Shown: positions 1 to 64,000 of the stretch, piece by piece
How the letters are laid out: each line of letters starts with the position of its first letter
Numbering within the stretch: position 1 is the stretch's first letter
DNA from: Synechococcus sp. MW101C3
Lineage (GTDB): Bacteria; Cyanobacteriota; Cyanobacteriia; PCC-6307; Cyanobiaceae
Direction: 5' to 3'
Length of the DNA: 64,000 nucleotides
NCBI RefSeq assembly: GCF_002252635.1
Contig: NZ_NQKX01000004.1
Span: 186,001-250,000, forward strand
The notes under the pieces: generated by a model
Told to the model about the DNA's origin: nothing
Database searches by the model: none
Seen by the model: only the letters and a program-made list of their open reading frames with translations
Program-made: the position numbers and the translations under genes

Positions 1-795
1 GGGCCATCCAGCCGCTTGGAGGCCTTGCTCTTCGATTCCTGTGCAAGTGCCCATGGGCTGAGGTTTGTCTGTGTTGACCGGCCTGGTATCGGTGGGTCCG
101 ATCTTCAGCCGGGCCGCACCTTCGCGTCATGGGCAAACGACCTCCAGACGTTGGCTGATTCCTTGGGTGCACAGCAGTTCGCGGTGACCGGCTGGTCTGA
201 AGGGGGTCCGTGGGCTCTTGCCGCCGCAGCCTATCTAGACCCTGGTCGCCTTGCCCATGTCACATGCATTGCTGGTGCCAGCTACGGAACGTTTGGAGAT
301 AATTGGGCCGTCAAGTACCAAAGTAGCGTGGATGCGCTTGGTGGGCGCCTCGCGTTGCACTTCCAGCCTGGCTTCAGGCTCATGTATGAACTGCTTGGAT
401 TGAGTGCTACCCACTTTGAAGCCAACTATCTGCAGGCTCTGAGGAAGTCGATGGGTGTCTCTGATCAGGAGGTCCTGGCAGATGAGCAGGTCTGTCAATC
501 CTTTCTGGAGGCATCACGGGAATGCTTTCGGCAGGGCGTTGAGGGGCTTGTCGCTGACGCCACGATGCTCTACGAGGCTTGGCCGTTTGACATGACCAAA
601 GTGACGCGTCCGGTCCACTTCTGGCAGGGAACTGATGACAAACTGGTGCCTGAACCCATCAATCGGATGGTGGCGGACAAGACCCCTGGTGCCATCTGGC
701 GTTCCATCAGCGGTGGAGGCCACTTCATTGCTATCAGCCATGCGAACGAGATTCTTGCTCAGGTGGCCAGCGATCTTGCCAAGGCGCCAACCTGA
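1..795 (+). CDS. Alpha/beta hydrolase, 5' end cut by window edge
   Basis: The reading frame is open from base 1, and a TTG at 16 is the first possible start in the window. The residues before it continue the fold, so the real start lies upstream. The visible 264 codons hold a nucleophile elbow GWSEGG (Ser near residue 70 from the TTG), an acid residue in GTDDK and a histidine in GGGHF, which is the order expected for an alpha/beta hydrolase catalytic triad. The N-terminal beta-strand and the oxyanion HG motif are probably outside the window. The substrate cannot be inferred. Base composition is less GC-rich than the genes further on. Confidence 0.8.
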   Translation, partial: GPSSRLEALLFDSCASAHGLRFVCVDRPGIGGSDLQPGRTFASWANDLQTLADSLGAQQFAVTGWSEGGPWALAAAAYLDPGRLAHVTCIAGASYGTFGDNWAVKYQSSVDALGGRLALHFQPGFRLMYELLGLSATHFEANYLQALRKSMGVSDQEVLADEQVCQSFLEASRECFRQGVEGLVADATMLYEAWPFDMTKVTRPVHFWQGTDDKLVPEPINRMVADKTPGAIWRSISGGGHFIAISHANEILAQVASDLAKAPT

Positions 796-810
796 CACCA
801 CACAGCTGAT

Positions 811-828
811 GGCCCATCTCGATGGGCC
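811..828 (+). terminator. Short perfect hairpin after the hydrolase gene
   Basis: GGCCCATC and GATGGGCC form an 8-bp stem with a two-base loop, 16 bases after the hydrolase stop. Only a short T-rich run follows, so termination would be weak. An ATG at 822 lies inside the right arm, which argues against it as the start of the next gene. Confidence 0.45.
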
Positions 829-848
829 TTGGCATTGATCGGGCCTTG

Positions 849-1712
849 ATGACGCCTCGCGTACCCACGATCCCTGCAGCGCCCCGATCCATTCAGAAGG
901 GCACGCCTCTGAAGCATCTGCTGGGCCAGGAGGCCATTGAGTGTCTGGCGAACAACCTGCAGATTGTTGATGCAGGCTTTCCGGTTCGCCGATTCTGCCA
1001 ATCCGCACTGGCAGGCATTGAGCCGTTGGCCATCATGCAGCGTGGAGTGCATATCGCCAGGGCGCTTCGTGAAGTCCTGCCTGGGAACTACCAGGAGGCT
1101 GTTCAAGTCCTCATGGCGTCGTTGACGCCGGAGAAGTCAGAAGCAGAAGAGATGGGGCTGGCAGGCTTTTTCTATCTTCCACACAGCTTCTTCATTTCTG
1201 AGTATGGGCAGGATGTCCAACACAGCAGCGGCAACGACCCTTTTGACACGTCGATGCTGGCTTTGCATGCCCTCACCATGCGGTTCACCTCGGAATTCGC
1301 CATCCGCACGTTTCTGATCCAGCAGCAGGCGCGCACGTTGGAGAAGGTTGATCAGTGGATCACCGACCTGAATCCGCATGTCAGGCGCCTCTGCAGCGAG
1401 GGGACGCGGCCAAGGCTCCCTTGGGGGAAACGCATTCCTTCGTTTGTGGCCGATCCGAGGCCAACGCTGCCCATCCTTGAATCTCTGAAGAACGATTCAT
1501 CGCTGTACGTCCGCCGCAGCGTTGCCAACCACCTGGGGGACATCGCCAAAGACCATCCGGAACTCGTCTTTACCACCTGTGAGCGTTGGTTGCGGGATGG
1601 TGCCTCCGCTGACCTGCAGTGGCTGATCCGGCATGCAGTTCGTTATCCCGCCAAGCAGGGAGATGCACGTGCGCTGAAGATACGTGCAGCAGCCAAGGGC
1701 AGCGCGTTGTAA
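849..1712 (+). CDS. AlkC-like DNA alkylation repair protein (HEAT-like repeats)
   Basis: The 287-residue protein resembles the AlkC/AlkD superfamily (COG4335) of DNA glycosylases, which remove N-alkylated bases with a curved stack of HEAT-like helical repeats. Family marks are the opening LKHLLGQEAIECLANNL, the central RPRLPWGKRIPSFVADP and the strongly conserved SLYVRRSVANHLGDIAKDHP near residues 215-235. The ATG at 849 is preferred because an upstream in-frame ATG at 822 falls within a hairpin. It is a single gene between a hydrolase and a small membrane protein. Family membership is recognised from motifs; glycosylase activity is inferred. Confidence 0.75.
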   Translation: MTPRVPTIPAAPRSIQKGTPLKHLLGQEAIECLANNLQIVDAGFPVRRFCQSALAGIEPLAIMQRGVHIARALREVLPGNYQEAVQVLMASLTPEKSEAEEMGLAGFFYLPHSFFISEYGQDVQHSSGNDPFDTSMLALHALTMRFTSEFAIRTFLIQQQARTLEKVDQWITDLNPHVRRLCSEGTRPRLPWGKRIPSFVADPRPTLPILESLKNDSSLYVRRSVANHLGDIAKDHPELVFTTCERWLRDGASADLQWLIRHAVRYPAKQGDARALKIRAAAKGSAL

Positions 1713-1761
1713 GGCGCTCCACCATGGCCTGAACCATCATCCCAGCCATGCCATCCGAGCG

Positions 1762-2049
1762 ATGACGTTCTTCTCCTTCCTTGTTCCTCTGGTGGTGCAC
1801 TACGCGTTGACCGTTCTGCCACTGGGCTTGGGGCTGCTGGCCTTGGCACGGACACGCCCCGGCCGCAGGCGCCAACATTGGATCGTGGTGGCTGGCCTGT
1901 TGGCGGTGTTGGGTGGCGCGCTGGTGCTGCTCCAGGGCAAGGCGGCTCTGATGGGTGCGCCAGACGACGGCACCTGGTTCGTGGTGGTGACGGGACTGCT
2001 GCCGATCGCCTTAGGGGGCATCAGCCTGCTGCGCTGGTCGCGGCTCTGA
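1762..2049 (+). CDS. Small membrane protein of unknown function
   Basis: The gene encodes 95 residues from the ATG at 1762. Three hydrophobic stretches are visible: about residues 3-27, 38-58 and 69-85, separated by short charged loops (ARTRPGRRRQHW after the first). An earlier in-frame ATG at 1684 overlaps the preceding gene and would add a charged, low-complexity lead, so it is not favoured. I do not recognise the family. The gene is followed 40 bases later by an ABC-type membrane protein in the same orientation, so co-transcription is possible. Confidence 0.5.
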   Translation: MTFFSFLVPLVVHYALTVLPLGLGLLALARTRPGRRRQHWIVVAGLLAVLGGALVLLQGKAALMGAPDDGTWFVVVTGLLPIALGGISLLRWSRL

Positions 2050-2089
2050 GCCTCCGAAGCAGCCAGGCTGGTGACATCAGGGCCAGGTG

Positions 2090-2932
2090 ATGCCGCAGAC
2101 GCTCCTTTCCACCCTCTCCCGCAGTGAACGGCTGTCGATCGCCGGCACCTACACCCTGACGCTGCTGGAGAACCTCTGCATGCTCGCCTATCCGGCCATC
2201 ACCGGCTGGGCGGTGGACGGGCTGCTGAAAGGCAGCTACCGGGGCCTTTCGGCGCTGATCGCCGTGTGGCTCGTGCACCTGGTCACGGCCTTCGTGCGGC
2301 AGCGCTTCGATACCCGGGTCTTCATGGGCCTCTACGCCCGCCTCGCCGTGCTCACCGTCGCTGAGCAGAAGCACCTCGGCCACGGCACGAGCATCGTGTC
2401 GGCGCGGGTCGAGATGATGCGCGACATGGTCGGCTTCTTCGAGGCTGATGTGCCGGCGATGTTCTCCCAGGTGGTGACCGTGGTGGGCTCGCTGGTGATG
2501 CTGTTCACCTACGACCTCCAGGCGGGATTCATCGCCATGGCGGTGCTACTGCCGATGGGGCTCGTCAACGCCTGGTACTGGCGGCGCGCCCTGCGCTTGC
2601 ACCGCGGCCTCAACGACCAGATCGAGCGCGAGATCGCGGACATCGAGGCGGCGCGCCCGCTGCGTCTGCGTCGCCACTTCGGCCGGGTGCGCCGCTGGCA
2701 TGTGCAGCTCTCCGACAGCGAGTCGTGGACCTGGACCGTGACGGAGCTCGCCACGATCGTGGCGCTGGTGGTGCTGCTGATCGATTTCACCCGATCGCCG
2801 GTGTTCAGCGCCGGCGCCATCTATGCCGTGCTCGCCTATGTGTTCGATTACCTCGAGGGCCTCGACAGCGCTCCGTTGATAGTGAACAACATCGCCCGGC
2901 TCCAGGACATACGGGCGCGACTGGCACGCTGA
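2090..2932 (+). CDS. Stand-alone ABC six-transmembrane-domain protein
   Basis: The 280-residue product matches the architecture of proteins consisting of an ABC exporter membrane domain alone (ABC_membrane_3-like). It has a short N-terminal SRSERLSIAGTY helix, hydrophobic segments near residues 18-45, 57-75, 135-170 and 220-255, and long helical cytoplasmic extensions. There is no Walker A (GxxGxGKS) or ABC signature (LSGGQ) anywhere in it, and no ATPase gene adjoins it. ATG 2090 directly follows an in-frame GTG at 2087. It may use an ATPase encoded elsewhere or have lost transport function. Confidence 0.7.
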   Translation: MPQTLLSTLSRSERLSIAGTYTLTLLENLCMLAYPAITGWAVDGLLKGSYRGLSALIAVWLVHLVTAFVRQRFDTRVFMGLYARLAVLTVAEQKHLGHGTSIVSARVEMMRDMVGFFEADVPAMFSQVVTVVGSLVMLFTYDLQAGFIAMAVLLPMGLVNAWYWRRALRLHRGLNDQIEREIADIEAARPLRLRRHFGRVRRWHVQLSDSESWTWTVTELATIVALVVLLIDFTRSPVFSAGAIYAVLAYVFDYLEGLDSAPLIVNNIARLQDIRARLAR

Positions 2933-3182
2933 GCATCAATGGATCCCGGCATGGGCTGAAGTGATGAGGATGGGATGGCACCCCCTGTCGAGCGCTGCTG
3001 ACATGACGTGGAGCGTGTCTGTTCAGCAACCTGTTCGGTTGCCCGCGATCCTCGGTGTCGATGTTGCGTCATTCCATCTTTGCGGCTCAGGCTGCGGGTA
3101 TGTGTGATGGTTGCGTGGTATTCATGCCATGCCAGCACCGGCTTTTGCAAGAATCAGTCATGAGTATCCCGGAGCAGGTTGC

Positions 3183-3464
3183 ATGGCGAAAACTCTCAAA
3201 GCGTTCGGCTGGTTCTTTCTTGCGATCGATACGGTTGGATTGGCCTTCATGGTGCAATGGGCGCTAATGGCAAGTTCTCGAGATGGCGAGATAGCCTATG
3301 CCGTTGTCTTTCTGCTCTTCGCATTGGCGTTGGTTGGCGTGGGGGGTACGGCGTTGGCGTGCAGTGCAAAACGTGGGTCAGTGCTGGGGCTTTGGTGTTC
3401 GACACTCTTTTTGGGTATTCCTCCCCTCATCGTTGCTGCGATACGCATCAGCAATTCCATCTAG
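3183..3464 (+). CDS. Small three-helix membrane protein, unknown
   Basis: The gene encodes 93 residues. ATG 3183 is chosen because GGAG at 3171-3174 lies eight bases upstream. Three hydrophobic segments are seen: about residues 6-29, 37-60 and 68-88, with short polar turns. It is clearly less GC-rich than most of the window and sits alone between two stretches of about 200-250 bases that contain nothing recognisable. The family is not recognised. Recent acquisition is possible but not proven. Confidence 0.5.
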   Translation: MAKTLKAFGWFFLAIDTVGLAFMVQWALMASSRDGEIAYAVVFLLFALALVGVGGTALACSAKRGSVLGLWCSTLFLGIPPLIVAAIRISNSI

Positions 3465-3672
3465 CGCCTCATGAATAAGGGGCATTTACCGTTCAGATCC
3501 GCTTAACGCGTGTGACCTTTCGTGCTTGAACTGACAGGTTGATTCTCCGTGCACCTACACCTAGCCACTCACGCTCCAGTCTTGAGGGGATCCAATCCGC
3601 TCGGTAAACGTTTCAACGGCCTGCGTTCTTCCTGCGGCTTAAGCTCAGCGGACCATCTCGACATTGGCCGCA

Positions 3673-3876
3673 ATGACAGTCCTCGCTCGCTTCATTTACG
3701 AAGTGAAGCCGGGCCGCACCGGCGACTTTCTCGAGAAGCTGGCGCAGGCCGGTTCGCCCCGGTTCACCAGTCCTGTGATGCCGCGGGCGTTCAAGCTGTT
3801 CCGCTGCTCCGTGCCAAGGCCTGAGACGGAGCGCCTGCTTTCGGTGGAGTTGCTCACAGAGTTCCTGCCGCTCTGA
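3673..3876 (+). CDS. Short conserved-type protein, probably truncated
   Basis: The gene encodes 67 residues starting MTVLARFIYEVKPGR. The beta-alpha start (VLARFIYEVKPGRTGDFLEKL, residues 3-23) and the following FTSPVMPRAFKLFR resemble the first half of a dimeric alpha/beta-barrel (NIPSNAP/ABM-like) protein. After residue 50 the sequence loses the expected second half and stops, so this may be a truncated remnant. No frame continuing the fold was found before the downstream convergent acnB gene. Function unknown. Confidence 0.4.
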   Translation: MTVLARFIYEVKPGRTGDFLEKLAQAGSPRFTSPVMPRAFKLFRCSVPRPETERLLSVELLTEFLPL

Positions 3877-3878
3877 GA

Positions 3879-3895
3879 GCAGGCCCCGGGCCTGC
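3879..3895. terminator. Perfect hairpin between convergent genes
   Basis: GCAGGCCC and GGGCCTGC, separated by one base, lie in the 25-bp gap between the converging ends of the 3673 gene and acnB. A symmetrical stem could act in both directions. No U-tract is present. Confidence 0.4.
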
Positions 3896-3901
3896 CAGCG
3901 C

Positions 3902-6547
3902 TCAGACCCCCGCCAGCACCTTCTCCTCCTCCTCCACGCTCACCACGCGGCCGGCGTCACTGAAGCCGTCGATCTGGTCGAAATTGAGGTAGCGGTAGAG
4001 CTGGTCGGAGAGGGGATCGATCTTGGCCGCCGCGATCTCCAGGTATTCGGCTGGCGTGGGAATGCGGCCCAGCAGCGCACACACGGCCGCCAGTTCGGCG
4101 CTGCCCAGATACACCTGGGCGCCATTGCCGAGGCGGTTGTTGAAGTTGCGCGTGCTGGTGGAGAACACCGTGGTGTTGTCTTCCACCCGGGCCTGGTTGC
4201 CCATGCACAGCGAGCAGCCCGGCAGCTCCATGCGGGCGCCGGCGGTTTCGAACTTGGCGGTGTAACCCTCGGCGCGCAGCACCTCATCGTCCATGCGGGT
4301 GGGGGGGCACACCCACAGGCGGGCGGCGCTGGTGCCGGCCCCATCCAGCACCGTGGCGGCGGCGCGGTAGTGGCCGATGTTGGTCATGCAGGAGCCGATG
4401 AACACCTCATCGATCCGGTCGCCCGCCACCTCGCTCAGCAGCTTGACGTTGTCGGGATCGTTCGGGCAGGCCAGCACCGGTTCGGTGAGTTCATCGAGGT
4501 TGATCTCGATCACTTCGGCGTACTCGGCGTCGGCATCGGCGCTCAGCAGCTGCGGAGCCGCCAGCCACGCCTCCATCGCCTGGATGCGACGGGCCATGGT
4601 GCGGGCATCGCTGTAGCCCCTGGCGATCATGTTCTTGAGCAGCGCCACGTTGCTGCGCAGGTATTCCGCCACCGTCTCTTCCGAGAGCTTGATCGTGCAG
4701 CCGGCACAGGAGCGTTCGGCGGAGGCGTCCGTCAACTCAAACGCCTGCTCGAGCTTCAGATCCGGCAGCCCTTCGATTTCAAGGATGCGGCCGGAGAACA
4801 CGTTTTTCTTGCCCGCCTTCGCCACCGTGAGCAGACCCTTCTGGATCGCCACCCACGGGATCACGTTCACCACATCGCGCAGGGTCACGCCCGGCTGCAG
4901 CGAACCGCTGAAGCGCACCAGCACCGATTCGGGCATGTCGAGGGGCATGGCGCCGATCGCGGCGGCGAAGGCCACCAGGCCCGAGCCGGCCGGGAAGGAG
5001 ATGCCGAGCGGGAAGCGGGTGTGGCTGTCACCGCCGGTGCCCACCGTGTCGGGCAGGAGCATGCGGTTGAGCCAGCTGTGGATGATGCCGTCGCCGGGGC
5101 GCAGCGCCACGCCGCCGCGGGAGCTGATGAAATCGGGCAGTTCGGCGTGGGTCTTGAGATCCACCGGCTTCGGGTAGGCGGCGGTGTGGCAGAAGCTCTG
5201 CAGCACCAGGTCGGAGGAGAAGCCCAGGCAGGCCAGTTCCTTCATCTCGTCGCGGGTCATCGGCCCGGTGGTGTCCTGCGAGCCCACGGTGGTCATCAGC
5301 GGTTCGCAGCTGGTGCCGGGCCGCACCCCGGCCAGGCCGCAGGCCCGGCCCACCATCTTCTGGGCCAGGGTGAAGCCCTTGCCGGTGTCGGTGGGGGCCA
5401 CCGGACGGATGAACAGGTCGGAGGCGGGCAGGCCCAGGCGGGCGCGCACCTTGTCGGTCAGGGAGCGGCCGATCAGCAGCGGGATGCGGCCGCCGGCGCG
5501 CACCTCATCGGTGATCGTGCTGGGCTTGAGCTCGAAGCGGGCCACGATCTCGCCGGCGCCGGCTTCACCCGCTGCGCGCTCGATCGTGCCGTCGTAGGGG
5601 CGGATCGTGATCACATCGCCGGTGTTCAGCGCCGCCACATCGCATTCGATCGGCAGGGCGCCGGAATCCTCGGCCGTGTTGAAGAAGATCGGCGCGATCT
5701 TGCCGCCCAGGATCACACCGCCGGAGCGCTTGTTGGGCACATGGGGAATGTCGGTGCCGGTGTGCCACAGCACCGAGTTGATCGCTGATTTGCGCGAGCT
5801 GCCGGTGCCCACCACATCGCCCACGTAGGCCACCGGATGGCCTTTCGCCTTGAGAGCAGTGATCTGCTCGAGGCCGCCGGGTTGGCGCGTCTCCAGCATC
5901 GCCTGGGCGTGCAGGGGAATGTCGGGGCGGGTGGTGGCGTGGGTGGCCGGCGAGAGGTCGTCGGTGTTGGTTTCCCCCTCCACCTTGAACACCGTCACGG
6001 TGATCGCCTCCGCCAGCGGCGCCTTCTTGGTGAACCAGGCGGCCTCGGCCCAGCTCTCCACCACCTGCTTGGCCCACGGGTTGGTCTCCGCCAGCTCCAG
6101 CACGTCGTTGAAGGCGTCGTAGACGAGCAGGGTGCCGCTCAGCCCCGTGGCGGCCTCGGCGGCGATCGCCGCATCGGCGTGGCTCAGCAGCGTGATCAGC
6201 GCCCCCACGTTGTAGCCGCCGATCATCGTGGCCAGCAGGCGGGTGGCCGCGATCGGATCCACCAGCGGACTGGTGGCCAGCCCCTGGGCCACGGCGCTCA
6301 GCCAGCCCGCCTTGACGTAGGCCGCCTCATCCACCCCCGGTGGGATCCGTTCGCTCAGCAGATCCAGCAGGAACGCCTCCTCGCCGGCGGGCGGCTGCTC
6401 CAGCAACTCGGTGAGGGCCTGGGCCTGGGGGGCCGAGAGCGGCAGCGGCGGCACGCCGAGGGCCTCACGCTCCGCAGCGGCAGTGCGGTAAGCGGCCAGC
6501 AGATCGGCGGCGGCGATGGGGGACGAAGCCATAGGAGAAGGGGTCAT
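3902..6547 (-). CDS. acnB: Aconitate hydratase B
   Basis: AcnB is a cytosolic [4Fe-4S] enzyme that interconverts citrate and isocitrate in the TCA cycle; in cyanobacteria this feeds 2-oxoglutarate, the nitrogen-status signal. The 881-residue product fits the AcnB family (865 in E. coli). An N-terminal HEAT-like region (about 10-160) is followed by the swivelling domain (about 175-380) and the catalytic domain. The cluster cysteines are seen in [13 protein letters not shown] and in [10 protein letters not shown] near the C-terminus. [19 protein letters not shown] and [11 protein letters not shown] are also family hallmarks. The start at 6547 has AAGGG just upstream; a second ATG lies five codons in. 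The gene stands alone and faces the DAHP synthase gene divergently. Confidence 0.97.
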
Positions 6548-6686
6548 CCCTTGAACGTACGGGAGGCTTCCATTCTTTGCGGCCGCCGGACCGCCAACGG
6601 TGGCATCGGCTGCAGAACGGTGGCGGTAAGGGGGCGTGACAGCCGGCTTCTAGGGTGGGTCTTCGAGCGCCCCTCCGCCTGCCGCC

Positions 6687-7775
6687 ATGATCCCCACCTC
6701 CGACCTCCATGTGGTGGAGACCCGGCCGCTGGTGGCGCCGGCGGTGCTGCACCGGGAGCTGCCCCTCGGCGAAGCGGCGGCGGCGGTGGTGGCCGGCGCC
6801 CGCGAGCGCATCAAGGCGATCCTGCACGGCCGTGATTCGCGCCTGCTGGTGATCGTGGGGCCCTGCTCCGTCCACGACGTGACAGCCGCCCAGGAGTACG
6901 CCGCTGCCATCGCCCGGGTGCGGGCCGAGCACCTCGATCAGCTGGAGATCGTGATGCGGGTGTACTTCGAGAAGCCGCGCACCACCGTGGGATGGAAGGG
7001 GCTGATCAACGATCCCCACCTCGACAGCAGCTACGACATCAACACCGGCCTGCGCTTGGCGCGCGGCCTGCTGCTCCATCTCGCCGAGCTCGGCCTTCCC
7101 GCTGCCACCGAACTGCTCGATCCGGTGGTGCCCCAGTACATCGCCGATCTGATCAGCTGGACGGCGATCGGCGCCCGCACCACCGAAAGCCAGACGCACC
7201 GCGAGATGGCTTCGGGCCTGTCGATGCCGATCGGCTTCAAGAACGGCACCGACGGCAGCGTCATGACGGCGATCAACGCCATGGAGGCGGCCGCCCGTCC
7301 GCACCATTTCCTCGGCATCAGCCGCCAGGGCCATGCGGCGATCGTGTCCACCACCGGCAACCCCGATGGCCACCTGGTGCTGCGCGGCGGCAAGGGCGGC
7401 ACCAACTACCACCCGGAAGCGGTGGCAGCGGCGGCGGCCTCGCTGGCCAAGGCCGGCTTGCCGGCGCGGCTGATGGTGGACTGCAGCCACGGCAACTCCA
7501 ACAAGGACTACCGCCTGCAGGGCCAGGTGCTGGCTCAGGTGGGTGAGCAGCTGCGCCAGGCCGCCTGCCCGGTGATGGGCGTGATGATCGAAAGCCACCT
7601 GGTGGCGGGCAATCAGAAGATCCCGGCGGATCTCTCCCAGCTCACCTACGGCCAGAGCATCACCGATGCCTGCATCGACCTGGACACCACCCGCGAGGTG
7701 CTCGCCGGCCTGGCCGAAGCGGTGAAGGAGGCTCAGCGCCAGGCGCCCACCGGCGAGGTGCTGGCAGCGGTCTGA
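6687..7775 (+). CDS. 3-deoxy-7-phosphoheptulonate (DAHP) synthase, class I
   Basis: This enzyme condenses phosphoenolpyruvate with erythrose-4-phosphate, the first step of the shikimate pathway to aromatic amino acids. The 362-residue length and sequence fit the AroF/G/H-type class I enzymes. Seen are VGPCSVHD (residues 53-60), YFEKPRTTVGWKGLINDP with the PEP-binding Arg/Lys (93-110), the KNGTDGS loop, DCSHGNSNKD with a metal-binding His, and VMIESHLVAGNQ. Which feedback class (Phe, Tyr or Trp) applies cannot be told. It is divergent from acnB, with about 140 bases between the starts. Confidence 0.95.
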   Translation: MIPTSDLHVVETRPLVAPAVLHRELPLGEAAAAVVAGARERIKAILHGRDSRLLVIVGPCSVHDVTAAQEYAAAIARVRAEHLDQLEIVMRVYFEKPRTTVGWKGLINDPHLDSSYDINTGLRLARGLLLHLAELGLPAATELLDPVVPQYIADLISWTAIGARTTESQTHREMASGLSMPIGFKNGTDGSVMTAINAMEAAARPHHFLGISRQGHAAIVSTTGNPDGHLVLRGGKGGTNYHPEAVAAAAASLAKAGLPARLMVDCSHGNSNKDYRLQGQVLAQVGEQLRQAACPVMGVMIESHLVAGNQKIPADLSQLTYGQSITDACIDLDTTREVLAGLAEAVKEAQRQAPTGEVLAAV

Positions 7776-7791
7776 CCACCTGATTGTGTAG

Positions 7792-7818
7792 CTGGCACTC
7801 TCTAATCGTGAGTGCCAG
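7792..7818 (+). promoter_or_regulatory. CIRCE-like inverted repeat (candidate HrcA operator)
   Basis: Arms CTGGCACTC (7792-7800) and GAGTGCCAG (7810-7818) are perfect 9-base complements separated by exactly nine bases. CIRCE, the HrcA heat-shock operator, is TTAGCACTC-N9-GAGTGCTAA, so the invariant core GCACTC-N9-GAGTGC is preserved and the outer pairs have changed in a compensated way. It lies 90 bases before the start of the small gene at 7908. Confidence 0.65.
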
Positions 7819-7836
7819 ATTGATGCTCTGCAACGA

Positions 7837-7855
7837 ACTGTTCAGCTGGAACAGT
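7837..7855 (+). repeat. Second inverted repeat in the same leader
   Basis: ACTGTTC (7837-7843) and GAACAGT (7849-7855) form a perfect 7-base palindrome around AGCTG. It falls between the CIRCE-like element and the gene at 7908 and could be a second operator or a leader hairpin. Confidence 0.4.
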
Positions 7856-7907
7856 CGCTGGAGTGAATCTCCCTAATTTGCCTTCACCACGTTGCAGGGA
7901 AGGCGGT

Positions 7908-8249
7908 ATGTCTTATCTATTGCAATTCTGCGGATTGTCAGAGCCGCTGCAGATGTTCTATCTGGAGCAGACATCTTCCGCCGCCGGCCACAGCGGCCCC
8001 GTCTTCGCCGGCTTCCGCCCCTTTCAGCTCGACGACCTGCTCGGTTGGGCCCTGGCCTCCTCGCAGCAGCGGGGCTGGGATCCTGAAGGCATCCAGCGCA
8101 CCGTGCTGAACGTGTGGATGGAGCGCGCCGAGGTGATCCGTCAGTGGCAGCTGCGGCTGCGGGAAGAGCCCAGCGACCGGCTGATCGTGGCGGGCCTGGG
8201 CACCCGCGACGACTGGCGCCACCGCTGCGAGCGCATGCTTCAGGCCTGA
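7908..8249 (+). CDS. Conserved-type small protein under CIRCE-like element
   Basis: The gene encodes 113 residues, MSYLLQFCGLSEPLQMFYLEQ onward. The ATG at 7908 has the purine-rich GGGAAGGCGG right before it; an earlier in-frame ATG at 7863 lacks such a site. The protein is soluble-looking, with Trp-rich helical segments (LLGWALASSQQRGWDPEGIQ; VWMERAEVIRQWQLRLREE) and no signal peptide or recognisable catalytic motif. I do not recognise the family. Its 3' end overlaps the convergent phytol-kinase-like gene by ten bases. The upstream palindromes suggest stress-related control. Confidence 0.6.
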   Translation: MSYLLQFCGLSEPLQMFYLEQTSSAAGHSGPVFAGFRPFQLDDLLGWALASSQQRGWDPEGIQRTVLNVWMERAEVIRQWQLRLREEPSDRLIVAGLGTRDDWRHRCERMLQA

Positions 8250-8947
8250 GCGCCGAGCAACCTCCAGAGCAGGCCCACCGCCACCGGCACGGCCAGGTTG
8301 TCGATGCCCAGCAAGGCGAACTGCTCCAGCAGCATCGCCGCCGCCGCGATCGCCACCAGCGCCGGCAGCGACGGGCCCAGCCCGCCGCCCGCCTGCAGGG
8401 CCAGCCGCAGGGCCGCCAGCACCGCCAGGCTCACCAGCCCCATCGCGCTAGTGCCCAGCAGTGATTTGCGCTGGCCGGCGATCGTCCAGCTCGGCGACGC
8501 GATCGACGCCCCCAGCAGGCCCGCCAACCCATCGCCGCAGGCCATCACCAGCACCCCGGCCGCCACCGCATCACTGCGCTGCGGCCAGAACAGGGCCAGC
8601 AAGGTGGTGATGGCGGCGCCGTAGGCCACGGTGCCGTAGCTGGCGCGGCCCACGTCCTCCACCGCCGGCAGCAGGCGGAAGCGGTGGTTCAGCGCCGCCG
8701 CCACGGTGACCGCCGCCGCCGCCGGCAGGGCGATCCAGCGCTCGATTCCCAGCCCCCAGGCGATCAGCACCACAGGTCCGGTGCCGATGTGCAGCACCTT
8801 GCGGCTCCACTCCGCCCGTTGCGGCCAGCGCGCCCGGGTCTGCAACGCCAGCAGCACCACCAGCGCCAGCCACAACAGAACGGCGGCAACCCCGAGGGCC
8901 TGCCGCCATTCCTCGCCCAGCCCCTCCCACCAGAGCGGCAGCGCCAA
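8240..8947 (-). CDS. Phytol kinase-like (VTE5/dolichol-kinase family) membrane protein
   Basis: The product has 235 residues and about six to seven hydrophobic helices. Family marks are RKVLHIGTGP (about residues 49-58), the acidic-polar VMACGDGLAGLLGA (about 133-146) and GQRKSLLGTSAMG. These match polyprenol/phytol kinases that use CTP, such as chloroplast VTE5, which recycle phytol from chlorophyll for tocopherol. A CDP-alcohol or phosphatidate-type reaction is the alternative. The only good start is a TTG at 8947, five bases after the stop of the sigma-factor gene, suggesting a shared transcript. Confidence 0.75.
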   Translation of the reverse strand: MALPLWWEGLGEEWRQALGVAAVLLWLALVVLLALQTRARWPQRAEWSRKVLHIGTGPVVLIAWGLGIERWIALPAAAAVTVAAALNHRFRLLPAVEDVGRASYGTVAYGAAITTLLALFWPQRSDAVAAGVLVMACGDGLAGLLGASIASPSWTIAGQRKSLLGTSAMGLVSLAVLAALRLALQAGGGLGPSLPALVAIAAAAMLLEQFALLGIDNLAVPVAVGLLWRLLGAQA

Positions 8948-8952
8948 GGGCC

Positions 8953-9930
8953 TCAGGCGGCCTGCTGGAAGTTGCTCATCAGCCGCAGCTTCATGATCGC
9001 CTTGGCCTCCAGCTGGCGCACCCGTTCGCGCGACACATTGATCGCGCGGCCGATCTCGGCGAGCGTGAGCGGCTCGGAGCCCTCCAGGCCGAAACGCAGC
9101 TTGAGGATCTTCTGCTCCCGCTCATTGAGCTGGGAGAGCCAGGCGCCCAGGTGCTCCTTCTGCAGGCTGCGGTCCATGTGGTCCATGGGCTCGTGGCTGG
9201 CCGGATCGGCGATCAGCTCACCCAGGGTGCTGCGGTCTTCCTCGCCGCGGGCGTGGGCGTCGAGGGAGGCACAGGGAGCGCTCTGGGCGATCAGCTCCTC
9301 CAGCTCGCGGGGCTCCATGCCCATGGCATGGGCCAGCTCCAGCCGGTTGGGCTGGCGGCCGAAGCGGTGCGACAGCTCGCGGGTGATGCGCCGCATCTTC
9401 GAGAGCTTCTCGGAGATGTGGATCGGCAGCCGGATCGTGCGGGCGCTGTTGTCGATCGCCCGGGTCATGCCCTGGCGGATCCACCAATAGGCATAGGTGG
9501 AGAACTTGTAGCCCATGGCCGGATCGAACTTGTCGACGGCGCGCTCCAGCCCGATCGCCCCTTCCTGCACCAGATCGAGCAGCTCGAGGCCCTGGTTCTG
9601 GTACTTCTTGGCGACGCTCACCACCAGCCGCAGGTTGGCGGCCATCATGCGGTCGCGGGCACGGGTGCCCATGCGGATCTGGTGCCGCTGCCGCACGGTG
9701 AGACTCTCGGGAGGCAATTCGAGCAGGCGTTTCATCCCCTGCACGTGATGCGCCAGTTCAATCTCTTCAGCCGCCGTAAGAAGTGGTACACGGCCGATGT
9801 TGCTGAGATACCAGCCGATCGAATCGACGCTCAAGCGCCCACTGGACCGCTGTTGACCCACCCGCGGCGGTGGCTTGATGCCGCCGCCCGCAGCCGAAGC
9901 TGCAGATGTGGATCGCGGAGGTGTCCCCAT
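8953..9930 (-). CDS. RpoD-family (group 2-like) sigma factor
   Basis: This is a sigma-70 subunit directing RNA polymerase to promoters. Of 325 residues, the order is region 1.2 (DSIGWYLSNIGRVPLL, about 35-50), region 2 with MMAANLRLVVSVAKKYQNQG and FSTYAYWWIRQGMTRAI, region 3 (LPIHISEKLSKMRRITREL), and region 4 with the helix-turn-helix LTLAEIGRAINVSRERVRQLE. The long acidic N-terminal extension of the principal sigma factor is missing, so a non-essential group 2 factor is likely; cyanobacteria carry several for light, nitrogen and stress responses. ATG 9930 follows an in-frame GTG. Confidence 0.92.
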   Translation of the reverse strand: MGTPPRSTSAASAAGGGIKPPPRVGQQRSSGRLSVDSIGWYLSNIGRVPLLTAAEEIELAHHVQGMKRLLELPPESLTVRQRHQIRMGTRARDRMMAANLRLVVSVAKKYQNQGLELLDLVQEGAIGLERAVDKFDPAMGYKFSTYAYWWIRQGMTRAIDNSARTIRLPIHISEKLSKMRRITRELSHRFGRQPNRLELAHAMGMEPRELEELIAQSAPCASLDAHARGEEDRSTLGELIADPASHEPMDHMDRSLQKEHLGAWLSQLNEREQKILKLRFGLEGSEPLTLAEIGRAINVSRERVRQLEAKAIMKLRLMSNFQQAA

Positions 9931-10091
9931 CACCCCGGCCTCCTGCTAGTTGTGGCCGGAACATAGCAGAGGCATACCGATGAAAGGGTAATGAATCGGT
10001 TACTTTCGCCACAAATAAGTCGTCACATCTTTGTTTCTCAATTATTCGCGCGCGGCGTGCCTGTTGTGGTGGCCTGTGTTTCGCCACGTTG

Positions 10092-10127
10092 AGCGGCGGC
10101 CGCCCGCCAGGGGCAGCGGCCGCCGCT
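10092..10127 (-). terminator. Strong stem-loop after ppk1
   Basis: AGCGGCGGCCGC (10092-10103) and GCGGCCGCCGCT (10116-10127) form a perfect 12-bp stem with a 12-base loop, 22 bases past the ppk1 stop. No U-tract follows on the minus strand, so it may stabilise the 3' end rather than terminate intrinsically. Confidence 0.5.
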
Positions 10128-10149
10128 GTGCGCAGACCCTGATCCGGGC

Positions 10150-12294
10150 TCAGGCGTTTGCTGAGGGTTGCAGCGAAGTGCGCCAGCCGTTGATCAGATC
10201 CAGCTGGGCGCAATGCTCCTCCCCTTCCGCCTGCCGTTGGATGAAGGTGCCGTCGGGTTGCATGTCCCAGGCGGCGACATTGTCATTGAGATACGTATCG
10301 AGCAGCCGATCCAGCACTAAGTGCTGGGCCGGATCCTTGATCGGTGCCACCGCTTCCACCCGCCGATCCAGGTTGCGGGGCATCCAGTCGGCGCTGCCGA
10401 AATACATTTCCGGTTCGCCGCCATTGCCGAAGCGGAACAGGCGGGAGTGCTCCAGGAAGCGCCCGATCACGCTCACCACCTTGATGTTGTCGCTCACGCC
10501 GGGCACGCCCGGCCGCAGGCTGCACATGCCCCGGATCACCAGCTCAACAGTGACCCCGGCCTGGGAGGCCGCATAGAGCAGGGCGATGATCGGCGGATCC
10601 ACCAGCGAATTCATTTTTGCCCGGATCGAGCCGCCCAGGCCGGCGCGGGCATGGTCGATCTCACGCTGAATCAGCCCCTCCATGCCCTTGCGCAGCGTGA
10701 CCGGCGCCACCAGCAGGCGGCGGAAGCTCTGCTGCTTGGAGAAGCCGGTGAGGTAGTTGAACAACTCCACCAGATCCTTGCCCAGGTCCTCGTTCGCCGA
10801 GAGCAGGCCGATGTCGGTGTAGAGGCTGGAGGTTTTGGAGTTGTAGTTGCCGGTGCCGATGTGCACGTAGCTGCGCAACCGCTCCTTCTCCTTGCGCACC
10901 ACCAGCATGATCTTGGTGTGGGTCTTGAGGCCGAGCACCCCGTACACCACATGGACTCCGGAGCGCTCCAGCTGGCGGGCCCACTGGATGTTGTTGTCCT
11001 CGTCGAAGCGAGCCTTCAGCTCCACCAGCGCCATCACCTGCTTGCCGTTCTCGGCCGCCCGGATCAGCGCCGAAATGATCGGCGAATTCTTGGAGGTGCG
11101 GTAGAGGGTCATCTTGATCGCCATGACCGAGGGGTCATCGGCGGCCTGGTTGATGAATTCCTCCACCGAGGTGGCGAACAGGTCGTAAGGGTGGTGCAGC
11201 AGCACGTCGTTGCGGCGCAGCACCGCGAAGATGCTCTGGAAGTCTTCGGCCTTGAGTGAGCCATCCTCCAGGCGGCTCTTCTGGGTGCGTGCCAGGGCCA
11301 CGTTGGTGCGGCCGATGTGCGGTTTGTCCTTGAGCTGGGGCAGGGGAATGGCCAGCAGGCTCATCAGGTCGTCGAGGCCCAGGGGGCCATTGATCCGGTA
11401 GAGGTCTTCCGGTTCCACATCGGTGGCTTCCACCAGCTGCTCCACCACTTCCTCGGGCATCTCATCGGCCACCTCCAGGCGCACCACCTCGCCGCCCCGC
11501 CGCCGCTTGCGCAGGCCTTCCTGCAGCGCCTCCATCAGATCGTCCGCCTCCAGATCCCGCAGTTCCAGGTCGGCGTCGCGGGTGATGCGGAAGAAGTAGT
11601 GCCCCTCGATCGTCATGCCGGGGAACAGCAGTTGCAGGTTGAAGGCCACCACCTGCTCGAGCGGCACGGCGCAGTACACCACGTCCTTGGCGTTGCGGCC
11701 GCTGAGCTCGGTGGGGATTTCCACGAAGCGCGGCAGGTTCTTCTGCGGCACCTTCACCCGGGCGAACTGCTGCTGGCCGGTGTCCGGATCGCGGATCAAC
11801 GCCGCCACGTTCAGGCTCAGGTTGCTCATGAACGGAAACGGGTGCGCCGGATCCACCGCCAGCGGGGTGAGCACCGGAAAGATCGCCGTCTTGAAGTAGT
11901 CGTCGGCCCACTGTTTCTGGGCCTTGTTGAGCCGCTGGTAGTCGAGCAGGTGCACGCCGTGCTCCGCCAGGCTGCGCTTCATGTGGCCGCGATAGTGCGC
12001 CTGCTGCTGTTCCAGCAGCGGCCGCAGCCGCTCATGAATCGCCTGCAGCTGCTGCTTCGGGGTGAGACCGTCGTCGCTGAGGGTGTCCACACCCGCCTCC
12101 AGCTGCGACTTCAGCGAGGCCACCCTCACCATGAAGAATTCATCGAGGTTATTGCTGAAAATGGCGCTGAATTTCGCCTGTTCGAGCAACGGCGTGCGGG
12201 GATCGAGTGCCTGGGCCAGCACCCGGCTGTTGAAGGCGATCCAGCTCAGCTCCCGGTTGATGTAGAGCTCCGGGGCCACCACTGGTTCACGCAT
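10150..12294 (-). CDS. ppk: Polyphosphate kinase 1
   Basis: PPK1 polymerises the gamma-phosphate of ATP into polyphosphate, the phosphate store of cyanobacteria. The 714-residue protein has the N-terminal NRELSWIAFNSRVL (about 11-24), FSNNLDEFFMVRVASLK, and two phospholipase-D-like catalytic domains. The phosphorylated histidine lies in YVHIGTGNYNSKTSSLYTD (about residue 478). The second essential histidine is in EHSRLFRFGNGGEPEMYFGS (about 628). GTG 12297 precedes the chosen ATG. It is a single gene, 52 bases downstream of an efflux pump gene with the same orientation. Confidence 0.97.
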   Translation of the reverse strand: MREPVVAPELYINRELSWIAFNSRVLAQALDPRTPLLEQAKFSAIFSNNLDEFFMVRVASLKSQLEAGVDTLSDDGLTPKQQLQAIHERLRPLLEQQQAHYRGHMKRSLAEHGVHLLDYQRLNKAQKQWADDYFKTAIFPVLTPLAVDPAHPFPFMSNLSLNVAALIRDPDTGQQQFARVKVPQKNLPRFVEIPTELSGRNAKDVVYCAVPLEQVVAFNLQLLFPGMTIEGHYFFRITRDADLELRDLEADDLMEALQEGLRKRRRGGEVVRLEVADEMPEEVVEQLVEATDVEPEDLYRINGPLGLDDLMSLLAIPLPQLKDKPHIGRTNVALARTQKSRLEDGSLKAEDFQSIFAVLRRNDVLLHHPYDLFATSVEEFINQAADDPSVMAIKMTLYRTSKNSPIISALIRAAENGKQVMALVELKARFDEDNNIQWARQLERSGVHVVYGVLGLKTHTKIMLVVRKEKERLRSYVHIGTGNYNSKTSSLYTDIGLLSANEDLGKDLVELFNYLTGFSKQQSFRRLLVAPVTLRKGMEGLIQREIDHARAGLGGSIRAKMNSLVDPPIIALLYAASQAGVTVELVIRGMCSLRPGVPGVSDNIKVVSVIGRFLEHSRLFRFGNGGEPEMYFGSADWMPRNLDRRVEAVAPIKDPAQHLVLDRLLDTYLNDNVAAWDMQPDGTFIQRQAEGEEHCAQLDLINGWRTSLQPSANA

Positions 12295-12346
12295 CACCCA
12301 CTGCCCTCAGGACCTGTGCCGGCACCAACGTAGCCAGCAACCTGCA

Positions 12347-13594
12347 TCACTTCTGTACAGCGGTTGCTTGCCTTTGCGCCCCGGCTTGGGGTAACCCAAA
12401 GGCGATCAGCACCGCCACGCCCGCCAGCAGCACGATGCTCAACCAGAACGGGCTCTTTTCGCCGATCAGTTCATAGGCCACCCCCGCCAGCGGCGGGCCG
12501 ATGAAGCTGCCCAGGCTCTGCAGGCCCTGCAGGCTGCCCAGGGCAGCGCCCTGGCCGCCGCTGTCGAGCCGCCGCGACACCAGGCTGCGCAGGCTGGGGG
12601 TGACCAGACCGGTGCCCGCCGCCAGCACCGCCACCGCGATGAACACCAGCGGCTGGGCGGTGGCGGGAGTGGCCAACGGCACCAGCAGCGTGCCGGCGAT
12701 CACCATGCCCAGCCCCGCCATCGTGAGCCGCCATTCGCCGAACCGCTTCACCAGCGGTCCGATCAGGCCCCCCTGCACCAGCGTGGCCACCACGCCCACC
12801 ACCAGGAAGGCCGCGGCCGACAGGCCCGGCCCCCAGCCGAACATCTCCTTGAAATAGAGCACCAGCACGGCGGTGAAGCCGTTGAAGGCCAGGAAGAACA
12901 GGAAGAAGGCCAGGCACAGGCGCCGCACCTGCGAGTTGCTGAACACCTTGCTCAGCTGGCTGAGCGGGTTGAGCTCGCGCTTGCGCGGCAGCGCCTGGCG
13001 TGCTTCCGGTGGATGGGTTTCCGGCAGGGCGGTGAGCACCAGCACCAGGTTCACCGCCGCCACGGCCACGGCCACCAGCAACGGCAGGGTGAGGCTGATC
13101 TCCGCCAGCAGCCCCCCCAGGGCAGGGCCGAGCATGAAGCCCACCCCGAAGGCCACGCCGATCAGGCCGAAGGCCTTGGCCCGCTTCTCCGGTGGGCTGA
13201 TATCGGCCAGCACGGCACCGGCGGTGGCGGCCGTGCCGCCGCTCACGCCATCGATCAGCCGCGCCACGAACAGCAGCGGCAGCGGCCAGGCACTGCCCGC
13301 CGGCCAGGGCACCGCCAGCGTGAGCGCAAAACCGCCCAGGCCGAGCACCGAGCCGGCCACACAGCCGGCGATCACGGGCCGCCGCCCGAAGCGGTCGCTG
13401 AGGGCGCCGATCAGCGGCGTGAACAGGAACTGGGCCAGGGCGTAACTGCCCGCCAGCAGCCCCAGCGTGCGGCCATCGCTGGTGAAGCTGGCCAGCAGAA
13501 AGGGCAGCAGCGGAAACACGATGCTCTCGCCCAGCCTGTCGTTCAGCAGGGTGAGAAAGACGCAGAAGCGGGTGGAAGGGCGCGGCCAACCCAT
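12347..13594 (-). CDS. TetA-like MFS efflux transporter
   Basis: The 415-residue protein has about twelve hydrophobic helices. The loop 2-3 motif GALSDRFGRRPVI (about 62-74) and the motif C-like GPALGGLLAEIS (about 155-166) place it among drug:H+ antiporters of the DHA1/Tet type. SRRLDSGGQGAALGSLQGLQ in the C-terminal half is also typical of this group. The substrate is unknown. It lies just upstream of ppk1 and 43 bases from the end of the fusion gene, all on the minus strand. Confidence 0.85.
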   Translation of the reverse strand: MGWPRPSTRFCVFLTLLNDRLGESIVFPLLPFLLASFTSDGRTLGLLAGSYALAQFLFTPLIGALSDRFGRRPVIAGCVAGSVLGLGGFALTLAVPWPAGSAWPLPLLFVARLIDGVSGGTAATAGAVLADISPPEKRAKAFGLIGVAFGVGFMLGPALGGLLAEISLTLPLLVAVAVAAVNLVLVLTALPETHPPEARQALPRKRELNPLSQLSKVFSNSQVRRLCLAFFLFFLAFNGFTAVLVLYFKEMFGWGPGLSAAAFLVVGVVATLVQGGLIGPLVKRFGEWRLTMAGLGMVIAGTLLVPLATPATAQPLVFIAVAVLAAGTGLVTPSLRSLVSRRLDSGGQGAALGSLQGLQSLGSFIGPPLAGVAYELIGEKSPFWLSIVLLAGVAVLIAFGLPQAGAQRQATAVQK

Positions 13595-13637
13595 GGCATC
13601 AACGCGCGGCAGTGCCCATACCTTCCCATGGGAGCCC

Positions 13638-15860
13638 TTAGCCGCGGCGCCAGCTGTGGAAGCGTTGCAGCAGCGCCAGGGTGCGCTGGGGGGCGTGGGC
13701 CCGTTTCCAGACCCCGGCGGCGTACTTGCTGGCTTCCGAGAAGGTGGGGTAGGCGTGGATGGTGGAGAGGATGCGGCCGAGGCCGAGCCGCCAGCGCATC
13801 GCCAGCACGAATTCCGCCAGCAGTTCGCCGGCCTGCTCCGCCACGATCGTCACCCCCAGGATCCTGTCGCTGCCGGGCGGGGTGAGCACCTTAACGAAGC
13901 CGGTTTCGGCGCTTTCCACGATCGCCCGATCCAGCTCCTGCAATGGAAAGCGGGTGATCTCCACCGCCACCCCCTGCCGGGCGGCCTCCGCTTCATTCAG
14001 CCCCACCCCGGCCACTTCCGGATCGGTGAAGGTGGCGCGCGGAATCACCCGCCCATCGACTTGAAAGCGGCGGAACGGGGCGAACAGGGCGTTGACACTG
14101 GCGTACCAGGCCTGGTGGGCCGCGGTGTGGGTGAACTGCCAGGGGCCGGCCACATCGCCGGCGGCGTAGATGTTCGGGAAGAGGGTCTGCAGCGCGCCGT
14201 TGGTGTCGATCGTGCGGCCAGTGGGAATGCCCAGCTCCTCCAGGCCATAGCCGCTCAGCCGCGCCTGCCGGCCGATGGCGCAGAGCACCTCATCGCACAG
14301 CCGTTCGCTGTGCACGGGCGCCTCGGCAGGGCCGGTGCTGATCAGCACCACCTTCGCTCCGCCGTCAGCCTGCCCGCCGTCAGCGTCTTGTGGCCGCCGC
14401 TCGAAGCCCCGCACCGTGCAGCCGGTGAGCACCTCCACCCCGTCGGCTTCCAGGGCCTGGAGCACCAGCGCGGCAGCGTCGGGGTCTTCGCGGCTGAGCA
14501 GCTGCGGGCCCCGCTGCAGCAGGGTGACCCGGGCGCCCAGGCGGGCCAGAGCCTGGGCCAGTTCACAACCCACCGGTCCGCCCCCCATCACCACCAGGCG
14601 CGGCGACGCCAGTGGGCAGTTGCGCAGGGCCTGCCAGAGGGTTTCGCTGGTGAGCAGACCCACTGCGTCGGCGCCCGGCAGATCCGGCAGCACCGGGCTG
14701 GCGCCGGTGGCCAGCACGATCGCCGGCGCCGTGAGCCGCTGCTCCTCGCTGCCGTCACCCTTGCGGATCGCCACGGTCCAGGGGTCGATCAGGCGGCCAT
14801 GGCCGCGCAGCACCTCCACCCCCAGCCCTTCGTAGCGCTCGGCGCTGTCGTGGGGGGCCACCGCCGCCACCTTGGCGAACACCCGCTCCAGCACCTGCGG
14901 CAGCGACACGCTGGGGTTGTGGGGGGTGAGGCCGTAGCGATCCGCCCGGCGCATGCGCGCCGCCTGACGGGCCGTGGCGATCAGGGCCTTGCTGGGCACG
15001 CAGCCGGTGTTGAGGCAGTCGCCGCCCATGCGATCGGCTTCGATCAGGGTGACTTTCGCCTTCACGGCGGCGGCGATGTAAGCCGTGACCAACCCCGCCG
15101 CGCCGGCGCCGATCACGATCAGGTTGCGATCGAAGCGGGCCGGCCGCCTCCAGGGGCGGTAGAGCCTCCAGCGCTTCCAGCCCTCCAGCGCCAGCCGCGC
15201 CAGCCAGGGGAAGGCCCCCAGCAGCACCAGCGACAGCAGCAGCGGCGGCGTGAGGATCCCCTCGAGGCCGCGCAGCTGCGCCAGCTGGGTGCCGGCATTC
15301 ACGTAGACGAGGGTGCCGGGCAGCATGCCGATCTGGCTGGCGAGATAAAAGGAGCGGACGGGCAGCGGCGTGAGCCCCATCACCAGGTTCACCAGCACAA
15401 AGGGAACCACGGGCACCAGCCGCAGGCTGAGCAGGTAGAGCACCCCGTCGCGGCGCAGGCCCGCCTCGATCGGCGCCAGCCGCGCGCCGAAACGCTGCTG
15501 CACCGGCTGGCGCAGCAGGGTGCGGGCCAGCAGGAAGGCGATGGTGGCGCCGGCGCTGGAGGCGAACGACACCAGCAGGGTGCCGAGCCCCAGCCCGAAC
15601 ACCGCCCCTCCGGCCAGGGTCAGCACGGCGGCGCCGGGCAGGGAGAGCCCGGTGATCAGCACATAGGCGAGGGCGTAGGCGGCGGCGGCGCTGAGCGGGG
15701 CCTGCTGGCGCCAGACCAGCAGGCCGGTGCGGGCGTCACGCAGGCCCTCGACGCTGAGCACCTGGGGCAGGTCCAGCAGGAAGAACAGCGCCACCAGCAC
15801 AGCCAGCGCCAGCAGCAGCAGCCAGCGCCAGGCGCCGCCCGCAGCGGCGGTGCGCGTCAA
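13638..15860 (-). CDS. Fusion: TVP38/DedA-type membrane domain + FAD disulfide oxidoreductase
   Basis: The 740-residue protein has two halves. Residues about 10-235 hold five to six hydrophobic helices of the TVP38/TMEM64 family, with GGAVFGLGLGTLLVSFASS and RLVPVVPFVLVNLVMG. From about 245 onward is a pyridine-nucleotide disulfide oxidoreductase: FAD-binding VIGAGAAGLVTAY, redox-active CLNTGCVPSK, NAD(P)-binding VVMGGGPVGCELAQ, FAD-binding NIYAAGDVAG, and a C-terminal dimerisation domain with HAYPTFSE. It resembles mercuric reductase or lipoamide dehydrogenase but lacks the MerA metal-binding N-terminal domain and terminal CC. It starts at a TTG overlapping the ArsS-like stop (TTGA). The electron acceptor is unknown. 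Confidence 0.88.
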   Translation of the reverse strand: MTRTAAAGGAWRWLLLLALAVLVALFFLLDLPQVLSVEGLRDARTGLLVWRQQAPLSAAAAYALAYVLITGLSLPGAAVLTLAGGAVFGLGLGTLLVSFASSAGATIAFLLARTLLRQPVQQRFGARLAPIEAGLRRDGVLYLLSLRLVPVVPFVLVNLVMGLTPLPVRSFYLASQIGMLPGTLVYVNAGTQLAQLRGLEGILTPPLLLSLVLLGAFPWLARLALEGWKRWRLYRPWRRPARFDRNLIVIGAGAAGLVTAYIAAAVKAKVTLIEADRMGGDCLNTGCVPSKALIATARQAARMRRADRYGLTPHNPSVSLPQVLERVFAKVAAVAPHDSAERYEGLGVEVLRGHGRLIDPWTVAIRKGDGSEEQRLTAPAIVLATGASPVLPDLPGADAVGLLTSETLWQALRNCPLASPRLVVMGGGPVGCELAQALARLGARVTLLQRGPQLLSREDPDAAALVLQALEADGVEVLTGCTVRGFERRPQDADGGQADGGAKVVLISTGPAEAPVHSERLCDEVLCAIGRQARLSGYGLEELGIPTGRTIDTNGALQTLFPNIYAAGDVAGPWQFTHTAAHQAWYASVNALFAPFRRFQVDGRVIPRATFTDPEVAGVGLNEAEAARQGVAVEITRFPLQELDRAIVESAETGFVKVLTPPGSDRILGVTIVAEQAGELLAEFVLAMRWRLGLGRILSTIHAYPTFSEASKYAAGVWKRAHAPQRTLALLQRFHSWRRG

Positions 15861-16855
15861 GCCGCCAGCGCCCCGCCGCAGCTGGAGCCGCTGCCGGCGG
15901 TGCAGCCGAAGCAGTGGTCGGCCACCTGGATCGGATCGCCGCTGGGGTCACGCCGCAGCAGGTCACGCAGGTGGGGGCGACCGGCGGGATCCGCCGGGCC
16001 GGCCGGATCGCCCGCGAGCCTCAGGCCCAGCTGCTGGTTGAAATCACAGTCGTAGAGGTGGCCCTGCCAGTCGACGCTGATCAACCGGCGGCACATCACC
16101 TGCTCCAGGTTGGCGTCGCGATGGCTGCGGCGCAGCAGCTCCAGGTAGCCCTCCAGCTGCCCCTGGGCGCTCAGCACCGCCGCGAACCGCTGCACCGGCA
16201 TGTTCGCCAGGGCATAGAGGCGGTTGAACACCACGCCGTGGTCGGCCGCCAGCACGCGCCGGTAGTCGGCCTCCAGCGGCTCCTGCTCCGGCGGCAGCAC
16301 CGGCCCCTGGGGGTTGAACACCAGGTTCAGCTCCAGGTCCGTGCCCGGCTGGCCGTAGCCGAGGGCATTGAGCTGGCGCAGGCCGTCGATGCTGCGCCGG
16401 AACACGCCGGAGCCCCGCTGGCGCTCCACGTTGTCCTGCAGGTAGCAAGGCAGTGATGCCACCACCGTGACCCCCTCGGCGGCCAGAAAGGCGGCCAGAT
16501 CCTCCTGGCCCGGCTCCTGCAGGATCGTCAGGTTGCAGCGGTCGATCACCTCCACCCCTAGGGCGCGGGCGCGGCGCACCAAGTCCCGGAACTGGGGGTG
16601 CAGCTCTGGTGCGCCGCCGGTGAGATCGAGGCAACGCACGGCGCGGGCCGCCAGCACCGGCGGAATCAGCGCCAGGGTGTCCGCCGTCATGCTTTCGGTG
16701 CGGCTGGGCCCGGCGTTCACATGGCAGTGCACGCAGGCCTGGTTGCAGCGGTAGGTGAGGTTCACCTGCAGGGTGTCGAGCCCCTGGCGGTGCAGCGCCG
16801 GGAAGGCGGTGGCGGCCATGGCGGGCCGGATCGGGCTGGGGGACGGGGCGGACAT
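15857..16855 (-). CDS. arsS: ArsS-type radical SAM/Cys-rich protein
   Basis: The 332-residue protein carries the radical SAM cluster motif CNQACVHC (CxxxCxxC, about residues 34-41), preceded by DTLQVNLTY, and a glycine-rich DLTGGAPELHP. The C-terminus has MCRRLISVDWQGHLYDCDFNQ, CFGCTAG and SSCGG, the cysteine-rich part of the ArsS family. ArsS is linked to arsenosugar synthesis, adding a 5'-deoxyadenosyl group to methylated arsenic. No ArsM methyltransferase or arsenic regulator is adjacent, so another substrate remains possible. The ATG at 16855 avoids overlap with the anti-sigma gene and lies 13 bases after its stop. Confidence 0.85.
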   Translation of the reverse strand: MSAPSPSPIRPAMAATAFPALHRQGLDTLQVNLTYRCNQACVHCHVNAGPSRTESMTADTLALIPPVLAARAVRCLDLTGGAPELHPQFRDLVRRARALGVEVIDRCNLTILQEPGQEDLAAFLAAEGVTVVASLPCYLQDNVERQRGSGVFRRSIDGLRQLNALGYGQPGTDLELNLVFNPQGPVLPPEQEPLEADYRRVLAADHGVVFNRLYALANMPVQRFAAVLSAQGQLEGYLELLRRSHRDANLEQVMCRRLISVDWQGHLYDCDFNQQLGLRLAGDPAGPADPAGRPHLRDLLRRDPSGDPIQVADHCFGCTAGSGSSCGGALAA

Positions 16856-16868
16856 CGCGCGGCTGGGG

Positions 16869-17597
16869 TCAGATCGTGTCGCCGAGCACCTGACGGCCTG
16901 CGGGCCTGGCGCCGTGGCCACCGAGCGGCTCGACGCTGACCGACACGCTGCTGGCCTGGCTGGTGGGGGAGGTGGGAATCGGCATCGCCACATGGCCCCT
17001 GGCGTCGGGCACGAAGGGCACACAGCCCACCAGGCGGTCGTTCACCTTGGCCCAGAGCCGGTAGGTGTGATCAGGCGGCGGCGGCGGCAACCCGTCCACC
17101 AGCAGCAAGTTGTGGCTGGGGTTGCCGGTGACGATCACCGTGCCGCTGGCGGCGCCCGCGCCTGCGCCCGCCATGGCCCGCAGCGGCATCTGCCGGCTGA
17201 CCGCGCTGAGCGGCGCACCGCTGGTGGCCAGTTGCTGCTGCAGCTGGGCCAGTTGGGTCTGGGTGCGGTGCAGCTGCACGCCCACCGCCAGCAGACCGAG
17301 GCCGAGCGCGGCGGCGATCAGGCCGGGCAGACGTGGCGTGGCCGGGCGCGCCAGCAGCCGCTGCCGCAGGGCAGCCGGCGGCGTGCTGGTGGCGGGCAGG
17401 GCCAGGGGCAGCAGCTCCAGGGTGGTGCTGAATTCATCGAGCCGCTGGCGCAGGGCAGGTTGCTGGCGCAGAAGTTCGGCCAGCTGGCCGCGCTCCGCTT
17501 CGTCGAGGTCGCCGAGCGCGTGGCCGGCCAGCAGGGCCTCCACGTCGAGTGGTTCGCCTGCAGCGTCGTGGTGGCTGAGCGGGTGGTCGCTGCTCAT
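16869..17597 (-). CDS. RskA-like anti-sigma factor
   Basis: The 242-residue protein has an N-terminal cytoplasmic part with an anti-sigma-type acidic helix (EALLAGHALGDLDEAERGQLAELL, about 20-43), one transmembrane segment (about 91-108, LPGLIAAALGLGLLAVGV), a coiled-coil-like stretch rich in Gln, and an extracytoplasmic RskA domain with DHTYRLWAKVNDRLVGCVPF. It should hold the partner sigma factor at the membrane until a signal triggers release. It overlaps the sigma gene by four bases (ATGA), the normal arrangement of a sigma/anti-sigma pair. No zinc-binding HxxxCxxC motif is seen. Confidence 0.85.
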   Translation of the reverse strand: MSSDHPLSHHDAAGEPLDVEALLAGHALGDLDEAERGQLAELLRQQPALRQRLDEFSTTLELLPLALPATSTPPAALRQRLLARPATPRLPGLIAAALGLGLLAVGVQLHRTQTQLAQLQQQLATSGAPLSAVSRQMPLRAMAGAGAGAASGTVIVTGNPSHNLLLVDGLPPPPPDHTYRLWAKVNDRLVGCVPFVPDARGHVAMPIPTSPTSQASSVSVSVEPLGGHGARPAGRQVLGDTI

Positions 17598-18190
17598 GGC
17601 TGGGGGTGGAAATCGATCAGCAGCGTCCGCAGGCGGATCAGCCCCTGCCGGGCGCGGGTTTTCACGGTGCCGAGCGGCAACTGCAGCCGTTCGGCGATCG
17701 CCGACTGGCTCAGGCCCTCGTAATAGGCCATCTCCAGCACCTGGCGCTGGTTGGCGGGGATCGTCTCCAGGGCGGAGCGCACCCGCCCGGCCAGGTCGTT
17801 GGCCTCGGCGCAGTCCTGCGGGTTGCGCACGGCGGCCGGGAACAGCTGGGACGACCAGCGTTGCACCAGCTGCCAGCGGTTCTGGCGTTGCTGGATGCGG
17901 TTGAACGCCATCGAGCGGGTCATCAGCAGCAGGTAGGCCAGCACCGGGCCCCGCTTCGGGTCATAGCGGCCCTGCTGCCAGTAGCGCACGAACACGTCGT
18001 GGCAGAGGTCCTCGGCTTCCTGCGGGGAGCGGCACAGGCGCAGCGCCAGCCGGTAGACCGGCGCGCCGCAGCTGTCGTAGAGGGCGGCCAGATCCTGGTG
18101 CTGCCCGCTGCCGGCAGGCTGGGGCGGCGTGGCGGCGGCCTCCGCTTCGGAGCGGCTCACGGGCACGGTGAGGGTGGATCGGAACGGCAT
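17594..18190 (-). CDS. ECF-type sigma factor
   Basis: The 198-residue protein contains region 2 (YRLALRLCRSPQEAEDLCHDVFVRYWQQGRYDP, about 46-78) and region 4 with the helix-turn-helix YEGLSQSAIAERLQLPLGTVKTRARQGL (about 157-184), and no region 3. It resembles SigK/ECF factors controlled by RskA-type membrane anti-sigma factors. It is the first gene of a minus-strand run with the anti-sigma, ArsS-like and fusion genes. It is divergent from a secreted DM13 protein, a likely target. Confidence 0.9.
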   Translation of the reverse strand: MPFRSTLTVPVSRSEAEAAATPPQPAGSGQHQDLAALYDSCGAPVYRLALRLCRSPQEAEDLCHDVFVRYWQQGRYDPKRGPVLAYLLLMTRSMAFNRIQQRQNRWQLVQRWSSQLFPAAVRNPQDCAEANDLAGRVRSALETIPANQRQVLEMAYYEGLSQSAIAERLQLPLGTVKTRARQGLIRLRTLLIDFHPQP

Positions 18191-18193
18191 GGT

Positions 18194-18289
18194 GGGGATA
18201 CCGCTGACCTCCCGGATCGGATGGGGCGGGGCCAGCGGCGTTGGTCAGCGGCGGCCGGCAAACCGCCGCTGCCGGTCACCGGTATCCCC
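18194..18289. promoter_or_regulatory. Mirror-image elements between sigma and DM13 genes
   Basis: GGGGATACCG (18194-18203) and CGGTATCCCC (18280-18289) are perfect 10-base complements 76 bases apart, so each divergent gene carries the same motif read in its own direction. The copy for the sigma gene is four bases before its ATG; the copy for the DM13 gene is about 28 bases before its GTG. Between them is a hairpin, CAGCGGCGG (18246-18254) and CCGCCGCTG (18263-18271). A shared autoregulated promoter element is a reasonable guess. Confidence 0.45.
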
Positions 18290-18316
18290 TCCGCACCCTT
18301 TGGCCTCGAACGTTCC

Positions 18317-18769
18317 GTGATCACGTTTTCCCTTTCCAGCGTCAGCCGCGCTGCCGCGGCGCTGGTGCTCAGCGGCACCACCATGCTGGCGGCGCAGGCC
18401 ATGGAGCCCCAGCAGCAACGGGGCACCTTCATCAAGGCCGAAGCACCGGTGAGCGGCGGCTTCGTGATTAAGAACGAGGGTGGCAAGCGGCTGCTGATGC
18501 TCAGCAGGGACTTCAAGACCAACGACATGGCCCCCGACTTGAAGGTGGCCTTCAGCCCCTCGGCCACCCCCCTGGCCGGTAGCAAGCCGCCCGCCTACCC
18601 GCTCAAGCCCGGCAGCTACACCGTGCTGGCGCCGCTCAAGGCCAGCAAGGGCGGCCAGACCTACGTGATCCCCGCCTCGATCGATCTGAGCAAGCAGAAG
18701 TCGGTGCTGATCTGGTGCCGCCAGTTCAACGCCACCATGGCCTGGGCACCGATTCAGCCCGCGAAATAG
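18317..18769 (+). CDS. Secreted DM13-domain protein
   Basis: The 150-residue product begins at GTG 18317 with a signal peptide (hydrophobic about residues 5-24, ending AAQA), followed by a single DM13 domain. Domain marks are RGTFIKAEAPVSGGFVI, LKVAFSP, the Tyr-Pro loop YPLKPGSYTVLAPLK and the conserved single cysteine in VLIWCRQFNATM, proposed in this family to have a redox role. It should work in the periplasm or outer layers. Divergence from an ECF sigma/anti-sigma pair with mirrored promoter motifs suggests that it belongs to that regulon. Partner and substrate are unknown. Confidence 0.75.
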   Translation: MITFSLSSVSRAAAALVLSGTTMLAAQAMEPQQQRGTFIKAEAPVSGGFVIKNEGGKRLLMLSRDFKTNDMAPDLKVAFSPSATPLAGSKPPAYPLKPGSYTVLAPLKASKGGQTYVIPASIDLSKQKSVLIWCRQFNATMAWAPIQPAK

Positions 18770-18784
18770 GCGCCCGGAGGCGCC

Positions 18785-19300
18785 ATGATCGGCGCCATGG
18801 ATGCGGCCCCGACCCAGCTCAGCCACCTCAACGCCAGCGGTGAGGTGCACATGGTGGAGGTGGGGGACCGTCCCGCCAGCGATCGCCGCGCCGTGGCCGA
18901 GGGCTTCATCGCCATGGATCCGGCGGTGCTGGCGCTGGTGCTCGAAGGCCGCGCCGCCAAGGGGGATGTGCTGGCGGTGGCGCGGGTGGCGGCGATCCAG
19001 GGCGCCAAGCGCACCTGGGAGCTGATCCCCCTCTGCCACCCGATCGCGCTCACGGGCCTGGAGGTGCGCATCGAGCCCAGCGCCGATGGCCGCGGCCTGC
19101 GTCTGGAAGCCGCCGCCCGCACCACCGGCCCCACCGGCGTGGAGATGGAGGCGCTCACTGCCGTGCAGGTGGGCCTGCTCACCCTCTACGACATGGTCAA
19201 ATCCGCCGATCCGGCCATGACCATCGGCCCGGTGCGGCTGCTGAGCAAGACGGGAGGACGCCACGGCAGCTGGTCCCATCCCGGCGCCGTGCCCTCCTGA
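18785..19300 (+). CDS. moaC: Cyclic pyranopterin monophosphate synthase MoaC
   Basis: MoaC converts the MoaA product into cyclic pyranopterin monophosphate, the second part of molybdenum-cofactor step one. The 171 residues show [21 protein letters not shown], the active-site [15 protein letters not shown] (about 79-93) and [23 protein letters not shown] (about 119-141) with catalytic Lys/Asp. It lies 13 bases before moeA. MoaA and MoaB are not in the window. A second ATG at 18797 is also a possible start. Confidence 0.96.
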
Positions 19301-19313
19301 GCCGTCACCCCCG

Positions 19314-20585
19314 ATGAGCAACAGTGCGGCCCCGCTTGAGCCCTACCCCCGCGAAGGCCTGCCGTTGGAGGAGGCCCGCCGCCAGGTGCTGGCCGCGCTC
19401 ACGCCCCTGGCCGGCAGCGAGACGCTGCCGCTGGCGCAGGCCCTGGGCCGCGTGAGTGCGGCGCCGGTGCTGGCGGCTGCAGCGGTGCCGGGCTTCCGCG
19501 CCTCGATCATGGATGGCTACGCCCTGGCCGCGGCCAGTGTCCCGCAGGTGGGACACTCCTGGCGCCTGGTGGGACGCTCGGCGCCGGGCGCCCCCTACGC
19601 CGCGCCGCTGCTGGAGGGGGAAGCGATCCGCATCCTCACGGGTGCGCCGCTGCCGGAGGGGGCCAGCCGGGTGCTGCCCCAGGAGCTGGTGGAGGCCGAT
19701 GGCGAGCGCCTGAGCCTGGTGCGAGAGGCGGGCCCTAACCCCTGGATCCGCGCCGCCACGGAAGAGGCCGCACCCGGCCAGGAACTGCTGGCCGCCGGGG
19801 TGCGGCTGGGCCCCGCTGATCTGGGCCGGCTGGCCAGCTGCGGTGTGGCGACCCTGGCGCTGCGGCGCCGGCCCCGGCTGGGGCTGCTGATCAGCGGTGA
19901 TGAGCTGGTGCCGGCCGGCAGCCCGCGCGGGCCAGGTCAGATCTGGGAGAGCAACGGCACCCTGCTGGCGGCGCTGCTGGCGCGCCTGGGGGTGGAGGTG
20001 GCCGAGCAGCGGGTGGTGGCCGATGCGCCCGAGCGCCTGCGCGCCGTCCTGCTGGAACTGGCCGCCAGCTGCGATGTGGTGGTGAGCACCGGCGGCGTGT
20101 CGGCGGGCGACAGCGACTGGATCCGGCCGCTGCTGGAGGAGCTGGGGCAGGTGAGCTTCTGGAAGCTGTTCCTCAAACCCGGCCGCCCGTTCGCCTTCGG
20201 GCAGCTGCAGCGGCCCGGCGCAGACGGCACCGTGCCGTTGTTCGGGCTGCCCGGCAATCCGGTGGCCGCGGCGATCACCGCCCTGCAGCTGCTGGTGCCG
20301 GCGTTGCAGGTGCTGGAGGGGGCGCCGGTGCAGCCGTTGCCGCGCCTGAAGGTGCGGCTGGCCGCGGAGCTCAAGCGTGGAGCCGGCCGCCCCGAGCTGG
20401 CCCGCGCCCGGCTGCAGGTGGGCCCGGAGGGGGAGCTGCTGGCGCTGGTGGAGGGCAGCCAGGCCTCCTCCCGCATCGGTTCGCTCCAGGGCGCCGACCT
20501 GCTGTTGGAGATCCCGGCCGAGCTGGGCACGCTGGCGGCCGGCAGCGAGCTGTGGGCCCAGCTGCTGCGCCTGCCGATCTTCTGA
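19314..20585 (+). CDS. moeA: Molybdopterin molybdenumtransferase MoeA
   Basis: MoeA inserts molybdate into adenylylated molybdopterin, the last step of cofactor synthesis, needed by nitrate reductase. The 423-residue protein shows the MoeA order: PGFRASIMDGYALAA (about 60-74), ILTGAPLPEGASRVLPQE, the MoeA/MogA domain with STGGVSAGDSDWI and KPGRPFAFG, and GLPGNPVAAAITALQLLVPAL. Its length is standard. It forms a two-gene unit with moaC and converges on the moaE-moaD operon, ten bases away. Confidence 0.96.
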   Translation: MSNSAAPLEPYPREGLPLEEARRQVLAALTPLAGSETLPLAQALGRVSAAPVLAAAAVPGFRASIMDGYALAAASVPQVGHSWRLVGRSAPGAPYAAPLLEGEAIRILTGAPLPEGASRVLPQELVEADGERLSLVREAGPNPWIRAATEEAAPGQELLAAGVRLGPADLGRLASCGVATLALRRRPRLGLLISGDELVPAGSPRGPGQIWESNGTLLAALLARLGVEVAEQRVVADAPERLRAVLLELAASCDVVVSTGGVSAGDSDWIRPLLEELGQVSFWKLFLKPGRPFAFGQLQRPGADGTVPLFGLPGNPVAAAITALQLLVPALQVLEGAPVQPLPRLKVRLAAELKRGAGRPELARARLQVGPEGELLALVEGSQASSRIGSLQGADLLLEIPAELGTLAAGSELWAQLLRLPIF

Positions 20586-20594
20586 GCGCCTAGC

Positions 20595-21077
20595 TCAGTA
20601 GGCCGTGTTGCCGGCCACCCAGGTGCCCACGCCGCCGCTCCACTCCCGCTTCCAGAACGGGGCCTCGTGCTTGAGCGCTTCGAGCAGCTCCTGGCCGCCG
20701 CGCTGGGCCGGGCCGCGGCGGTCGGCGCTCACTGCCACCAGCACGATCGTGTCCCCCGGCAGCACCCGCCCGACGCGGTGATCCACCCGCACCGCCCGCA
20801 GGCCATGGCGCTGGGCGCAGTCGGCGGCGAGGCGGGCGATCTGTGCTTCCGTCATGCCGGGGTAATGCTCCAGTTCCAGGGCCTCCAGCGGCGCCCCTGC
20901 CGCCGTGATGCCCCGCACCCGGCCGATGAAATGGGCTTCGGCAGCAGCGGGCTCGGCGCCGCCGGCCGCCAGGCTCCGCTGCCAGTCGGCGAGTGCGACG
21001 AGCGGGTCGAAGGGTTCCGGGTGCAGCTGCAGCTGCAGGGCGCCGGTGTCGGGGAGCGGATCAGCCACCGGCTTCAA
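20595..21077 (-). CDS. moaE: Molybdopterin synthase catalytic subunit MoaE
   Basis: MoaE carries out sulfur insertion into precursor Z together with MoaD-thiocarboxylate. About 160 residues: HFIGRVRGITAAGAPLEALELEHYPGMTE, HRVGRVLPGDTIVLVAVSADRR and the catalytic lysines in LKHEAPFWKREW. The start is uncertain: TTG 21077 overlaps the moaD stop as TTGA, while GTG 21068 lies just after it; both give a complete domain. The same overlap type is used at 15860 and 28201, so TTG is quite possible. Confidence 0.93.
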   Translation of the reverse strand: MKPVADPLPDTGALQLQLHPEPFDPLVALADWQRSLAAGGAEPAAAEAHFIGRVRGITAAGAPLEALELEHYPGMTEAQIARLAADCAQRHGLRAVRVDHRVGRVLPGDTIVLVAVSADRRGPAQRGGQELLEALKHEAPFWKREWSGGVGTWVAGNTAY

Positions 21078-21337
21078 CCCCCACTGATCGGTGGCAGGAA
21101 GGCCACCTCGGCGCCGGGCGCGAGCGGCTGGTGAACCCCGGCGAACACCTGGTTCACGGCCACTCGCACCTGGGACGGCAGCGTCTCTCCCAGCCCCAGC
21201 TGCGGCCACAGACTCGCCGGGGTGGGGGCCGGGGCGCCGGCGGGCAGCTCCACACGGCGCTCCGCCCAGCCGGCCTGCTCCCTGAGCGCGGCGAACAGCC
21301 GCACGGTGATCACGGTGGAGTTCACGCTGGCGGTCAC
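21074..21337 (-). CDS. moaD: Molybdopterin synthase sulfur carrier subunit MoaD
   Basis: The 87-residue ubiquitin-like protein ends in the essential Gly-Gly (FLPPISGG), which is adenylylated and converted to a thiocarboxylate that supplies sulfur to the dithiolene. VRLFAALREQAGWAERRVELP and RVAVNQVFA are typical MoaD segments. GTG 21337 overlaps the stop of the methyltransferase-like gene (GTGA), so MoaD translation is likely coupled to it. MoaE follows with another overlap. Confidence 0.93.
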   Translation of the reverse strand: MTASVNSTVITVRLFAALREQAGWAERRVELPAGAPAPTPASLWPQLGLGETLPSQVRVAVNQVFAGVHQPLAPGAEVAFLPPISGG

Positions 21338-21936
21338 GGACGTGTGGCCACCAGCACCCGGTGGCGATGGTCGGAGGCGACGCGGCGCAGCCCCACGAAA
21401 CCGGCCTCGCTGAGTGCCGCCGGCAGGTCGAGGCGGAAGTCGTCCTCCAGGTAGGGCTCGGTGCTTTTGAGCAGGGTTGCCAGCGGCGGCGGCATGGCGC
21501 GGATGGCCTCGGCGGCAGCATGGAGCCAGGCGTGGACGCGCCCGCCGGCATCACGCACCCGCACCACCGCCAGCCTCTGGGGGGAGAGATCCAGCCCGCT
21601 CACCCGCACGCCGCCATGCCCGTACCGCTCCAGCCAGTCGGCGAGCCAGCAGAGGTTGCCCTCCTGGTAGGCGTGGAAGCGGGCGCGGTAGTAGGCGGGG
21701 ATCTGCGTGGCCGGGTTGGTGCAGGCCTCCAGCAGCGGCTCCGCCTGACGGCGCAACTCCTCCCGGCGCTGCCGCCAGGGGATGCCCCGTGTTTCGGCAG
21801 TGCGGATCATCATGCGCCGCGCCTGCAGAAACAGCAGCTGCCGCAGCGGTTCCACCGCCAGCACCGCCGCAATCAGCCGCCCCAGCGCCGTGCGGTCATC
21901 GACCCAGTTGGGGGGAGTGCTGGCGGAGAGGCTCAT
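21334..21936 (-). CDS. Methyltransferase-like protein with internal losses
   Basis: The 200-residue protein resembles the two ends of a class I SAM methyltransferase found in cyanobacteria. The N-terminal half has PYYRARFHAYQEGNLCW-like sequence (IPAYYRARFHAYQEGNLCW, about 92-110) and GVRVSGLDLSPQRLAV (about 120-135). The C-terminus has LLKSTEPYLEDD and AGFVGLRRVASDHRHRVLVA. The glycine-rich SAM motif I (normally DxGxGxG) and the central catalytic segment are missing, consistent with in-frame deletions. The frame is nevertheless intact and overlaps moaD by four bases. ATG 21936 is chosen because it starts the conserved part. SAM-dependent activity is doubtful. Confidence 0.6.
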   Translation of the reverse strand: MSLSASTPPNWVDDRTALGRLIAAVLAVEPLRQLLFLQARRMMIRTAETRGIPWRQRREELRRQAEPLLEACTNPATQIPAYYRARFHAYQEGNLCWLADWLERYGHGGVRVSGLDLSPQRLAVVRVRDAGGRVHAWLHAAAEAIRAMPPPLATLLKSTEPYLEDDFRLDLPAALSEAGFVGLRRVASDHRHRVLVATRP

Positions 21937-22132
21937 GCCGGTAGGTCCAGGGACACGGCAGGGCGCAGATCGGCGAGCAAGCATCCGCAGGCAGTTCGCC
22001 ACCACGATGGCAGCGGAGGGAGTCCACTGCCTGCGGTCCTCCCATCTTGCTGCTCACCCACGTCCCTCAGCCCGTTCGTCCATAGGCAGCCCTATCTAGA
22101 TTCAGCCCTGCGATGAATCCTGGTCAGCCTCG

Positions 22133-22444
22133 ATGAGCGGATCCTTTGTTGTCTGCGGAGACGGCTTGCGCCTGCGGATGTTGTCCCTCGTGGGTCTCAC
22201 CCTGCTGTTGGGCGGCGCGGGCCCGGCGATGGCCGGCAGCACCCCCAGCTCTGCCAAGGACGGGGGCGTGCAGGCCGTGTTTGCCACCCAGCAGGAGGCC
22301 GAGGCAGCAGCGCCTCGCTTCGGTTGCAAGGGGGCCCACCGCATGGGCAACGTCTGGATGGCCTGCGCCAGCCACCCTCCCGCCGGCGGCAGCCAGAAAG
22401 GCGGTCAACAGAGTGGCGGCCAGCACGGCGGTCACTCGCATTGA
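22133..22444 (+). CDS. Secreted DUF3721 protein
   Basis: The 103-residue product has a hydrophobic signal segment (about 14-34, ending PAMAG) and one DUF3721 module: VFATQQEAEAAAPRFGCKGAHRMGNVWMACASH (about 49-81), with two paired Cys and His positions. The tail is Gly/Gln/His-rich (GGQQSGGQHGGHSH), possibly metal-binding. The function of DUF3721 is unknown. Its TGA overlaps the ATG of the next DUF3721 gene by one base (TGATG), so the two are translationally coupled. Confidence 0.7.
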   Translation: MSGSFVVCGDGLRLRMLSLVGLTLLLGGAGPAMAGSTPSSAKDGGVQAVFATQQEAEAAAPRFGCKGAHRMGNVWMACASHPPAGGSQKGGQQSGGQHGGHSH

Positions 22445-22884
22445 TGGACGACTCCGCGTGCGGCGCCAAGCCGAAGCTGGTGGCCATCGGCATCGCCCCC
22501 CTGGGGATCATTTCGATCGGCATCGTGCCGATGGGGGTGGTGAGCATCGGTGTGGTGCCGATGGGGGTGGTGAGCCTCGGGGCCGTGGGCATGGGGGTGA
22601 TCAACCTCTGCGTGGTGGGGATGGGGGTGGTCGTGGCCGGCGTCAATGTGATGGGCGTGTGGTGGACGGGCCTTGAGGGCATGGGGCCATTCCGGCAGGG
22701 GCCGATCCCGGCGCGCGTGCACCATCACCACGGCGCCGCGCCGCCGCCCGCGGCCCTGATGGCCTACCCCAGCAAGGAAACGGCGCTGCAGAAGGCGAAG
22801 GAACTCGGCTGCGAAGGCGTCCATGCCATGGGCGAGCTGTGGATGCCCTGCAGCGAACATCCCGGCGGCCACGGCGCGCACTAG
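22444..22884 (+). CDS. DUF3721 protein with glycine/hydrophobic repeats
   Basis: The 146-residue protein has two parts. Residues about 15-72 are a repeat of short units of the form GIVPMGVVSIG, GVVPMGVVSLG, GAVGMGVINL and so on, strictly spaced with Gly every five or six residues. This could be a membrane-inserted or beta-roll-like structure. A His-rich linker (RVHHHHGAAPPP) leads to one DUF3721 module, YPSKETALQKAKELGCEGVHAMGELWMPCSEH. It is coupled to the preceding DUF3721 gene by TGATG. Function unknown. Confidence 0.7.
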   Translation: MDDSACGAKPKLVAIGIAPLGIISIGIVPMGVVSIGVVPMGVVSLGAVGMGVINLCVVGMGVVVAGVNVMGVWWTGLEGMGPFRQGPIPARVHHHHGAAPPPAALMAYPSKETALQKAKELGCEGVHAMGELWMPCSEHPGGHGAH

Positions 22885-22889
22885 CGGCC

Positions 22890-24158
22890 TCAGCCTTTGG
22901 CGCTTGCCCGCAGAAAGGCTTCGGTCTGGGCTTCGTTCCAGCTGATGCCGCCGAGCCAGCGGCCGATGGAGGCGGCGATCGCCGCGGCGGTGAGCAGCCA
23001 GGGCAGCACGGCGGCATTGCCCTGCAGCGTGAACACGAACAGGCCGCAGAACAGCGGGGTGCGGCAGGCGCCGCTGAACGCCGCGGCGGCGGCGACCGCG
23101 GCCAGCGCCGCCTGCTGCTCCGCCGGCAGCTGCTGCAGCCAGGGGCCCACCAGCACCGCCCCCAGGCTCATGGAGTCGTGCATCAGGCCGCCCGGTGCAC
23201 CGATCGCGATGCTCAGCAGGGGCCCCAGCAGCCGCGGCAGCGGCGCCCACCAGGGGCTGTCGGCCGTGCCGGCCAGGGCCGGGCCGAGCGCCAGCGAGCC
23301 GTCGTTGAGGCTGATGCCGCCACTGGCCATCGCCAGCAAGGTGAACAGCGCCGCGATCGCCACCGCCAGCGGCAGCCCCCTGGAGCGCAGCCAGGGGCCG
23401 AGCCACTGGGCCAGCGGCACCAGCAGGCGCACCAGCACCACCCCCACCAGCGCCGCCAGCACAGTGATCAGCAGGGCCAGCGGCAGCAGCTCGGCCGCCA
23501 TGGCCACCGCCACCCCTTCCGCCAGGCGGGCGGGCTGGCCCAGACCGGTGGTGAACAGGGTGCCGATGCCGGCGAGCACCAGGGTGGGCATCACCAGGTT
23601 GAAGCCCGACACCGCGCTGAGCTCTTCGAGCGCGTAGGCGGCACCCAGCAGCGGGGAGCGGAAGGCGGCCCCGAGACCGGCACCACCGCCGATCGCCGCG
23701 GTGAGCGCCAGCGGCAGCTGCTGCAGTGGCACCAGCCGGCGCCGCAGCGCCAGCAGCAGGGCCGCACCGAGGGCGGCGGAGGGCGATTCGGTGCCCACGC
23801 TCAGCCCGGCCAGGTGGGTGAGGGCCAACAGGGGCAGGCGGGCCAGCTGGTGGCGCAGCGACAGGGGGGCCAGGGCGCGCTCGCGCTCGGCGTCGCTGCG
23901 GGCTGTCTGCAGCGCCATCACACCGGTGAGCCCACCACCCCGGCCCGCTGCCAGCGGCCCCCAGGCCAGCAGCACAAACAGCAGCGTGGCCCCAGCCGGC
24001 GCGAGCACCAGCAGGGGATCCAGCGCCCCGTCGCCGCCGAGTGGCCAGAGCCGCTGCAGCCGGAAGCCCAGCTCCGACAGCCATTGGTAGGGCAGTTCCG
24101 CCAGGCCGATCAGCGCACCGGCCAGCAACAGGCAGAGCGGGAAGGCGAAGCGGTTCAT
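22890..24158 (-). CDS. CLC-type chloride channel/transporter
   Basis: The 422-residue membrane protein has about ten to twelve hydrophobic helices. The selectivity and gating region GLSVGTESPSAALGAAL (about 111-127) keeps the gating glutamate of the CLC family (GxEGP in canonical members), and AAFRSPLLGAAYALEELS (about 155-172) matches the conserved AAFNAPLAGxxFxxEE motif. CLC proteins carry chloride or exchange Cl-/H+. It overlaps the upstream MFS gene by four bases (ATGA), so the two are one transcript. It converges on the DUF3721 pair with a five-base gap. Confidence 0.88.
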   Translation of the reverse strand: MNRFAFPLCLLLAGALIGLAELPYQWLSELGFRLQRLWPLGGDGALDPLLVLAPAGATLLFVLLAWGPLAAGRGGGLTGVMALQTARSDAERERALAPLSLRHQLARLPLLALTHLAGLSVGTESPSAALGAALLLALRRRLVPLQQLPLALTAAIGGGAGLGAAFRSPLLGAAYALEELSAVSGFNLVMPTLVLAGIGTLFTTGLGQPARLAEGVAVAMAAELLPLALLITVLAALVGVVLVRLLVPLAQWLGPWLRSRGLPLAVAIAALFTLLAMASGGISLNDGSLALGPALAGTADSPWWAPLPRLLGPLLSIAIGAPGGLMHDSMSLGAVLVGPWLQQLPAEQQAALAAVAAAAAFSGACRTPLFCGLFVFTLQGNAAVLPWLLTAAAIAASIGRWLGGISWNEAQTEAFLRASAKG

Positions 24159-25342
24159 GCCGGGGTGAGGCGGGTGTAGGAGCGGACCAGCAGCCCCAGC
24201 ACCAGCGCCAGGGCGAGCAGCGTGAGCGCCAGCGGCAGCTGGGAGCTGGCGGGCAGCACGGTGGCGATCAGCACCAGCAGCCCCGTGCCCTCCTGCTGCA
24301 GGAAGCCGGTGAGCGCGGAGGCCTGCCCGGCCTGGGCGGGAAAGGATTGCATCGGCATCGCCAGCCCGATCGGCACCAGCACACTGGCGCCGAAGGTGAT
24401 CACCAGCATCGGCAGGAACAGGGAGAAAGTGTTGAACCAGCCGCCCAGCCCCAGCGCCACCATCAGCAGCCCACCGAGCAGCATTGCCCCCAGCCCGAAG
24501 CGCAGCAGCCACGGCTGCCCCCTGGCCACCACGAACCGCACCACCATCAGCGCACCGGCGATGTAGGCCACGGTGAGCCCGAGCGAGAGGGAGCCGAAGC
24601 CCGCTGCGTCGAAACCGAAGCGCGTCTCGTAGATGAAGGGACTGGCGGCGTCGTACAGGGCGATCATGCCGGTGGCGACGGTGGCGATCAGCGACGGCAG
24701 CAGGAAACGGGCATCCACGGCGAGCCGCAGGTAGCCGCGGCCGATCGCCGCCACGGATGGACGGGTGGCGGCCGCCGCCAGCTCCCGGCTGAGCGACTCA
24801 GGCAGGGCGCGGGCCAGGTAGAGGGCGGTGGCGAGCCCCAGCGCCGCCACCAGCAGGAAATCCACCCGCCAGCTGGTGGCGCGCCCGATCAGACCACCCA
24901 CGAAGGGGGCGAAGCCGAGCGCCAGCGCGAAGCTGATGCTGGCGAACGACATCGCCCGCGCCAGCTCCCGGTTGCTCAGCACATCCCGCAGCGCCGCCCG
25001 CGACACCGAGGTGCCGCAGCCGGCCCCGATCCCCTGCACCACCCGCAGCAGCCGGAACGGCTCGAAGCCCGGCACCACGGCCAGCAGCAGGCTGGCGGTG
25101 ATGAACATCCAGAGCCCGGCCAGGGCGATCGGCCGGCGACCGTGCCGATCGGAGAGCGGCCCCCAGATCAGTTGGGAGGCGCCGTAGCCGAGTGCGTAGG
25201 CGGTGACGGTGGTTTGCGTGGCGGCGGCATCGACGCCGAAGTCACTGGCCAGCTGCGGCAGGGAGGGCAGATCGATGAACAGGCCGGTTTGGCCGAGCGC
25301 CGCACCCAGACACACGTACAGAATCACGGCCAGGTTGCTCAT
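24155..25342 (-). CDS. Bcr/CflA-type MFS efflux transporter
   Basis: The 395-residue protein has twelve predicted helices. SQLIWGPLSDRHGRRPIALAG (about 57-77) and RVVQGIGAGCGTSVSRAALRD (about 99-119) are marks of the Bcr/CflA drug-resistance branch of the major facilitator superfamily. It is the first gene of a two-gene unit with the CLC protein. A divergent ABM-domain gene starts 29 bases away. The exported substrate is not known. Confidence 0.85.
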   Translation of the reverse strand: MSNLAVILYVCLGAALGQTGLFIDLPSLPQLASDFGVDAAATQTTVTAYALGYGASQLIWGPLSDRHGRRPIALAGLWMFITASLLLAVVPGFEPFRLLRVVQGIGAGCGTSVSRAALRDVLSNRELARAMSFASISFALALGFAPFVGGLIGRATSWRVDFLLVAALGLATALYLARALPESLSRELAAAATRPSVAAIGRGYLRLAVDARFLLPSLIATVATGMIALYDAASPFIYETRFGFDAAGFGSLSLGLTVAYIAGALMVVRFVVARGQPWLLRFGLGAMLLGGLLMVALGLGGWFNTFSLFLPMLVITFGASVLVPIGLAMPMQSFPAQAGQASALTGFLQQEGTGLLVLIATVLPASSQLPLALTLLALALVLGLLVRSYTRLTPA

Positions 25343-25371
25343 CCGCCCTCACCCGCTGAGGGTTGCGCTGC

Positions 25372-25926
25372 ATGGCCCACGAGGATCCCGCCGTCACTGT
25401 CGATGTGCTGCAGCGGGTGAAGCCTGGCCGCACGGAAGCTTTCGAGGCGGCCCTGAGCGAGCTGGTGGCCGCCGCCCGCTGCTGTGAGGGCCATCTGGGC
25501 GTGAATGTGTACCGCCCGGTGGATGAGCACGATTCCACTTACCGGATCGTGTTCAAGTTCGCGCGTCTCAGCCAGCTGCGCCGCTGGGAGGTGTCGCCGC
25601 AGCGCCAGGCCCTGCTGGCGCGCGTGGCGGAGCACACGCAGGAGCCACCGCAGATCTCCGTGCTGAGCGGGCTGGAAACCTGGTTCACCCTGCCCCGGCA
25701 GCCGGGGGTGCCGCCGCCGCCCCGTTACAAGATGGTGGTGATCACCACCCTCACGATTTTCCTGCTGATCAACCTGATCAGCCTGGTGCTTTCGCCCCTG
25801 GTGCGGGAGCTGAACCCCCTGCTGCGCACCCTGCTGGTCACCGCCTCGACGGTGACCCTGATGACCTACGTGGTGATGCCAAGGGTGACGCGGCTGTTCC
25901 GCCGCTGGCTCTACCCGCGCGCCTGA
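25372..25926 (+). CDS. ABM-domain protein with C-terminal membrane anchor
   Basis: The 184-residue protein begins with an antibiotic-biosynthesis-monooxygenase-type ferredoxin-like domain (about 5-95: DVLQRVKPGRTEAFEAALSEL; HLGVNVYRP; TYRIVFKFARLSQLRRWE). Two hydrophobic helices follow, about 118-140 and 150-170, separated by a short loop. The ABM fold is used by small monooxygenases and by non-catalytic proteins. The added membrane hairpin would anchor the domain at the cytoplasmic face. ATG 25372 is preferred. It converges on the glutamine synthetase gene with a two-base gap. Confidence 0.7.
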   Translation: MAHEDPAVTVDVLQRVKPGRTEAFEAALSELVAAARCCEGHLGVNVYRPVDEHDSTYRIVFKFARLSQLRRWEVSPQRQALLARVAEHTQEPPQISVLSGLETWFTLPRQPGVPPPPRYKMVVITTLTIFLLINLISLVLSPLVRELNPLLRTLLVTASTVTLMTYVVMPRVTRLFRRWLYPRA

Positions 25927-25928
25927 GC

Positions 25929-27170
25929 TCACACCTGCCGCCGCAGCTGTTCATAGGCCTGGCAGAACGGTTCGCCCAGTGCCTGCCGCAGCACCCGGTC
26001 GGCGGCGAAGGCCTCCAGCGCCTCCTCCACGCTGCCCGGCAGCGACCGCGCCCGGCCGATCGGCGGATCGGTGTAGGCGTTGGCATCCTCACGGGGGCCG
26101 GGATCGAGGTTGCGCTCGATGCCATCGAGGCCGGCGGCCAGCACCGCCGCCGGCAGCAGGTAGGGGTTGGCGGCGCCATCGGCGAGGCGCAGCTCGAGCC
26201 GCTGGTCGTCGGGGATGCGCACCATGTGGGTGCGGTTGTTGCCGCCGTAGCTGATCCAGCCCGGTGACCAGGTGGAGCCGGAGGTGGTGTGCAGACCGCC
26301 GAGCCGCTGGTAGCTCTCGGCCACCGGGTTGGTGAGTGCGCAAAGCGCTGGCGCATGCTCCAGCAACCCGCCCAGAAACTTGTAGGCCAGCGCCGACAGG
26401 CCCAACGGCCCGCGTGGATCGTGGAACAGGTTGTGGCCGTCGGCGTTCCAGAGCGAATGGTGCAGGTGGGCGCCGTTGCCGGTGAGGGAGGCGAATGGCT
26501 TGGGCGAAAAGCTCACCCGCGCGCCGTGCTGCTCGGCCATCGCCTGCGCCATCACCCGGAAGAAGGCATGGCGGTCGGCGGTGACCAGGGCGTCGGCGTA
26601 GGTCCAGTTGAGCTCGAACTGACCGTTGGCATCCTCGTGATCGGCTTGGTAGGGCCCCCAGCCCAGGTCGCCCATGCCATCGAGCAGGCCGCCGATCAGC
26701 GGGTACTGCCGCATCAGCGCCAGCTGGTCGTAACAGGGCTTGCTCTGGCTGTCGTCGCCATCGGCGATCGCGGCGCCGCCGGGCTGCAGCAGGAAGAATT
26801 CCGCCTCCACACCGGTGCGGAAGTGGTAGCCCAGCCGCGCGGCCCGCTCCAGCTGGCACTTCAGCACCCAGCGCGGCGACTGCTCCAGCGGCAGGCCGCC
26901 CACCTGCAGGTCGGTGGCCACCCAGGCCACATCCCGCTGCCACGGCAGCACCATCAGGCTGGAGGTGTCCGGCAGGCCCAGCACGTCGGGGTCGGCGGGG
27001 GTCATGGCCAGCCAGGCGGCGAAGCCGGCGAACCCGGCACCGGCGGCCGCCACCTCCTGCACCGCCGCCACCGGCACGAGCTTGGCCCGTTGCACGCCGA
27101 ACAGATCGGTGAACGAGAAGAGCACGTGGCGGATGCCGCGATCGGTCGCGAAGCGGGCCAGGTCGGTCAT
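25929..27170 (-). CDS. glnT: Type III glutamine synthetase (GlnT-like)
   Basis: This enzyme family ligates ammonia (or an amine) to glutamate using ATP. The 413-residue protein is of GlnT type (TIGR03105-like), shorter than GlnA. Family segments are EAEFFLLQ (about 123-130), ANGQFELNWTYADAL, NGAHLHHSLW, SYGGNNRTHMVRIP and ELRLADGAANPYLLPAA. It is the last gene of a minus-strand run of oxidoreductase, desaturase and hydrolase genes, with a 41-base gap before it, facing a nitrilase cluster. Capture of ammonia or an amine released by that cluster is a plausible role. Gamma-glutamylation of an amine is an alternative. Confidence 0.85.
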   Translation of the reverse strand: MTDLARFATDRGIRHVLFSFTDLFGVQRAKLVPVAAVQEVAAAGAGFAGFAAWLAMTPADPDVLGLPDTSSLMVLPWQRDVAWVATDLQVGGLPLEQSPRWVLKCQLERAARLGYHFRTGVEAEFFLLQPGGAAIADGDDSQSKPCYDQLALMRQYPLIGGLLDGMGDLGWGPYQADHEDANGQFELNWTYADALVTADRHAFFRVMAQAMAEQHGARVSFSPKPFASLTGNGAHLHHSLWNADGHNLFHDPRGPLGLSALAYKFLGGLLEHAPALCALTNPVAESYQRLGGLHTTSGSTWSPGWISYGGNNRTHMVRIPDDQRLELRLADGAANPYLLPAAVLAAGLDGIERNLDPGPREDANAYTDPPIGRARSLPGSVEEALEAFAADRVLRQALGEPFCQAYEQLRRQV

Positions 27171-27211
27171 CGAAGCGGTGGGGGTGAAAGGGATGGGGGT
27201 CAGGGCCGGCG

Positions 27212-28201
27212 TCAGTCGTCGCAGAGCCGCTCCAGGGCACTGCGGATGAAGGCCTGTTCGGCTGGCGCGTCGCGGGGGTTGCCGGCGCGATGGCCCAGCA
27301 CCGAATCGATCACCGCGAAGTGGGCGCCGGGAATCTGACGGGCTTCGGCGGCGCAGTCGTCGGGGGGGAAATAGAGGTCGTGGCTGCCGGCGAGCACGGT
27401 GGTGCGGGCGCGGATGGCGCTCAACGGTGCCGGCAGGGCGTTGGCCAGCCAGGCATCGAGCATGGCGATCAGGTCATGGGGATCATGGCGCCGGTAGGCC
27501 GGCAGCCAGCTGCGCTCCACCGCCTCCTCCACGCTGGCGATGCCCTGCACCAGGTGTCGCCCTTCCTTGTAATAGGCCTGGCTGGCGGCCCAGCTGGCGT
27601 AGATCAGCGCGAAGGTGCGCAGAGCCTGCTCGGGCCTGGCGCGGAAGCGGTGGCCGTCCCAGGCCGGATCGGCGGTGAGGGCCTGGCGCAGGCTCAGCAG
27701 GAACAGGCGGTTATGCGGGGTGGTGTGGGCCGTGCCGCAGAGGCAGAACAGCCGTTCCACCGCCGCCGGGGCCAGGGCGCCCCAGTGGTACGCCTGCTGC
27801 GCCCCCATCGACCAGCCGTACACGAGCGCCAGCTGCTCCACCCCGAACAGCCCCTGGATCAGCTGCTGCTGGGCGCGCAGGTTGTCGCTGTGGTGGATCA
27901 CCCAGCCGTCTTCCGCCAGCCCCATGGCGCTGTTGCTGGGGCTGCTGGAGCGGCCGTTGCCGAACTGGCTCACCAGCACCACGCACCAGCGTTCCGGGTC
28001 GAGGATCGGGCCCACCACCCATTCGATGTCCTCCGGCCAGGCCCCGTAGGAACTGGGGTAGAGCACCAGGTTGGAGCGCTGTGGGTTGAGCGTGCCGTAC
28101 ACCCGGTACGACAGCCAGCCATCCGGCAGCGTCTGGCCGCAGTGGAAGCGGAACGGCCCCAGCGGGAAGTGGCGGTCGCCGCTGGACGCCGGGGCGCTCA
28201 A
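27212..28201 (-). CDS. MetX-like alpha/beta hydrolase
   Basis: The 329-residue protein resembles homoserine O-acetyltransferase-like hydrolases. The nucleophile elbow is VYGWSMGAQQAYHW (Ser near residue 138), with YPSSYGA as an oxyanion region, the acid in LAGSHDLYFPPDD and His in SVLGHRAGNP. TTG 28201 overlaps the desaturase stop (TTGA); a longer frame reading upstream runs through the desaturase coding region and is rejected. Proteins of this kind are annotated as acyltransferases or esterases. A role with the neighbouring desaturase in lipid or acyl chemistry is inferred. Confidence 0.75.
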   Translation of the reverse strand: MSAPASSGDRHFPLGPFRFHCGQTLPDGWLSYRVYGTLNPQRSNLVLYPSSYGAWPEDIEWVVGPILDPERWCVVLVSQFGNGRSSSPSNSAMGLAEDGWVIHHSDNLRAQQQLIQGLFGVEQLALVYGWSMGAQQAYHWGALAPAAVERLFCLCGTAHTTPHNRLFLLSLRQALTADPAWDGHRFRARPEQALRTFALIYASWAASQAYYKEGRHLVQGIASVEEAVERSWLPAYRRHDPHDLIAMLDAWLANALPAPLSAIRARTTVLAGSHDLYFPPDDCAAEARQIPGAHFAVIDSVLGHRAGNPRDAPAEQAFIRSALERLCDD

Positions 28202-29202
28202 ACCGGCTGCGGCTGGAGGGTGGGGGCGGCGGGCAGCTTCAGCAGCGACGGATCGGCCAGGAAGCGGCGATGCACCGCCAGGTAGCCCGGATCCAGATGA
28301 CGCAGCTGGGGCGCCAGCCACTGGTGGGCCGCCGGCAGGGCATGGAACGGCACCGAGGCGAACAGGTGGTGCTCGGCGTGGAACGGCATGTTCCACATCA
28401 GCCAGCGCAGCGGCGCCAGGGTGCTGGTGGTGCGGGTGTTGCTCAGGCCGTTGGTGCCGGTGTCGCAGCCGCCGTGCTCAGCCAGCAGCACGAAACGCAG
28501 CAGCGGTTGCCCCAGTGCCAGCGGCAGCAGCCAGTGCCAGAGCAGAAAGCCGTTGCCCCCCGGCACCGACAGCAGCAGCAGCACGCCGTAGACAGCCGCC
28601 TGCTTCAGCAGGGAGCTGCGCACCGCTGGCGCCGCATCGGCGGGGATGTAGGGGTTGGCGCTGAACTCACCGCGCAGGCCGCGCAGATGGCCGCGCAGCT
28701 TGGCGTTCCACCAGGGCAGGCCGCTGAGTTCAAGCAGGTAGGCCCAGCGGCTGGTCGGCGGTTGGTCTTCCAGCTCGGGATCAAGACCCGGCTGGTGGGT
28801 GTAGCGGTGGTGCCACTGGTGGTAGCGGCGGTAGAAGTCGGCGTTGTAGAAGCTCAGCACCCCCGCCCACCAGGCCACGGCGTCGTTGACGGCGCGGCTG
28901 GCGAAGGCGGTGCGGTGGCCGCATTCGTGCATGGCGCAGAAGGCGAAGGCCAGGCCCCAGCCGCACAGCAGCAGGGCCGGCAGGCGCAGCAGCAGGCTGA
29001 GCCGCTCGTCGCCCCACACCCAGCCCGTCGCCAGGATCAGCGCCGCATGGGAGAGGGTCTGCAGCCAGCCGGCCCGATCGGAGCGGCCATTGAGCTCGCG
29101 CAGCTCAGCGGCGGGGATCAGGGCGCTGGCGTCGGTTGATGGGGTCGCCCCTGGATGGTCGTCCACGGAAGGGGTCGCCGCTGGATGGTCCACAGCCGTC
29201 AT
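28198..29202 (-). CDS. Membrane fatty acid desaturase/hydroxylase
   Basis: The 334-residue protein is a di-iron membrane desaturase. Its three histidine boxes are HECGHRTAF (about 81-89), HQWHHRYTH (about 119-127) and HAEHHLFASVP (about 269-279). Four hydrophobic stretches flank them. It belongs to the FA_desaturase superfamily, which covers acyl-lipid desaturases and carotenoid hydroxylases or ketolases; the substrate cannot be set. ATG 29202 overlaps the oxidoreductase stop as ATGA and its own stop overlaps the hydrolase start, so the three genes are tightly coupled. Confidence 0.85.
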   Translation of the reverse strand: MTAVDHPAATPSVDDHPGATPSTDASALIPAAELRELNGRSDRAGWLQTLSHAALILATGWVWGDERLSLLLRLPALLLCGWGLAFAFCAMHECGHRTAFASRAVNDAVAWWAGVLSFYNADFYRRYHQWHHRYTHQPGLDPELEDQPPTSRWAYLLELSGLPWWNAKLRGHLRGLRGEFSANPYIPADAAPAVRSSLLKQAAVYGVLLLLSVPGGNGFLLWHWLLPLALGQPLLRFVLLAEHGGCDTGTNGLSNTRTTSTLAPLRWLMWNMPFHAEHHLFASVPFHALPAAHQWLAPQLRHLDPGYLAVHRRFLADPSLLKLPAAPTLQPQPV

Positions 29203-30629
29203 GAGCCGAGCAGTGCCGTGCATTCCAGCGGCTCCGTCCGGCTGCCGCGAGGCTGCAGCTGCTGCTGGATCCGTTGGGCGAGGTGATCGGCGTCGCCGCC
29301 GATGCCGCAGAAGCGGCCCGAGCCCCAGGTGTGCAGCCACGGCAGGCCGATGAAATAGAGCCCCTCGGCCTGGGTGATGCCCCGGTGGTGCACCGGTTCG
29401 CCGCTGCCATCGAACACCGGCACTTCCACCCAGCTGAAATCGGAGCGGTAACCCGTGCACCAGATCACGGCGGCCAGCGGCTCCTTGTAGAGGTCGATCA
29501 AGCTGAGCTCGCGGCTCGGGGCAGGACGCCAGCAGGGCTGGTACGGCGGCTCCAGCGGCGCGTCGAGGCCGTTGGCGGCGATGTAGGCGTCGATGCTGGC
29601 GCGGATGCGGGTGTACACGTCATCGGCCGCATCCAGGTTGGCGGCCAGGTTGTCGGCAAAGCTCAGGCCCGCTGCGGTGATCCGCTCCAGCCGGCCATGC
29701 AGCACCATGCCTTCGCTGGCCCGCTGGCGCAGGTCGATTTCGCGGCCGCCGTCCCGGCCCGTGAGGTAGTGGTTCGTCTTGTGGCGGATGGCGCGGGGAT
29801 CGGCATGGGCGTCGATCGGGGTGTCGTAGACCCCCATCCGCTCCAGCCACTCCACCACGTCGCGGCCGCGGTAACGGCGCGGCGAACGGGGCGCCGAACC
29901 CACGCTGAGGTGCACGCGACGCCCGGCCAGGAAGAGATCTTCGGCGATCTGGCAGCCCGACTGACCGCTGCCCACCACCAGCACCGGGCCCTCCGGCAGC
30001 TGATCGGGATGGCGGTAGTCGCGGGCATCGAGCTGGAGCACCTTGCCGGGCAGCCGCTCGGCCATCGGGTGGCGGCGCGGGTGGTGGTAGGCGCCGGTGG
30101 CGATCACCACCTGCTCGGTGTCGACCACGCCGGCGCTGGTGAGCAGGCGGTAGCCATTGCTGCTGGGCACCAGCCGTTCCACGCTCACCCCCTCCCGCAC
30201 GGTGATGGCTGAACGTTCGGCGAAGCGGCGCACGTAGTCGACGATCGCCTCACGGCCCATGAAGCCGTCGGGATCATCGCCGTCGTAGGGGAAGCCGGGC
30301 AGGCGGCACTGCCAGTTGGGGGTGACCAGGCAGAAGGAATCCCAGCGCTGCTGCTCCCAGGCGTGGGCCACCCGGTGGCGCTCCAGCACGAGCGCCTCAA
30401 TGCCCCGTTGCTGCAGGCAGCTCGCCACCGACAGCCCCGCCTGGCCGCCGCCGATCACCACCACCGGCGCCGTGACGGGGGCGGCAGCGCCGTCGGTTGC
30501 CGCGCTCTGCGCAGGTGTGCCACCGGGAGACGCAGCGATGGTCTCAGCGGCAGAAGCGGCGGGTGAGGTGGAGGCTGACCCCACGGGCAGGCGGCGAAGG
30601 GGAGGAAGACAGTGGCGCGGCCAGGCCAT
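29199..30629 (-). CDS. MSMEG_0569-type flavin-dependent oxidoreductase
   Basis: The product is of about 476 residues and FMO-like. It has FAD-binding VVVIGGGQAGLSVASCL (about 56-72), LVVGSGQSGCQIAEDL as the NAD(P)-binding motif, the characteristic WDSFCLVTPNWQCRLPGFPY, and GLPWLHTWGSGRFCGIGGDADHLA near the C-terminus. The family accompanies Nit1/Sll0784 nitrilase clusters in mycobacteria and cyanobacteria. The substrate is unknown. The low-complexity Ala/Ser start makes the exact N-terminus uncertain; ATG 30629 is chosen, with in-frame ATGs also at 30641 and 30674. It is the first gene of the minus-strand arm. Confidence 0.85.
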   Translation of the reverse strand: MAWPRHCLPPLRRLPVGSASTSPAASAAETIAASPGGTPAQSAATDGAAAPVTAPVVVIGGGQAGLSVASCLQQRGIEALVLERHRVAHAWEQQRWDSFCLVTPNWQCRLPGFPYDGDDPDGFMGREAIVDYVRRFAERSAITVREGVSVERLVPSSNGYRLLTSAGVVDTEQVVIATGAYHHPRRHPMAERLPGKVLQLDARDYRHPDQLPEGPVLVVGSGQSGCQIAEDLFLAGRRVHLSVGSAPRSPRRYRGRDVVEWLERMGVYDTPIDAHADPRAIRHKTNHYLTGRDGGREIDLRQRASEGMVLHGRLERITAAGLSFADNLAANLDAADDVYTRIRASIDAYIAANGLDAPLEPPYQPCWRPAPSRELSLIDLYKEPLAAVIWCTGYRSDFSWVEVPVFDGSGEPVHHRGITQAEGLYFIGLPWLHTWGSGRFCGIGGDADHLAQRIQQQLQPRGSRTEPLECTALLGS

Positions 30630-30714
30630 CACCCTCCTCATCGTGAGTTGCCGTGAGGGGCGGCCCGGTAGCAATCAAGACCAAATCGCAGGCCAGCACG
30701 GGCTCTGCCGTTTG

Positions 30715-30728
30715 GTGCCTCCTGCTAC
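30715..30728. promoter_or_regulatory. Candidate NtcA site between the two Nit1C arms
   Basis: GTG (30715-30717), eight bases, then TAC (30726-30728) match the NtcA consensus GTA-N8-TAC except for one base. It lies about 60-75 bases before the MSMEG_0572-like start and about 85 before the oxidoreductase start. A weak -10-like CATGGT is found at 30751. NtcA is the nitrogen regulator that activates many cyanobacterial nitrogen genes. Confidence 0.4.
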
Positions 30729-30789
30729 GTAAGTTCACACAGGCCTGGTGCATGGTCGTGACGCTGTTTCCTTCGCAGGTCGCCGGTTC

Positions 30790-31272
30790 ATGCCTGAGGT
30801 CACCCGCCCCGCCAATCAACCTGGCGATTTCCTCGTGGATTACGAGGAGAAGGTGTTCCCCGATGTGAAGGCGGAACCGGGCGAAAAGGCGCTCATCACC
30901 TTTCACACCGTGGCGTTCGAAGGCTCGATCGGCCTGGTGAACCTGCTGCAGGCCAGCCGCCTGATCAACAAGGGCTTCGAGACTTCGATCCTTCTCTACG
31001 GGCCTGGCGTCACCCTCGGAGTGCAGCGCGGCTTCCCCAAGCTCGGTGATGCCGCCTTCGACGGCCACCTCAACTTCAACGCCCGCCTGCAGAAGTTCAT
31101 GGACCAGGGCGGCAAGGTGTATGCCTGCCGCTTCGCCCTTCAGGCCCTCTACGGCCATGGCGAGGGGGCGCTGATGGCGGGCATCACCCCGGTGAATCCG
31201 CTCGATGTGCTCGACATCGTGCTGATGCACCGCAAGGAAGGCGCCTTCATCCTCGACACCTGGACGCTCTGA
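30790..31272 (+). CDS. MSMEG_0572/Sll0783-family nitrogen starvation protein
   Basis: The 160-residue protein matches the Sll0783/MSMEG_0572 family: [20 protein letters not shown] (about 14-33), [41 protein letters not shown], and a Cys in [14 protein letters not shown]. In Synechocystis the homologue is strongly induced by nitrogen starvation and affects polyhydroxybutyrate build-up. The reaction is unknown; the DsrE-like fold is a suggestion. ATG 30790 starts the conserved part. It is the first gene of the seven-gene plus-strand arm, two bases before the nitrilase. Confidence 0.9.
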
Positions 31273-31274
31273 CG

Positions 31275-32399
31275 ATGAACGGCCCGATCGTCGTGGCCGC
31301 CGCCCAGATCCGTCCGGTGCTGCACAGCCTGGAGGGGTCTGTGGAGCGGGTGCTGGCAGCGATCACGGAGGCGGCCGGCCAGGGGGTGCAGCTGATCGTG
31401 TTCCCCGAAACCTTTCTTCCCTATTACCCCTACTTCTCCTTCGTGGAGCCGCCGGCGCTGATGGGGCGCTCCCATCTGCGCCTCTATGAGCAGGCGGTGA
31501 CGGTGCCGGGCCCGGCGCTGCGCCGCATCGCGGCCGCGGCGCGCGAGCACGCCATGCACGTGCTGCTGGGCATCAACGAACGGGAGGGCGGCAGCCTCTA
31601 CAACGCCCAGCTGCTGATCGACGCCAACGGCGCGCTGCTGCTGAAGCGGCGCAAGCTCACCCCCACGTATCACGAGCGCATGGTGTGGGGCCAGGGCGAT
31701 GGCGCCGGCCTCACGGTGGTGCCCACGGCGCTGGGGCGCATCGGTGCCCTGGCCTGCTGGGAGCACTACAACCCGCTGGCCCGCTTCAGCCTGATGGCCC
31801 AGGGGGAGGAGATCCACTGCGCCCAGTTCCCTGGTTCGCTGGTGGGCCCGATCTTCAGTGAGCAGACGGCCGTGACCCTGCGGCACCACGCGCTGGAGGC
31901 GGGCTGTTTCGTGGTGAGTTCCACCGCCTGGCTCGATCCCGCCGACCTCGATCAGATCACGCCGGATCCGGCGCTGCAGAAGGCCTGCCAGGGGGGCTGC
32001 CACACCGCCGTGATCAGCCCGGAAGGTCGCTACCTGGCGGGTCCGCTGCCGGAGGGGGAAGGGCTGGCGATCGCCGAGCTCGACCCGGCCCTGATCACCA
32101 AGCGCAAACGGATGATGGACAGCGTGGGCCACTACAGCCGCCCCGACCTGCTCGGCCTGCGTCTCGATCGCACGCCGGCGCGCCAGGTGCAGGAGCGGGA
32201 CGGGGGCAACGCAACGGCTGCCGGTGGTGGCGCTGGTCCTGCCATGCCTGCTGACCTGCCCGTACTGCTGGAGCCCTTGCTGGAGCCCCAGCGGGAAGCC
32301 TTGCGGTCACCCCTGACGGCCGTGCCGCCCCCGGCTGCGGGGATCTCCGCCCCTCCGCCACGGCTCAGTTCCTTGCCGGAGGCGGTGCCCCATGGCTGA
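31275..32399 (+). CDS. Nit1-type nitrilase
   Basis: The 374-residue protein is of the nitrilase superfamily branch 1. The catalytic triad is visible: Glu45 in FPETF, Lys127 in [11 protein letters not shown] and Cys161 in [10 protein letters not shown]. Nitrilases turn organic nitriles into acid plus ammonia. The Synechocystis relative (Sll0784) is an active broad-range nitrilase, and Nit1C clusters have been tied to cyanide assimilation in Pseudomonas. The C-terminal 60 residues are Pro/Ala-rich and unlike the core. The end overlaps the radical SAM gene by eight bases. Confidence 0.93.
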
Positions 32400-33558
32400 C
32401 TCCAGGGATGCCGCCGCGCTGGCGCGGCTCGTCACCGACCTGCAGGTGCAGGGCCTGGTGGAGCCCGGTGTGCCCGGCAACAAGGGCCGCCGCGGCGGGG
32501 CCGGCCCCTCCGACCACCGCGCCCTCACCCTGGATGGCACCACGGTGATGGTGCCCGTGTACAGCAGCGCCGCCCAGCGCTCCCCCTTCCGCCTGGCGGC
32601 CGGTGGCGCCGGGCTGGAGCTGCAGCGGGAGTCCGCCACACCGCTGGCGGTGGTGGAGGCTCCGCCGGAGCCGCGCTTCTACGGCCTGCACACCGCCGAC
32701 GGCACGCCGTACCGCTCGATCGCGCTGCTGCACAGCCGCGATGTGCTCGCCACCACGCTGCTGCAGACCTGCATCCGCTTCCGCGACCGCAGCCAGTCGT
32801 GCCAGTTCTGCGCCATCGAGCAATCGCTCGACGACGGCCGCACCCTGGTGCGCAAGACCCCGGCGCAGGTGGCGGAGGTGGCGGAGGCGGCGGTGCGGCT
32901 CGATGGGGTGCGCCAGCTGGTGATGACCACCGGCACCCCCAACAGCGACGACCGCGGCGCCCGCCTGCTGGCCGAGACGGCGGCGGCCGTGAAGGCGCGG
33001 GTGAACCTGCCGATCCAGGCCCAGTGCGAGCCGCCGGAGGATCCGATCTGGTTCCAGCGGATGAAGGACGCCGGCGTCGACAGCCTCGGCATGCACCTGG
33101 AGGTGGTGGAGCCCGAGGTGCGGCGCCGCATCCTGCCGGGCAAGGCGGAGCTGAGCCTGGAGCGCTACTTCGAGGCGTTCGAGCAGGCCGTGGCGGTGTT
33201 CGGCCGCGGCGAGGTGTCCACCTATCTGCTGGCGGGGCTGGGCGACAGCGCCGCCGCGATCGTGGCCTGCAGCGAGCGCCTGATCGCCGCTGGTGTGTAC
33301 CCGTTCGTGGTGCCGTTCGTGCCGATCAGCGGCACGCCGCTGGAGCACCATCCCGCGCCCAGCGCCGCCTTCATGGTGGAGATCTACACGGCCGTGGCCC
33401 AGCAGCTGGCGGCATCGGATCTGCGCGCTGCCGCGATGTCGGCGGGCTGCGCCAAGTGCGGCGCCTGCTCGGCCCTGTCGCTGTTCGAGCAGGCGGCCGC
33501 CACGAGCGACGCCCCATCGGCCCCACCACAGGCGGGCTGCGGCCCCTCCAGCTCCTGA
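32392..33558 (+). CDS. MSMEG_0568-type radical SAM protein
   Basis: The 388-residue protein has a non-canonical cluster motif: Cys127, Cys137, Cys140 in [14 protein letters not shown] (C-x9-C-x2-C instead of C-x3-C-x2-C), as in the MSMEG_0568 family of Nit1C clusters. The barrel continues with [35 protein letters not shown] and [26 protein letters not shown] near residue 355 could bind a second cluster. Reaction unknown. Its TGA overlaps the next ATG by one base. Confidence 0.9.
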
Positions 33559-34202
33559 TGTTCTTCATTGACCCCTCCAGCCACGACATCGGCCGCAGCC
33601 CCACCTCGGCGCCGGCCGCCTTCACCCCGTCGGTGCGCTGGGGTCTGGGTATCGACGCCGAGGATTTCCGCCTCTCGCCCTCGGCCTGCTCCGAGCGCTT
33701 CTCCTTCCATCTGCTGCGGCCCGGCACGCCGCTGCTGGCCGGCTACTGGGATCTGCGTCGCCGCATCTTCTGCCAGGAGCAGCATCTGTTCGAAGCCTCC
33801 GACCGCGACGCCCGCGATGCGGAGGCCACCCCGATCGCGGCGATCGCCCATGGGGCCAACCGGGCGGGCGCCAGCCCGGGCAGCGGCGGGCCGGTGGTGG
33901 GGGTGGTGCGGATCCTGGAGCAGGAGCCAAGGCTCTGGTACGGCGGCCGGCTCGGCGTGGACGCCGCCTTCCGCCGCCACAACCAGATCGGCAAGGGCCT
34001 GATCTGGAAGGCCGTGACCACCGCGAACGGCTGGGGTTGCGACCGCTTCCTGGCGACTGTGCAGGAGCAGAACGTGCGCTTCTTCCAGCGCCTGCACTGG
34101 CACTCGGTGGACACCCTGGAGCTCAAGGGGCTGCCCCATCACCTGATGGAGGCCGACCTCCGTTACTACACCCCGTCGCGGGAACGCCGGCCGGTGGCAT
34201 GA
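33558..34202 (+). CDS. MSMEG_0567/Sll0786-type GNAT N-acetyltransferase
   Basis: The 214-residue protein has a GNAT fold: FCQEQHLFEASDRD (about 71-84), VVGVVRILEQEP, RLGVDAAFRRHNQIGKGLIWKAVTTAN with the acetyl-CoA pyrophosphate loop (RRHNQIGKG), and LATVQEQNVRFFQRLHW. It is found with nitrilase and AIR-synthase-like genes in Nit1C clusters. The acceptor is unknown. In related family members GNAT and AIR-synthase domains are fused; here they are separate genes overlapping by four bases (ATGA). Confidence 0.9.
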   Translation: MFFIDPSSHDIGRSPTSAPAAFTPSVRWGLGIDAEDFRLSPSACSERFSFHLLRPGTPLLAGYWDLRRRIFCQEQHLFEASDRDARDAEATPIAAIAHGANRAGASPGSGGPVVGVVRILEQEPRLWYGGRLGVDAAFRRHNQIGKGLIWKAVTTANGWGCDRFLATVQEQNVRFFQRLHWHSVDTLELKGLPHHLMEADLRYYTPSRERRPVA

Positions 34203-35197
34203 GCGGCATCGACCTGGCGCCGCTGGCGGCACGGCTGCGTGCCCTGGCCGGCCTGCACGGCAAGACCGCCATTCAGCGCCCCGCCGCCCATTTCCCCCAC
34301 CAGCCCTTCGCCGCGCTCGGCCCGGCTGCCCTGCTCGGCGATGACGCCGCCCTGCTGCCGGCCTGCAGCGGACGCCTGCTGCTGGCCAGCGAGGGGATGG
34401 ATCCGGGCCTGCTGGCCAAGGATCCCTGGTTCGCCGGCTGGTGCGGCGTGCTGGTGAACCTCAGCGACATCGCCGCGATGGGTGGCCGGCCGCTGGCACT
34501 GGTGAACAGCCTCTGGTGCCGCGGCGCGGAGCGGGCTGAGCCGGTGCTGGCGGGCCTGCAGGCAGCGGCGGCGCGCTTCGCGGTGCCGGTGGTGGGCGGC
34601 CACACCAACCTCAACAGCCCCTACGACGCGCTGGCCGTGGCGGTGCTGGGCAGCGCCGCTGGTGCGGTGCTCTCGGCCCGTTTCGCCCGCCCCGGCGACC
34701 GTTGCTTCCTGCTGGTGAATGGCGCCGGCCGCATGCGCCATCCGGATCGCTTCTGGGATGCGGCCACACAGGCGGCGCCGGAGCTGCTGCGCCGCCAGCT
34801 GGCCCTGCCGGCGCAGCTGGCAGAAAACGGGGTGGTGCATGCCGCCAAGGACATCAGCATGGGCGGCCTGGTGGGCACGGCGGTGATGTTCTGCGAGAGC
34901 GCCGGCTGCGGCCTGACGCTCGAGCTCGAGGCGATCACGCCGCCGGCGGGCGTGCCGCTGGACGACTGGCTGGCCTGCTTCCCCAGCTTCGGCTTCCTGC
35001 TGGCGGTGACGCCGCAGCAGGAGCCGGCCCTGCGCACGGCCGTCGCGGCGGAGGGCAGCGAACCGGCACTCATCTGCCAGCCGATCGGCCACTTCACGGC
35101 GGAGCCGGGCGTGCGCCTACGGGCCGGTGGCGGCGAGGAAACCGTGTGGAGCGGCGCCGAGGCGCTCACCGGCTTCGGCCCGGTGCCGTCGGGGTAG
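34199..35197 (+). CDS. Sll0787-type AIR synthase-like protein
   Basis: The 332-residue protein has the two-domain PurM/SelD/ThiL-like fold: LLGDDAALLP (about 43-52, metal/ATP-binding Asp pair), VNLSDIAAMGGRPLALVNSL, VVGGHTNLNSPYDALAVAVLG, and AAKDISMGGLVGTAVMFCE. These ATP-using enzymes activate amide-type or acid oxygens through phosphate intermediates. In Nit1C clusters the substrate is not known. The start ATGA overlaps the stop of the GNAT gene. A 70-base gap follows. Confidence 0.9.
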   Translation: MSGIDLAPLAARLRALAGLHGKTAIQRPAAHFPHQPFAALGPAALLGDDAALLPACSGRLLLASEGMDPGLLAKDPWFAGWCGVLVNLSDIAAMGGRPLALVNSLWCRGAERAEPVLAGLQAAAARFAVPVVGGHTNLNSPYDALAVAVLGSAAGAVLSARFARPGDRCFLLVNGAGRMRHPDRFWDAATQAAPELLRRQLALPAQLAENGVVHAAKDISMGGLVGTAVMFCESAGCGLTLELEAITPPAGVPLDDWLACFPSFGFLLAVTPQQEPALRTAVAAEGSEPALICQPIGHFTAEPGVRLRAGGGEETVWSGAEALTGFGPVPSG

Positions 35198-35267
35198 GGG
35201 GTGCAGCGCTCAGCCTCGCTGGCCTGGTTCCGCTTCAGCGTTCACTGTCACCTCTCGCCGCCCTGCC

Positions 35268-35543
35268 ATGCCCGAAGTCTTGCTGCAGCTCGAATGGCCC
35301 GATGGCCGCCAGACCACGCTCTTTTCGCCCTCGACGGTGATCCTGCAGCACCTCCAACCCGGTGAGCGGCTGCCGGTGGCGGAGTTGCAGCAGCGCGCCG
35401 AGCGCGCGCTGGCTGAGGCGTCCGAGCGGGTGCGGGCCCGCTATGGCTTCGCCTGCACGCGCACCGATGAGGAGCGCAGCAAGTTGCGCCACACCGCCAC
35501 CGCCTACGCCGCCGACCAGTTCGTTCAGATCAGCGCCCCATGA
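35268..35543 (+). CDS. MSMEG_0570-family nitrogen starvation protein
   Basis: The 91-residue protein has MPEVLLQLEWPDGRQTTLFSPSTVI, LPVAELQQRAERALAEASERVRARYGFACTRTDEE and a C-terminal QFVQISAP, matching the small MSMEG_0570 family of Nit1C clusters. No catalytic motif is visible apart from one Cys. It may be a scaffold or carrier for the other enzymes. ATGA overlap with the HPP gene shows that the membrane protein is part of the same message. Confidence 0.85.
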   Translation: MPEVLLQLEWPDGRQTTLFSPSTVILQHLQPGERLPVAELQQRAERALAEASERVRARYGFACTRTDEERSKLRHTATAYAADQFVQISAP

Positions 35544-36052
35544 CTTCCTCTTTCTTCGCCAAGTTCCGCGGTGACCGGGCGCCGCTCCCTCCCCGGCCCG
35601 CCCGCCGGGCCATCGCCCTGGCCTGGTTGGGCGGCTTCCTGGCGATCGCCGCCGTGGCCCTGCTGCAGCTCGGCCTCAGTGCCCCCTTCGTGCTCGGCTC
35701 CTTCGGCGCCACCTGCGTGCTGGCCTTCGGCTACCCCGACGTTCCCTTCTCCCAGCCGCGCAACATCGTGCTGGGCCACACGCTCAGCACCGCCGTGGGC
35801 CTGCTGTTCCTCAGCCTGTTCGGCTCCCAGTGGTGGGCCATGGCCGCCGCCCTGGCCACCGCGATCGCCCTGATGATGGCCACCGGCACCGTGCATCCCC
35901 CGGCCGGCTCCAACCCGGTGATCGTGTTCCTGCTGCAGCCCGGCTGGGGCTTCCTGCTCTTCCCCACCGTGCTGGGCGCCGTGATCGTGACGGTGGTGGC
36001 GCTGGTTTATAACAACGCCGTGAGAGCTGGCAGGTATCCGAAGTATTGGTGA
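35540..36052 (+). CDS. HPP-family membrane protein (possible nitrite carrier)
   Basis: The 170-residue protein has four hydrophobic helices (about 24-46, 49-66, 77-117, 128-158) and the family-naming TVHPPAGSNP (about 116-125). HPP proteins from plant plastids and some cyanobacteria have been shown to transport nitrite. The N-terminus is basic (FFAKFRGDRAPLPPRPARR). A four-base overlap with the MSMEG_0570-like gene makes it a co-translated member of the cluster, so a small nitrogenous anion as substrate is reasonable but unproven. Confidence 0.8.
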   Translation: MTSSFFAKFRGDRAPLPPRPARRAIALAWLGGFLAIAAVALLQLGLSAPFVLGSFGATCVLAFGYPDVPFSQPRNIVLGHTLSTAVGLLFLSLFGSQWWAMAAALATAIALMMATGTVHPPAGSNPVIVFLLQPGWGFLLFPTVLGAVIVTVVALVYNNAVRAGRYPKYW

Positions 36053-36235
36053 GGGGCTTGATGCGGTTGGGGTGGAGCGAGTTGAGTCGAGAAAAAAGCA
36101 GCTGTGTGACGGCTGTGCCAGCGCGTCTTCATGGCATCGTCGTTTTCGACTTCAGGCTCGACCTGCCGTTGGCGCTGAGCTCTGTCTGTGTTCTGCTCAG
36201 CGGCGCCAGGACGGTGATGTGACTCGACCGTCTGT
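36053..36235. other. AT-richer spacer, nothing recognised
   Basis: The 183 bases between the HPP gene and the convergent VOC gene are less GC-rich than their surroundings. No RNA gene, terminator or open frame was recognised. Possibly part of a transferred segment with the VOC gene. Confidence 0.4.
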
Positions 36236-36583
36236 TCACCTGGAGTCATCCTGCTGCCCACGGGGGGTCTTGCCGATCACCTCCGGCCATAACGCCTTGA
36301 TCTCCTCGGCCTGATGGTGGGCGGCGAACCGCTCCCAGAGGATGCCGTTGACATCCGTTTCGGTTGTGAAGGCGGTGGCTGATGGATCTTCCCAGCCCAG
36401 ATGGCGCAGTGAGCCTGGTGGAAGGGCGGAGTCCTGGCGCACGGAGAGATTCAAGGCTTCGGTGCGCCACAACGCATACTCCCCGGGAATGGATGTGCAG
36501 GGCGGGCAGCCCAGGCGTCTGGAGTAGTCGTCAATGGTGGCTTCGATGTTGTCTGTTGCGAGTGCGATGTGAAGCCTTCTCAT
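36236..36583 (-). CDS. VOC-superfamily (glyoxalase-like) protein
   Basis: The 115-residue protein has one vicinal-oxygen-chelate module: RRLHIALATDNIEATIDDYSRRLG (residues 2-25) with the first-strand His, EYALWRTEALNLSVRQD, and LRHLGWEDPSATAF. Metal ligands of glyoxalase type (His, Glu) are partly in place, but the enzyme class cannot be named. ATG 36583 opens the conserved domain. Base composition is lower in GC than that of its neighbours. Confidence 0.7.
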   Translation of the reverse strand: MRRLHIALATDNIEATIDDYSRRLGCPPCTSIPGEYALWRTEALNLSVRQDSALPPGSLRHLGWEDPSATAFTTETDVNGILWERFAAHHQAEEIKALWPEVIGKTPRGQQDDSR

Positions 36584-36644
36584 CCCGTTCCTGCCGAAGG
36601 ATCGCCATTCCCATGCTGCAGGAACTGCCTGCCTGGTGCCTGCT

Positions 36645-37865
36645 TCACGCCTGATGCACCACCTGCTGTGGGTAGGGCATCTCGATGCCTTCCTCGGCAA
36701 AGCGCTTCCACACGGCGATGCTCACTTCGCTTTTGATGCTGCCGTTGTTCATCGGATCTTCGATCCAGTAGCGCAGGCCGTAGTGGATGCCGGAATCGCC
36801 ATAGCTGAGCAGCAGCGCTTTGGGTGGTGGCTGGCTGAGCACGCGAGGCGATTGGCGGGCCACCTCCTCCAGCAAAGGGATCACCTGGGCGGGGTCGTGG
36901 CGGTAGGCGGCTGACACATCCAACTGGCTGCGGCGCAGGCGGTCGGTGCCGGTGTAGGTGACGGTGGTCGTGGTGAAGAAGTCCTGGTTGGGGATCACCA
37001 GTTCGGCATTGTCGCGGTCGCGCCAGAGCACGGCCGCCCGCAGGCCGAGGCTGCGCACCTCGCAGGGATCGCCATCGATGAACAGGATCTCCCCGGGCCG
37101 CACCGATCCTTCGAACAGCAGCCACAGGCCGCTGATGAAGTTGGAGAACACCTCCTTGATGCCGAAGCCGATGCCCACCGACAGCCCCCCGGCGATGGCG
37201 GCGATCGCATTGGTGTTGAGGCCCACGCGATGCATCAGCCAAAGCACGCCGGCGCCGATCAGCAGATAACGCAGCACCAGCGTGGTGGCTTCGCGGGTGC
37301 CGTCGCTGAAATGCAGCAGCCCCTGCAGCAGGCGCGCCAGCCAGCTCACCGGGTAGGCGGAGATCGCCACCAGGAAATAGGGAATTGTGAGCAGCAGAAA
37401 CAGATTGCCGGTGGTGATCGTGTCACCGAACACCGGCAACAAGGGGATGTCGGCCACATCCTCGAGCGAATCGAGCTGGTTCACCAGCGATCCCGCCACC
37501 AGCAGCACGTACAACGGCCGAACCAGCTGGTTGAACAGACGATCCACCCCGCGGATCGGGAAGCGCAGCACCAGCGCTTCGTGCAGGAAGGCCAGGAACA
37601 GCCAGATCGCATACATGCGCATGAAGTAGAGCGCCAGGCCGGCCGGCTGCCCCAGCCACTCCAGCAGCGCCGCATTCAGCCGCAGCGCCAGCAGCAACCC
37701 CACAGTTCCCACCAGCGCCAGCCGGCGGCCCCCCTGGCGCAGCCGTGGCCGCACCACCAGTTGAAAGAACGCCAGCAGCGCACCGGCGCTCAGGCATTGC
37801 ACCAACACCACCGGCCGGCTCAGGTAGCCCAGCCAGCCGGTGAATTCAAACAACAGGCTGTTCAT
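36645..37865 (-). CDS. MscS-family mechanosensitive channel
   Basis: The 406-residue protein has about five N-terminal hydrophobic helices and then an MscS domain: the pore-lining helix AIAAIAGGLSVGIGFGIKEVFSNFISGLWLLFE (about 225-257), with the Gly/Ala pattern of TM3, followed by the beta-domain VRPGEILFIDGDPCEVRSLGLRAAVLWRDRDNAELVIPN. MscS channels release solutes on osmotic downshift. It ends an operon-like minus-strand run and lies ten bases after the solute-binding lipoprotein gene. Confidence 0.9.
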   Translation of the reverse strand: MNSLLFEFTGWLGYLSRPVVLVQCLSAGALLAFFQLVVRPRLRQGGRRLALVGTVGLLLALRLNAALLEWLGQPAGLALYFMRMYAIWLFLAFLHEALVLRFPIRGVDRLFNQLVRPLYVLLVAGSLVNQLDSLEDVADIPLLPVFGDTITTGNLFLLLTIPYFLVAISAYPVSWLARLLQGLLHFSDGTREATTLVLRYLLIGAGVLWLMHRVGLNTNAIAAIAGGLSVGIGFGIKEVFSNFISGLWLLFEGSVRPGEILFIDGDPCEVRSLGLRAAVLWRDRDNAELVIPNQDFFTTTTVTYTGTDRLRRSQLDVSAAYRHDPAQVIPLLEEVARQSPRVLSQPPPKALLLSYGDSGIHYGLRYWIEDPMNNGSIKSEVSIAVWKRFAEEGIEMPYPQQVVHQA

Positions 37866-37875
37866 CGGCCGCCCT

Positions 37876-39141
37876 TCACGGTGCCAGCGCCGCAGCAGGG
37901 CGATGGGAGAGCAGCATGGCGGTGGCCTCGGCCGGCGTGAGCTCTCCTTGCACCGTGCGCTGCAGCACGAAATCAATCGCCCGGCCGGCCGCCACGGTCT
38001 GCTCCGGGTTGCTGAAGTTCAGCATGTGGGAGTTCTCCAGGCTCGTGGCCAGGGCCGCCAGGCGATGGGAACTCTTGGTGGGAACCAGCACATCGGGGTT
38101 CACCGGCAGCGTGCCGGGGGCGGAGAGCATCATCTCCCGCTGGTTCACCTTGTTGAGGCTGAACAACACAAAGGCCTCTGCCAATTTCCGTTGACGGCCC
38201 GTGGAATGGCGCCCGAAACTCCACACCCGCAAGGCGGTGATCGGTTTCGCCGGACGGCCCTCCGCCCCCGGCAGCACCGACATGCCCAGGTTCTGGCCCA
38301 GCTTGCGGCTGAGCGGCTCCAGCCAGTTGCCGTTGCAGCTGATCCAGTCCCGGTCGCCTCGCTCCAGCTGGCCCACCAGATCGGCGTCGTCTTCCGAGAA
38401 GGACACATTGCTCTGCAGGTTGGTGGCGGCCAGCCAGGTCAGCCACTCCTCCAGTTGCCTGCGGTCGTCTGCTGACACCAGCACAGGCGTGGAGGTTGTC
38501 TTGCTCGGCGGGTGCTCCACCAGCTGCAACAGGGTGTCGTCAGCCTCGAAGCTGCTGGCGGTCCACAGCAGGTCGGCGAGCTGCAGCGGCAGGCCCACCT
38601 GCAGCCCCTTGGCGCTGAGTTCCAGCAGCTCCGTGAGTGTGGTGGGTGGATCGCTCACGCGGCGGCGATCGAAGCAGGCCACCTGGGGCTTGGCCAGCAG
38701 CGGAATGGCCAGGTAGCGGTTGCCGATCAGGAAGTCGTTGCGGAAGCGGGGCGCCAGGCGATTGAACTGCACGGGGTTCAACGCCACTGCTTCGGTGAGC
38801 CCCCTCTCGTGCAGCCGCAGCGCCGTGACCACCGGGCTCACCACCAGATCGGGCCCCAGGCCGCGCGACTGGCGAAAGGCCATGGCCTCCACGATCCGAT
38901 CGGCCGCAAAGTGGTTGACGTGGATGTCGACGTTGGGGTTGAGCTTGCGGAAGCCGTCGATCAGCAATTGCGACTGGCTGGTGGTGCCTTCGTTCTGGGC
39001 GGGGTTGCCGATCGAGCCCCCGGCCTTCTCCACGTAGATGTACAGCGGCTCACGGCCCAGCAGGTTCGCCATGCCGCCCTCACAGCCGCTCAGCGCCAGC
39101 AGCACCGCCACCGTGGCGCCGATCCGCCCCCAGCGCTTCAT
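37876..39141 (-). CDS. Extracellular solute-binding lipoprotein, no partner transporter
   Basis: The 421-residue protein has a lipoprotein signal peptide ([20 protein letters not shown], lipobox LSGC). The rest resembles the family 1 bacterial solute-binding fold: [44 protein letters not shown] and [44 protein letters not shown] and a late [18 protein letters not shown] also suit a sugar/polyol-binding protein. No permease or ATPase gene is nearby. Its start overlaps the SDR stop (ATGA). A sensor role with MscS is possible but speculative. Confidence 0.75.
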
Positions 39142-40085
39142 CGGCCGATTCCCGTGAGCGTTTCGCTCACCTCCCACAGCTGCCGCCGCTGGGCGGCATC
39201 GAGCGCCGCCGGTGCGATCCGCACCTGGGTGGGCCAGCCGCGCATGCCGCCCCATTGATCCGGACCGTAGTGCTCACCGCCCCTGGCGCTGGGCGCGGTG
39301 GCGGCATGGAGCTGGGGCAGGGCGCCCATCGCCGCGCTCTGGAACAGGGGATCCATCAGCCGGTAGCTGAGCGCTTCCAGCTTCGAGCCATTGGCGGCTA
39401 CCGAGGCGGGCTGCAGGTTGGTGCGCGCCAGGCCGGGATGGGCCGCCAGCGAGGCCACGCCGCTGCCGTCGGCGGCCAGCCGCTCCTGCAGCTCGAGCGC
39501 GAACATCACATTGGCCAGCTTGCTCTGGCTGTAGGCCGCCCAGCGGTCGTAGCGCTGCTCCGCCGCCAGGTCGTCAAAGGCGATCCGGCCGAAATACTGG
39601 GCGCCGGAGGTGACCGTGACCACCCGCGCGTCGCTGCGGCCCCGCAGCAGCGGCAGCAGCAGCAGGGTGAGGGCGAAGTGGCCCAGGTGGTTGGTGCCGA
39701 ACTGCAGCTCGAAGCCATCGCGGGTGAGCGTGCGCGGCGGCGCCATCACGCCGGCGTTGTTGAGCAGCAGATCCAGCCGGCCGTACTGGTCGGCCAGCCA
39801 CTGGCTGGCGCGGCGGATGCTCTGCAGATCAGCCAGATCCAGCTCCAGCACCTCCAGCCCGCCGCCGCCCCGCACGCTGGCGATCAGCTCGCTGCGGGCC
39901 GCCTCGCCCTTCCGCCGGCTGCGGCAGGCCAGCACCACGGTGGCGCCATGGGCCGCCAACGCCCGGGCCGATTCCAGCCCCAGGCCACTGTTGGCTCCGG
40001 TGATCAAAGCGATCCGACCGCTCTGGTCGGGGATGGCGTCAGCGGTCCAGGGCATGGGGGGAGCGGCTGGGCGGCGGGCATTCAC
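39138..40085 (-). CDS. Short-chain dehydrogenase/reductase (retinol dehydrogenase/POR-like)
   Basis: The 315-residue protein has the cofactor motif [18 protein letters not shown] (about 28-45), the structural NNAGVMAPP, catalytic Ser in [11 protein letters not shown] and YSQSK with the catalytic Tyr-Lys. Arg in [12 protein letters not shown] favours NADP. Length and the [11 protein letters not shown] segment resemble retinol-dehydrogenase or protochlorophyllide-oxidoreductase-type SDRs. GTG 40085 overlaps the methyltransferase stop (GTGA); ATG 40055 would drop ten residues. Substrate unknown. Confidence 0.85.
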
Positions 40086-40900
40086 GCGTTCCACTGTGTC
40101 GCCTGGAGCTCCAGCACGGTGGGCGCCACCCACAGCGCGCCACTCTGCCGGTGGGCGGCATCGATCTCGGCGGCCACCAGCGCCGCCTCCTCAGCACTCC
40201 AGCGGCCCTGGCGGATCAGCTCCTGCCCGTAGATGACCACGAAGCGCTCCAGCCAGCGCGCCACCGCATCGCCCGGCCGCCCCACCAGGGCCAGCGGTTG
40301 CAAGGCGTCGATCTGAAAGCCCCGCGCCGCCAGCAGTGCCGGCAGCCGCCGGTTCACATCCGGATCACCGCCGGCCGCCTCGAAGCTGGCGTAGGCGGCC
40401 TCGGCGAAACGGGACACGGCCGCTCCGTTCGGGTACAGCCCGAAGCTGCGCCAGTGCACGTATTCATGCAGTACCACCCGCCCGCCTGCGGCCATGCAGC
40501 GGGACAGCCCGTCCAGCAGCGGCTCCAGCGTGGGCAGGAACATCGCCACCCAGCGGCACCAGGCCAGCTGGAAGCCCTCCGCCGGCAGTGGATCACAGCT
40601 GAGGTTGTGGGCGCGCAGCTCCAGTTGCGGCAGCCCGGCGGCCTGGGCCGCGGCGCGGGCCACTTCCAGATACGTGGGGCTCAGCTCCAGGCCGAGCACC
40701 CGCCCGCCGGGCCCCACCAGCCGCGCCAGCTCCAGGCTGGAGAAGCCTGGCCCGGCGCCCAGATCCAGCACCGCCTGGCCCGGCTGCAGCCCGGCGCGCT
40801 GCCAGGCGGCACGGGCGGAAGGCAGCCACAGCGCGTGCTGCACCCGCAACCGCTCGATCTCCGCGTCGGAGCTGCCGAGCACGTAGCGGTCGGGGGCCAT
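40082..40900 (-). CDS. Class I SAM-dependent methyltransferase
   Basis: The 272-residue protein has SAM motif [21 protein letters not shown] (about 45-64), the acidic end of strand 2 in [16 protein letters not shown], and [18 protein letters not shown] as motif IV region, with [19 protein letters not shown] following. The methyl acceptor is unknown. ATG 40900 is preferred to the GTG before it. It is coupled to the SDR gene by GTGA and follows the 85-residue acidic protein by nine bases. Confidence 0.85.
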
Positions 40901-40909
40901 CACCGCGGC

Positions 40910-41167
40910 TCAGTCCTCCGGGAACAGCAGGCTGGCCAGTTCGTCGGGGTCCACGTCGTAGACGCGGGCGAGGCTGGTTTCGATCGCGGAGGTCACCTCG
41001 CCGGAGAGAAAGCGCATGGCGTTGAGGGCGTCCTCGGCGATGTCGTCGGTGAGCAGGGTTGCTTCGCCGCCCAGCTTTTCGTCGTTGATCACCGCCATCA
41101 CCCAGCTCTGGTAGGCGTACACGAGGTCGGAGAACTCAAGCTCCGGGTCATTGAGATCCAGGGCCAT
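40910..41167 (-). CDS. Small acidic conserved-type protein
   Basis: The 85-residue protein is strongly acidic: MALDLNDPELEFSDLVYAYQ, DEKLGGEATLLTDDIAEDAL and VYDVDPDELASLLFPED. No membrane segment or catalytic motif. The predicted structure is mostly helical. I do not recognise a named family. It is followed after nine bases by the methyltransferase gene and preceded by a transglycosylase gene 83 bases upstream. A regulatory or scaffold role is possible. Confidence 0.6.
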   Translation of the reverse strand: MALDLNDPELEFSDLVYAYQSWVMAVINDEKLGGEATLLTDDIAEDALNAMRFLSGEVTSAIETSLARVYDVDPDELASLLFPED

Positions 41168-41250
41168 GGAGGTGTCGGGCGCAGTCGTGAGCAGTTTGGC
41201 CCCCGGCGGTGACGCCTCGCCCGATTCGCTGGTCGGCGTCGCGACCCGGC

Positions 41251-42297
41251 TCAGTAGCCGGAGGAGCCCGGCGGCGGTGCGCTGGCCGGCTGGCGCCGCA
41301 GGTGAGCCGTCACCGCGACCGGCTGGTTCTGGGCATAGCCCACCGGCAGCCACAGGTCGCCAGCGGCGGCGGCGTAGTGGATTTCCCAGTGGTAGAGGCC
41401 GATCAGGGCGCGGGGGTCCTCCTGGATCAACGACGCGTAGGCCAGCACGGCGCGGCCGTAGTTGTCGCTGTTGTTGTAGCCCCACAGGCCCTTGCGGATG
41501 TCCTTGAGGCCACCGCGCCTTACCAGGTAGCGGGCGGCGGCCTGGATGGCGTCGTGGGGATCGCGGATGTTGCCCTTGCCCACACCGGGCTGGGCCCAGG
41601 TGGTGGGCAGGAACTGCATCGGCCCCTGGGCGTTCGCCACCGACACCCCATCGATGCGCCCCATGCCGCTCTCCACCAGGTTCACGGCCGCCAGCACCTC
41701 CCAGTCGATGCCGGTGGCCTGCTCGGCCTGCTTGTAGGAGCGCACCAGCTGCTCCAGCGGCGGTGGCGGCAGGATGCGCCAGCTGGGCAGGCTGGTGGGC
41801 CGCCGGTCGCTGCGGTGCATGGCCAGGAAGGAGCGCCGCGCCAGCAGGTGCCGGTCGTAGACACTGAGCCAGCGGGGCGGCAGCGAACCGCGCACCTCGG
41901 CGGCGAGCGGTTGCCGGTGCGCCAGCACCCGGTAGATCACCTGCTGCTGATGGCCGAGGGCCGGCAGCGCCTCTGCGGGGGTGGCTTCGGCGCGCAGGGC
42001 CTCCTCCACCGCCGCCAGCAGCGCGGCCAGCTGCCGCGGATCCGCCGGCACCAATGGGTAGTGGCGCCCGTCGGCGTGGGTGGGCAGGGCCGGATCGGTG
42101 GGCAGCTGCGGCAGGCGCGGCCCCACCGCCAGGCTGTCTGCCGCTGCGGGGTCCGGCGGGGTGGCTGGCGTGCTGGCCGGTTCGGTGCCGGCGGCGCGCG
42201 AGGCCTCCAGGGCAGGGCGCAGCAGCAGGCCGCCGCCCAGCAGCGCCGCCGCGACGCCCATGCCAATCAGCAGCTGAGGGGGGGAAAGCCTGGGCAC
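41251..42297 (-). CDS. Lytic transglycosylase (SLT domain)
   Basis: The 348-residue protein has an N-terminal membrane anchor or signal (about 8-29, LLIGMGVAAALLGGGLLLRP), a Pro/Ala-rich linker, a helical part and a C-terminal SLT domain: catalytic Glu in NLVESGMGRIDGVSVANAQG (about 207-226), then PMQFLPTTW and DPHDAIQAAARYLVRRGG. Such enzymes cut peptidoglycan between MurNAc and GlcNAc, forming anhydro-MurNAc. The start is a GTG at 42297. It is 33 bases after the MFS stop and may share its transcript. Confidence 0.88.
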   Translation of the reverse strand: MPRLSPPQLLIGMGVAAALLGGGLLLRPALEASRAAGTEPASTPATPPDPAAADSLAVGPRLPQLPTDPALPTHADGRHYPLVPADPRQLAALLAAVEEALRAEATPAEALPALGHQQQVIYRVLAHRQPLAAEVRGSLPPRWLSVYDRHLLARRSFLAMHRSDRRPTSLPSWRILPPPPLEQLVRSYKQAEQATGIDWEVLAAVNLVESGMGRIDGVSVANAQGPMQFLPTTWAQPGVGKGNIRDPHDAIQAAARYLVRRGGLKDIRKGLWGYNNSDNYGRAVLAYASLIQEDPRALIGLYHWEIHYAAAAGDLWLPVGYAQNQPVAVTAHLRRQPASAPPPGSSGY

Positions 42298-42330
42298 GGC
42301 GGGGCAGCGGCAGGGTTTTCGGCGCCAACG

Positions 42331-43542
42331 CTAGGGGTGAACGCCACCGGCTCGTACGGGGCGCAGCACCAGCAGGGCGGTGAGCAGCAGGGCGCCGCCG
42401 CCCGCGAGGAACACCGCCGTGAGCGACACATCCAGCAGCAGGCCCGCCAGGGCCTGGGAAAGCGGATCGAAGGCCACCCCCGCCACCATCGCCAGCGCCA
42501 TCACGCGGCCCTGCAGCGCTGCCGGTGTTTCCCGCTGCAGCCACACCGTGGCCATCACCCCCACCAGGCCCCCGCCCACCCCCATCGCCGCCAGCACGGC
42601 AGCGGCCACCCAGGCTTCGCCGGCGGCGGCCAGCCCCAGCAGGCCCAGCCCCAGGGCGGCGGAGAGCCAGCCCAGCGCCGACGAGGGCTGATCCAGCCGG
42701 AAGCGGTCGAGCCGGCCGGCCAGCGCCACGCCCACCAGGGCACCCACGCCGTAGGCGGCCTGCAGCGCGCCGAAGGTGGCGGCTCCTCCCCCGTAACGCA
42801 GGCTCACCAGCTCCACCACGCCGATCACCACCGGGCCGAGCACGGCCAGGTTGATCATCGCGATCAGCCCCAGACCGGTGCGGATCGCCCCGTGGCGCCA
42901 GGCGAACACACAGCCTTCGCGCAGTCCCCGCAGCAGCCCGCCCGCGCCGTCCCGGTGCCAGAGGGCCGGCCGGGGTCGCAGCTGGACGAAGCAGCAGGCG
43001 GCCAGCAGCAGCACGCCGGCGTCGAGGGCGAGCGCGGCCGTGGCGCCGCCGATGGCCAGCGCCACCCCCGCCAGGGCCGGACCCACCACATTGCTGATCT
43101 GCTCGCTGCCCTGCAGCCAGGCGTGCGCCCGGTTCAGCAGCCGTGGCTGCACCAGCAGGGGCAGCAGGGCCATCGCGGCGGGGTAGACGCAGGCCTCGGC
43201 GGCGCCGAACAGGGCCGCCAGCATCATCACCGGCCCCAGTGCCAGTGCCCCGTGGGCGGCCAGCAGGGTGAGCACGCCGGTGCAGAGCGCCAGCACCGCG
43301 CTGGCCCGCACCGCCAGGGCACGGGGCGGATGGTGATCGCTGAGGGCACCCCCCACCAGCATCAGCAGCCCCCGCGGCAGCGCTGCCGCCATCAGCACCA
43401 GCGCCACGGCGCTGCCCGAGCCGGTGCGCTGCAGCATCAGCCAGGTGATGGCCACGAACCAGAACTGCACGCCGCAGAACAGCACCGTCTGGCCCAGCCA
43501 GAGCCAGCGGAAACGCTGATGCCGCAGCAGGAGGGAGGTCAT
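42331..43542 (-). CDS. MFS transporter (EntS/MFS_3-like)
   Basis: The 403-residue protein has about twelve hydrophobic helices and starts MTSLLLRHQRFRWLWLGQ, typical of the MFS_3/EntS-type exporters. ALSDHHPPRALAVRASAV (about 60-77) stands at the loop 2-3 motif, though weakened. AGRLDRFRLDQPSSALGW is the second-half counterpart. These proteins export siderophores, macrolides or small metabolites. ATGA overlap with the Coq4-like gene makes them a coupled pair, likely controlled by the divergent TetR regulator. Confidence 0.8.
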   Translation of the reverse strand: MTSLLLRHQRFRWLWLGQTVLFCGVQFWFVAITWLMLQRTGSGSAVALVLMAAALPRGLLMLVGGALSDHHPPRALAVRASAVLALCTGVLTLLAAHGALALGPVMMLAALFGAAEACVYPAAMALLPLLVQPRLLNRAHAWLQGSEQISNVVGPALAGVALAIGGATAALALDAGVLLLAACCFVQLRPRPALWHRDGAGGLLRGLREGCVFAWRHGAIRTGLGLIAMINLAVLGPVVIGVVELVSLRYGGGAATFGALQAAYGVGALVGVALAGRLDRFRLDQPSSALGWLSAALGLGLLGLAAAGEAWVAAAVLAAMGVGGGLVGVMATVWLQRETPAALQGRVMALAMVAGVAFDPLSQALAGLLLDVSLTAVFLAGGGALLLTALLVLRPVRAGGVHP

Positions 43543-44303
43543 GGCTGCCCGGCCCACTCCTGCACGGGCGTGAGGTTCAGCTCCTGGCGCCACTGCTGCA
43601 GGGGCTTCGCCCAGCCCTCCTCCCAACGCTGGGCGAACAGGGGCCGGGCCTGCTGGCCCATCTGCAGCCCGGTGTGGATGGCCAGCACCAGTGCCGGCAG
43701 CTGTTCGGGGTCGAACAGCGTGATCGACTGCAGCGCCTGGGCCGTGAGCATGGCGCCCAGGGGATAGGGGAACTGGCCGAGGTGAAAGGCCTGCAGGCCG
43801 ATCTCGCCAAGCAGCGAGGTGTCGAAGCCGGTGAGCACATGCCAGAGGTCGTGGGTCTGGCTGAGCCGCACCTCCACGTAGGTCGCCTCGCTGCCGGCCT
43901 CCATGCCGGCGTGCAGGTCGGGGTCGTAGCCGAGCCGGGTGAGGCTGGCGGCATAGGCATGGCCGAGCGAGCCCACCGGCAGGGCCGCCAGCCGATCGAG
44001 GTCATGCGGACCCGGCACCCAGCGGGCGTCGATGAGGGCGGCGCAGCCGGGATCGTGGCGCAGGTGCTGCGCCGCCAGTGCGTAGGAGGGGGTGTCGAGC
44101 AGCCCGTCGGTGAGCACGCCCACCAGCTCCAGGCTGGTGTCACCGCCGCTCATCGCGAGCATGGTGCCGAGGATGCGGAAGAGGGGGTCGGGGGCGACCG
44201 GGGCCGGGACGGCGGGGCCGTCCGCGAGTGTTGCGGCGCTGGTGGCGCCCGTGTCCGGGGCAGCAGCGGCGTGAGCGGTGGACTGCCAGAGGGTGGTGGC
44301 CAT
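43539..44303 (-). CDS. Coq4-family protein
   Basis: The 254-residue protein contains the Coq4 metal motif HDLWHVLTGFDTSLLGEIG (HDxxH followed by Glu, about 158-176), plus LGHAYAASLTRLGYDP and ERWEEGWAKPL-like C-terminus (QRWEEGWAKPLQQW). In eukaryotes and proteobacteria Coq4 is needed for ubiquinone synthesis. Cyanobacteria make plastoquinone and phylloquinone instead, so its job here is open. The first 30 residues are Ala/Pro-rich. It starts a two-gene unit with the MFS exporter. Confidence 0.8.
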   Translation of the reverse strand: MATTLWQSTAHAAAAPDTGATSAATLADGPAVPAPVAPDPLFRILGTMLAMSGGDTSLELVGVLTDGLLDTPSYALAAQHLRHDPGCAALIDARWVPGPHDLDRLAALPVGSLGHAYAASLTRLGYDPDLHAGMEAGSEATYVEVRLSQTHDLWHVLTGFDTSLLGEIGLQAFHLGQFPYPLGAMLTAQALQSITLFDPEQLPALVLAIHTGLQMGQQARPLFAQRWEEGWAKPLQQWRQELNLTPVQEWAGQP

Positions 44304-44357
44304 GGAAGGGCGAGCGGAGGGTCAGTGCGGGCAGTGAGCTCTGAACATGAGGAGTGC

Positions 44358-44369
44358 TCACATCAGTGA
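44358..44369. promoter_or_regulatory. Candidate TetR operator in divergent promoter region
   Basis: TCAC-ATCA-GTGA is a perfect small palindrome between the Coq4 and TetR genes. It is flanked by repeated AGTG words at 44353 and 44377. TetR regulators usually bind such palindromes next to their own gene; this site is 55 bases before the Coq4 start. Confidence 0.35.
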
Positions 44370-44534
44370 AAATATGAGTGTCCCTCGCCTTTGTCAAGGA
44401 GAATGCGAGGATTGCTCGTCTTGCCTGCCTGCGCCTGTGCCCCAGCTCGCGCCTCTGCCTGAGCCCTCTTCTGCATCCCTGTCTGAGTTCCCGCTCGTGC
44501 CCCTCTTTGTGCCGGCCTGCTCCTGGCTGCGGCC

Positions 44535-45224
44535 ATGACGCAGCGCTCCACCCCCGCGCAGGTCTCCACCACCGGCCTGCGCCGCCAGCCCCGCCAGGCC
44601 CGCAGCCAGGAGCGGGTGCGGCGGATCCTGGAGGCGGCCGAGGCCTTGTTCGTGGCCGAGGGCGTGGCCAGCACCACCACCAACGCGATCGCGGCGCATG
44701 CCGGCGTGCCGATCGGCTCCCTCTATCAGTTCTTCCCCGACAAGGCGGCGATCCTGCGCAGCCTGGCCCGCGGCTACGGCGAGCAGCTGCACAGGGAGCT
44801 GGCCGCCTTTGAGGAGAGCGAAGCCTCTGCGCTGCCGCTCGACGCCTACATCGAAGCGATGGTGTCGCTCACCGATCGCTTCTTCACAAGCCACCCCGGC
44901 TATCAGGCGATCTTCAATGAGGCGCAGAGCGCCACCGCCGATCTGCTGGCGATCGAGGAGGAGGCTGATGTGCGCCTGGTGGCGGATTGGTCGGCGGCCC
45001 TGATCGCCCGCGTGGGCGCTGAAGGCTGTGTGCTCAGCGAGGACGACGCACGCACGATGGCCTACGTGCTGGTGAAGACGGTGGGCAATCTGCTTTGGCT
45101 GTCACTGGCGAAGGCGCCGCCGTTCCGCGCGCAGTTGCTGCAGGAAACGGTGCAGTTGGCGGTGGCTTACCTGCGCCGCCGCATGACCACCGGCCGCGGC
45201 CCAGGTGAGGCGGCCTCAGGCTGA
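44535..45224 (+). CDS. TetR/AcrR-family transcriptional regulator
   Basis: The 229-residue protein has an N-terminal TetR DNA-binding domain: RRILEAAEALFVAEGVASTTTNAIAAHAGVPIGSLYQFFPDKAAILRSLA (about 29-78), with the helix-turn-helix TTNAIAAHAGVPIGSLYQFF. The C-terminal ligand domain is helical and unlike named subfamilies. It is divergent from the Coq4/MFS unit, the classical layout of a repressor and an efflux pump. The ligand may be the exported compound. The end overlaps the convergent PPC gene by nine bases. Confidence 0.9.
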   Translation: MTQRSTPAQVSTTGLRRQPRQARSQERVRRILEAAEALFVAEGVASTTTNAIAAHAGVPIGSLYQFFPDKAAILRSLARGYGEQLHRELAAFEESEASALPLDAYIEAMVSLTDRFFTSHPGYQAIFNEAQSATADLLAIEEEADVRLVADWSAALIARVGAEGCVLSEDDARTMAYVLVKTVGNLLWLSLAKAPPFRAQLLQETVQLAVAYLRRRMTTGRGPGEAASG

Positions 45225-45659
45225 ACCCGCAGCGGCGGGTTGCGCGCCGGTGGGCCCCATGTCGCCCGGCAGCGCCTGCACCTGGAGTTCCAGGTAGCCG
45301 GTGGCGGCATCGTGAAGGCGGCGCAGCTGCCAGCCTTCGGGGCGGACCGTCAGGATTTCGGCTGTGGTGCGCACGCGGCTGCCGTAGCAGAGGTGGCCGC
45401 CGATCACCTGCCCCTGGCCATCGGCCACGGCGATGTGCAGATGGGCGCCTTCTGCGGTGATCGACCCTGAGAGCGACAGGATTTCGAACGCCCCTTCGAG
45501 CTGGGTTTCCGCTTCAGCGGCGGCGAAGCGGAGCCTGGGATGCCAGAGGCTGCCGATGCCGGAAACAACGAATGAACCGCTGCCTGGTGCCGTGGCTGTG
45601 GCTTCCAGGGCATGGCGAAGATCCTCACCGGGAGGCAGCCGCAGCGGCAGGTAGGACAC
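45216..45659 (-). CDS. PPC/DUF296-domain protein
   Basis: The 147-residue protein consists of one PPC (plants and prokaryotes conserved, DUF296) domain: LRLPPGEDLRHALEATA, EGAFEILSLSGSITAEGAHLHIAVADGQGQVIGGHLCYGSRVRTTAEI (about 54-101). The HLHI and GGHL histidines are those that bind zinc in bacterial members. In plants the domain joins AT-hooks, while bacterial single-domain proteins have no proven role. The start is a GTG at 45659, with no better ATG. Confidence 0.8.
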   Translation of the reverse strand: MSYLPLRLPPGEDLRHALEATATAPGSGSFVVSGIGSLWHPRLRFAAAEAETQLEGAFEILSLSGSITAEGAHLHIAVADGQGQVIGGHLCYGSRVRTTAEILTVRPEGWQLRRLHDAATGYLELQVQALPGDMGPTGAQPAAAGSA

Positions 45660-45683
45660 GGTTGATTGGGGGGTGGGTTGGAT

Positions 45684-46445
45684 TCAGCCTGGTTTTCCAT
45701 CGTTGTAGGAAACGGTGCAATCTCTGCCTTGCCGTTTGGCAAGGTAAAGAAGATCATCGGCTCGCTTGAGAATCTCCTCAAGGCTGATCTCGGCAGAGGG
45801 CACCATGGAAACCAGGCCGATGCTCGCTGAATAGCGAATGGAGGATTGTTCATAGGCCACCAGAGACTCCCGGATCGCCTGATGCAGCCGCTCTGAGAGT
45901 GCGAGCGCAGCCTCCTCTGAGGTATTGGGAAGAAAGATGATGAATTCTTCGCCGCCGATGCGGCCGAGATAGTCGCTCTTGCGCAGAACCGCTTTCACCG
46001 TGATCGCAAAGCTCTTGAGCACTTCATCGCCGCCAGCATGGCCGTGGGTGTCGTTGATGTCCTTGAAACGATCGAGATCCAACGCAAGCAAGGAAACATG
46101 GCGCTGCTCGCGCTCGGCCAGGTGCATCACTTGCTGGATCTGATCAAAGATGGCCTGCCGCGTCAGCAATCCCGTCAGCTGGTCGAAGGTGGCCATCGCG
46201 CGCATTTCCTTCTCGAGGCTATCGATCTGCATCACCAGGTCCACCAGCGGCCAGGTAGCCAGCGGCGCGACCATCGCAGGAATGGCGATGGCAGTGGCAA
46301 CGGCGATTCGCGGGGCCTCACATTGCTCGAAGAAGCAGAGAGTTGAGGTGAGCGCTACGGAGCAAACAACCGAAAAGGTGGTGACGATCAGCACCGTGGG
46401 AAAGGTGCCGAGGCTCTGGATCAGCTGCCTCATGGACACCTTCAT
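45684..46445 (-). CDS. Membrane-bound diguanylate cyclase (GGDEF)
   Basis: The 253-residue protein has two hydrophobic segments (about 15-35 and 44-66) and then a GGDEF domain. FDQLTGLLTRQAIFDQI opens the domain. The active-site motif is GGEEF, and an RxxD inhibitory site (RKSD) stands exactly five residues before it, so synthesis and feedback inhibition by c-di-GMP are both expected. No sensory PAS or GAF domain is seen; the membrane hairpin may be the input. ATG 46445 is preferred, with another at 46433. Confidence 0.9.
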   Translation of the reverse strand: MKVSMRQLIQSLGTFPTVLIVTTFSVVCSVALTSTLCFFEQCEAPRIAVATAIAIPAMVAPLATWPLVDLVMQIDSLEKEMRAMATFDQLTGLLTRQAIFDQIQQVMHLAEREQRHVSLLALDLDRFKDINDTHGHAGGDEVLKSFAITVKAVLRKSDYLGRIGGEEFIIFLPNTSEEAALALSERLHQAIRESLVAYEQSSIRYSASIGLVSMVPSAEISLEEILKRADDLLYLAKRQGRDCTVSYNDGKPG

Positions 46446-47003
46446 GCTGCAATGCCCGTGGCATGGGGCTCGGTCTGTTGCCGTGCGGGGCCATGACATT
46501 GCGTGCCCGGGAGGCCGCTCACGCAACGTGTGACTTGGAAAGGGCCAACGACGTTGGCGTGGACAGGCCCACTTGCGGGAAAATCAACGGCACGCATGGG
46601 TCTCTCCCTTTGCATCCGTTGAAAAACGATGGGGGAAACGCAAGAGTCAGTGCGCTGCATTTTGTATTGGCTGTCACTGTTTTCGCGCTCGGAGGGCGGT
46701 GGCTCCATTCGCCACCTCCAGCTAGCTCGCCGCCATCGTAAGACTCTGCTCTCCATCATCGAGTGGATGAACCTGAGGCCACAGCCATGACAAGTCCGTA
46801 TGGAAAGCAATACCTTCATTTAAGGATAGCAATTGCGGGCGTCAATCAACGGGAGCGCGTTTACATCTGTACAAGACAGCACCACTGCTGTTCCCTCTGG
46901 TGCTCGGTGGCCACCCGCAGGCGCACCGCTGCTCCCGGCCCAGGCCTCCGGCACGGGTTGACGCGTTTCTTCCCTGTGGTCATGGTGAAGGCATCGCCCC
47001 TGT
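46446..47003. other. 558-base intergenic region without recognised gene
   Basis: No supported open frame is seen. It holds a hairpin at 46697-46715 (GGTGGC and GCCACC around a seven-base loop), an AT-rich stretch around 46815-46835, and presumably the promoters of the diguanylate cyclase (minus) and the secreted protein (plus). Composition is more mixed than in neighbouring coding DNA. Confidence 0.5.
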
Positions 47004-47031
47004 TGCCATGACACTGCTGCCATGACATTGC
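47004..47031 (+). repeat. 14-base tandem duplication over a start codon
   Basis: TGCCATGACACTGC (47004-47017) is followed at once by TGCCATGACATTGC (47018-47031), differing at one base. Each copy has an ATGACA, at 47008 and 47022. The first opens a five-codon frame (MTLLP) whose TGA overlaps the second ATG. Confidence 0.8.
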
Positions 47032-47450
47032 TCTCATTCACGGCCCGCCGGGTGAAAACGGCCCTGCTGGCACCCTTGGCCGTGTCTGCCCTGATCGCCG
47101 CCAGCTCCTCCGCCTCCCTGGCCCAGTGGCGCGTGCCGATCGAGGAGGTGCGGGCCATCAACTTCGCCCGCACCTATGCGGTGGCACTCAACGGCGGCCT
47201 GCAGGCCTACCGGCCGGCGCCGTGCATGTTCGTCACCGCCTCCACCGACAACCCCTGCCTGGTGAAGCGCAGCCCCGATGGCTTTCTGTTCCGCTTCCTC
47301 GGCGGCCCCCCCGCCTGGGTGGAACGCCAGCAGCCCGCCACCCTCGAAACCGAGGTGTTGATCTCGCCGGACGGCCGCAACCTGGTGAAGCTGATGTTTA
47401 ATGGCGCGCCCCGCAAACCTGCGTCACAGGCGCCTGCTCCAGCCAGCTGA
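47022..47450 (+). CDS. Secreted protein of unknown function
   Basis: The 142-residue product has a signal peptide (MTLLSFTARRVKTALLAPLAVSALIAASSSASLAQ, cleavage near residue 35), then WRVPIEEVRAINFARTYAVALNGGLQAYRPAPCMF and a pair of cysteines (APCMF, NPCLV), likely a disulfide. The C-terminal 15 residues are Pro/Ala-rich. I do not recognise a family beyond similarity to small secreted cyanobacterial proteins. An upstream five-codon frame ends in its start codon. Confidence 0.65.
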   Translation: MTLLSFTARRVKTALLAPLAVSALIAASSSASLAQWRVPIEEVRAINFARTYAVALNGGLQAYRPAPCMFVTASTDNPCLVKRSPDGFLFRFLGGPPAWVERQQPATLETEVLISPDGRNLVKLMFNGAPRKPASQAPAPAS

Positions 47451-47504
47451 GGCGGCGCCTGCAGCCCATAGCCTTGGCGGGCAGCTGAGGCTTTCGGTGC
47501 ATCC

Positions 47505-48014
47505 ATGGACCTGACCCTTCACCAGGCGTCCGTGCCGCCGCTGCGGCGCGCCCTCACCAACCTGATCCACCTGCTGGAGAAGGCCCTCGCGCATGCCCGG
47601 GTGCAGGGGTTCGACTCCGCCGTGCTGCTCACCAGCCGTCTCTACCCCGACATGTTCCCCCTGGCGCGCCAGGTGCAGATCGCCAGCGACGTGGCCCGCC
47701 GCGGCGTGGCCCGGCTGGCCGGCCTGGAGGCGCCGCCGATGGCGGACAATGAGGAGAGCCTGGAGGCGCTGATCGAACGCCTGCGGGAATCGATCGCCTA
47801 TCTCGACGGCTTCAGCGCCGAGCAGATCGATGGGGGCGAAGAGCGCCCGATCACCGTGCCGATCGGCAAGGGTGAAACGATCACGATGGCGGGCTGGCCG
47901 TTCCTTTCAGCCTTTGTTCTGCCCAACGTCTACTTCCACACCACCACCACGTACGCGATCCTGCGCCACAACGGCGTGGTGATCGGCAAGCGCGATTTCC
48001 TCGGGGCCCCCTGA
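47505..48014 (+). CDS. DUF1993 family protein
   Basis: The 169-residue protein belongs to DUF1993, a DinB-like helical bundle group: TLHQASVPPLRRALTNLIHLLEKALAHA (about 4-31), RLYPDMFPLARQVQIASDVARRG, and FFHTTTTYAILRHNGV-like end (YFHTTTTYAILRHNGVVIGK). DinB-like proteins usually bind metal with three His; here one His is clear in YFHTTTTYAILRH, others are less so. Function unknown. It is 30 bases before the SWIM protein. Confidence 0.8.
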   Translation: MDLTLHQASVPPLRRALTNLIHLLEKALAHARVQGFDSAVLLTSRLYPDMFPLARQVQIASDVARRGVARLAGLEAPPMADNEESLEALIERLRESIAYLDGFSAEQIDGGEERPITVPIGKGETITMAGWPFLSAFVLPNVYFHTTTTYAILRHNGVVIGKRDFLGAP

Positions 48015-48044
48015 GCGCCGGCCGCCCCCTCCCCTCCTGCCGCC

Positions 48045-48914
48045 ATGACGAGCACCTCGCCCACCATCGTCAGCACCCACTTCGGCCAGCAGCCCTGGTG
48101 GGTGGAGCAGTGGATGGAACTGATCAACTCCTACCGCTACAAGAAACGGCTGGAGCGTGCCTGGGCCTACGCCCGCTCCGGCAACGTGCTGTCGATCCTG
48201 TTTGAAGGGAAGCGGGTGAAAGCCCTGGTGCAGGGCACCGAAGCCGAGCCGTACAAGGTGAAGCTCTGGCTCGACACCCTCTCCGATGAAGACTGGGGCT
48301 ATGTGCTGGAGGCGCTCGGTCAGAAGGCGCGCTGGTCGGCGCAGCTGCTGGCTGGGGTGATGCCGCAGGACATCGAGCGGGCCTTCGCCGCCAGCGGCAA
48401 ACGGCTGTTCCCCTTCAAGCTGCAGGAGGTGCGCTGCGATTGCAGCTGCCCCGACAAGGCTGCCCCCTGCAAACACGTCAGCGCTGTCTATTACCTGATG
48501 GGGGATCGCTTCAGCGAAGACCCCTTCGTGCTGTTCCAGATGCGCGGCCGCAGCCGCAGCCAGCTGCTTGCTGATCTGGCCACCCAACGCCGCCGGCAGC
48601 TGGCGGCGTCTGCCACTGAAGCGGCGCCTGCCGCCGCACCCCACCCGGTCCATCCGGCCGTGATCGATCCCACCCGCTGGTGGAGCTACACCGCCGCCCT
48701 CGACCCCGATCTGGTGGTGATCACCCCGGCGATGGAGGGGGACATGGGCCTCGATGAGGCTGGTGAACTGCCGCTGGCCGCCGAGCCCCGCTTCCCCGAC
48801 TCCAACCGCCTGTTCACCGAGCGGCTGCGCAGCCAGGGCATCGCCATCGGCCAGCAGGCCATGGCCCGCGCCATGAGTGCCGGGGCCGGCGATGGCGCCA
48901 GCAACGGTGCCTGA
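48045..48914 (+). CDS. SWIM zinc-finger protein
   Basis: The 289-residue protein has a SWIM motif CDCSCPDKAAPCKH (CxC...CxH, about 129-142), preceded by SWMELINSYRYKKRLERAW-like basic region and KRLFPFKLQEVR. SWIM domains bind DNA or proteins; bacterial single-copy members often lie beside SNF2 helicases, of which none is seen here. The C-terminal part (about 195-289) is low-complexity and acidic. It overlaps the MEKHLA gene by 23 bases. Confidence 0.85.
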   Translation: MTSTSPTIVSTHFGQQPWWVEQWMELINSYRYKKRLERAWAYARSGNVLSILFEGKRVKALVQGTEAEPYKVKLWLDTLSDEDWGYVLEALGQKARWSAQLLAGVMPQDIERAFAASGKRLFPFKLQEVRCDCSCPDKAAPCKHVSAVYYLMGDRFSEDPFVLFQMRGRSRSQLLADLATQRRRQLAASATEAAPAAAPHPVHPAVIDPTRWWSYTAALDPDLVVITPAMEGDMGLDEAGELPLAAEPRFPDSNRLFTERLRSQGIAIGQQAMARAMSAGAGDGASNGA

Positions 48915-49443
48915 GGCCGAACGGCCCGCAGAGGCCCCCTGGCTGACGCCGGCGTGCCAGGCCCGGGCCGCCCTGCTGCTCGCTTCCCATCAGCTGGCCT
49001 TCGGTCGTCCGCTGCTGGCGCTGGTGGCCGGCCCCACCCAGCTGGCGGCGGCCGGTGATGCACGCCATCAGGCGCAGGAGCTGTTCGCTGCCCCCCTGGT
49101 GGTGCTCGCCCACGACGATGGCCTGGCCGGTGGCACCACGGCGCCGGCCGATCCCCGCCTGATCTATGCCAATGCCGCCGCGTTGCGGCTGTGGCGCCGG
49201 CCCTGGGCGGCGATGGTGGGTCTGCCGTCGCGGCTCACTGCCGAACCCTCCGAGCGTGAGGGGCGGGAGCGGTTGCTGGCGCTGGCGCGGCACCGCCAGG
49301 CGATCAGCGGCTACCGCGGCGTGCGCATCGACAGCCGCGGCCGCCGCTTCGTGATCGATGGCGCCCGCCTCTGGACCCTGCGGGATGCCGATGGCCGCGA
49401 CCACGGCCAGGCGGCGGCCTTCAGCCACTGGTGGTGGCTCTGA
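48892..49443 (+). CDS. MEKHLA-domain protein (PAS-like)
   Basis: The 183-residue protein has the MEKHLA domain: FAAPLVVLAHDDG (about 64-76), LIYANAAALRLWRRPWAAMVGLPSRLTAEPSEREGRERLLA (about 89-129), and YRGVRIDSRGRRFVIDGARLWTL. In plants MEKHLA ends class III HD-Zip proteins; cyanobacterial versions are alone and related to PAS sensors. The ligand is unknown. Possible starts include GTG 48877, ATG 48892 and GTG 48907; ATG 48892 is chosen. Confidence 0.8.
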   Translation: MAPATVPEAERPAEAPWLTPACQARAALLLASHQLAFGRPLLALVAGPTQLAAAGDARHQAQELFAAPLVVLAHDDGLAGGTTAPADPRLIYANAAALRLWRRPWAAMVGLPSRLTAEPSEREGRERLLALARHRQAISGYRGVRIDSRGRRFVIDGARLWTLRDADGRDHGQAAAFSHWWWL

Positions 49444-49584
49444 GCAGCCCTGTTGGTGCCTTGATCGGTTCTCACCACCGCGCGGTGGGGCCCACCGAAT
49501 CAGGGGAGGAGCGCCGTACCAAAAGGGCCGGTTCTTTCGTCTCACCATTTCATTCGAGTTGGCGAAAGTAGCTGCACGGGCGAA

Positions 49585-49672
49585 GCGATTCCCCGTTCTT
49601 CACCATCACAGGTGCCTGCGAATCGCAGAACCTGAATGCCATCACCTCAGCCAACCTGTGGAGGACATTCCC
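49585..49672 (+). promoter_or_regulatory. Structured hsp20 leader, candidate RNA thermometer
   Basis: GCGATTC (49585-49591) and GAATCGC (49620-49626) form a perfect 7-bp stem around a small CACC/GGTG hairpin (49601-49614). Closer to the start, the CCTCAGCCA segment can pair with TGGAGG of the ribosome site GGAGGAC. Such serial hairpins ahead of small heat-shock genes often act as thermometers. Confidence 0.4.
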
Positions 49673-50155
49673 ATGCTGACCCTGCGCCAATCCCCCTTTG
49701 ATCTGTTCGAGCGGCTGGAGCAGCAAGTGCTTCAGGCTGAGCGCGTGCCTGCCGCCGAAGTGCACGAGAACGATCAGGCTTACACCATCGTTCTTGAGCT
49801 GCCCGGTGTCGACAAAGGCTCGATCGATGTCAAAGCCACCGACCGCACCCTGCTGGTCAGCGCCGAACGCCGCAGCGATCGCCACCCCCCCGCACGGGCT
49901 CAGGCCGATGCCAACAGCCCTGCCTCGGACACGGCCGCCGCACCTGCAGCAGCCACGCCCCCAGCCGCCAAGGCGTCCGCCCGCCTGGCTCCGCTGCACA
50001 GCGAGTTCCGCTACGGCACCTGGAGCCGCAGCTTCACCTTCCCCGGCGGCCTGCAACGGGAAGGCCTCGAAGCCCACTACCGCGATGGTCTGCTCACGAT
50101 CACCGCGCCGAAGGCCCAGACGGTCACCACGGTGAACGTCAAGGTGGAAGGCTGA
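49673..50155 (+). CDS. Hsp20/alpha-crystallin family small heat shock protein
   Basis: The 160-residue chaperone begins MLTLRQSPFDLFERLEQQV. The alpha-crystallin domain runs from about 28: VPAAEVHENDQAYTIVLELPGVDKGSIDVKATDRTLLVSAERR, then a Pro/Ala-rich insert (about 66-103) and EFRYGTWSRSFTFPGGLQREGLEAHYRDGLLTITAPKA. The usual C-terminal IxI/V motif is not clear (TVNVKVEG). The insert between strands 5 and 7 is longer than in Synechocystis Hsp17. ATG 49673 has GGAGGAC eight to ten bases upstream. It prevents aggregation of heat-denatured proteins. Confidence 0.93.
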   Translation: MLTLRQSPFDLFERLEQQVLQAERVPAAEVHENDQAYTIVLELPGVDKGSIDVKATDRTLLVSAERRSDRHPPARAQADANSPASDTAAAPAAATPPAAKASARLAPLHSEFRYGTWSRSFTFPGGLQREGLEAHYRDGLLTITAPKAQTVTTVNVKVEG

Positions 50156-50190
50156 TCCCGCCCCTGCTGATGCCGCATTGTGTCCCTGCG

Positions 50191-50214
50191 CCCCGGCCTT
50201 GGCCGGGGCTTTTT
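50191..50214 (+). terminator. Rho-independent terminator of hsp20
   Basis: CCCCGGCC and GGCCGGGG form a perfect 8-bp stem with loop TT, followed by CTTTTT (50209-50214), 36 bases after the hsp20 stop. It is the clearest intrinsic terminator in the window. Confidence 0.9.
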
Positions 50215-50250
50215 CATGGCGGCGCCGCAACCAATCGGGCCCCGAGCTGT

Positions 50251-51090
50251 TCACTCCGTGTCGTCGTGGGCGAAGCGGCTGTAGAGGAAATCGAGCGCCT
50301 GATTGCGCAGGTCGTAATAGAGGGGATCCTCCATGATTTCCTCGCGGTTGCGGGGCCTTGGAAAGTTGATCTCCATGATTTCGCCAATCTTGGCGGCCGG
50401 GCCGTTGGTCATCATCACGAGGCGATCGGCGAGGAACAGCGCTTCGTCGATGTCGTGGGTGATCATCAGCACTGTGCACTTCTGGGTGTTCCAGATCGTG
50501 AGCAGCTCCTCCTGCAACTCCTCTTTGGTGATGGCATCGAGGGCGCCGAACGGTTCATCGAGAATCAGCACCTCCGGGCGGATCGACAGCGCCCTGGCGA
50601 TCGCCACCCGCTGCTTCATGCCACCCGAGAGCTGGGTGATCTTCTTCTCGGCCGCCTCGCTGAGCCCCACCATGGCCAGGTGCTCGCGGGTGATCTCGCG
50701 CTTCTCGCGCTCCGAGAGTTCCGGCCTCACCGACTCCACCGCCAGGTACACATTGTCGTAGGCCGTCATCCAGGGCAGCAGGGCATAGCCCTGAAACACC
50801 ACCATCCGATCCGGGCCGGGTCTGGTGATCGGGTTGCCATGCAGCACCACGCGGCCCTCCGTGGGAGTGGCGAAGCCCGACACCATGTTGAGCAGGGTGG
50901 ATTTGCCGCAACCGGAGTGGCCGATCACGCACATGAACTCGCCCTGGTTGATGTTCAGGTCGACGCCATCGAGCACCGGATAGGGCCCCTTGGCGGTGGG
51001 GTAGACCTTGCTGACGTTCTCGAAGCGCAGGAAGGCTTCCGCCGGTGGGAGTGAAACCCCTGGTAGGGGCGGCTGGGTCAGGGTGGACAT
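50251..51090 (-). CDS. nrtD: Nitrate ABC transporter ATPase NrtD
   Basis: The 279-residue ATPase has Walker A GHSGCGKSTLLNMV (about 58-71), the signature LSGGMKQRVAIARAL (about 154-168), Walker B VLILDEPFGALDA and the switch His in MITHDIDEA. It is the second ATPase of the cyanobacterial nitrate/nitrite importer and pairs with NrtC. It is 160 bases after nrtC, the longest internal gap but one in the operon. The Q-loop and D-loop are intact. Confidence 0.93.
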   Translation of the reverse strand: MSTLTQPPLPGVSLPPAEAFLRFENVSKVYPTAKGPYPVLDGVDLNINQGEFMCVIGHSGCGKSTLLNMVSGFATPTEGRVVLHGNPITRPGPDRMVVFQGYALLPWMTAYDNVYLAVESVRPELSEREKREITREHLAMVGLSEAAEKKITQLSGGMKQRVAIARALSIRPEVLILDEPFGALDAITKEELQEELLTIWNTQKCTVLMITHDIDEALFLADRLVMMTNGPAAKIGEIMEINFPRPRNREEIMEDPLYYDLRNQALDFLYSRFAHDDTE

Positions 51091-51250
51091 GAGGAATCTC
51101 GCGAAGGACGGTGAGACGAGTGATCAACGGGAGCCAAGGGGAACTGGCTTTGAATGAGAACCGGCAGTGAATGGGAACCGCAGCCAACGACCAGTGGCAG
51201 CCAATTGCACAGCTCTGGAAATGGCGCCACAACTGAGCTGGAGCCCGACC

Positions 51251-53278
51251 TCAGCTGCGCCGCGGTGGCGCCAGGGGGATTTCGGCGATGCTGAAATCGC
51301 GCTTGATCGTCTGGGCGTTGAGGTAGCCGATCGGGTCGTCGGCGTTGAAGGGCTGGCCGTCGAACAGCGCGATGTCATGCCGCTGGTAGCTGATCGCTTC
51401 GAGGCCCAGTTCGCGGGCGGCGGTGCTGTACACGCCCACCTGGCACACCCGCTCGAGGATCTCCACCCAGTTGCGCGGCAGCGGGATGTCCCCCCAACGG
51501 GCCATCTGGGTCATCATCCAGAGGTGTTCGGTGCGGCTCGGCCGGTTCACCCCTGCGCCGGAGAACAGGTGGTGGGGCGTGGCCTCCTGGCATTCGGGCC
51601 CTGAGCGATCGACGCCCTCGCTGGCTTCGCTGAAGCGGATCAGCTCCGGCTTGATGCCCAGGTAGCGGCGATCACTCAGCAGCTCGCTGAGCTCGCCCCA
51701 GTGGGCCGGATCGGCGCAGTACTGGCAGGCCTCCAGCAGCGCCTTGACGAGTGCGATGTGGGTGTTCGGATAGGCCGTGGCCCAGTCTTCGCGCACCCCC
51801 AGCACCTTGCCGGGATGGCCGGGCCAGATCGCCAGATCCCCTGCCACCTGGAAACCATGGCCGCCCTGGATCGCCCGGTCCAGCCAGGGAGCCCCCACGC
51901 AGTAGCCGTCGAGGCTGCCGTCCTTGAGGTCGGCCAGCATCTGGGCCGGCGGCAGGGCCTGCAGGTGCACGTCCTTGTCGGGGTCGATGCCGTTGGCCGC
52001 CAGCCAGTAACGCAGCAGCAGGTTGTGCATCGAGGCGGCATGCACGATCCCCAGGGTGTGGGGTTCGCGTTCGTGGCTCTTGAGATAGGCGTGGTAGTCC
52101 TCCACGGTCTGCACCCCCTGCTCAGCCAGGCGGCTGGCCAGGGTGATGCCGTTGCCGTTGCGGCTGAGCGTGAGGGCGGTCACGACCGGTAGGGGAGCAC
52201 CGCCCTGGGCGCCGACATGACCGCCGGCTGTCATCCAGGTGGGCATGCCGGCAGGCATCAGTGAGGCATCGAGGGTGCCGTCCACCAGCCCATCGACGAT
52301 GCCGCGCCAGCTGGTTTCGCGGATGAGGCTCACCTCGTCGAGGCCGTGCTTGGTGAACAGGCCATGGGCCTCGGCCACCGCCAGGGGTGCGCTGGCCGCC
52401 AGGGGCAGAAAGCCCAGATCCAGGTTCACCTTCTCGAGGCCATGACGGGCCACCACCTGGTGGGGGCGGGCCCGCCACTGCTTCACCCGCTTCTGACGAT
52501 TGAGGAAGTAGATGATCTCGGAGCGCAGGCTGTAGTAGCTGGGGTGGTGCACCACTTCCAGCCGTGCCCGTGGTCGGGGGATGTCCACCTCGAGGATGCC
52601 GCCGATGTTCGAGCCAGGCCCGTTGGTGAGCATCACGATGCGGTCGGAGAGGAGCACCGCCTCGTCCACGTCGTGGGTGACCATCACCGCCGTGAGCTCG
52701 TGCTCGTTGCAGATCTGCATCAGCTTCTCCTGCAGATTGCCCCGGGTGAGCGCATCGAGGGCGCCGAAGGGTTCATCAAGCAGCAGCAGCTTGGGGCGGA
52801 TCGCCAGGGCGCGGGCGATCGATACCCGCTGGCGCATGCCGCCGGAGAGTTGCTGGGGCAACTTGTCGACCGCAGGGCCCAGCCCCACCATCTCGATATG
52901 CTCCTGCACCACGGCGTCGCGTTCGGCCCTGGGCAGATCGCCCATCACCTCATCCACCGCCAGGGCGATGTTCTGGCGCACGGTGAGCCAGGGGAGCAGC
53001 GAATAGTTCTGGAACACCACCATCTTGTCGGGGCCGGGGCGCTTCACCGCCTCCCCCTCAAGCAGCACCACACCTTCGCTGGGAAGATCCAGGCCTGCGA
53101 TCATGTTCAACAGGGTGGATTTGCCACAGCCGGAGTGGCCGATCAGCGAGATGAATTCACCCTTGCGGATCGCCAGGTCGATGCCCTGCAGGGCCAGGTA
53201 GGTGCCGCCGCCCTTGAGGGCGAAGCTCTTGTCGATGGTGCGCACATCCACCAGGGAGGGCGCCGCTTGGGTGGTCAT
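51251..53278 (-). CDS. nrtC: Nitrate ABC transporter ATPase/regulatory fusion NrtC
   Basis: The 675-residue protein joins an ATPase (about 1-265; Walker A GHSGCGKSTLLNMIAG, signature LSGGMRQRVSIARAL, Walker B LLLDEPFGALDA) to a C-terminal NrtA-like solute-binding domain (about 285-675), cytoplasmic here because it has no signal peptide. In Synechococcus elongatus that domain is needed for ammonium-promoted inhibition of nitrate uptake. LGFLPLAASAPLAVAEAHGLF and LRYWLAANGIDPDKDVHL parallel segments of NrtA in the same operon. Confidence 0.95.
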   Translation of the reverse strand: MTTQAAPSLVDVRTIDKSFALKGGGTYLALQGIDLAIRKGEFISLIGHSGCGKSTLLNMIAGLDLPSEGVVLLEGEAVKRPGPDKMVVFQNYSLLPWLTVRQNIALAVDEVMGDLPRAERDAVVQEHIEMVGLGPAVDKLPQQLSGGMRQRVSIARALAIRPKLLLLDEPFGALDALTRGNLQEKLMQICNEHELTAVMVTHDVDEAVLLSDRIVMLTNGPGSNIGGILEVDIPRPRARLEVVHHPSYYSLRSEIIYFLNRQKRVKQWRARPHQVVARHGLEKVNLDLGFLPLAASAPLAVAEAHGLFTKHGLDEVSLIRETSWRGIVDGLVDGTLDASLMPAGMPTWMTAGGHVGAQGGAPLPVVTALTLSRNGNGITLASRLAEQGVQTVEDYHAYLKSHEREPHTLGIVHAASMHNLLLRYWLAANGIDPDKDVHLQALPPAQMLADLKDGSLDGYCVGAPWLDRAIQGGHGFQVAGDLAIWPGHPGKVLGVREDWATAYPNTHIALVKALLEACQYCADPAHWGELSELLSDRRYLGIKPELIRFSEASEGVDRSGPECQEATPHHLFSGAGVNRPSRTEHLWMMTQMARWGDIPLPRNWVEILERVCQVGVYSTAARELGLEAISYQRHDIALFDGQPFNADDPIGYLNAQTIKRDFSIAEIPLAPPRRS

Positions 53279-53345
53279 GGTTGGGATCCGTTGTGTGAGG
53301 GGGCCTTTTGGAGAGCGAAGAAGCGGAATCGAGGTGTGACTCAGG

Positions 53346-54179
53346 TCACTGGCCGGCGGAGATGCGGGTCTGCAGCCAGGCCATCAGCCGATCCAGCACC
53401 AGGCCGATTGCACCGATCCAGATCACGCCGAGCACAATCTCGCCCACGTAGTTCTGCTGGTACGCATCCCAGATGAAGAAGCCGATGCCCACGGTGCCGG
53501 GCATCACGATCTCGGCGGCGATGATCGCCAGCCAGGCCAGGCCGATCGAGATGCGCAGGCCGGTGAAGATGTAGGGGAGAGCCGAAGGAATCAGCACCTT
53601 GGTGAAGAAGCGCCGGCTCGACATCTGCAGCACCAGGGCGACGTTGCGGTAGTCCTGCGGGATCTGACGCACCCCTTCCGCTGTGTTGATCAGGATCGGC
53701 CACACCGCGGTGATGAAGATCACGAAGATGGCGGCCGGTTGGTTCTTCTGAAACAGCACCAGGGCGATCGGCACCCAGGCCAGCGGCGCCACCATGCGCA
53801 GGAACTGGAACAGGGGATCGAAGGCGCGGTTGATGCCGGGCTTCAGGCCGATCGTGATGCCCACGCCGATGCCGACGATGGCCGCCAGGGTGTAACCCTG
53901 AGCCACGCGGCCCAGGCTGGCCATGGTCTGCCAGAACAGGCCTTTGTCGAGGCCGCCGCGGTCATAGAAGGGATAAAAGATCAGGTTGCGGGTGCGTTCC
54001 TCGGTGAACAGGCTGGTGGGGGCCGGTAAAGCGATCAGCCCGGTCATCGAGAGGATCTGCCACACCAGTAGAAAACTGCCGACGCCAAGAAAGGGGGGCA
54101 GCCAGTTGCCCGTGTTGCGTAGCAGCTTGCTGAAGGGGCTGGCGGTGGCTCCCTTGCGGCCAGTGTTGATCGAAACCAT
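53346..54179 (-). CDS. nrtB: Nitrate ABC transporter permease NrtB
   Basis: The 277-residue permease has about six membrane helices and the BPD_transp_1 EAA loop: RISIGLAWLAIIAAEIVMPGTVGIGFFIWDAYQ. IPSALPYIFTGLRISIGLAW (about 196-215) is the contact site for the ATPases. It is the membrane part of the nitrate importer, between NrtA and NrtC. Gaps are 175 bases upstream and 67 downstream. Confidence 0.93.
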   Translation of the reverse strand: MVSINTGRKGATASPFSKLLRNTGNWLPPFLGVGSFLLVWQILSMTGLIALPAPTSLFTEERTRNLIFYPFYDRGGLDKGLFWQTMASLGRVAQGYTLAAIVGIGVGITIGLKPGINRAFDPLFQFLRMVAPLAWVPIALVLFQKNQPAAIFVIFITAVWPILINTAEGVRQIPQDYRNVALVLQMSSRRFFTKVLIPSALPYIFTGLRISIGLAWLAIIAAEIVMPGTVGIGFFIWDAYQQNYVGEIVLGVIWIGAIGLVLDRLMAWLQTRISAGQ

Positions 54180-54354
54180 GGAGTGTTGTGGGGAAGGAGT
54201 CGGCGTGAGGGCGGGAAAACCTGAAGAGGAATTTGCCGGGGAATCCGACGGGCGTCGGCCGGCCCTAGGAAAAGGATCCTGCGATGAGGGGGGTGTCGGC
54301 CGAAAACGTAGCGTCTCCGACCTTTGCCCCGAATGAACAAGCAGGCGGTGATTC

Positions 54355-55686
54355 CTACTTCTTGATCTTCAGGCTGTCGAGATAGGCCTGAGGATTTTCC
54401 GGGTCGTAGGTGATCCCGTCGAAGAAGGTTTCCTTGCCACGGCTGGAGCCGGTGGGGATCTCGGCGGCGGGCAGTCCGAGCTCCGTGGCGGCTTGGCGCC
54501 ACAGGTCTTCGCGTGTCACTTTGTCGTTGATGGCCTTAGCCTGCTCGATCGAATCCACCGCGCCGGGATAGAATTTCCAACGCAGTGATTCCAGCAGGAA
54601 CCAGAGTGTCAGGCTCTTGTAGGGGTAGGAGATCACGCCCCGATCGCTGGCCCAGTAGAGCGGACCCATGGCGGGATCGTTCTGGGTTTTCATGTCGGCG
54701 CCGAGCTTGTACTGCCCCTTGAGTGCCGCCTCTAGGATCGGCACGGGGATGTTGTACCACTTGCGGGAGCTGAGGATCCTGGCCACCTCGCTGCGGTTCT
54801 CGGCCTTGTCCATCCACTGCTGGGCCTCAATCAGTCCCTTGAGCAGGGCAACGGTGGCCTTGGGATGCTTGTCCACCCAGTCGGCACGAACGGCAAGATA
54901 TTCCTCCGGGTGCGCCTTCCAGATCTCTGCGGTGGTGGCGGCTAGATAGCCTTTGTTGTCTGCGACGATCCGTGAGGGCCAGGGATCACCGGTGGAGAAG
55001 GCCTCCATGCTGCCGTTGGTCATCCCCTGCAGGGTTTCGGTGGCCGGCACCGTCAGCAGCTCCACGTCGGTGTCGGGATTGATGCCGCCGGCAGCCAGCC
55101 AGTAGCGGATCCAGAGATCCTGGTTGGCCTTCGGAAAGGTGTAGGAAGCGCGGAACTTGCGGCCCTCCTTCTTGGCGAAATCCCGGAAGAATGTTCCTGC
55201 CGCCTTGACGTCGTAAGTGAGGTTGGCGTCCTTGACGCTGTTGGCTGCGGCGATGCCGTTCCCCTGGCTCATCAGCATCGCCAGGACATACATCGGCACC
55301 TTGCGGCCGTTGGTGAGAGCGCCCTCGCTGATCATCTGGGGCATGGGCATCTGCCACTGGCCGCCGTCGATGCCCCCGCCAGCTGAGCCGAGCACCACGT
55401 TGTCGCGGGCGGAGGGCCAGCTGGCCTGCTTGGTGAGCTTCACGTCCAGGCCATGCTTGGCGAAGAAGCCCTTCTCCACGGCCACCACCAGCGGCGCGGC
55501 TTCCAGGATCGGGATGAAGCCGAGGCTGATCGTGTTGGTCTCGAGGTTGGCGTCGGCGATGACGGCTGCGGGTTTACCAGCGGTGCCCCCACCGGGTTCG
55601 GGCGGGTTGCCCAGGCAGCCGGCGAGCAGGGAACTGCCCAGCACGGCACTGCCCATCAGGGCGAGAAAACGGCGTCGTCTCGTCAT
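54355..55686 (-). CDS. nrtA: Nitrate-binding lipoprotein NrtA
   Basis: The 443-residue protein begins with a twin-arginine-like and lipoprotein signal (RRRRFLALMGSAVLGSSLLAGC, residues 3-24; lipobox LLAGC). The rest is the NrtA fold: ISLGFIPILEAAPLVVAVEKGFFAKHGLDVKL (about 53-84), GGGIDGGQWQMPMPQMISEGALT, and RYWLAAGGINPDTDVELLTVP. NrtA captures nitrate or nitrite in the periplasm. No perfect NtcA site (GTA-N8-TAC) was found in the 220 bases before its start. Confidence 0.95.
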   Translation of the reverse strand: MTRRRRFLALMGSAVLGSSLLAGCLGNPPEPGGGTAGKPAAVIADANLETNTISLGFIPILEAAPLVVAVEKGFFAKHGLDVKLTKQASWPSARDNVVLGSAGGGIDGGQWQMPMPQMISEGALTNGRKVPMYVLAMLMSQGNGIAAANSVKDANLTYDVKAAGTFFRDFAKKEGRKFRASYTFPKANQDLWIRYWLAAGGINPDTDVELLTVPATETLQGMTNGSMEAFSTGDPWPSRIVADNKGYLAATTAEIWKAHPEEYLAVRADWVDKHPKATVALLKGLIEAQQWMDKAENRSEVARILSSRKWYNIPVPILEAALKGQYKLGADMKTQNDPAMGPLYWASDRGVISYPYKSLTLWFLLESLRWKFYPGAVDSIEQAKAINDKVTREDLWRQAATELGLPAAEIPTGSSRGKETFFDGITYDPENPQAYLDSLKIKK

Positions 55687-56957
55687 TGGGATTTGGGTAG
55701 GGAGAAGTTTGGCGACGACTGGATTTCAGGTCCAGGATTTCAAGGCTTGATCGGAGCCAAGATCACGAAGAATTACGGCCAGGCGGCAAAGGATGGATGG
55801 CCGAATGGGCGGCCCTAGGGATGGATCATGGGTCACCGTTGCGGCGGTCGAGAGAAGTTAATGGCTGGGAGAGGCGGTTGGGTATTTCGGTAACGCAGAA
55901 ATGCGAATGGAACCGATCAGCCCAGCCTATGGATCCAAGTCCGCCCACCAGAACAGTGGGTGCTCCAGCAAGTCTGTCCAGGGGTGTTCACCGGGTTTGC
56001 GCCGTTCCCCTGGCGCCGCCGCCGTCAACGCAGTGCTTGATGGCGATGAGGCGGCAGCAGGTCAAGATCTGCCTTCCGCAGGATCGTCTCTGCCGTCTTT
56101 TGGTGGCTCAGTGCTTTGGTGATACACACGCGCGCCGATCTGGTGCGGCAGATGCTGAAGGCCGGTGTCGACGGGCCTCAACCGCCTGATCCCGAGCAGG
56201 CTGATGGTCTGGGCGGTCTGGCTGCGGAGTGAGTCAGCCACTTCCTCCTGCGAGGGTGTCACCTCCACCCTCAGGGTTCGTGTCAGACAAATCCTTACGG
56301 TGGGTTGCCACTCTGGGCTCAGTCAGGGGTGGCAAAAGGCCGCCAGGTTCAGTCAATCCGATTGTGCCGACACCTTCATCCTGCGCTCATGGGTAGGCAT
56401 TGGCGTACCCATCATTCGCTCTCTGGCAGTGAATCGACGGCGTCATCCTTCAGCACTCCAGAGTGAGCTGAAGGGTCTGCATGGGTGGCTCGATCGCCCT
56501 GGAGTGCGGCAGCGAACGACATGGGGAAATTGAATCCATCGGTGCAAGATCGCCTCTCAATGGGCGCAAGTCCGCCCGGGTGATGGCTGTCTGCTTGCCG
56601 CCAGACGGTCTCCACCCTGTCCCCAACCGATGGGATCTGCCGTCTGCGTGGCGCAATGCCTGACTGCCAGAGAGGTTGCGAAGGCCGGGCTTGCTGGCGG
56701 TTTCGGGGTGATTGACTCAGAGCCTCAGTGAGCGTGATGAATGGTGAGGCGATCTGATTGAGATCGAGAACGACGAGGATTGTGCTCATTTTCGGGCAGC
56801 GGCGCACACACCACAGGGTTCAACATGCAGGCATTCAGCCCCGTTGATGCAAATCGCACCGACGGTGCCCACCTCGATCTGTTCACCTTCGTTTCTCGTG
56901 CCTCTGGCCGCGCTTGCGGCAGCGGCGTAGTTTGCCCGTGCTGTTGGTTGCAGGAGC
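55687..56957. other. 1.27-kb region without convincing gene
   Basis: No open frame here has the features of a protein: all are short, overlapping on both strands and without recognisable domains. The region is of mixed GC and contains a long imperfect hairpin at 56595-56656. The nrtA promoter must be within its first few hundred bases. It may be a decayed insertion, an RNA gene or gene remnants. Confidence 0.5.
56595..56656. repeat. Long imperfect hairpin in non-coding region
   Basis: TTGCCGCCAGACGG (56595-56608) pairs with a copy spread over 56640-56656 (CCGTC, TGGCG, CAA with small bulges) around a 31-base loop. Such structures occur in small RNAs and in palindromic repeats. No second copy was recognised in the window. 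Confidence 0.45.
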
Positions 56958-57845
56958 GTGAGAGCGGTCACGGGCGCCACTTCAGCCATTGCCGCCTGGA
57001 GTGCGTGCGGGCGACGCGTCAGCCTGGCCACCTGCCATGGCAAGGAACGGGTGATCGCCCGGCCGCTGCGCCGGGCCCTCGGCGTGGAGCTGGTGCTCGC
57101 CGCGGGCTTTGACACCGACAGCCTCGGCACCTTCTGCGGCGAACGGCCCCGCCCGGCGGATGCCGCCACCACCTGTCGCCTCAAGGCGGAGGCGGGCATG
57201 GCGGCCACCGGCCTCGACCTCGGCCTGGCCAGCGAAGGCAGCTTCGGGCCCCATCCGGCGATGCCTTTTCTGCCCCTGGCCACCGAGTGGATGACCTGGG
57301 TGGACCGTCGCCACGATCTGGTGATCACCGAGCGGCTGAGCGGCTGCCGCACGAACTTCGACCATTGCACCGCGGCCCCTGGCACGCCGCTGGAGGCCTG
57401 GCTGACCCGCATCGGCTTCCCGCGCCATGCCGTGATCGTGCGTCCGCATCAGCCCAGCGCTGAGCCGTTCCTGCGCAAGGGGGTGTGCGGCGCCGCGGAG
57501 CTGACGCAGGCGATCGACAAGGCCAGCACCGCGTCCGCTGATGGCCTGGCGCTGGTGGAAACGGACATGCGGGCCCACTGCAACCCCACGCGCATGGCCT
57601 CGATCCGCGCCCTCACCTTCCGGCTGGCGCGGCGCATCGCCACCCCCTGCCCCGCCTGTGGGGCACCCGGCTGGGGGCCGGTGGAGTCCCTGCCGGGACT
57701 GCCCTGCGGCTGGTGCGGCAGTCCCACCTCGCTGCTGCGGGCGGAGCGTTTCGGCTGCGTTCGCTGCGGGGCCAGCGAGGAGCATCCGCGCAGGGATGGG
57801 CTGTTGCAGGCCGATCCGCAGCACTGCCCTTACTGCAACCCCTGA
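56958..57845 (+). CDS. DUF6671-type protein
   Basis: The 295-residue protein has the family opening VSLATCHGKERVIARPLRRALGVELVL (about 21-47) and FDTDSLGTFCGERPRP, then RLKAEAGMAATGLDLGLASEGSFGPHP and FLRKGVCG. The C-terminus carries two zinc-ribbon-like pairs: CPACGAPGWG and CGWCGS, plus CVRCG and CPYC. The function is unknown. The start GTG 56958 is uncertain; the conserved part begins about residue 20. It precedes flv3 by 135 bases. Confidence 0.75.
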   Translation: MRAVTGATSAIAAWSACGRRVSLATCHGKERVIARPLRRALGVELVLAAGFDTDSLGTFCGERPRPADAATTCRLKAEAGMAATGLDLGLASEGSFGPHPAMPFLPLATEWMTWVDRRHDLVITERLSGCRTNFDHCTAAPGTPLEAWLTRIGFPRHAVIVRPHQPSAEPFLRKGVCGAAELTQAIDKASTASADGLALVETDMRAHCNPTRMASIRALTFRLARRIATPCPACGAPGWGPVESLPGLPCGWCGSPTSLLRAERFGCVRCGASEEHPRRDGLLQADPQHCPYCNP

Positions 57846-57980
57846 GGGCGGGGCCCGCCCGGCGTTGATCGTCCTGGCCTGTGGCGGGCATTAGGAGCTC
57901 CAATCGAACACACGACCTGCTTCCCCGCCGCTGTTCTTAGGTTGAGCGCCACCGACCCGTTCTCTCCCGAGGCACCAGGC

Positions 57981-59735
57981 ATGACACCCGTCGCCACGGC
58001 CGCTGCGCCCCCCGCCCCGCCCCGCCTTTCGTTGCAGTGCGAGCCGATCGGGCCCGACACCACCACGCTCCGCTCGCTCGACTGGGACCGCAGCCGCTTC
58101 GACATCGAGTTCGGCCTTCGCAACGGCACCACCTACAACGCCTTTCTGGTGCGGGGGGAACGCACCGCCCTGATCGACACCAGCCACGCCAAGTTTGAGG
58201 ACACCTGGCTGCCGCTGCTGGAGCAGCAGATCGATCCAGCCGCGATCGATTTCCTGATCGTGTCCCACACCGAACCCGACCACTCCGGCCTGATCGGCGC
58301 CCTGCTCGACCGCAACCCGGAGATCGAGATCGTGGCCTCCAAGGTGGCGATCGCCTACCTGGCCGACCAGGTGCACCGCCCCTTCCGCAGCCGCGCGGTG
58401 AAAAGCGGGGAGGAGCTCGATCTGGGCACGAACCCCGAGAGCGGTGTGGCGCACCGCTTCGAATTCCTCAGTGCCCCCAACCTGCACTGGCCCGACACGA
58501 TCTTTTCGTTCGATCACGGCACCCGCATCCTCTACACCTGTGATGCCTTCGGCCTCCATTACTGCGGCAACGACGTCTTCGATAGCGATCCCGGCGCCAT
58601 CGCTCCCGACTTCCGCTTCTATTACGACTGCCTGATGGGCCCCAACGCCCGCAGCGTGCTGCAGGCGCTCAAGCGCATGGACGCTCTGCCCGAGATCGCC
58701 ATGATCGCCACCGGCCACGGGCCACTGCTGCGTGAGCACCTGCGCCTCTGGATCGGCGACTACCGCGACTGGAGCAGCCAGCGCAGCGCCGGCGAAACCT
58801 ATGCGGCGGTCTGTTATGTGAGCCAGTACGGCTTCTGTGACCGGCTCAGCCAGGCGATCGCCCGCGGCATCGGCAAGGCGGAGGCCCAGGTGCAGCTGGT
58901 GGATCTGCGCGCCTCCGATCCTCAGGAATTGGCCGCCCTGGTGGGGGAGGCCAGTGCCGTGGTGGTGCCCACCTGGCCCGCCAACCCCGATGGGGACCTG
59001 CAGCAATCGATCGGCACGCTGCTGGCGGCGCTCAAGCCCAAGCAGTGGGTGGCCTGCTACGACGCCTTCGGCGGCAACGATCAACCGATCGACAGCGTGG
59101 CCAGCCAGCTGCGTGGCCTGGGCCAGAAGGAGGCCTTTGCGCCGCTGCGCATCCGCCAGGCCCCCGATGGCAACGATTACCAGCGGTGCGAAGAGGCCGG
59201 CACCGACCTGGGCCAGCTGCTCACCAAGGCGAAAACGATCGCTGCCATGAAGGCGATCGACGCCGATGTGGACAAGGCGCTGGGGCGGCTCAGCGGTGGG
59301 CTTTACATCGTGACCGCCCGCCAGGAGGAACGCAGCAGCGCCATGGTGGCCAGCTGGGTGAGCCAGGCCAGCTTCGATCCACCGGGCCTCTCGATCGCCG
59401 TGGCCAAAGATCGCGCCATCGAGGCGCTGATGCAGGTGGACGACCGCTTCGTGCTCAACATCCTGCGCGAAGACAACTACCAGTCCCTGCTGCGCCATTT
59501 CCTCAAGCGCTTCCCCCCCGGCGCCGACCGCTTCGCCGGGGTGCCCACCCTTGAGGGCGCTGCCGCCGGTGGTCCGGTGCTGAGCGATGCCCTCGCCTTC
59601 CTGGGCTGCCGGGTGGTGCAGCGCATGGAAACCCCCGACCACTGGATCATCTACGCCGCAGTGGAGGAGGGCACGGTGTCCGACACCGAAGCCGCCACGG
59701 CCGTGCATCACCGCAAGGTGGGGAACCATTACTGA
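57981..59735 (+). CDS. flv3: Flavodiiron protein Flv3
   Basis: Flv3 with Flv1 reduces O2 to water with electrons from photosystem I in the cyanobacterial Mehler-like reaction. The 584-residue protein has the metallo-beta-lactamase di-iron domain with intact ligands SHTEPDHSG (His-x-Glu-x-Asp-His, about 94-102), a flavodoxin domain (about 265-405) and the cyanobacterial C-terminal flavin-reductase domain (SAMVASWVSQASFDPPGLSIAVAKDRAIEAL). ATG 57981 has GAGG eight bases upstream; a TTG at 57942 would add 13 residues. Its stop overlaps flv1 by one base. Confidence 0.93.
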   Translation: MTPVATAAAPPAPPRLSLQCEPIGPDTTTLRSLDWDRSRFDIEFGLRNGTTYNAFLVRGERTALIDTSHAKFEDTWLPLLEQQIDPAAIDFLIVSHTEPDHSGLIGALLDRNPEIEIVASKVAIAYLADQVHRPFRSRAVKSGEELDLGTNPESGVAHRFEFLSAPNLHWPDTIFSFDHGTRILYTCDAFGLHYCGNDVFDSDPGAIAPDFRFYYDCLMGPNARSVLQALKRMDALPEIAMIATGHGPLLREHLRLWIGDYRDWSSQRSAGETYAAVCYVSQYGFCDRLSQAIARGIGKAEAQVQLVDLRASDPQELAALVGEASAVVVPTWPANPDGDLQQSIGTLLAALKPKQWVACYDAFGGNDQPIDSVASQLRGLGQKEAFAPLRIRQAPDGNDYQRCEEAGTDLGQLLTKAKTIAAMKAIDADVDKALGRLSGGLYIVTARQEERSSAMVASWVSQASFDPPGLSIAVAKDRAIEALMQVDDRFVLNILREDNYQSLLRHFLKRFPPGADRFAGVPTLEGAAAGGPVLSDALAFLGCRVVQRMETPDHWIIYAAVEEGTVSDTEAATAVHHRKVGNHY

Positions 59736-61585
59736 TGGCTGATCTCGTTCTTGATCCCACCATTCCGGCCGCGGAAGTGATCGACCGCAGCGTCATCGCC
59801 ATTCCGCTGGAAGACGGCCTGACCTGCCTGCGCTGCCTCAGCCCCAAGCGGCTGCGTTTCGAGGTGGAGTACGGCCTAGAGCGCGGCACCAGCGCCAATG
59901 CCTTCCTGTTCGCCGGTGGTGTCAACAATGCCCAGCGGGAGATCCCGCCGGTGCTGGTGCATCCCCCGGGCGCTTCCTTCACGGCGCCGTTCCTGGCCCA
60001 GCTGGCCGCCATGGTGCCTGCGCAGGCGCCGCTCAAGGTGGTGGTCGGTCACGTCAACCCCAACCGGGTGGCGCTGCTGCGCGAGCTGGCGGCCGCCTGG
60101 CCCGCCCTGATGCTGGTGGCCTCCAACACGGGCGCCCGGCTGGTGGAGGAGCTGTGGCAGCAACGCCGGCCCCCGGCTCCGGGCAGCGAGGCGGAGGAGC
60201 CGCCGCTGCCTGCCCTGCCGCCGATCGATGTGGTGAAGCAGGAGGTCAGCCGCGAGCTGGCCAACAGCTTCCGCCTCACCCTGCTGCCCGCCCCCACGCC
60301 CCGCTGGCCCGGCGCCCTGATCGCCTTCGAGGAGCGCACCGGCCTGCTGATGAGCGGCAAGTTCTTCGCCGCCCACCTCTGCAGCGAGGCTTATGCCGAG
60401 GCCAACCGCGACAGCACCGAGGAAGACCGGCGTCACTTCTACGACTGCCTGATGGCGCCGATGGCCCGCCAGGTGGAAACGGTGGTCGACCGGCTCGATG
60501 AGCTGGAGATCCGCACGATCGCGCCCGGCCATGGCCCGGCGATCACCGAGAGCTGGCGCAGCCTGCTGGCCGATTACCGGCGCTGGGGCGAGAACCTCGA
60601 GAAAACCCGCCTGTCGGTGGCGCTGCTCTACGCCAGTGCCTACGGCAACACCGCCGCCCTCGCCGATGCCATCGCCCAGGGCGTGGCGCGCACGGGCGTG
60701 CGGGTGGAGAGCATCAACTGCGAGTTCGCTCCCCCCGACCAGTTGCTCGAAGCGATCCGCAGCTGCGATGCGGTGCTGATCGGCTCCCCCACCCTGGGCG
60801 GCCACGCCCCCACGCCGATCGTTTCGGCGCTCGGCACCCTGCTGGCCGAAGGCGACCGCGCCCGGCCTGTGGGGGTGTTCGGCAGCTTCGGCTGGAGCGG
60901 AGAAGCCATCGATCTTCTGGAAACCAAGCTGCGGGATGGCGGCTTCCGCTTCGCCTTCGAGCCGATCCGGGTGAAGTTCAGCCCCGATCCGCCCACGCTC
61001 AAGCGCATGGAGGAAACGGGCACGGCCCTGGGGCGGCAGCTGCTCAACCAGCAGAAGCGTCAACGCCGCGTGGTGGCCGGCGGCCTCAGCGAAAGCCGCA
61101 GCAACCCGGCGGTGCTGGCCCTCGGGCGCGTGGTGGGCTCGCTCTGTGTGCTCACCTGCGTGAAGGGAGAAGGGGCGGCCGCCCTGAGCGGCGGCATGGT
61201 GGCCAGCTGGGTGAGCCAGGCCAGCTTCACCCCGCCCGGCTTCACGGTGGCGGTGGCCCGGGATCGCGCCGTGGAGAGCCTGCTGCACGTGGGCGACCGC
61301 TTCGTGCTCAACGTGCTGGCCGAGGGACGCGAGAGCGGCCCGATGAAGCGCTTCCTGCAGCCCTACCCCCCCGGCGCCGACCGGCTGGCGGGTCTGGAGC
61401 TGGAGCAGAGCCCGGCGGGCCAGCCGGTGCTGCCCGAAGCACTGGCCTGGCTGGAGGCCAGCGTGAGCCAGCGGATGGAATGCGGCGACCACTGGCTGGT
61501 GTATGCCCAGGTGAGCCATGGCGGCCTGCTGGACGGCACCGGCGTCACCGCTGTTCACCAGCGCCGCAGCGGTGCCAGCTACTGA
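59735..61585 (+). CDS. flv1: Flavodiiron protein Flv1
   Basis: The 616-residue partner of Flv3 has the same three domains, but the canonical His-x-Glu-x-Asp-His ligands are replaced: GHVNPNRV (about 109-116) has Asn and Arg at the Glu, Asp and His places. This loss is known for Flv1/Flv2 and points to a heteromer with Flv3. The flavodoxin part has LLYASAYGNTAALADAIAQG and the reductase part GGMVASWVSQASFTPPGFTVAVARDRA. TGATG coupling to flv3 supports equimolar synthesis. Confidence 0.92.
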   Translation: MADLVLDPTIPAAEVIDRSVIAIPLEDGLTCLRCLSPKRLRFEVEYGLERGTSANAFLFAGGVNNAQREIPPVLVHPPGASFTAPFLAQLAAMVPAQAPLKVVVGHVNPNRVALLRELAAAWPALMLVASNTGARLVEELWQQRRPPAPGSEAEEPPLPALPPIDVVKQEVSRELANSFRLTLLPAPTPRWPGALIAFEERTGLLMSGKFFAAHLCSEAYAEANRDSTEEDRRHFYDCLMAPMARQVETVVDRLDELEIRTIAPGHGPAITESWRSLLADYRRWGENLEKTRLSVALLYASAYGNTAALADAIAQGVARTGVRVESINCEFAPPDQLLEAIRSCDAVLIGSPTLGGHAPTPIVSALGTLLAEGDRARPVGVFGSFGWSGEAIDLLETKLRDGGFRFAFEPIRVKFSPDPPTLKRMEETGTALGRQLLNQQKRQRRVVAGGLSESRSNPAVLALGRVVGSLCVLTCVKGEGAAALSGGMVASWVSQASFTPPGFTVAVARDRAVESLLHVGDRFVLNVLAEGRESGPMKRFLQPYPPGADRLAGLELEQSPAGQPVLPEALAWLEASVSQRMECGDHWLVYAQVSHGGLLDGTGVTAVHQRRSGASY

Positions 61586-62256
61586 GCCACTGACTGAGGC
61601 AGCGGCACGTTCGGCAGGGGCGAACGTGCCTCGCGGAAACAGGGCGCCTCGAACAGCCGGCGCTGGCTCAGGCTTTGCACCCGAGGGGGAACGCCCGGCT
61701 TGGAGTAGCGCAGCACGAAGATCTGGTCGAACTCCATCGCACCGATGGCGGGCATCGTCGCCCAGCCCAGCCCCCGGGCCAGTTCCGGCATGTGGCGGTG
61801 CTCCCAGAACAGCACCACGTTGCCGCCCTTGTAGGCCGGCTGGCTGAGGATCTCCTGCCCATCCATGAAGGAATCCTCCAGTGACGACTGGGCAATCGAA
61901 ATGTTGATTCCGGTGGCCACCCCCAGCGGCACGGCGCTCTGGTAGCTGCGGGCGTTCTTGCTGGATTCGGGGTTGAGGAAGAAGGTGCGGATGTGGGTCG
62001 GAGCCCCGAAGCAGGCGGGGAGGAGCCGGCCCAGGTTGATCGAGCGCAGGAAGCCGCGGGCCGAGAGGTTGTAGTTGCCATCGCCGGAGGCCACCTTGTC
62101 GCCGTGGCGCAGCAGGATCACCTGCCGGGGCAGCGCCCCCACAGGCGCGGCACCAAGGACGACGGCGGCCACAGCAACAGCGGCGGCCGCAGTGGCGCGG
62201 AGCCGCGGTCCGATGGTGGCCGCGGCACGGCGGCGGTGTGAACCCGGGAAGGCCAT
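61579..62256 (-). CDS. Histidine phosphatase superfamily protein, exported
   Basis: The 225-residue protein has a basic N-terminus and a hydrophobic signal (about 17-38, ending PVGALP). LRHGDK (about 43-48) carries the phospho-accepting His in an RHG motif; the second catalytic His is likely in [10 protein letters not shown]. Between them the usual Arg positions are present ([17 protein letters not shown]). Substrate unknown; periplasmic phosphate release is plausible. Its 3' end overlaps flv1 by seven bases. Confidence 0.78.
61604..61630. terminator. Hairpin after flv1
   Basis: GGCACGTTCG (61604-61613) and CGAACGTGCC (61621-61630) are perfect 10-base arms with a 7-base loop, 18 bases after the flv1 stop and inside the 3' end of the convergent histidine phosphatase. 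No U-run follows. It may stop or stabilise the flv mRNA. Confidence 0.45.
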
Positions 62257-62472
62257 GGGCGGTGGGCTGTGAGCTGTGGGTCCGGCCGGAACAGACGCCT
62301 GCGGGCGCAGGGTCCCATGGTGGCAGTGCAGCAGGCTCGACCCGCGAGGGTGGCCGTTCCACCACAGCCTCCGAAGCGGCCTCATCCCAGCCTCCCCACA
62401 GGCCCGGGGCACCGCGCTGCGCCACCGTCGCCTTGCAACGGCCCACCTCCCATCCCACTGCACGCCGTCTCC

Positions 62473-63183
62473 ATGGACATCGCCAAACCCGGCACCCTCG
62501 CCAACCTCGAAGCGGCCTTCGGCGGCGAGAGCATGGCCAACCGCAAGTACCTTTTCTTCGCTGATGTGGCCAAGCAGCTCGGCAACAGCGAGCTGGCCCG
62601 CCTCTTCCGCGACACCGCCGCCCAGGAAACCGAGCACGCCTTCGCGCACTTCCGCCTGCTCCACCCCGAGCTGGTGGTGGCCGATCCCGCCGCGCTCTCA
62701 GAAGAAGCCAGACAACAGGTGCTGAGCCGCTGCCTGGAGCTGGCGATCGAGGGTGAAACCTACGAGTACACCACCATGTATCCGGAGTTCGCCGCCCAGG
62801 CCCGCGCCGATCGCGATGACGGTGCCGTGGCCGAATTCACCGAGCAGATCGCCGAATCCGAGCAGCATGCCGGCCTCTTCCGTCAGGCGGCCAGCAACTT
62901 CGGCCGGCTCACCCCGATCGAGCACCACCACGCCGACCGTTACAGCGTGGCCCTCGAAGCCCTTCAGGGCCAGGGCGCGGCCGGAGAAAGCGAGCCCGTG
63001 GCCGGCCTGTGGATCTGCAAGGTGTGTTCGGTGATCTACGACCCGGCCCTGGGCGATCCGGACTCAGGCATCGTCGCCGGCACGCCGTTCGAGGCCATCC
63101 CCGACAGCTGGGTCTGCCCGCTCTGCGGCACCCGCAAGGCCAATTTCATCCCCTACCGGGAGCCGGTGCTGCTGCCGGCCTGA
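62473..63183 (+). CDS. Rubrerythrin
   Basis: The 236-residue protein has a ferritin-like di-iron domain (about 1-165): Glu in [41 protein letters not shown] and [16 protein letters not shown]-terminal rubredoxin domain has [20 protein letters not shown] and [12 protein letters not shown], with four cysteines for iron. Rubrerythrins reduce H2O2 to water with electrons from the rubredoxin centre. It fits the redox surroundings of Flv1/Flv3. The start ATG 62473 opens the family's conserved N-terminus. Confidence 0.93.
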
Positions 63184-63218
63184 GCCGCCGAAACCGCTGG
63201 AGCGCGCTGCCGCGGCCA

Positions 63219-63569
63219 TCACGACTCCGGTGGCGCCGCCCCCCAGGCGTGCAGGCTCTCCAGCACGGGAATCAGCGACCGGCCGCGCGGGGTGAGGCGG
63301 TATTCCACCCGCGGCGGCACCTCGGCAAACACCTCGCGCTCCACCACCCCTGCGGCCTCCAGCTCCCGCAGCTGGCTGGTGAGCACCTTGTGGCTCACGC
63401 CCACCAGGGCCCGCTGCAAGCCGGAAAACCGCTGCGTGCCCTCCGCCAGCTCCCGCAGCACGTGCACCTTCCAGCGCCCCCGCATGACGCTCAGCGCCAG
63501 CTCGGCAGGGCATTGGGTGTGGTCGTGGGCGTCCAGGAATCCATCCGCGAATCCATCCGCTTGCTCCAT
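63219..63569 (-). CDS. HxlR-family winged helix regulator
   Basis: The 116-residue protein is one HxlR domain: CPAELALSVMRGRWKVHVLRELAEGTQRFSGLQRAL (about 20-55), with the Cys before the first helix used as thiol sensor in several relatives (YodB, HypR), then GVSHKVLTSQLRELEAAGVVERE as recognition helix and PPRVEYRLTPRGRSLIPVLE as wing. It is divergent from the Old Yellow Enzyme gene, a common target of thiol-sensing HxlR regulators. Confidence 0.9.
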   Translation of the reverse strand: MEQADGFADGFLDAHDHTQCPAELALSVMRGRWKVHVLRELAEGTQRFSGLQRALVGVSHKVLTSQLRELEAAGVVEREVFAEVPPRVEYRLTPRGRSLIPVLESLHAWGAAPPES

Positions 63570-63600
63570 GCGCTTGCACCATCCACTGGCACCAGGGTTA

Positions 63601-63641
63601 CTGACAGGTGAGTGACGCACATGGCGGTGCGTTCTTGTCAG
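63601..63641. promoter_or_regulatory. Nested palindromes, candidate HxlR operator
   Basis: CTGACA (63601-63606) pairs with TGTCAG (63636-63641), and inside it ACGCAC (63615-63620) pairs with GTGCGT (63627-63632). The element is 31 bases before the HxlR start and 170 before the OYE gene, so it could control both. Confidence 0.4.
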
Positions 63642-63811
63642 GCAGGCCCCAAGCGATCCACTCTGATCCAAGGGGGAGAGCTGCCGCCCGCTTGATGGGC
63701 TGATCCCCATCGCTTCCGCCTGGCCGACCGGTGACCTTGCACACCTGCCAAGCCAGTGGAGCGGGGCCATCCTGTGGCGGCAGCCCGTCCCGGTCATCCG
63801 TCGTTTCCGCC

Positions 63812-64000
63812 ATGACCATCGACCTGTTCACGCCCCTGGCCGTAGGGCCCCTGGAGCTGCCCAACCGGGTGCTGATGGCCCCGCTCACCCGATCCCGCGC
63901 CGAAGCGGGCCATATCGCCGGCCCGCTGATGGCGGAGTACTACGGCCAGCGGGCCTCCGCCGGGTTGATCATTGCCGAGGCCACCATGGCGATGGAGGGC
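63812..64000 (+). CDS. Old Yellow Enzyme (NemA-like alkene reductase), cut by window end
   Basis: The visible 63 residues start [20 protein letters not shown] and contain [10 protein letters not shown] and [17 protein letters not shown], the FMN-binding start of the NADH:flavin oxidoreductase/Old Yellow Enzyme TIM barrel. These enzymes reduce activated alkenes, quinones and nitro-compounds. The rest is outside the window. It is divergent from the HxlR gene. Confidence 0.92.

Follow-up and report, generated by a model that had tools for sequence, protein, structure and literature searches.

SigK–RskA is a sigma/anti-sigma system of the ECF18 and ECF19 groups, described in Mycobacterium and Yersinia. 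According to the available text of PMC7509140, a Cys133/Cys183 redox pair is present in 94% of ECF18 and 56% of ECF19 sigma factors. A second described system, SigmaF–NrsF (ECF16) of Caulobacter crescentus, controls operons for a YedY-type oxidoreductase and for DUF2282-DUF692-DUF2063 proteins, and its anti-sigma factor has six helices and two conserved periplasmic cysteines that matter for function in that organism. In the text available, chromium and cadmium induce the SigmaF targets but generators of reactive oxygen do not (PMC3511200). BcrS–AbcS, also ECF16, governs a methionine-rich peptide and a methionine sulfoxide reductase (Msr) system and is induced by HOCl (PMC8315932).

The locus described here lies in a 64 kb window (the whole stretch of DNA that was analysed). 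Domain searches recovered every component named in a sequence-only reading of the window. An ECF sigma factor (198 aa, Sigma70_r2/r4; 17594..18190, minus strand), an RskA-type membrane anti-sigma factor (RskA_C PF10099, 53.4 bits against a cut-off of 29.4; 16869..17597, minus strand), an ArsS radical SAM protein (332 aa, TIGR04167, 435.8 bits, cut-off 300; 15857..16855, minus strand) and a 740-aa fusion of a VTT (TVP38/DedA-like) domain to a pyridine-nucleotide disulfide reductase (PF09335, PF07992, PF02852; 13638..15860, minus strand) form a single minus-strand operon. The anti-sigma and sigma genes overlap by 4 nt, as do the fusion and arsS genes. The span originally proposed for the unit, 15857–18769, covers arsS through the divergent DM13 gene and leaves the fusion almost wholly outside. 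An MFS transporter gene (PF07690; 12347..13594, minus strand) begins 43 nt downstream of the fusion and, by its position, is possibly the tail of the operon. A polyP kinase gene is also nearby.

ArsS, which we take to be the radical SAM enzyme of arsenosugar synthesis, carries its CxxxCxxC motif at residues 37–44 (C37, C41, C44). The fusion has a CLNTGC redox motif at residue 282. Mercuric reductases (MerA) carry a C-terminal cysteine pair; the fusion scores 331.3 bits against TIGR02053, under the cut-off of 454.45, and has no cysteine beyond residue 527 of 740, so an assignment as MerA was rejected.

The cyanobacterial pair is like SigK–RskA in its adjacent sigma and anti-sigma genes and its RskA C-terminal domain, and differs from it in targets, as far as these are given in the available text (PMC7509140). 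The lone outer-domain cysteine of its anti-sigma factor may be a further difference. The nearest solved sequence to the sigma factor is SigK (4nqw, E 3e-19), yet the protein reaches 117.3 bits against the SigK model NF007228, under its cut-off of 226, and its best subfamily, NF009172, gives 192.7 bits against a cut-off of 222. A redox-switched SigK was considered and rejected: if the PDB chain is taken to be offset by 17 residues, the places of Cys133 and Cys183 are occupied here by A140 and L190, and the pair is absent. The cysteines of the sigma factor are at residues 41, 53, 63 and 127.

RskA_C is the sole Pfam match of the anti-sigma factor, with no match to NrsF/DUF1109. Its structure model contains a helical N-domain, a long helix at 93–125 and a beta domain at 135–241, with Cys192 (codon 17024..17022, minus strand) in the strand 188–195. 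A single periplasmic-domain cysteine occupies the same place in 34/34 picocyanobacterial anti-sigma factors, and distant cyanobacteria have both Cys-bearing and Cys-less kinds. Like NrsF, then, the cyanobacterial protein has a conserved cysteine, but it has one rather than two and, in the model, a single membrane helix in place of the six helices given in the available text (PMC3511200).

Divergent from the sigma gene lies a DM13 gene (150 aa, PF10517, 68.6 bits against a cut-off of 25; 18317..18769, plus strand, GTG start at 18317) whose product looks secreted, judging by its N-terminus. The protein has one cysteine (Cys134) and no histidine, and Cys134 and Met141 are invariant in 20/20 aligned sequences. 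Its sequence has no match among solved structures at E 1, and the best Foldseek hit of its model (mean pLDDT 75) has a non-significant E of 0.11. The top VIA-align rows are Cu,Zn-SOD chains (Z about 10, rmsd about 3, 103–106 residues); since DM13 has no histidine, the likeness is at most to the barrel fold common to Cu,Zn-SOD. The moaC gene (PF01967; 18785..19300, plus strand), 15 nt behind DM13, and moeA (PF03453/PF00994; 19314..20585, plus strand) are possibly co-transcribed with it, and the same DM13-moaC-moeA order occurs in loci L033–L040.

Conservation of the gene order had been suggested as a check, and the order proved not to be unique to this genome. DM13 is divergent from sigma in 34/36 named picocyanobacterial loci, the exceptions being L057, where sigma lies 782 nt from a contig end, and L065, which has another gene there. 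These 36 loci come from fewer than 36 genomes (one strain gives two), many of them shared with the family-genome set used below, in which arsS follows the anti-sigma gene in 8 of the 18 pair-bearing genomes.

A two-block signal, C[AC]A[AT]CC-N15-CGGTA, faces both sigma and DM13. The predicted promoter of the sigma operon (CCATCC-N15-CGGTA; 18199..18224, minus strand) stands 8 nt before the ATG and, with a PWM score of 31.0, is the top-scoring site in the window. The predicted DM13 promoter (CAAACC-N15-CGGTA; 18259..18284, plus strand), 32 nt before the GTG, scores 10.3, below an intragenic, non-exact site at 26502 (14.5). Because the PWM was trained on sigma and DM13 sites, the scores of those sites are circular; the spacing controls and the comparison of genomes with and without the pair are free of this circularity. 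At spacing 15 there are 60 matches in the 36 loci (538 kb), against 0–2 at each of eleven other spacings (range 10 to 21) and a single match to the reversed pattern. Thirty of the 60 precede sigma, 24 precede DM13 and six lie elsewhere, three of these six having an MsrA-type GGCFWG reading frame 330–390 nt on. A related signal precedes sigma in 13/34 distant loci, with 0–3 at twelve other spacings.

The genome comparison set 18 family genomes with an anti-sigma match at E <= 7.2e-36 (sigma+) against 22 family members picked by hand among those of at least roughly 2 Mb (sigma-). G045 and G087, of similar size, were omitted from the latter, and G076 was counted in it although it contains a distant match to the anti-sigma factor (34%, E 8.7e-21). 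A stricter form of the signal occurs at 37 sites in 17/18 sigma+ genomes and at one site in 1/22 sigma- genomes (reversed control: 4 and 6 sites), and it tracks the pair with a Fisher value of 3.5e-9, which overstates independence because the genomes share descent. The sole sigma+ genome without the strict signal, G055, has GCATCC-N15-CGGTA before sigma (score 4.7). Upstream scoring covered genes with a fetched locus (29 arsS, 24 arsM, 12 VTT-reductases plus 3 second copies, and 23 DM13). DM13 scores of at least 10 were found for 13/17 tested genes in sigma+ genomes and 0/6 in sigma-; DM13 values fall under 4 in G055, G073 and G083 and reach 5.5 in G002. Taken in silico, CMATCC-N15-CGGTA is thus strongly supported as the predicted promoter of the sigma factor. 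The -35 element of mycobacterial SigK promoters is CCATCC; in our literature search that string was not found together with SigK and RskA.

Many genes behind the signal in relatives have redox functions. An extra, secreted-looking MsrA is present in 9/18 sigma+ and 0/22 sigma- genomes. Its upstream regions score 15.1–34.1 in 9/9 cases, against 0/21 for ordinary MsrA (best 0.8), with a random control drawn partly from loci of sigma+ genomes; three of the nine were found via the signal, leaving six as an independent test. The -10 block is altered at four of the nine sites, and a stop interrupts the reading frame in G020. An MsrP-like enzyme occurs in 12/18 sigma+ versus 0/22 sigma- genomes, and the signal is on its operon in six of the twelve; the six without it include the window's own genome. 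A cytochrome b-MsrP-like operon and a thioredoxin-DsbD-type pair lie behind the signal or a near form of it in relatives, and a redoxin gene is also among those behind the signal. Bufferin-type MNIO genes have it in 3/3 close relatives (two found through the signal), and 3/3 distant MNIO genes are without it, as are 2/7 stand-alone VTT-reductases tested in sigma+ genomes. In distant genera, the signal precedes genes for methionine-rich small proteins and MsrA. A methionine-rich peptide system reportedly also exists in Azospira.

These outputs resemble those listed for Caulobacter SigmaF–NrsF, where the match in YedY/MsrP-like and DUF2282-MNIO-DUF2063 genes is seen in relatives only and by promoter signal. 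Unlike the targets given in the available text, the cyanobacterial set also includes arsM/arsS, DM13, MsrA and thioredoxin genes (PMC3511200). BcrS–AbcS offers a parallel in its ECF-controlled methionine-rich peptide and methionine sulfoxide reductase, but belongs to another sigma/anti-sigma family, and arsenic genes are not mentioned in the available text (PMC8315932).

Elsewhere in the window's own genome, copies of the signal stand before another VTT-reductase operon, which contains arsM (score 14.9; 9.5 for the sister copy in G002), before an ArsC-like gene and before another DM13 gene. The genome has ten loose matches, half of them intragenic or doubtful. The ArsM of that operon (L164) aligns with solved ArsM 5evj at 369.6 bits, conserved cysteines included, and falls under the NCBIfam cut-offs (NF008823, 174.9 of 263; NF038099, 97.3 of 400), lying far below the arsenosugar ArsM model in the latter case; the window ArsS (TIGR04167) and the L071 ArsM (NF038099) pass their curated cut-offs. 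Thioredoxin-type ArsC has a three-cysteine pattern, which C13, C89 and C96 of the ArsC-like protein (L165) match, although its TIGR02691 score of 72.1 bits is under the cut-off of 174.3. The sequence-only reading had noted that neither arsM nor arsR nor a mer regulator adjoins the unit. That fits the immediate neighbours, on which absence was judged within the window, but its doubt about arsenic as the signal loses force, because arsM stands behind a signal copy in the same genome and within the sigma operon of three relatives (G037, G077, G083), where sigma, anti-sigma, arsS, VTT-reductase and arsM are contiguous.

We consider it probable, from the genes and predicted promoters together, that the locus holds the regulatory pair of an ECF regulon that controls its own expression, along with the first genes under its control. 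In freshwater picocyanobacteria, this regulon would protect the cell envelope from soft metal(loid)s and from the oxidation of thiols and methionine. The RskA-like anti-sigma factor, by analogy with its family, would hold sigma at the membrane. Its outer beta domain, with the conserved cysteine as candidate sensor, would respond to damage or a thiol-reactive agent and release sigma, which would then initiate transcription at CMATCC-N15-CGGTA. The sigma operon, here including ArsS and the membrane VTT-disulfide reductase, and the divergent DM13 gene would go up as a result. The core would consist of the sigma/anti-sigma pair, DM13 and reductants of the envelope, and the arsenic module would be an addition recurring in several lineages. 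Among the observations that may weigh against this reading is one in Synechocystis, where neither arsenate nor arsenite induced arsM, according to the available text (PMC4010505).

An arsenic-methylation or arsenosugar-specific regulon, in which the anti-sigma cysteine reacts with arsenite or a methylated arsenical and the redox genes are helpers, would account for the lone thiol and for the arsM, arsS, ArsC-like, TIGR04283 arsenosugar glycosyltransferase (G083) and PHO4-family phosphate transporter genes behind the signal in several lineages. The arsM and arsS genes are adjacent in several relatives, and in Hydrococcus and Gloeocapsopsis arsM-arsS and sigma point away from each other, each side carrying the signal. 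Against it, arsS lies away from sigma in 10/18 sigma+ genomes, genomes lacking sigma contain arsS and arsM too, and MsrA, the MsrP-like enzyme and thioredoxin are not obviously connected with arsenic. Because only 1/7 tested stand-alone arsS genes in sigma+ genomes has the signal (6/7 are without), arsenic as the sole theme is rejected; certain lineages appear to have it among the outputs, without its being common to the regulon as a whole. An arsenic-specific circuit is rather improbable. The envelope redox or metalloid circuit first proposed for this locus is backed by the shared predicted promoter signal and the kinds of genes behind it, with arsenic dropping out as common denominator. Literature searches found no ECF sigma control of arsM or arsS among the matches listed, and no work joining DM13, anti-sigma factors and cyanobacteria. 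In Nostoc punctiforme, the regulon of an ECF sigma/anti-sigma pair has reportedly been studied, and overlap with the present one is possible.

A general envelope (photo-)oxidative stress regulon, answering singlet oxygen or hypohalous acid and carrying the arsenic genes as hitch-hikers of operon position, would suit the methionine-rich proteins, MsrA, MsrP-like enzyme, redoxin and cytochrome b, and the HOCl induction of BcrS–AbcS in the available text (PMC8315932). Hitch-hiking does not explain the signal copies of their own on arsM in L071 and L083, or on both arsS and VTT-reductase-arsM, which are separate, in G090; the similar Caulobacter targets, moreover, answer chromium and cadmium and not reactive-oxygen-making agents, as far as the available text goes (PMC3511200). 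We regard this alternative as unlikely, though it deserves serious consideration. As the promoter role is a prediction, the signal could instead be the binding site of another conserved regulator co-occurring with sigma, but its two blocks, fixed spacing, direction, position before sigma itself and tracking of the pair across genomes, along with the CCATCC -35 element of SigK, make this very improbable. Chance clustering in one genome might be suspected from the VTT-reductase, arsS and moaC-moeA genes, which adjoin sigma in some clades only; it is hardly credible, being refuted by the 34/36 loci and the signal statistics.

The defensive envelope regulon may further be the cyanobacterial counterpart of the proteobacterial SigmaF–NrsF regulon under a different sigma/anti-sigma pair, with a single outer-domain RskA-type cysteine as sensor and arsenic methylation co-controlled with methionine-sulfoxide repair and bufferin-type metal chelation, a proposal we offer tentatively, at somewhat short of even chances. 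If it is true, the Cys-bearing and Cys-less anti-sigma factors of distant cyanobacteria would mark metalloid/thiol-sensing and methionine-oxidation branches. Few cyanobacterial ECF sigma factors have known functions: a 2009 review describes those of Synechocystis SigG, SigH and SigI as unexplained and, in its available text, a low-temperature phenotype for sigG-sapG of PCC 7002 (PMC2758279). Because a predicted promoter, a set of predicted targets and a residue that may act as sensor are now at hand together, the present system is open to direct testing. It would tie arsenic methylation to envelope redox damage and place a SigmaF-type output set under another sigma/anti-sigma family.

In the window, the genes for the ECF sigma factor, RskA-type anti-sigma factor, ArsS and VTT-disulfide reductase fusion are consecutive on the minus strand, joined by 4-nt overlaps or a 13-nt gap, and an MFS gene lies 43 nt past the fusion on the same strand. 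DM13 is divergent from sigma on the plus strand (GTG start at 18317, to 18769); in the window's clade, moaC and then moeA follow it by 15 nt (18769–18785). The nearest named relatives of this picocyanobacterium are Synechococcus and Cyanobium, and scanning named genomes for the sigma factor yielded 61 loci, 36 of them picocyanobacterial (L033–L067 and L089). Locus L038 belongs to the laboratory strain Synechococcus sp. WH 5701, which has the sigma operon. The neighbourhood described by the sequence-only reading is not peculiar to this genome, as DM13 and sigma are divergently arranged at 34 of the 36 loci. L057, one of the two without this arrangement, has sigma 782 nt from a contig end, while at L065 (contig CAIXBB010000045.1) neither an anti-sigma factor nor DM13 was detected, and sigma is accompanied by a transporter. 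Of the 36 loci, 25 contain a gene for a DMT/EamA transporter, between DM13 and sigma in the cases read; it is missing from the window's sigma locus and present in the sister locus L033, and a second DM13 in the window's own genome is divergent from a transporter of this type. arsS follows the anti-sigma gene in 8 of the 18 family genomes whose anti-sigma match is strong. Because arsS matches occur in 125/149 relatives (8 of the 125 weak, with best E-values of 8.8e-8 to 9.7e-4), it is a common gene that was recruited to the sigma operon here.

A shared pair of sequence blocks, first spotted by eye upstream of DM13 genes, defines a predicted promoter signal. The pattern C[AC]A[AT]CC-N15-CGGTA has 60 matches in the 36 loci (538 kb), compared with 0, 1 or 2 at each of eleven other spacings within 10–21 and 1 for the reversed pattern. 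Thirty matches fall within the 300 nt ahead of sigma, 24 ahead of DM13 and 6 in other places; three of these last are followed by an MsrA-type frame, and a fourth is the site at L065, facing a flavohemoprotein-reductase-like gene (254.9 bits against a cut-off of 432). A stricter form gives 37 sites, spread over 17 of the 18 family genomes that have the sigma/anti-sigma pair (sigma+), versus one site in 1 of 22 counted as lacking it (sigma-), a difference with a Fisher value of 3.5e-9, uncorrected for shared descent; the reversed strict pattern gives 4 and 6 sites, respectively. Loose matches alone prove little, since 31/40 genomes contain one. In distant cyanobacteria, ATCC-N16-[CG]GTA, with the same geometry, precedes sigma in 13/34 loci (0–3 at twelve other spacings), and [AC][AC]ATCC-N16-CGTA matches 32 times in 323 kb, versus 1–5 at eight neighbouring spacings. 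These patterns make a strong in silico case that the sigma factor is autoregulated and would drive both DM13 and the window operon. Since the -10 block and the annotated sigma ATG are just 8 nt apart (18199–18190), the sigma transcript would have almost no leader, unless translation actually begins further downstream. A sigma-less genome has adjoining VTT-reductase and DM13 genes without the signal (L236, G050:C47:10567-13176).

Further predicted targets were scored with a position weight matrix (PWM) trained on 56 sites of L035–L067 and L089 and then applied elsewhere; 0.2% of random 260-nt stretches reach a score of 15. An additional MsrA, whose N-terminus resembles a signal peptide, is found in 9/18 sigma+ and 0/22 sigma- genomes, while other MsrA matches occur in 40/40. 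All nine extra genes score 15.1 to 34.1 upstream, compared with none of 21 other MsrA genes (best 0.8); only six of the nine sites are an independent test, because the signal itself had led to MsrA in G070, G084 and G090. The blocks are exact in 5/9 sites and the -10 is altered in 4/9, and the G020 copy has a stop within its reading frame. DM13 genes score at least 10 in 13 of 17 tested sigma+ cases and 0 of 6 sigma- cases. Full-length VTT-reductases occur in 11/18 sigma+ and 1/22 sigma- genomes; outside the sigma operon, five of seven score 8.4 to 24.7 and the other two below 0. An MsrP-like enzyme (best model MsrP, 76.6 bits versus a cut-off of 207) is present in 12/18 sigma+ versus 0/22 sigma- genomes, with the signal 663–710 nt upstream in four, ahead of the enzyme's cytochrome b gene by the order read in G037, and 1283 nt upstream in two, before a same-strand MsrA. 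Co-induction of moaC-moeA with DM13 would make sense, as such an enzyme would need molybdenum cofactor.

The signal also precedes two DUF2282-MNIO-DUF2063 operons in G083 and an MNIO gene in G055; three distant MNIO matches checked lack it. Behind it lie a thioredoxin-like gene and a DsbD-type membrane protein in G037, a thioredoxin in G083, and BcsA-like glycosyltransferases, named by sequence look only, in three genera. In Coleofasciculus, the signal also precedes a thioredoxin whose linker consists of Cys-rich NPCASKA repeats (L073:1933-2571). Small Met-rich-repeat proteins (e.g. DAMKSP) with signal-peptide-like starts are divergent from sigma, with the signal, at four loci (L074:7460-7732, L079:3250-3519, L080:5220-5474 and L081:7445-7708), and DM13 proteins of several picocyanobacteria likewise have Met-rich N-terminal or C-terminal stretches.

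The window's own genome has ten loose matches versus 1 for the reversed control. Five precede sigma, the two DM13 genes, an ArsC-like gene and a second VTT-reductase with arsM behind it; the remaining five lie inside genes or are doubtful. A non-exact match at 26502–26477 on the minus strand (PWM 14.5) lies inside a large, by sequence look glutamine-synthetase-like, ORF (27170..25929) and is therefore probably due to chance. The ArsM aligns with solved ArsM 5evj at 369.6 bits, cysteines included, and falls under the NCBIfam ArsM cut-offs. The ArsC-like protein is under its model cut-off, yet C13, C89 and C96 are present; its gene occurs in 2/40 genomes searched, with the signal in both.

An arsenic link recurs among relatives. 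Three genomes (G037, G077 and G083) have sigma, anti-sigma, arsS, VTT-reductase and arsM in one uninterrupted run, and in G073 arsM comes straight after arsS. In G090, where sigma lies elsewhere, arsS (21.6) and VTT-reductase-arsM (24.7) each carry their own signal. Hydrococcus (L071) and Gloeocapsopsis (L083) have arsM-arsS transcribed divergently from sigma, and both strands carry the signal; the ArsM of Hydrococcus scores above the cut-off of the arsenosugar ArsM model (559.8 versus 400). A TIGR04283 arsenosugar glycosyltransferase lies behind the signal in G083 (260.4 bits versus 182). Counting against this link, 6 of 7 tested stand-alone arsS genes in sigma+ genomes lack the signal.

The lone cysteine of the window's anti-sigma factor, Cys192, lies in a well-predicted strand of the outer domain in an AlphaFold2 model (block pLDDT about 90). 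It belongs to a motif, YRLW......(V/M)GCV, whose cysteine is conserved in 34/34 picocyanobacterial anti-sigma factors and is the sole one in 31, the rest having an extra cysteine or an over-long start. This conserved residue is a candidate sensor. Among 19 distant anti-sigma factors, the motif cysteine is present in ten, absent in seven and unreadable in two. The seven come from loci with genes for Met-rich peptides, redoxin-like proteins, cytochrome b or MsrA, kinds assigned by family tests at L072 and by sequence look at the others, and the cysteine is kept at L071 and L083, both arsenic-linked, and at L073, which is VTT/Mer-linked. An association between cysteine and gene content is only a lead, gene content having been compared from the cysteine-less side. 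The structure model of DM13 (18317–18769) can be superposed on Cu,Zn superoxide dismutase barrels at a Z of about 10, although the protein lacks histidine; Foldseek gave no significant match for it.

By its anti-sigma factor, the cyanobacterial unit belongs with RskA systems, while its sigma factor scores below the cut-off of the SigK model and does not have the SigK cysteine pair. Caulobacter sigmaF targets include YedY and DUF2282-DUF692-DUF2063 (PMC3511200), outputs similar to those predicted for the cyanobacterial signal. The regulators, sigmaF/NrsF and the cyanobacterial pair, are of different families, and the unit thus resembles sigmaF/NrsF in its working without being a member. The kinds of genes among the predicted targets lend good support to an envelope redox/metalloid role for this regulon.
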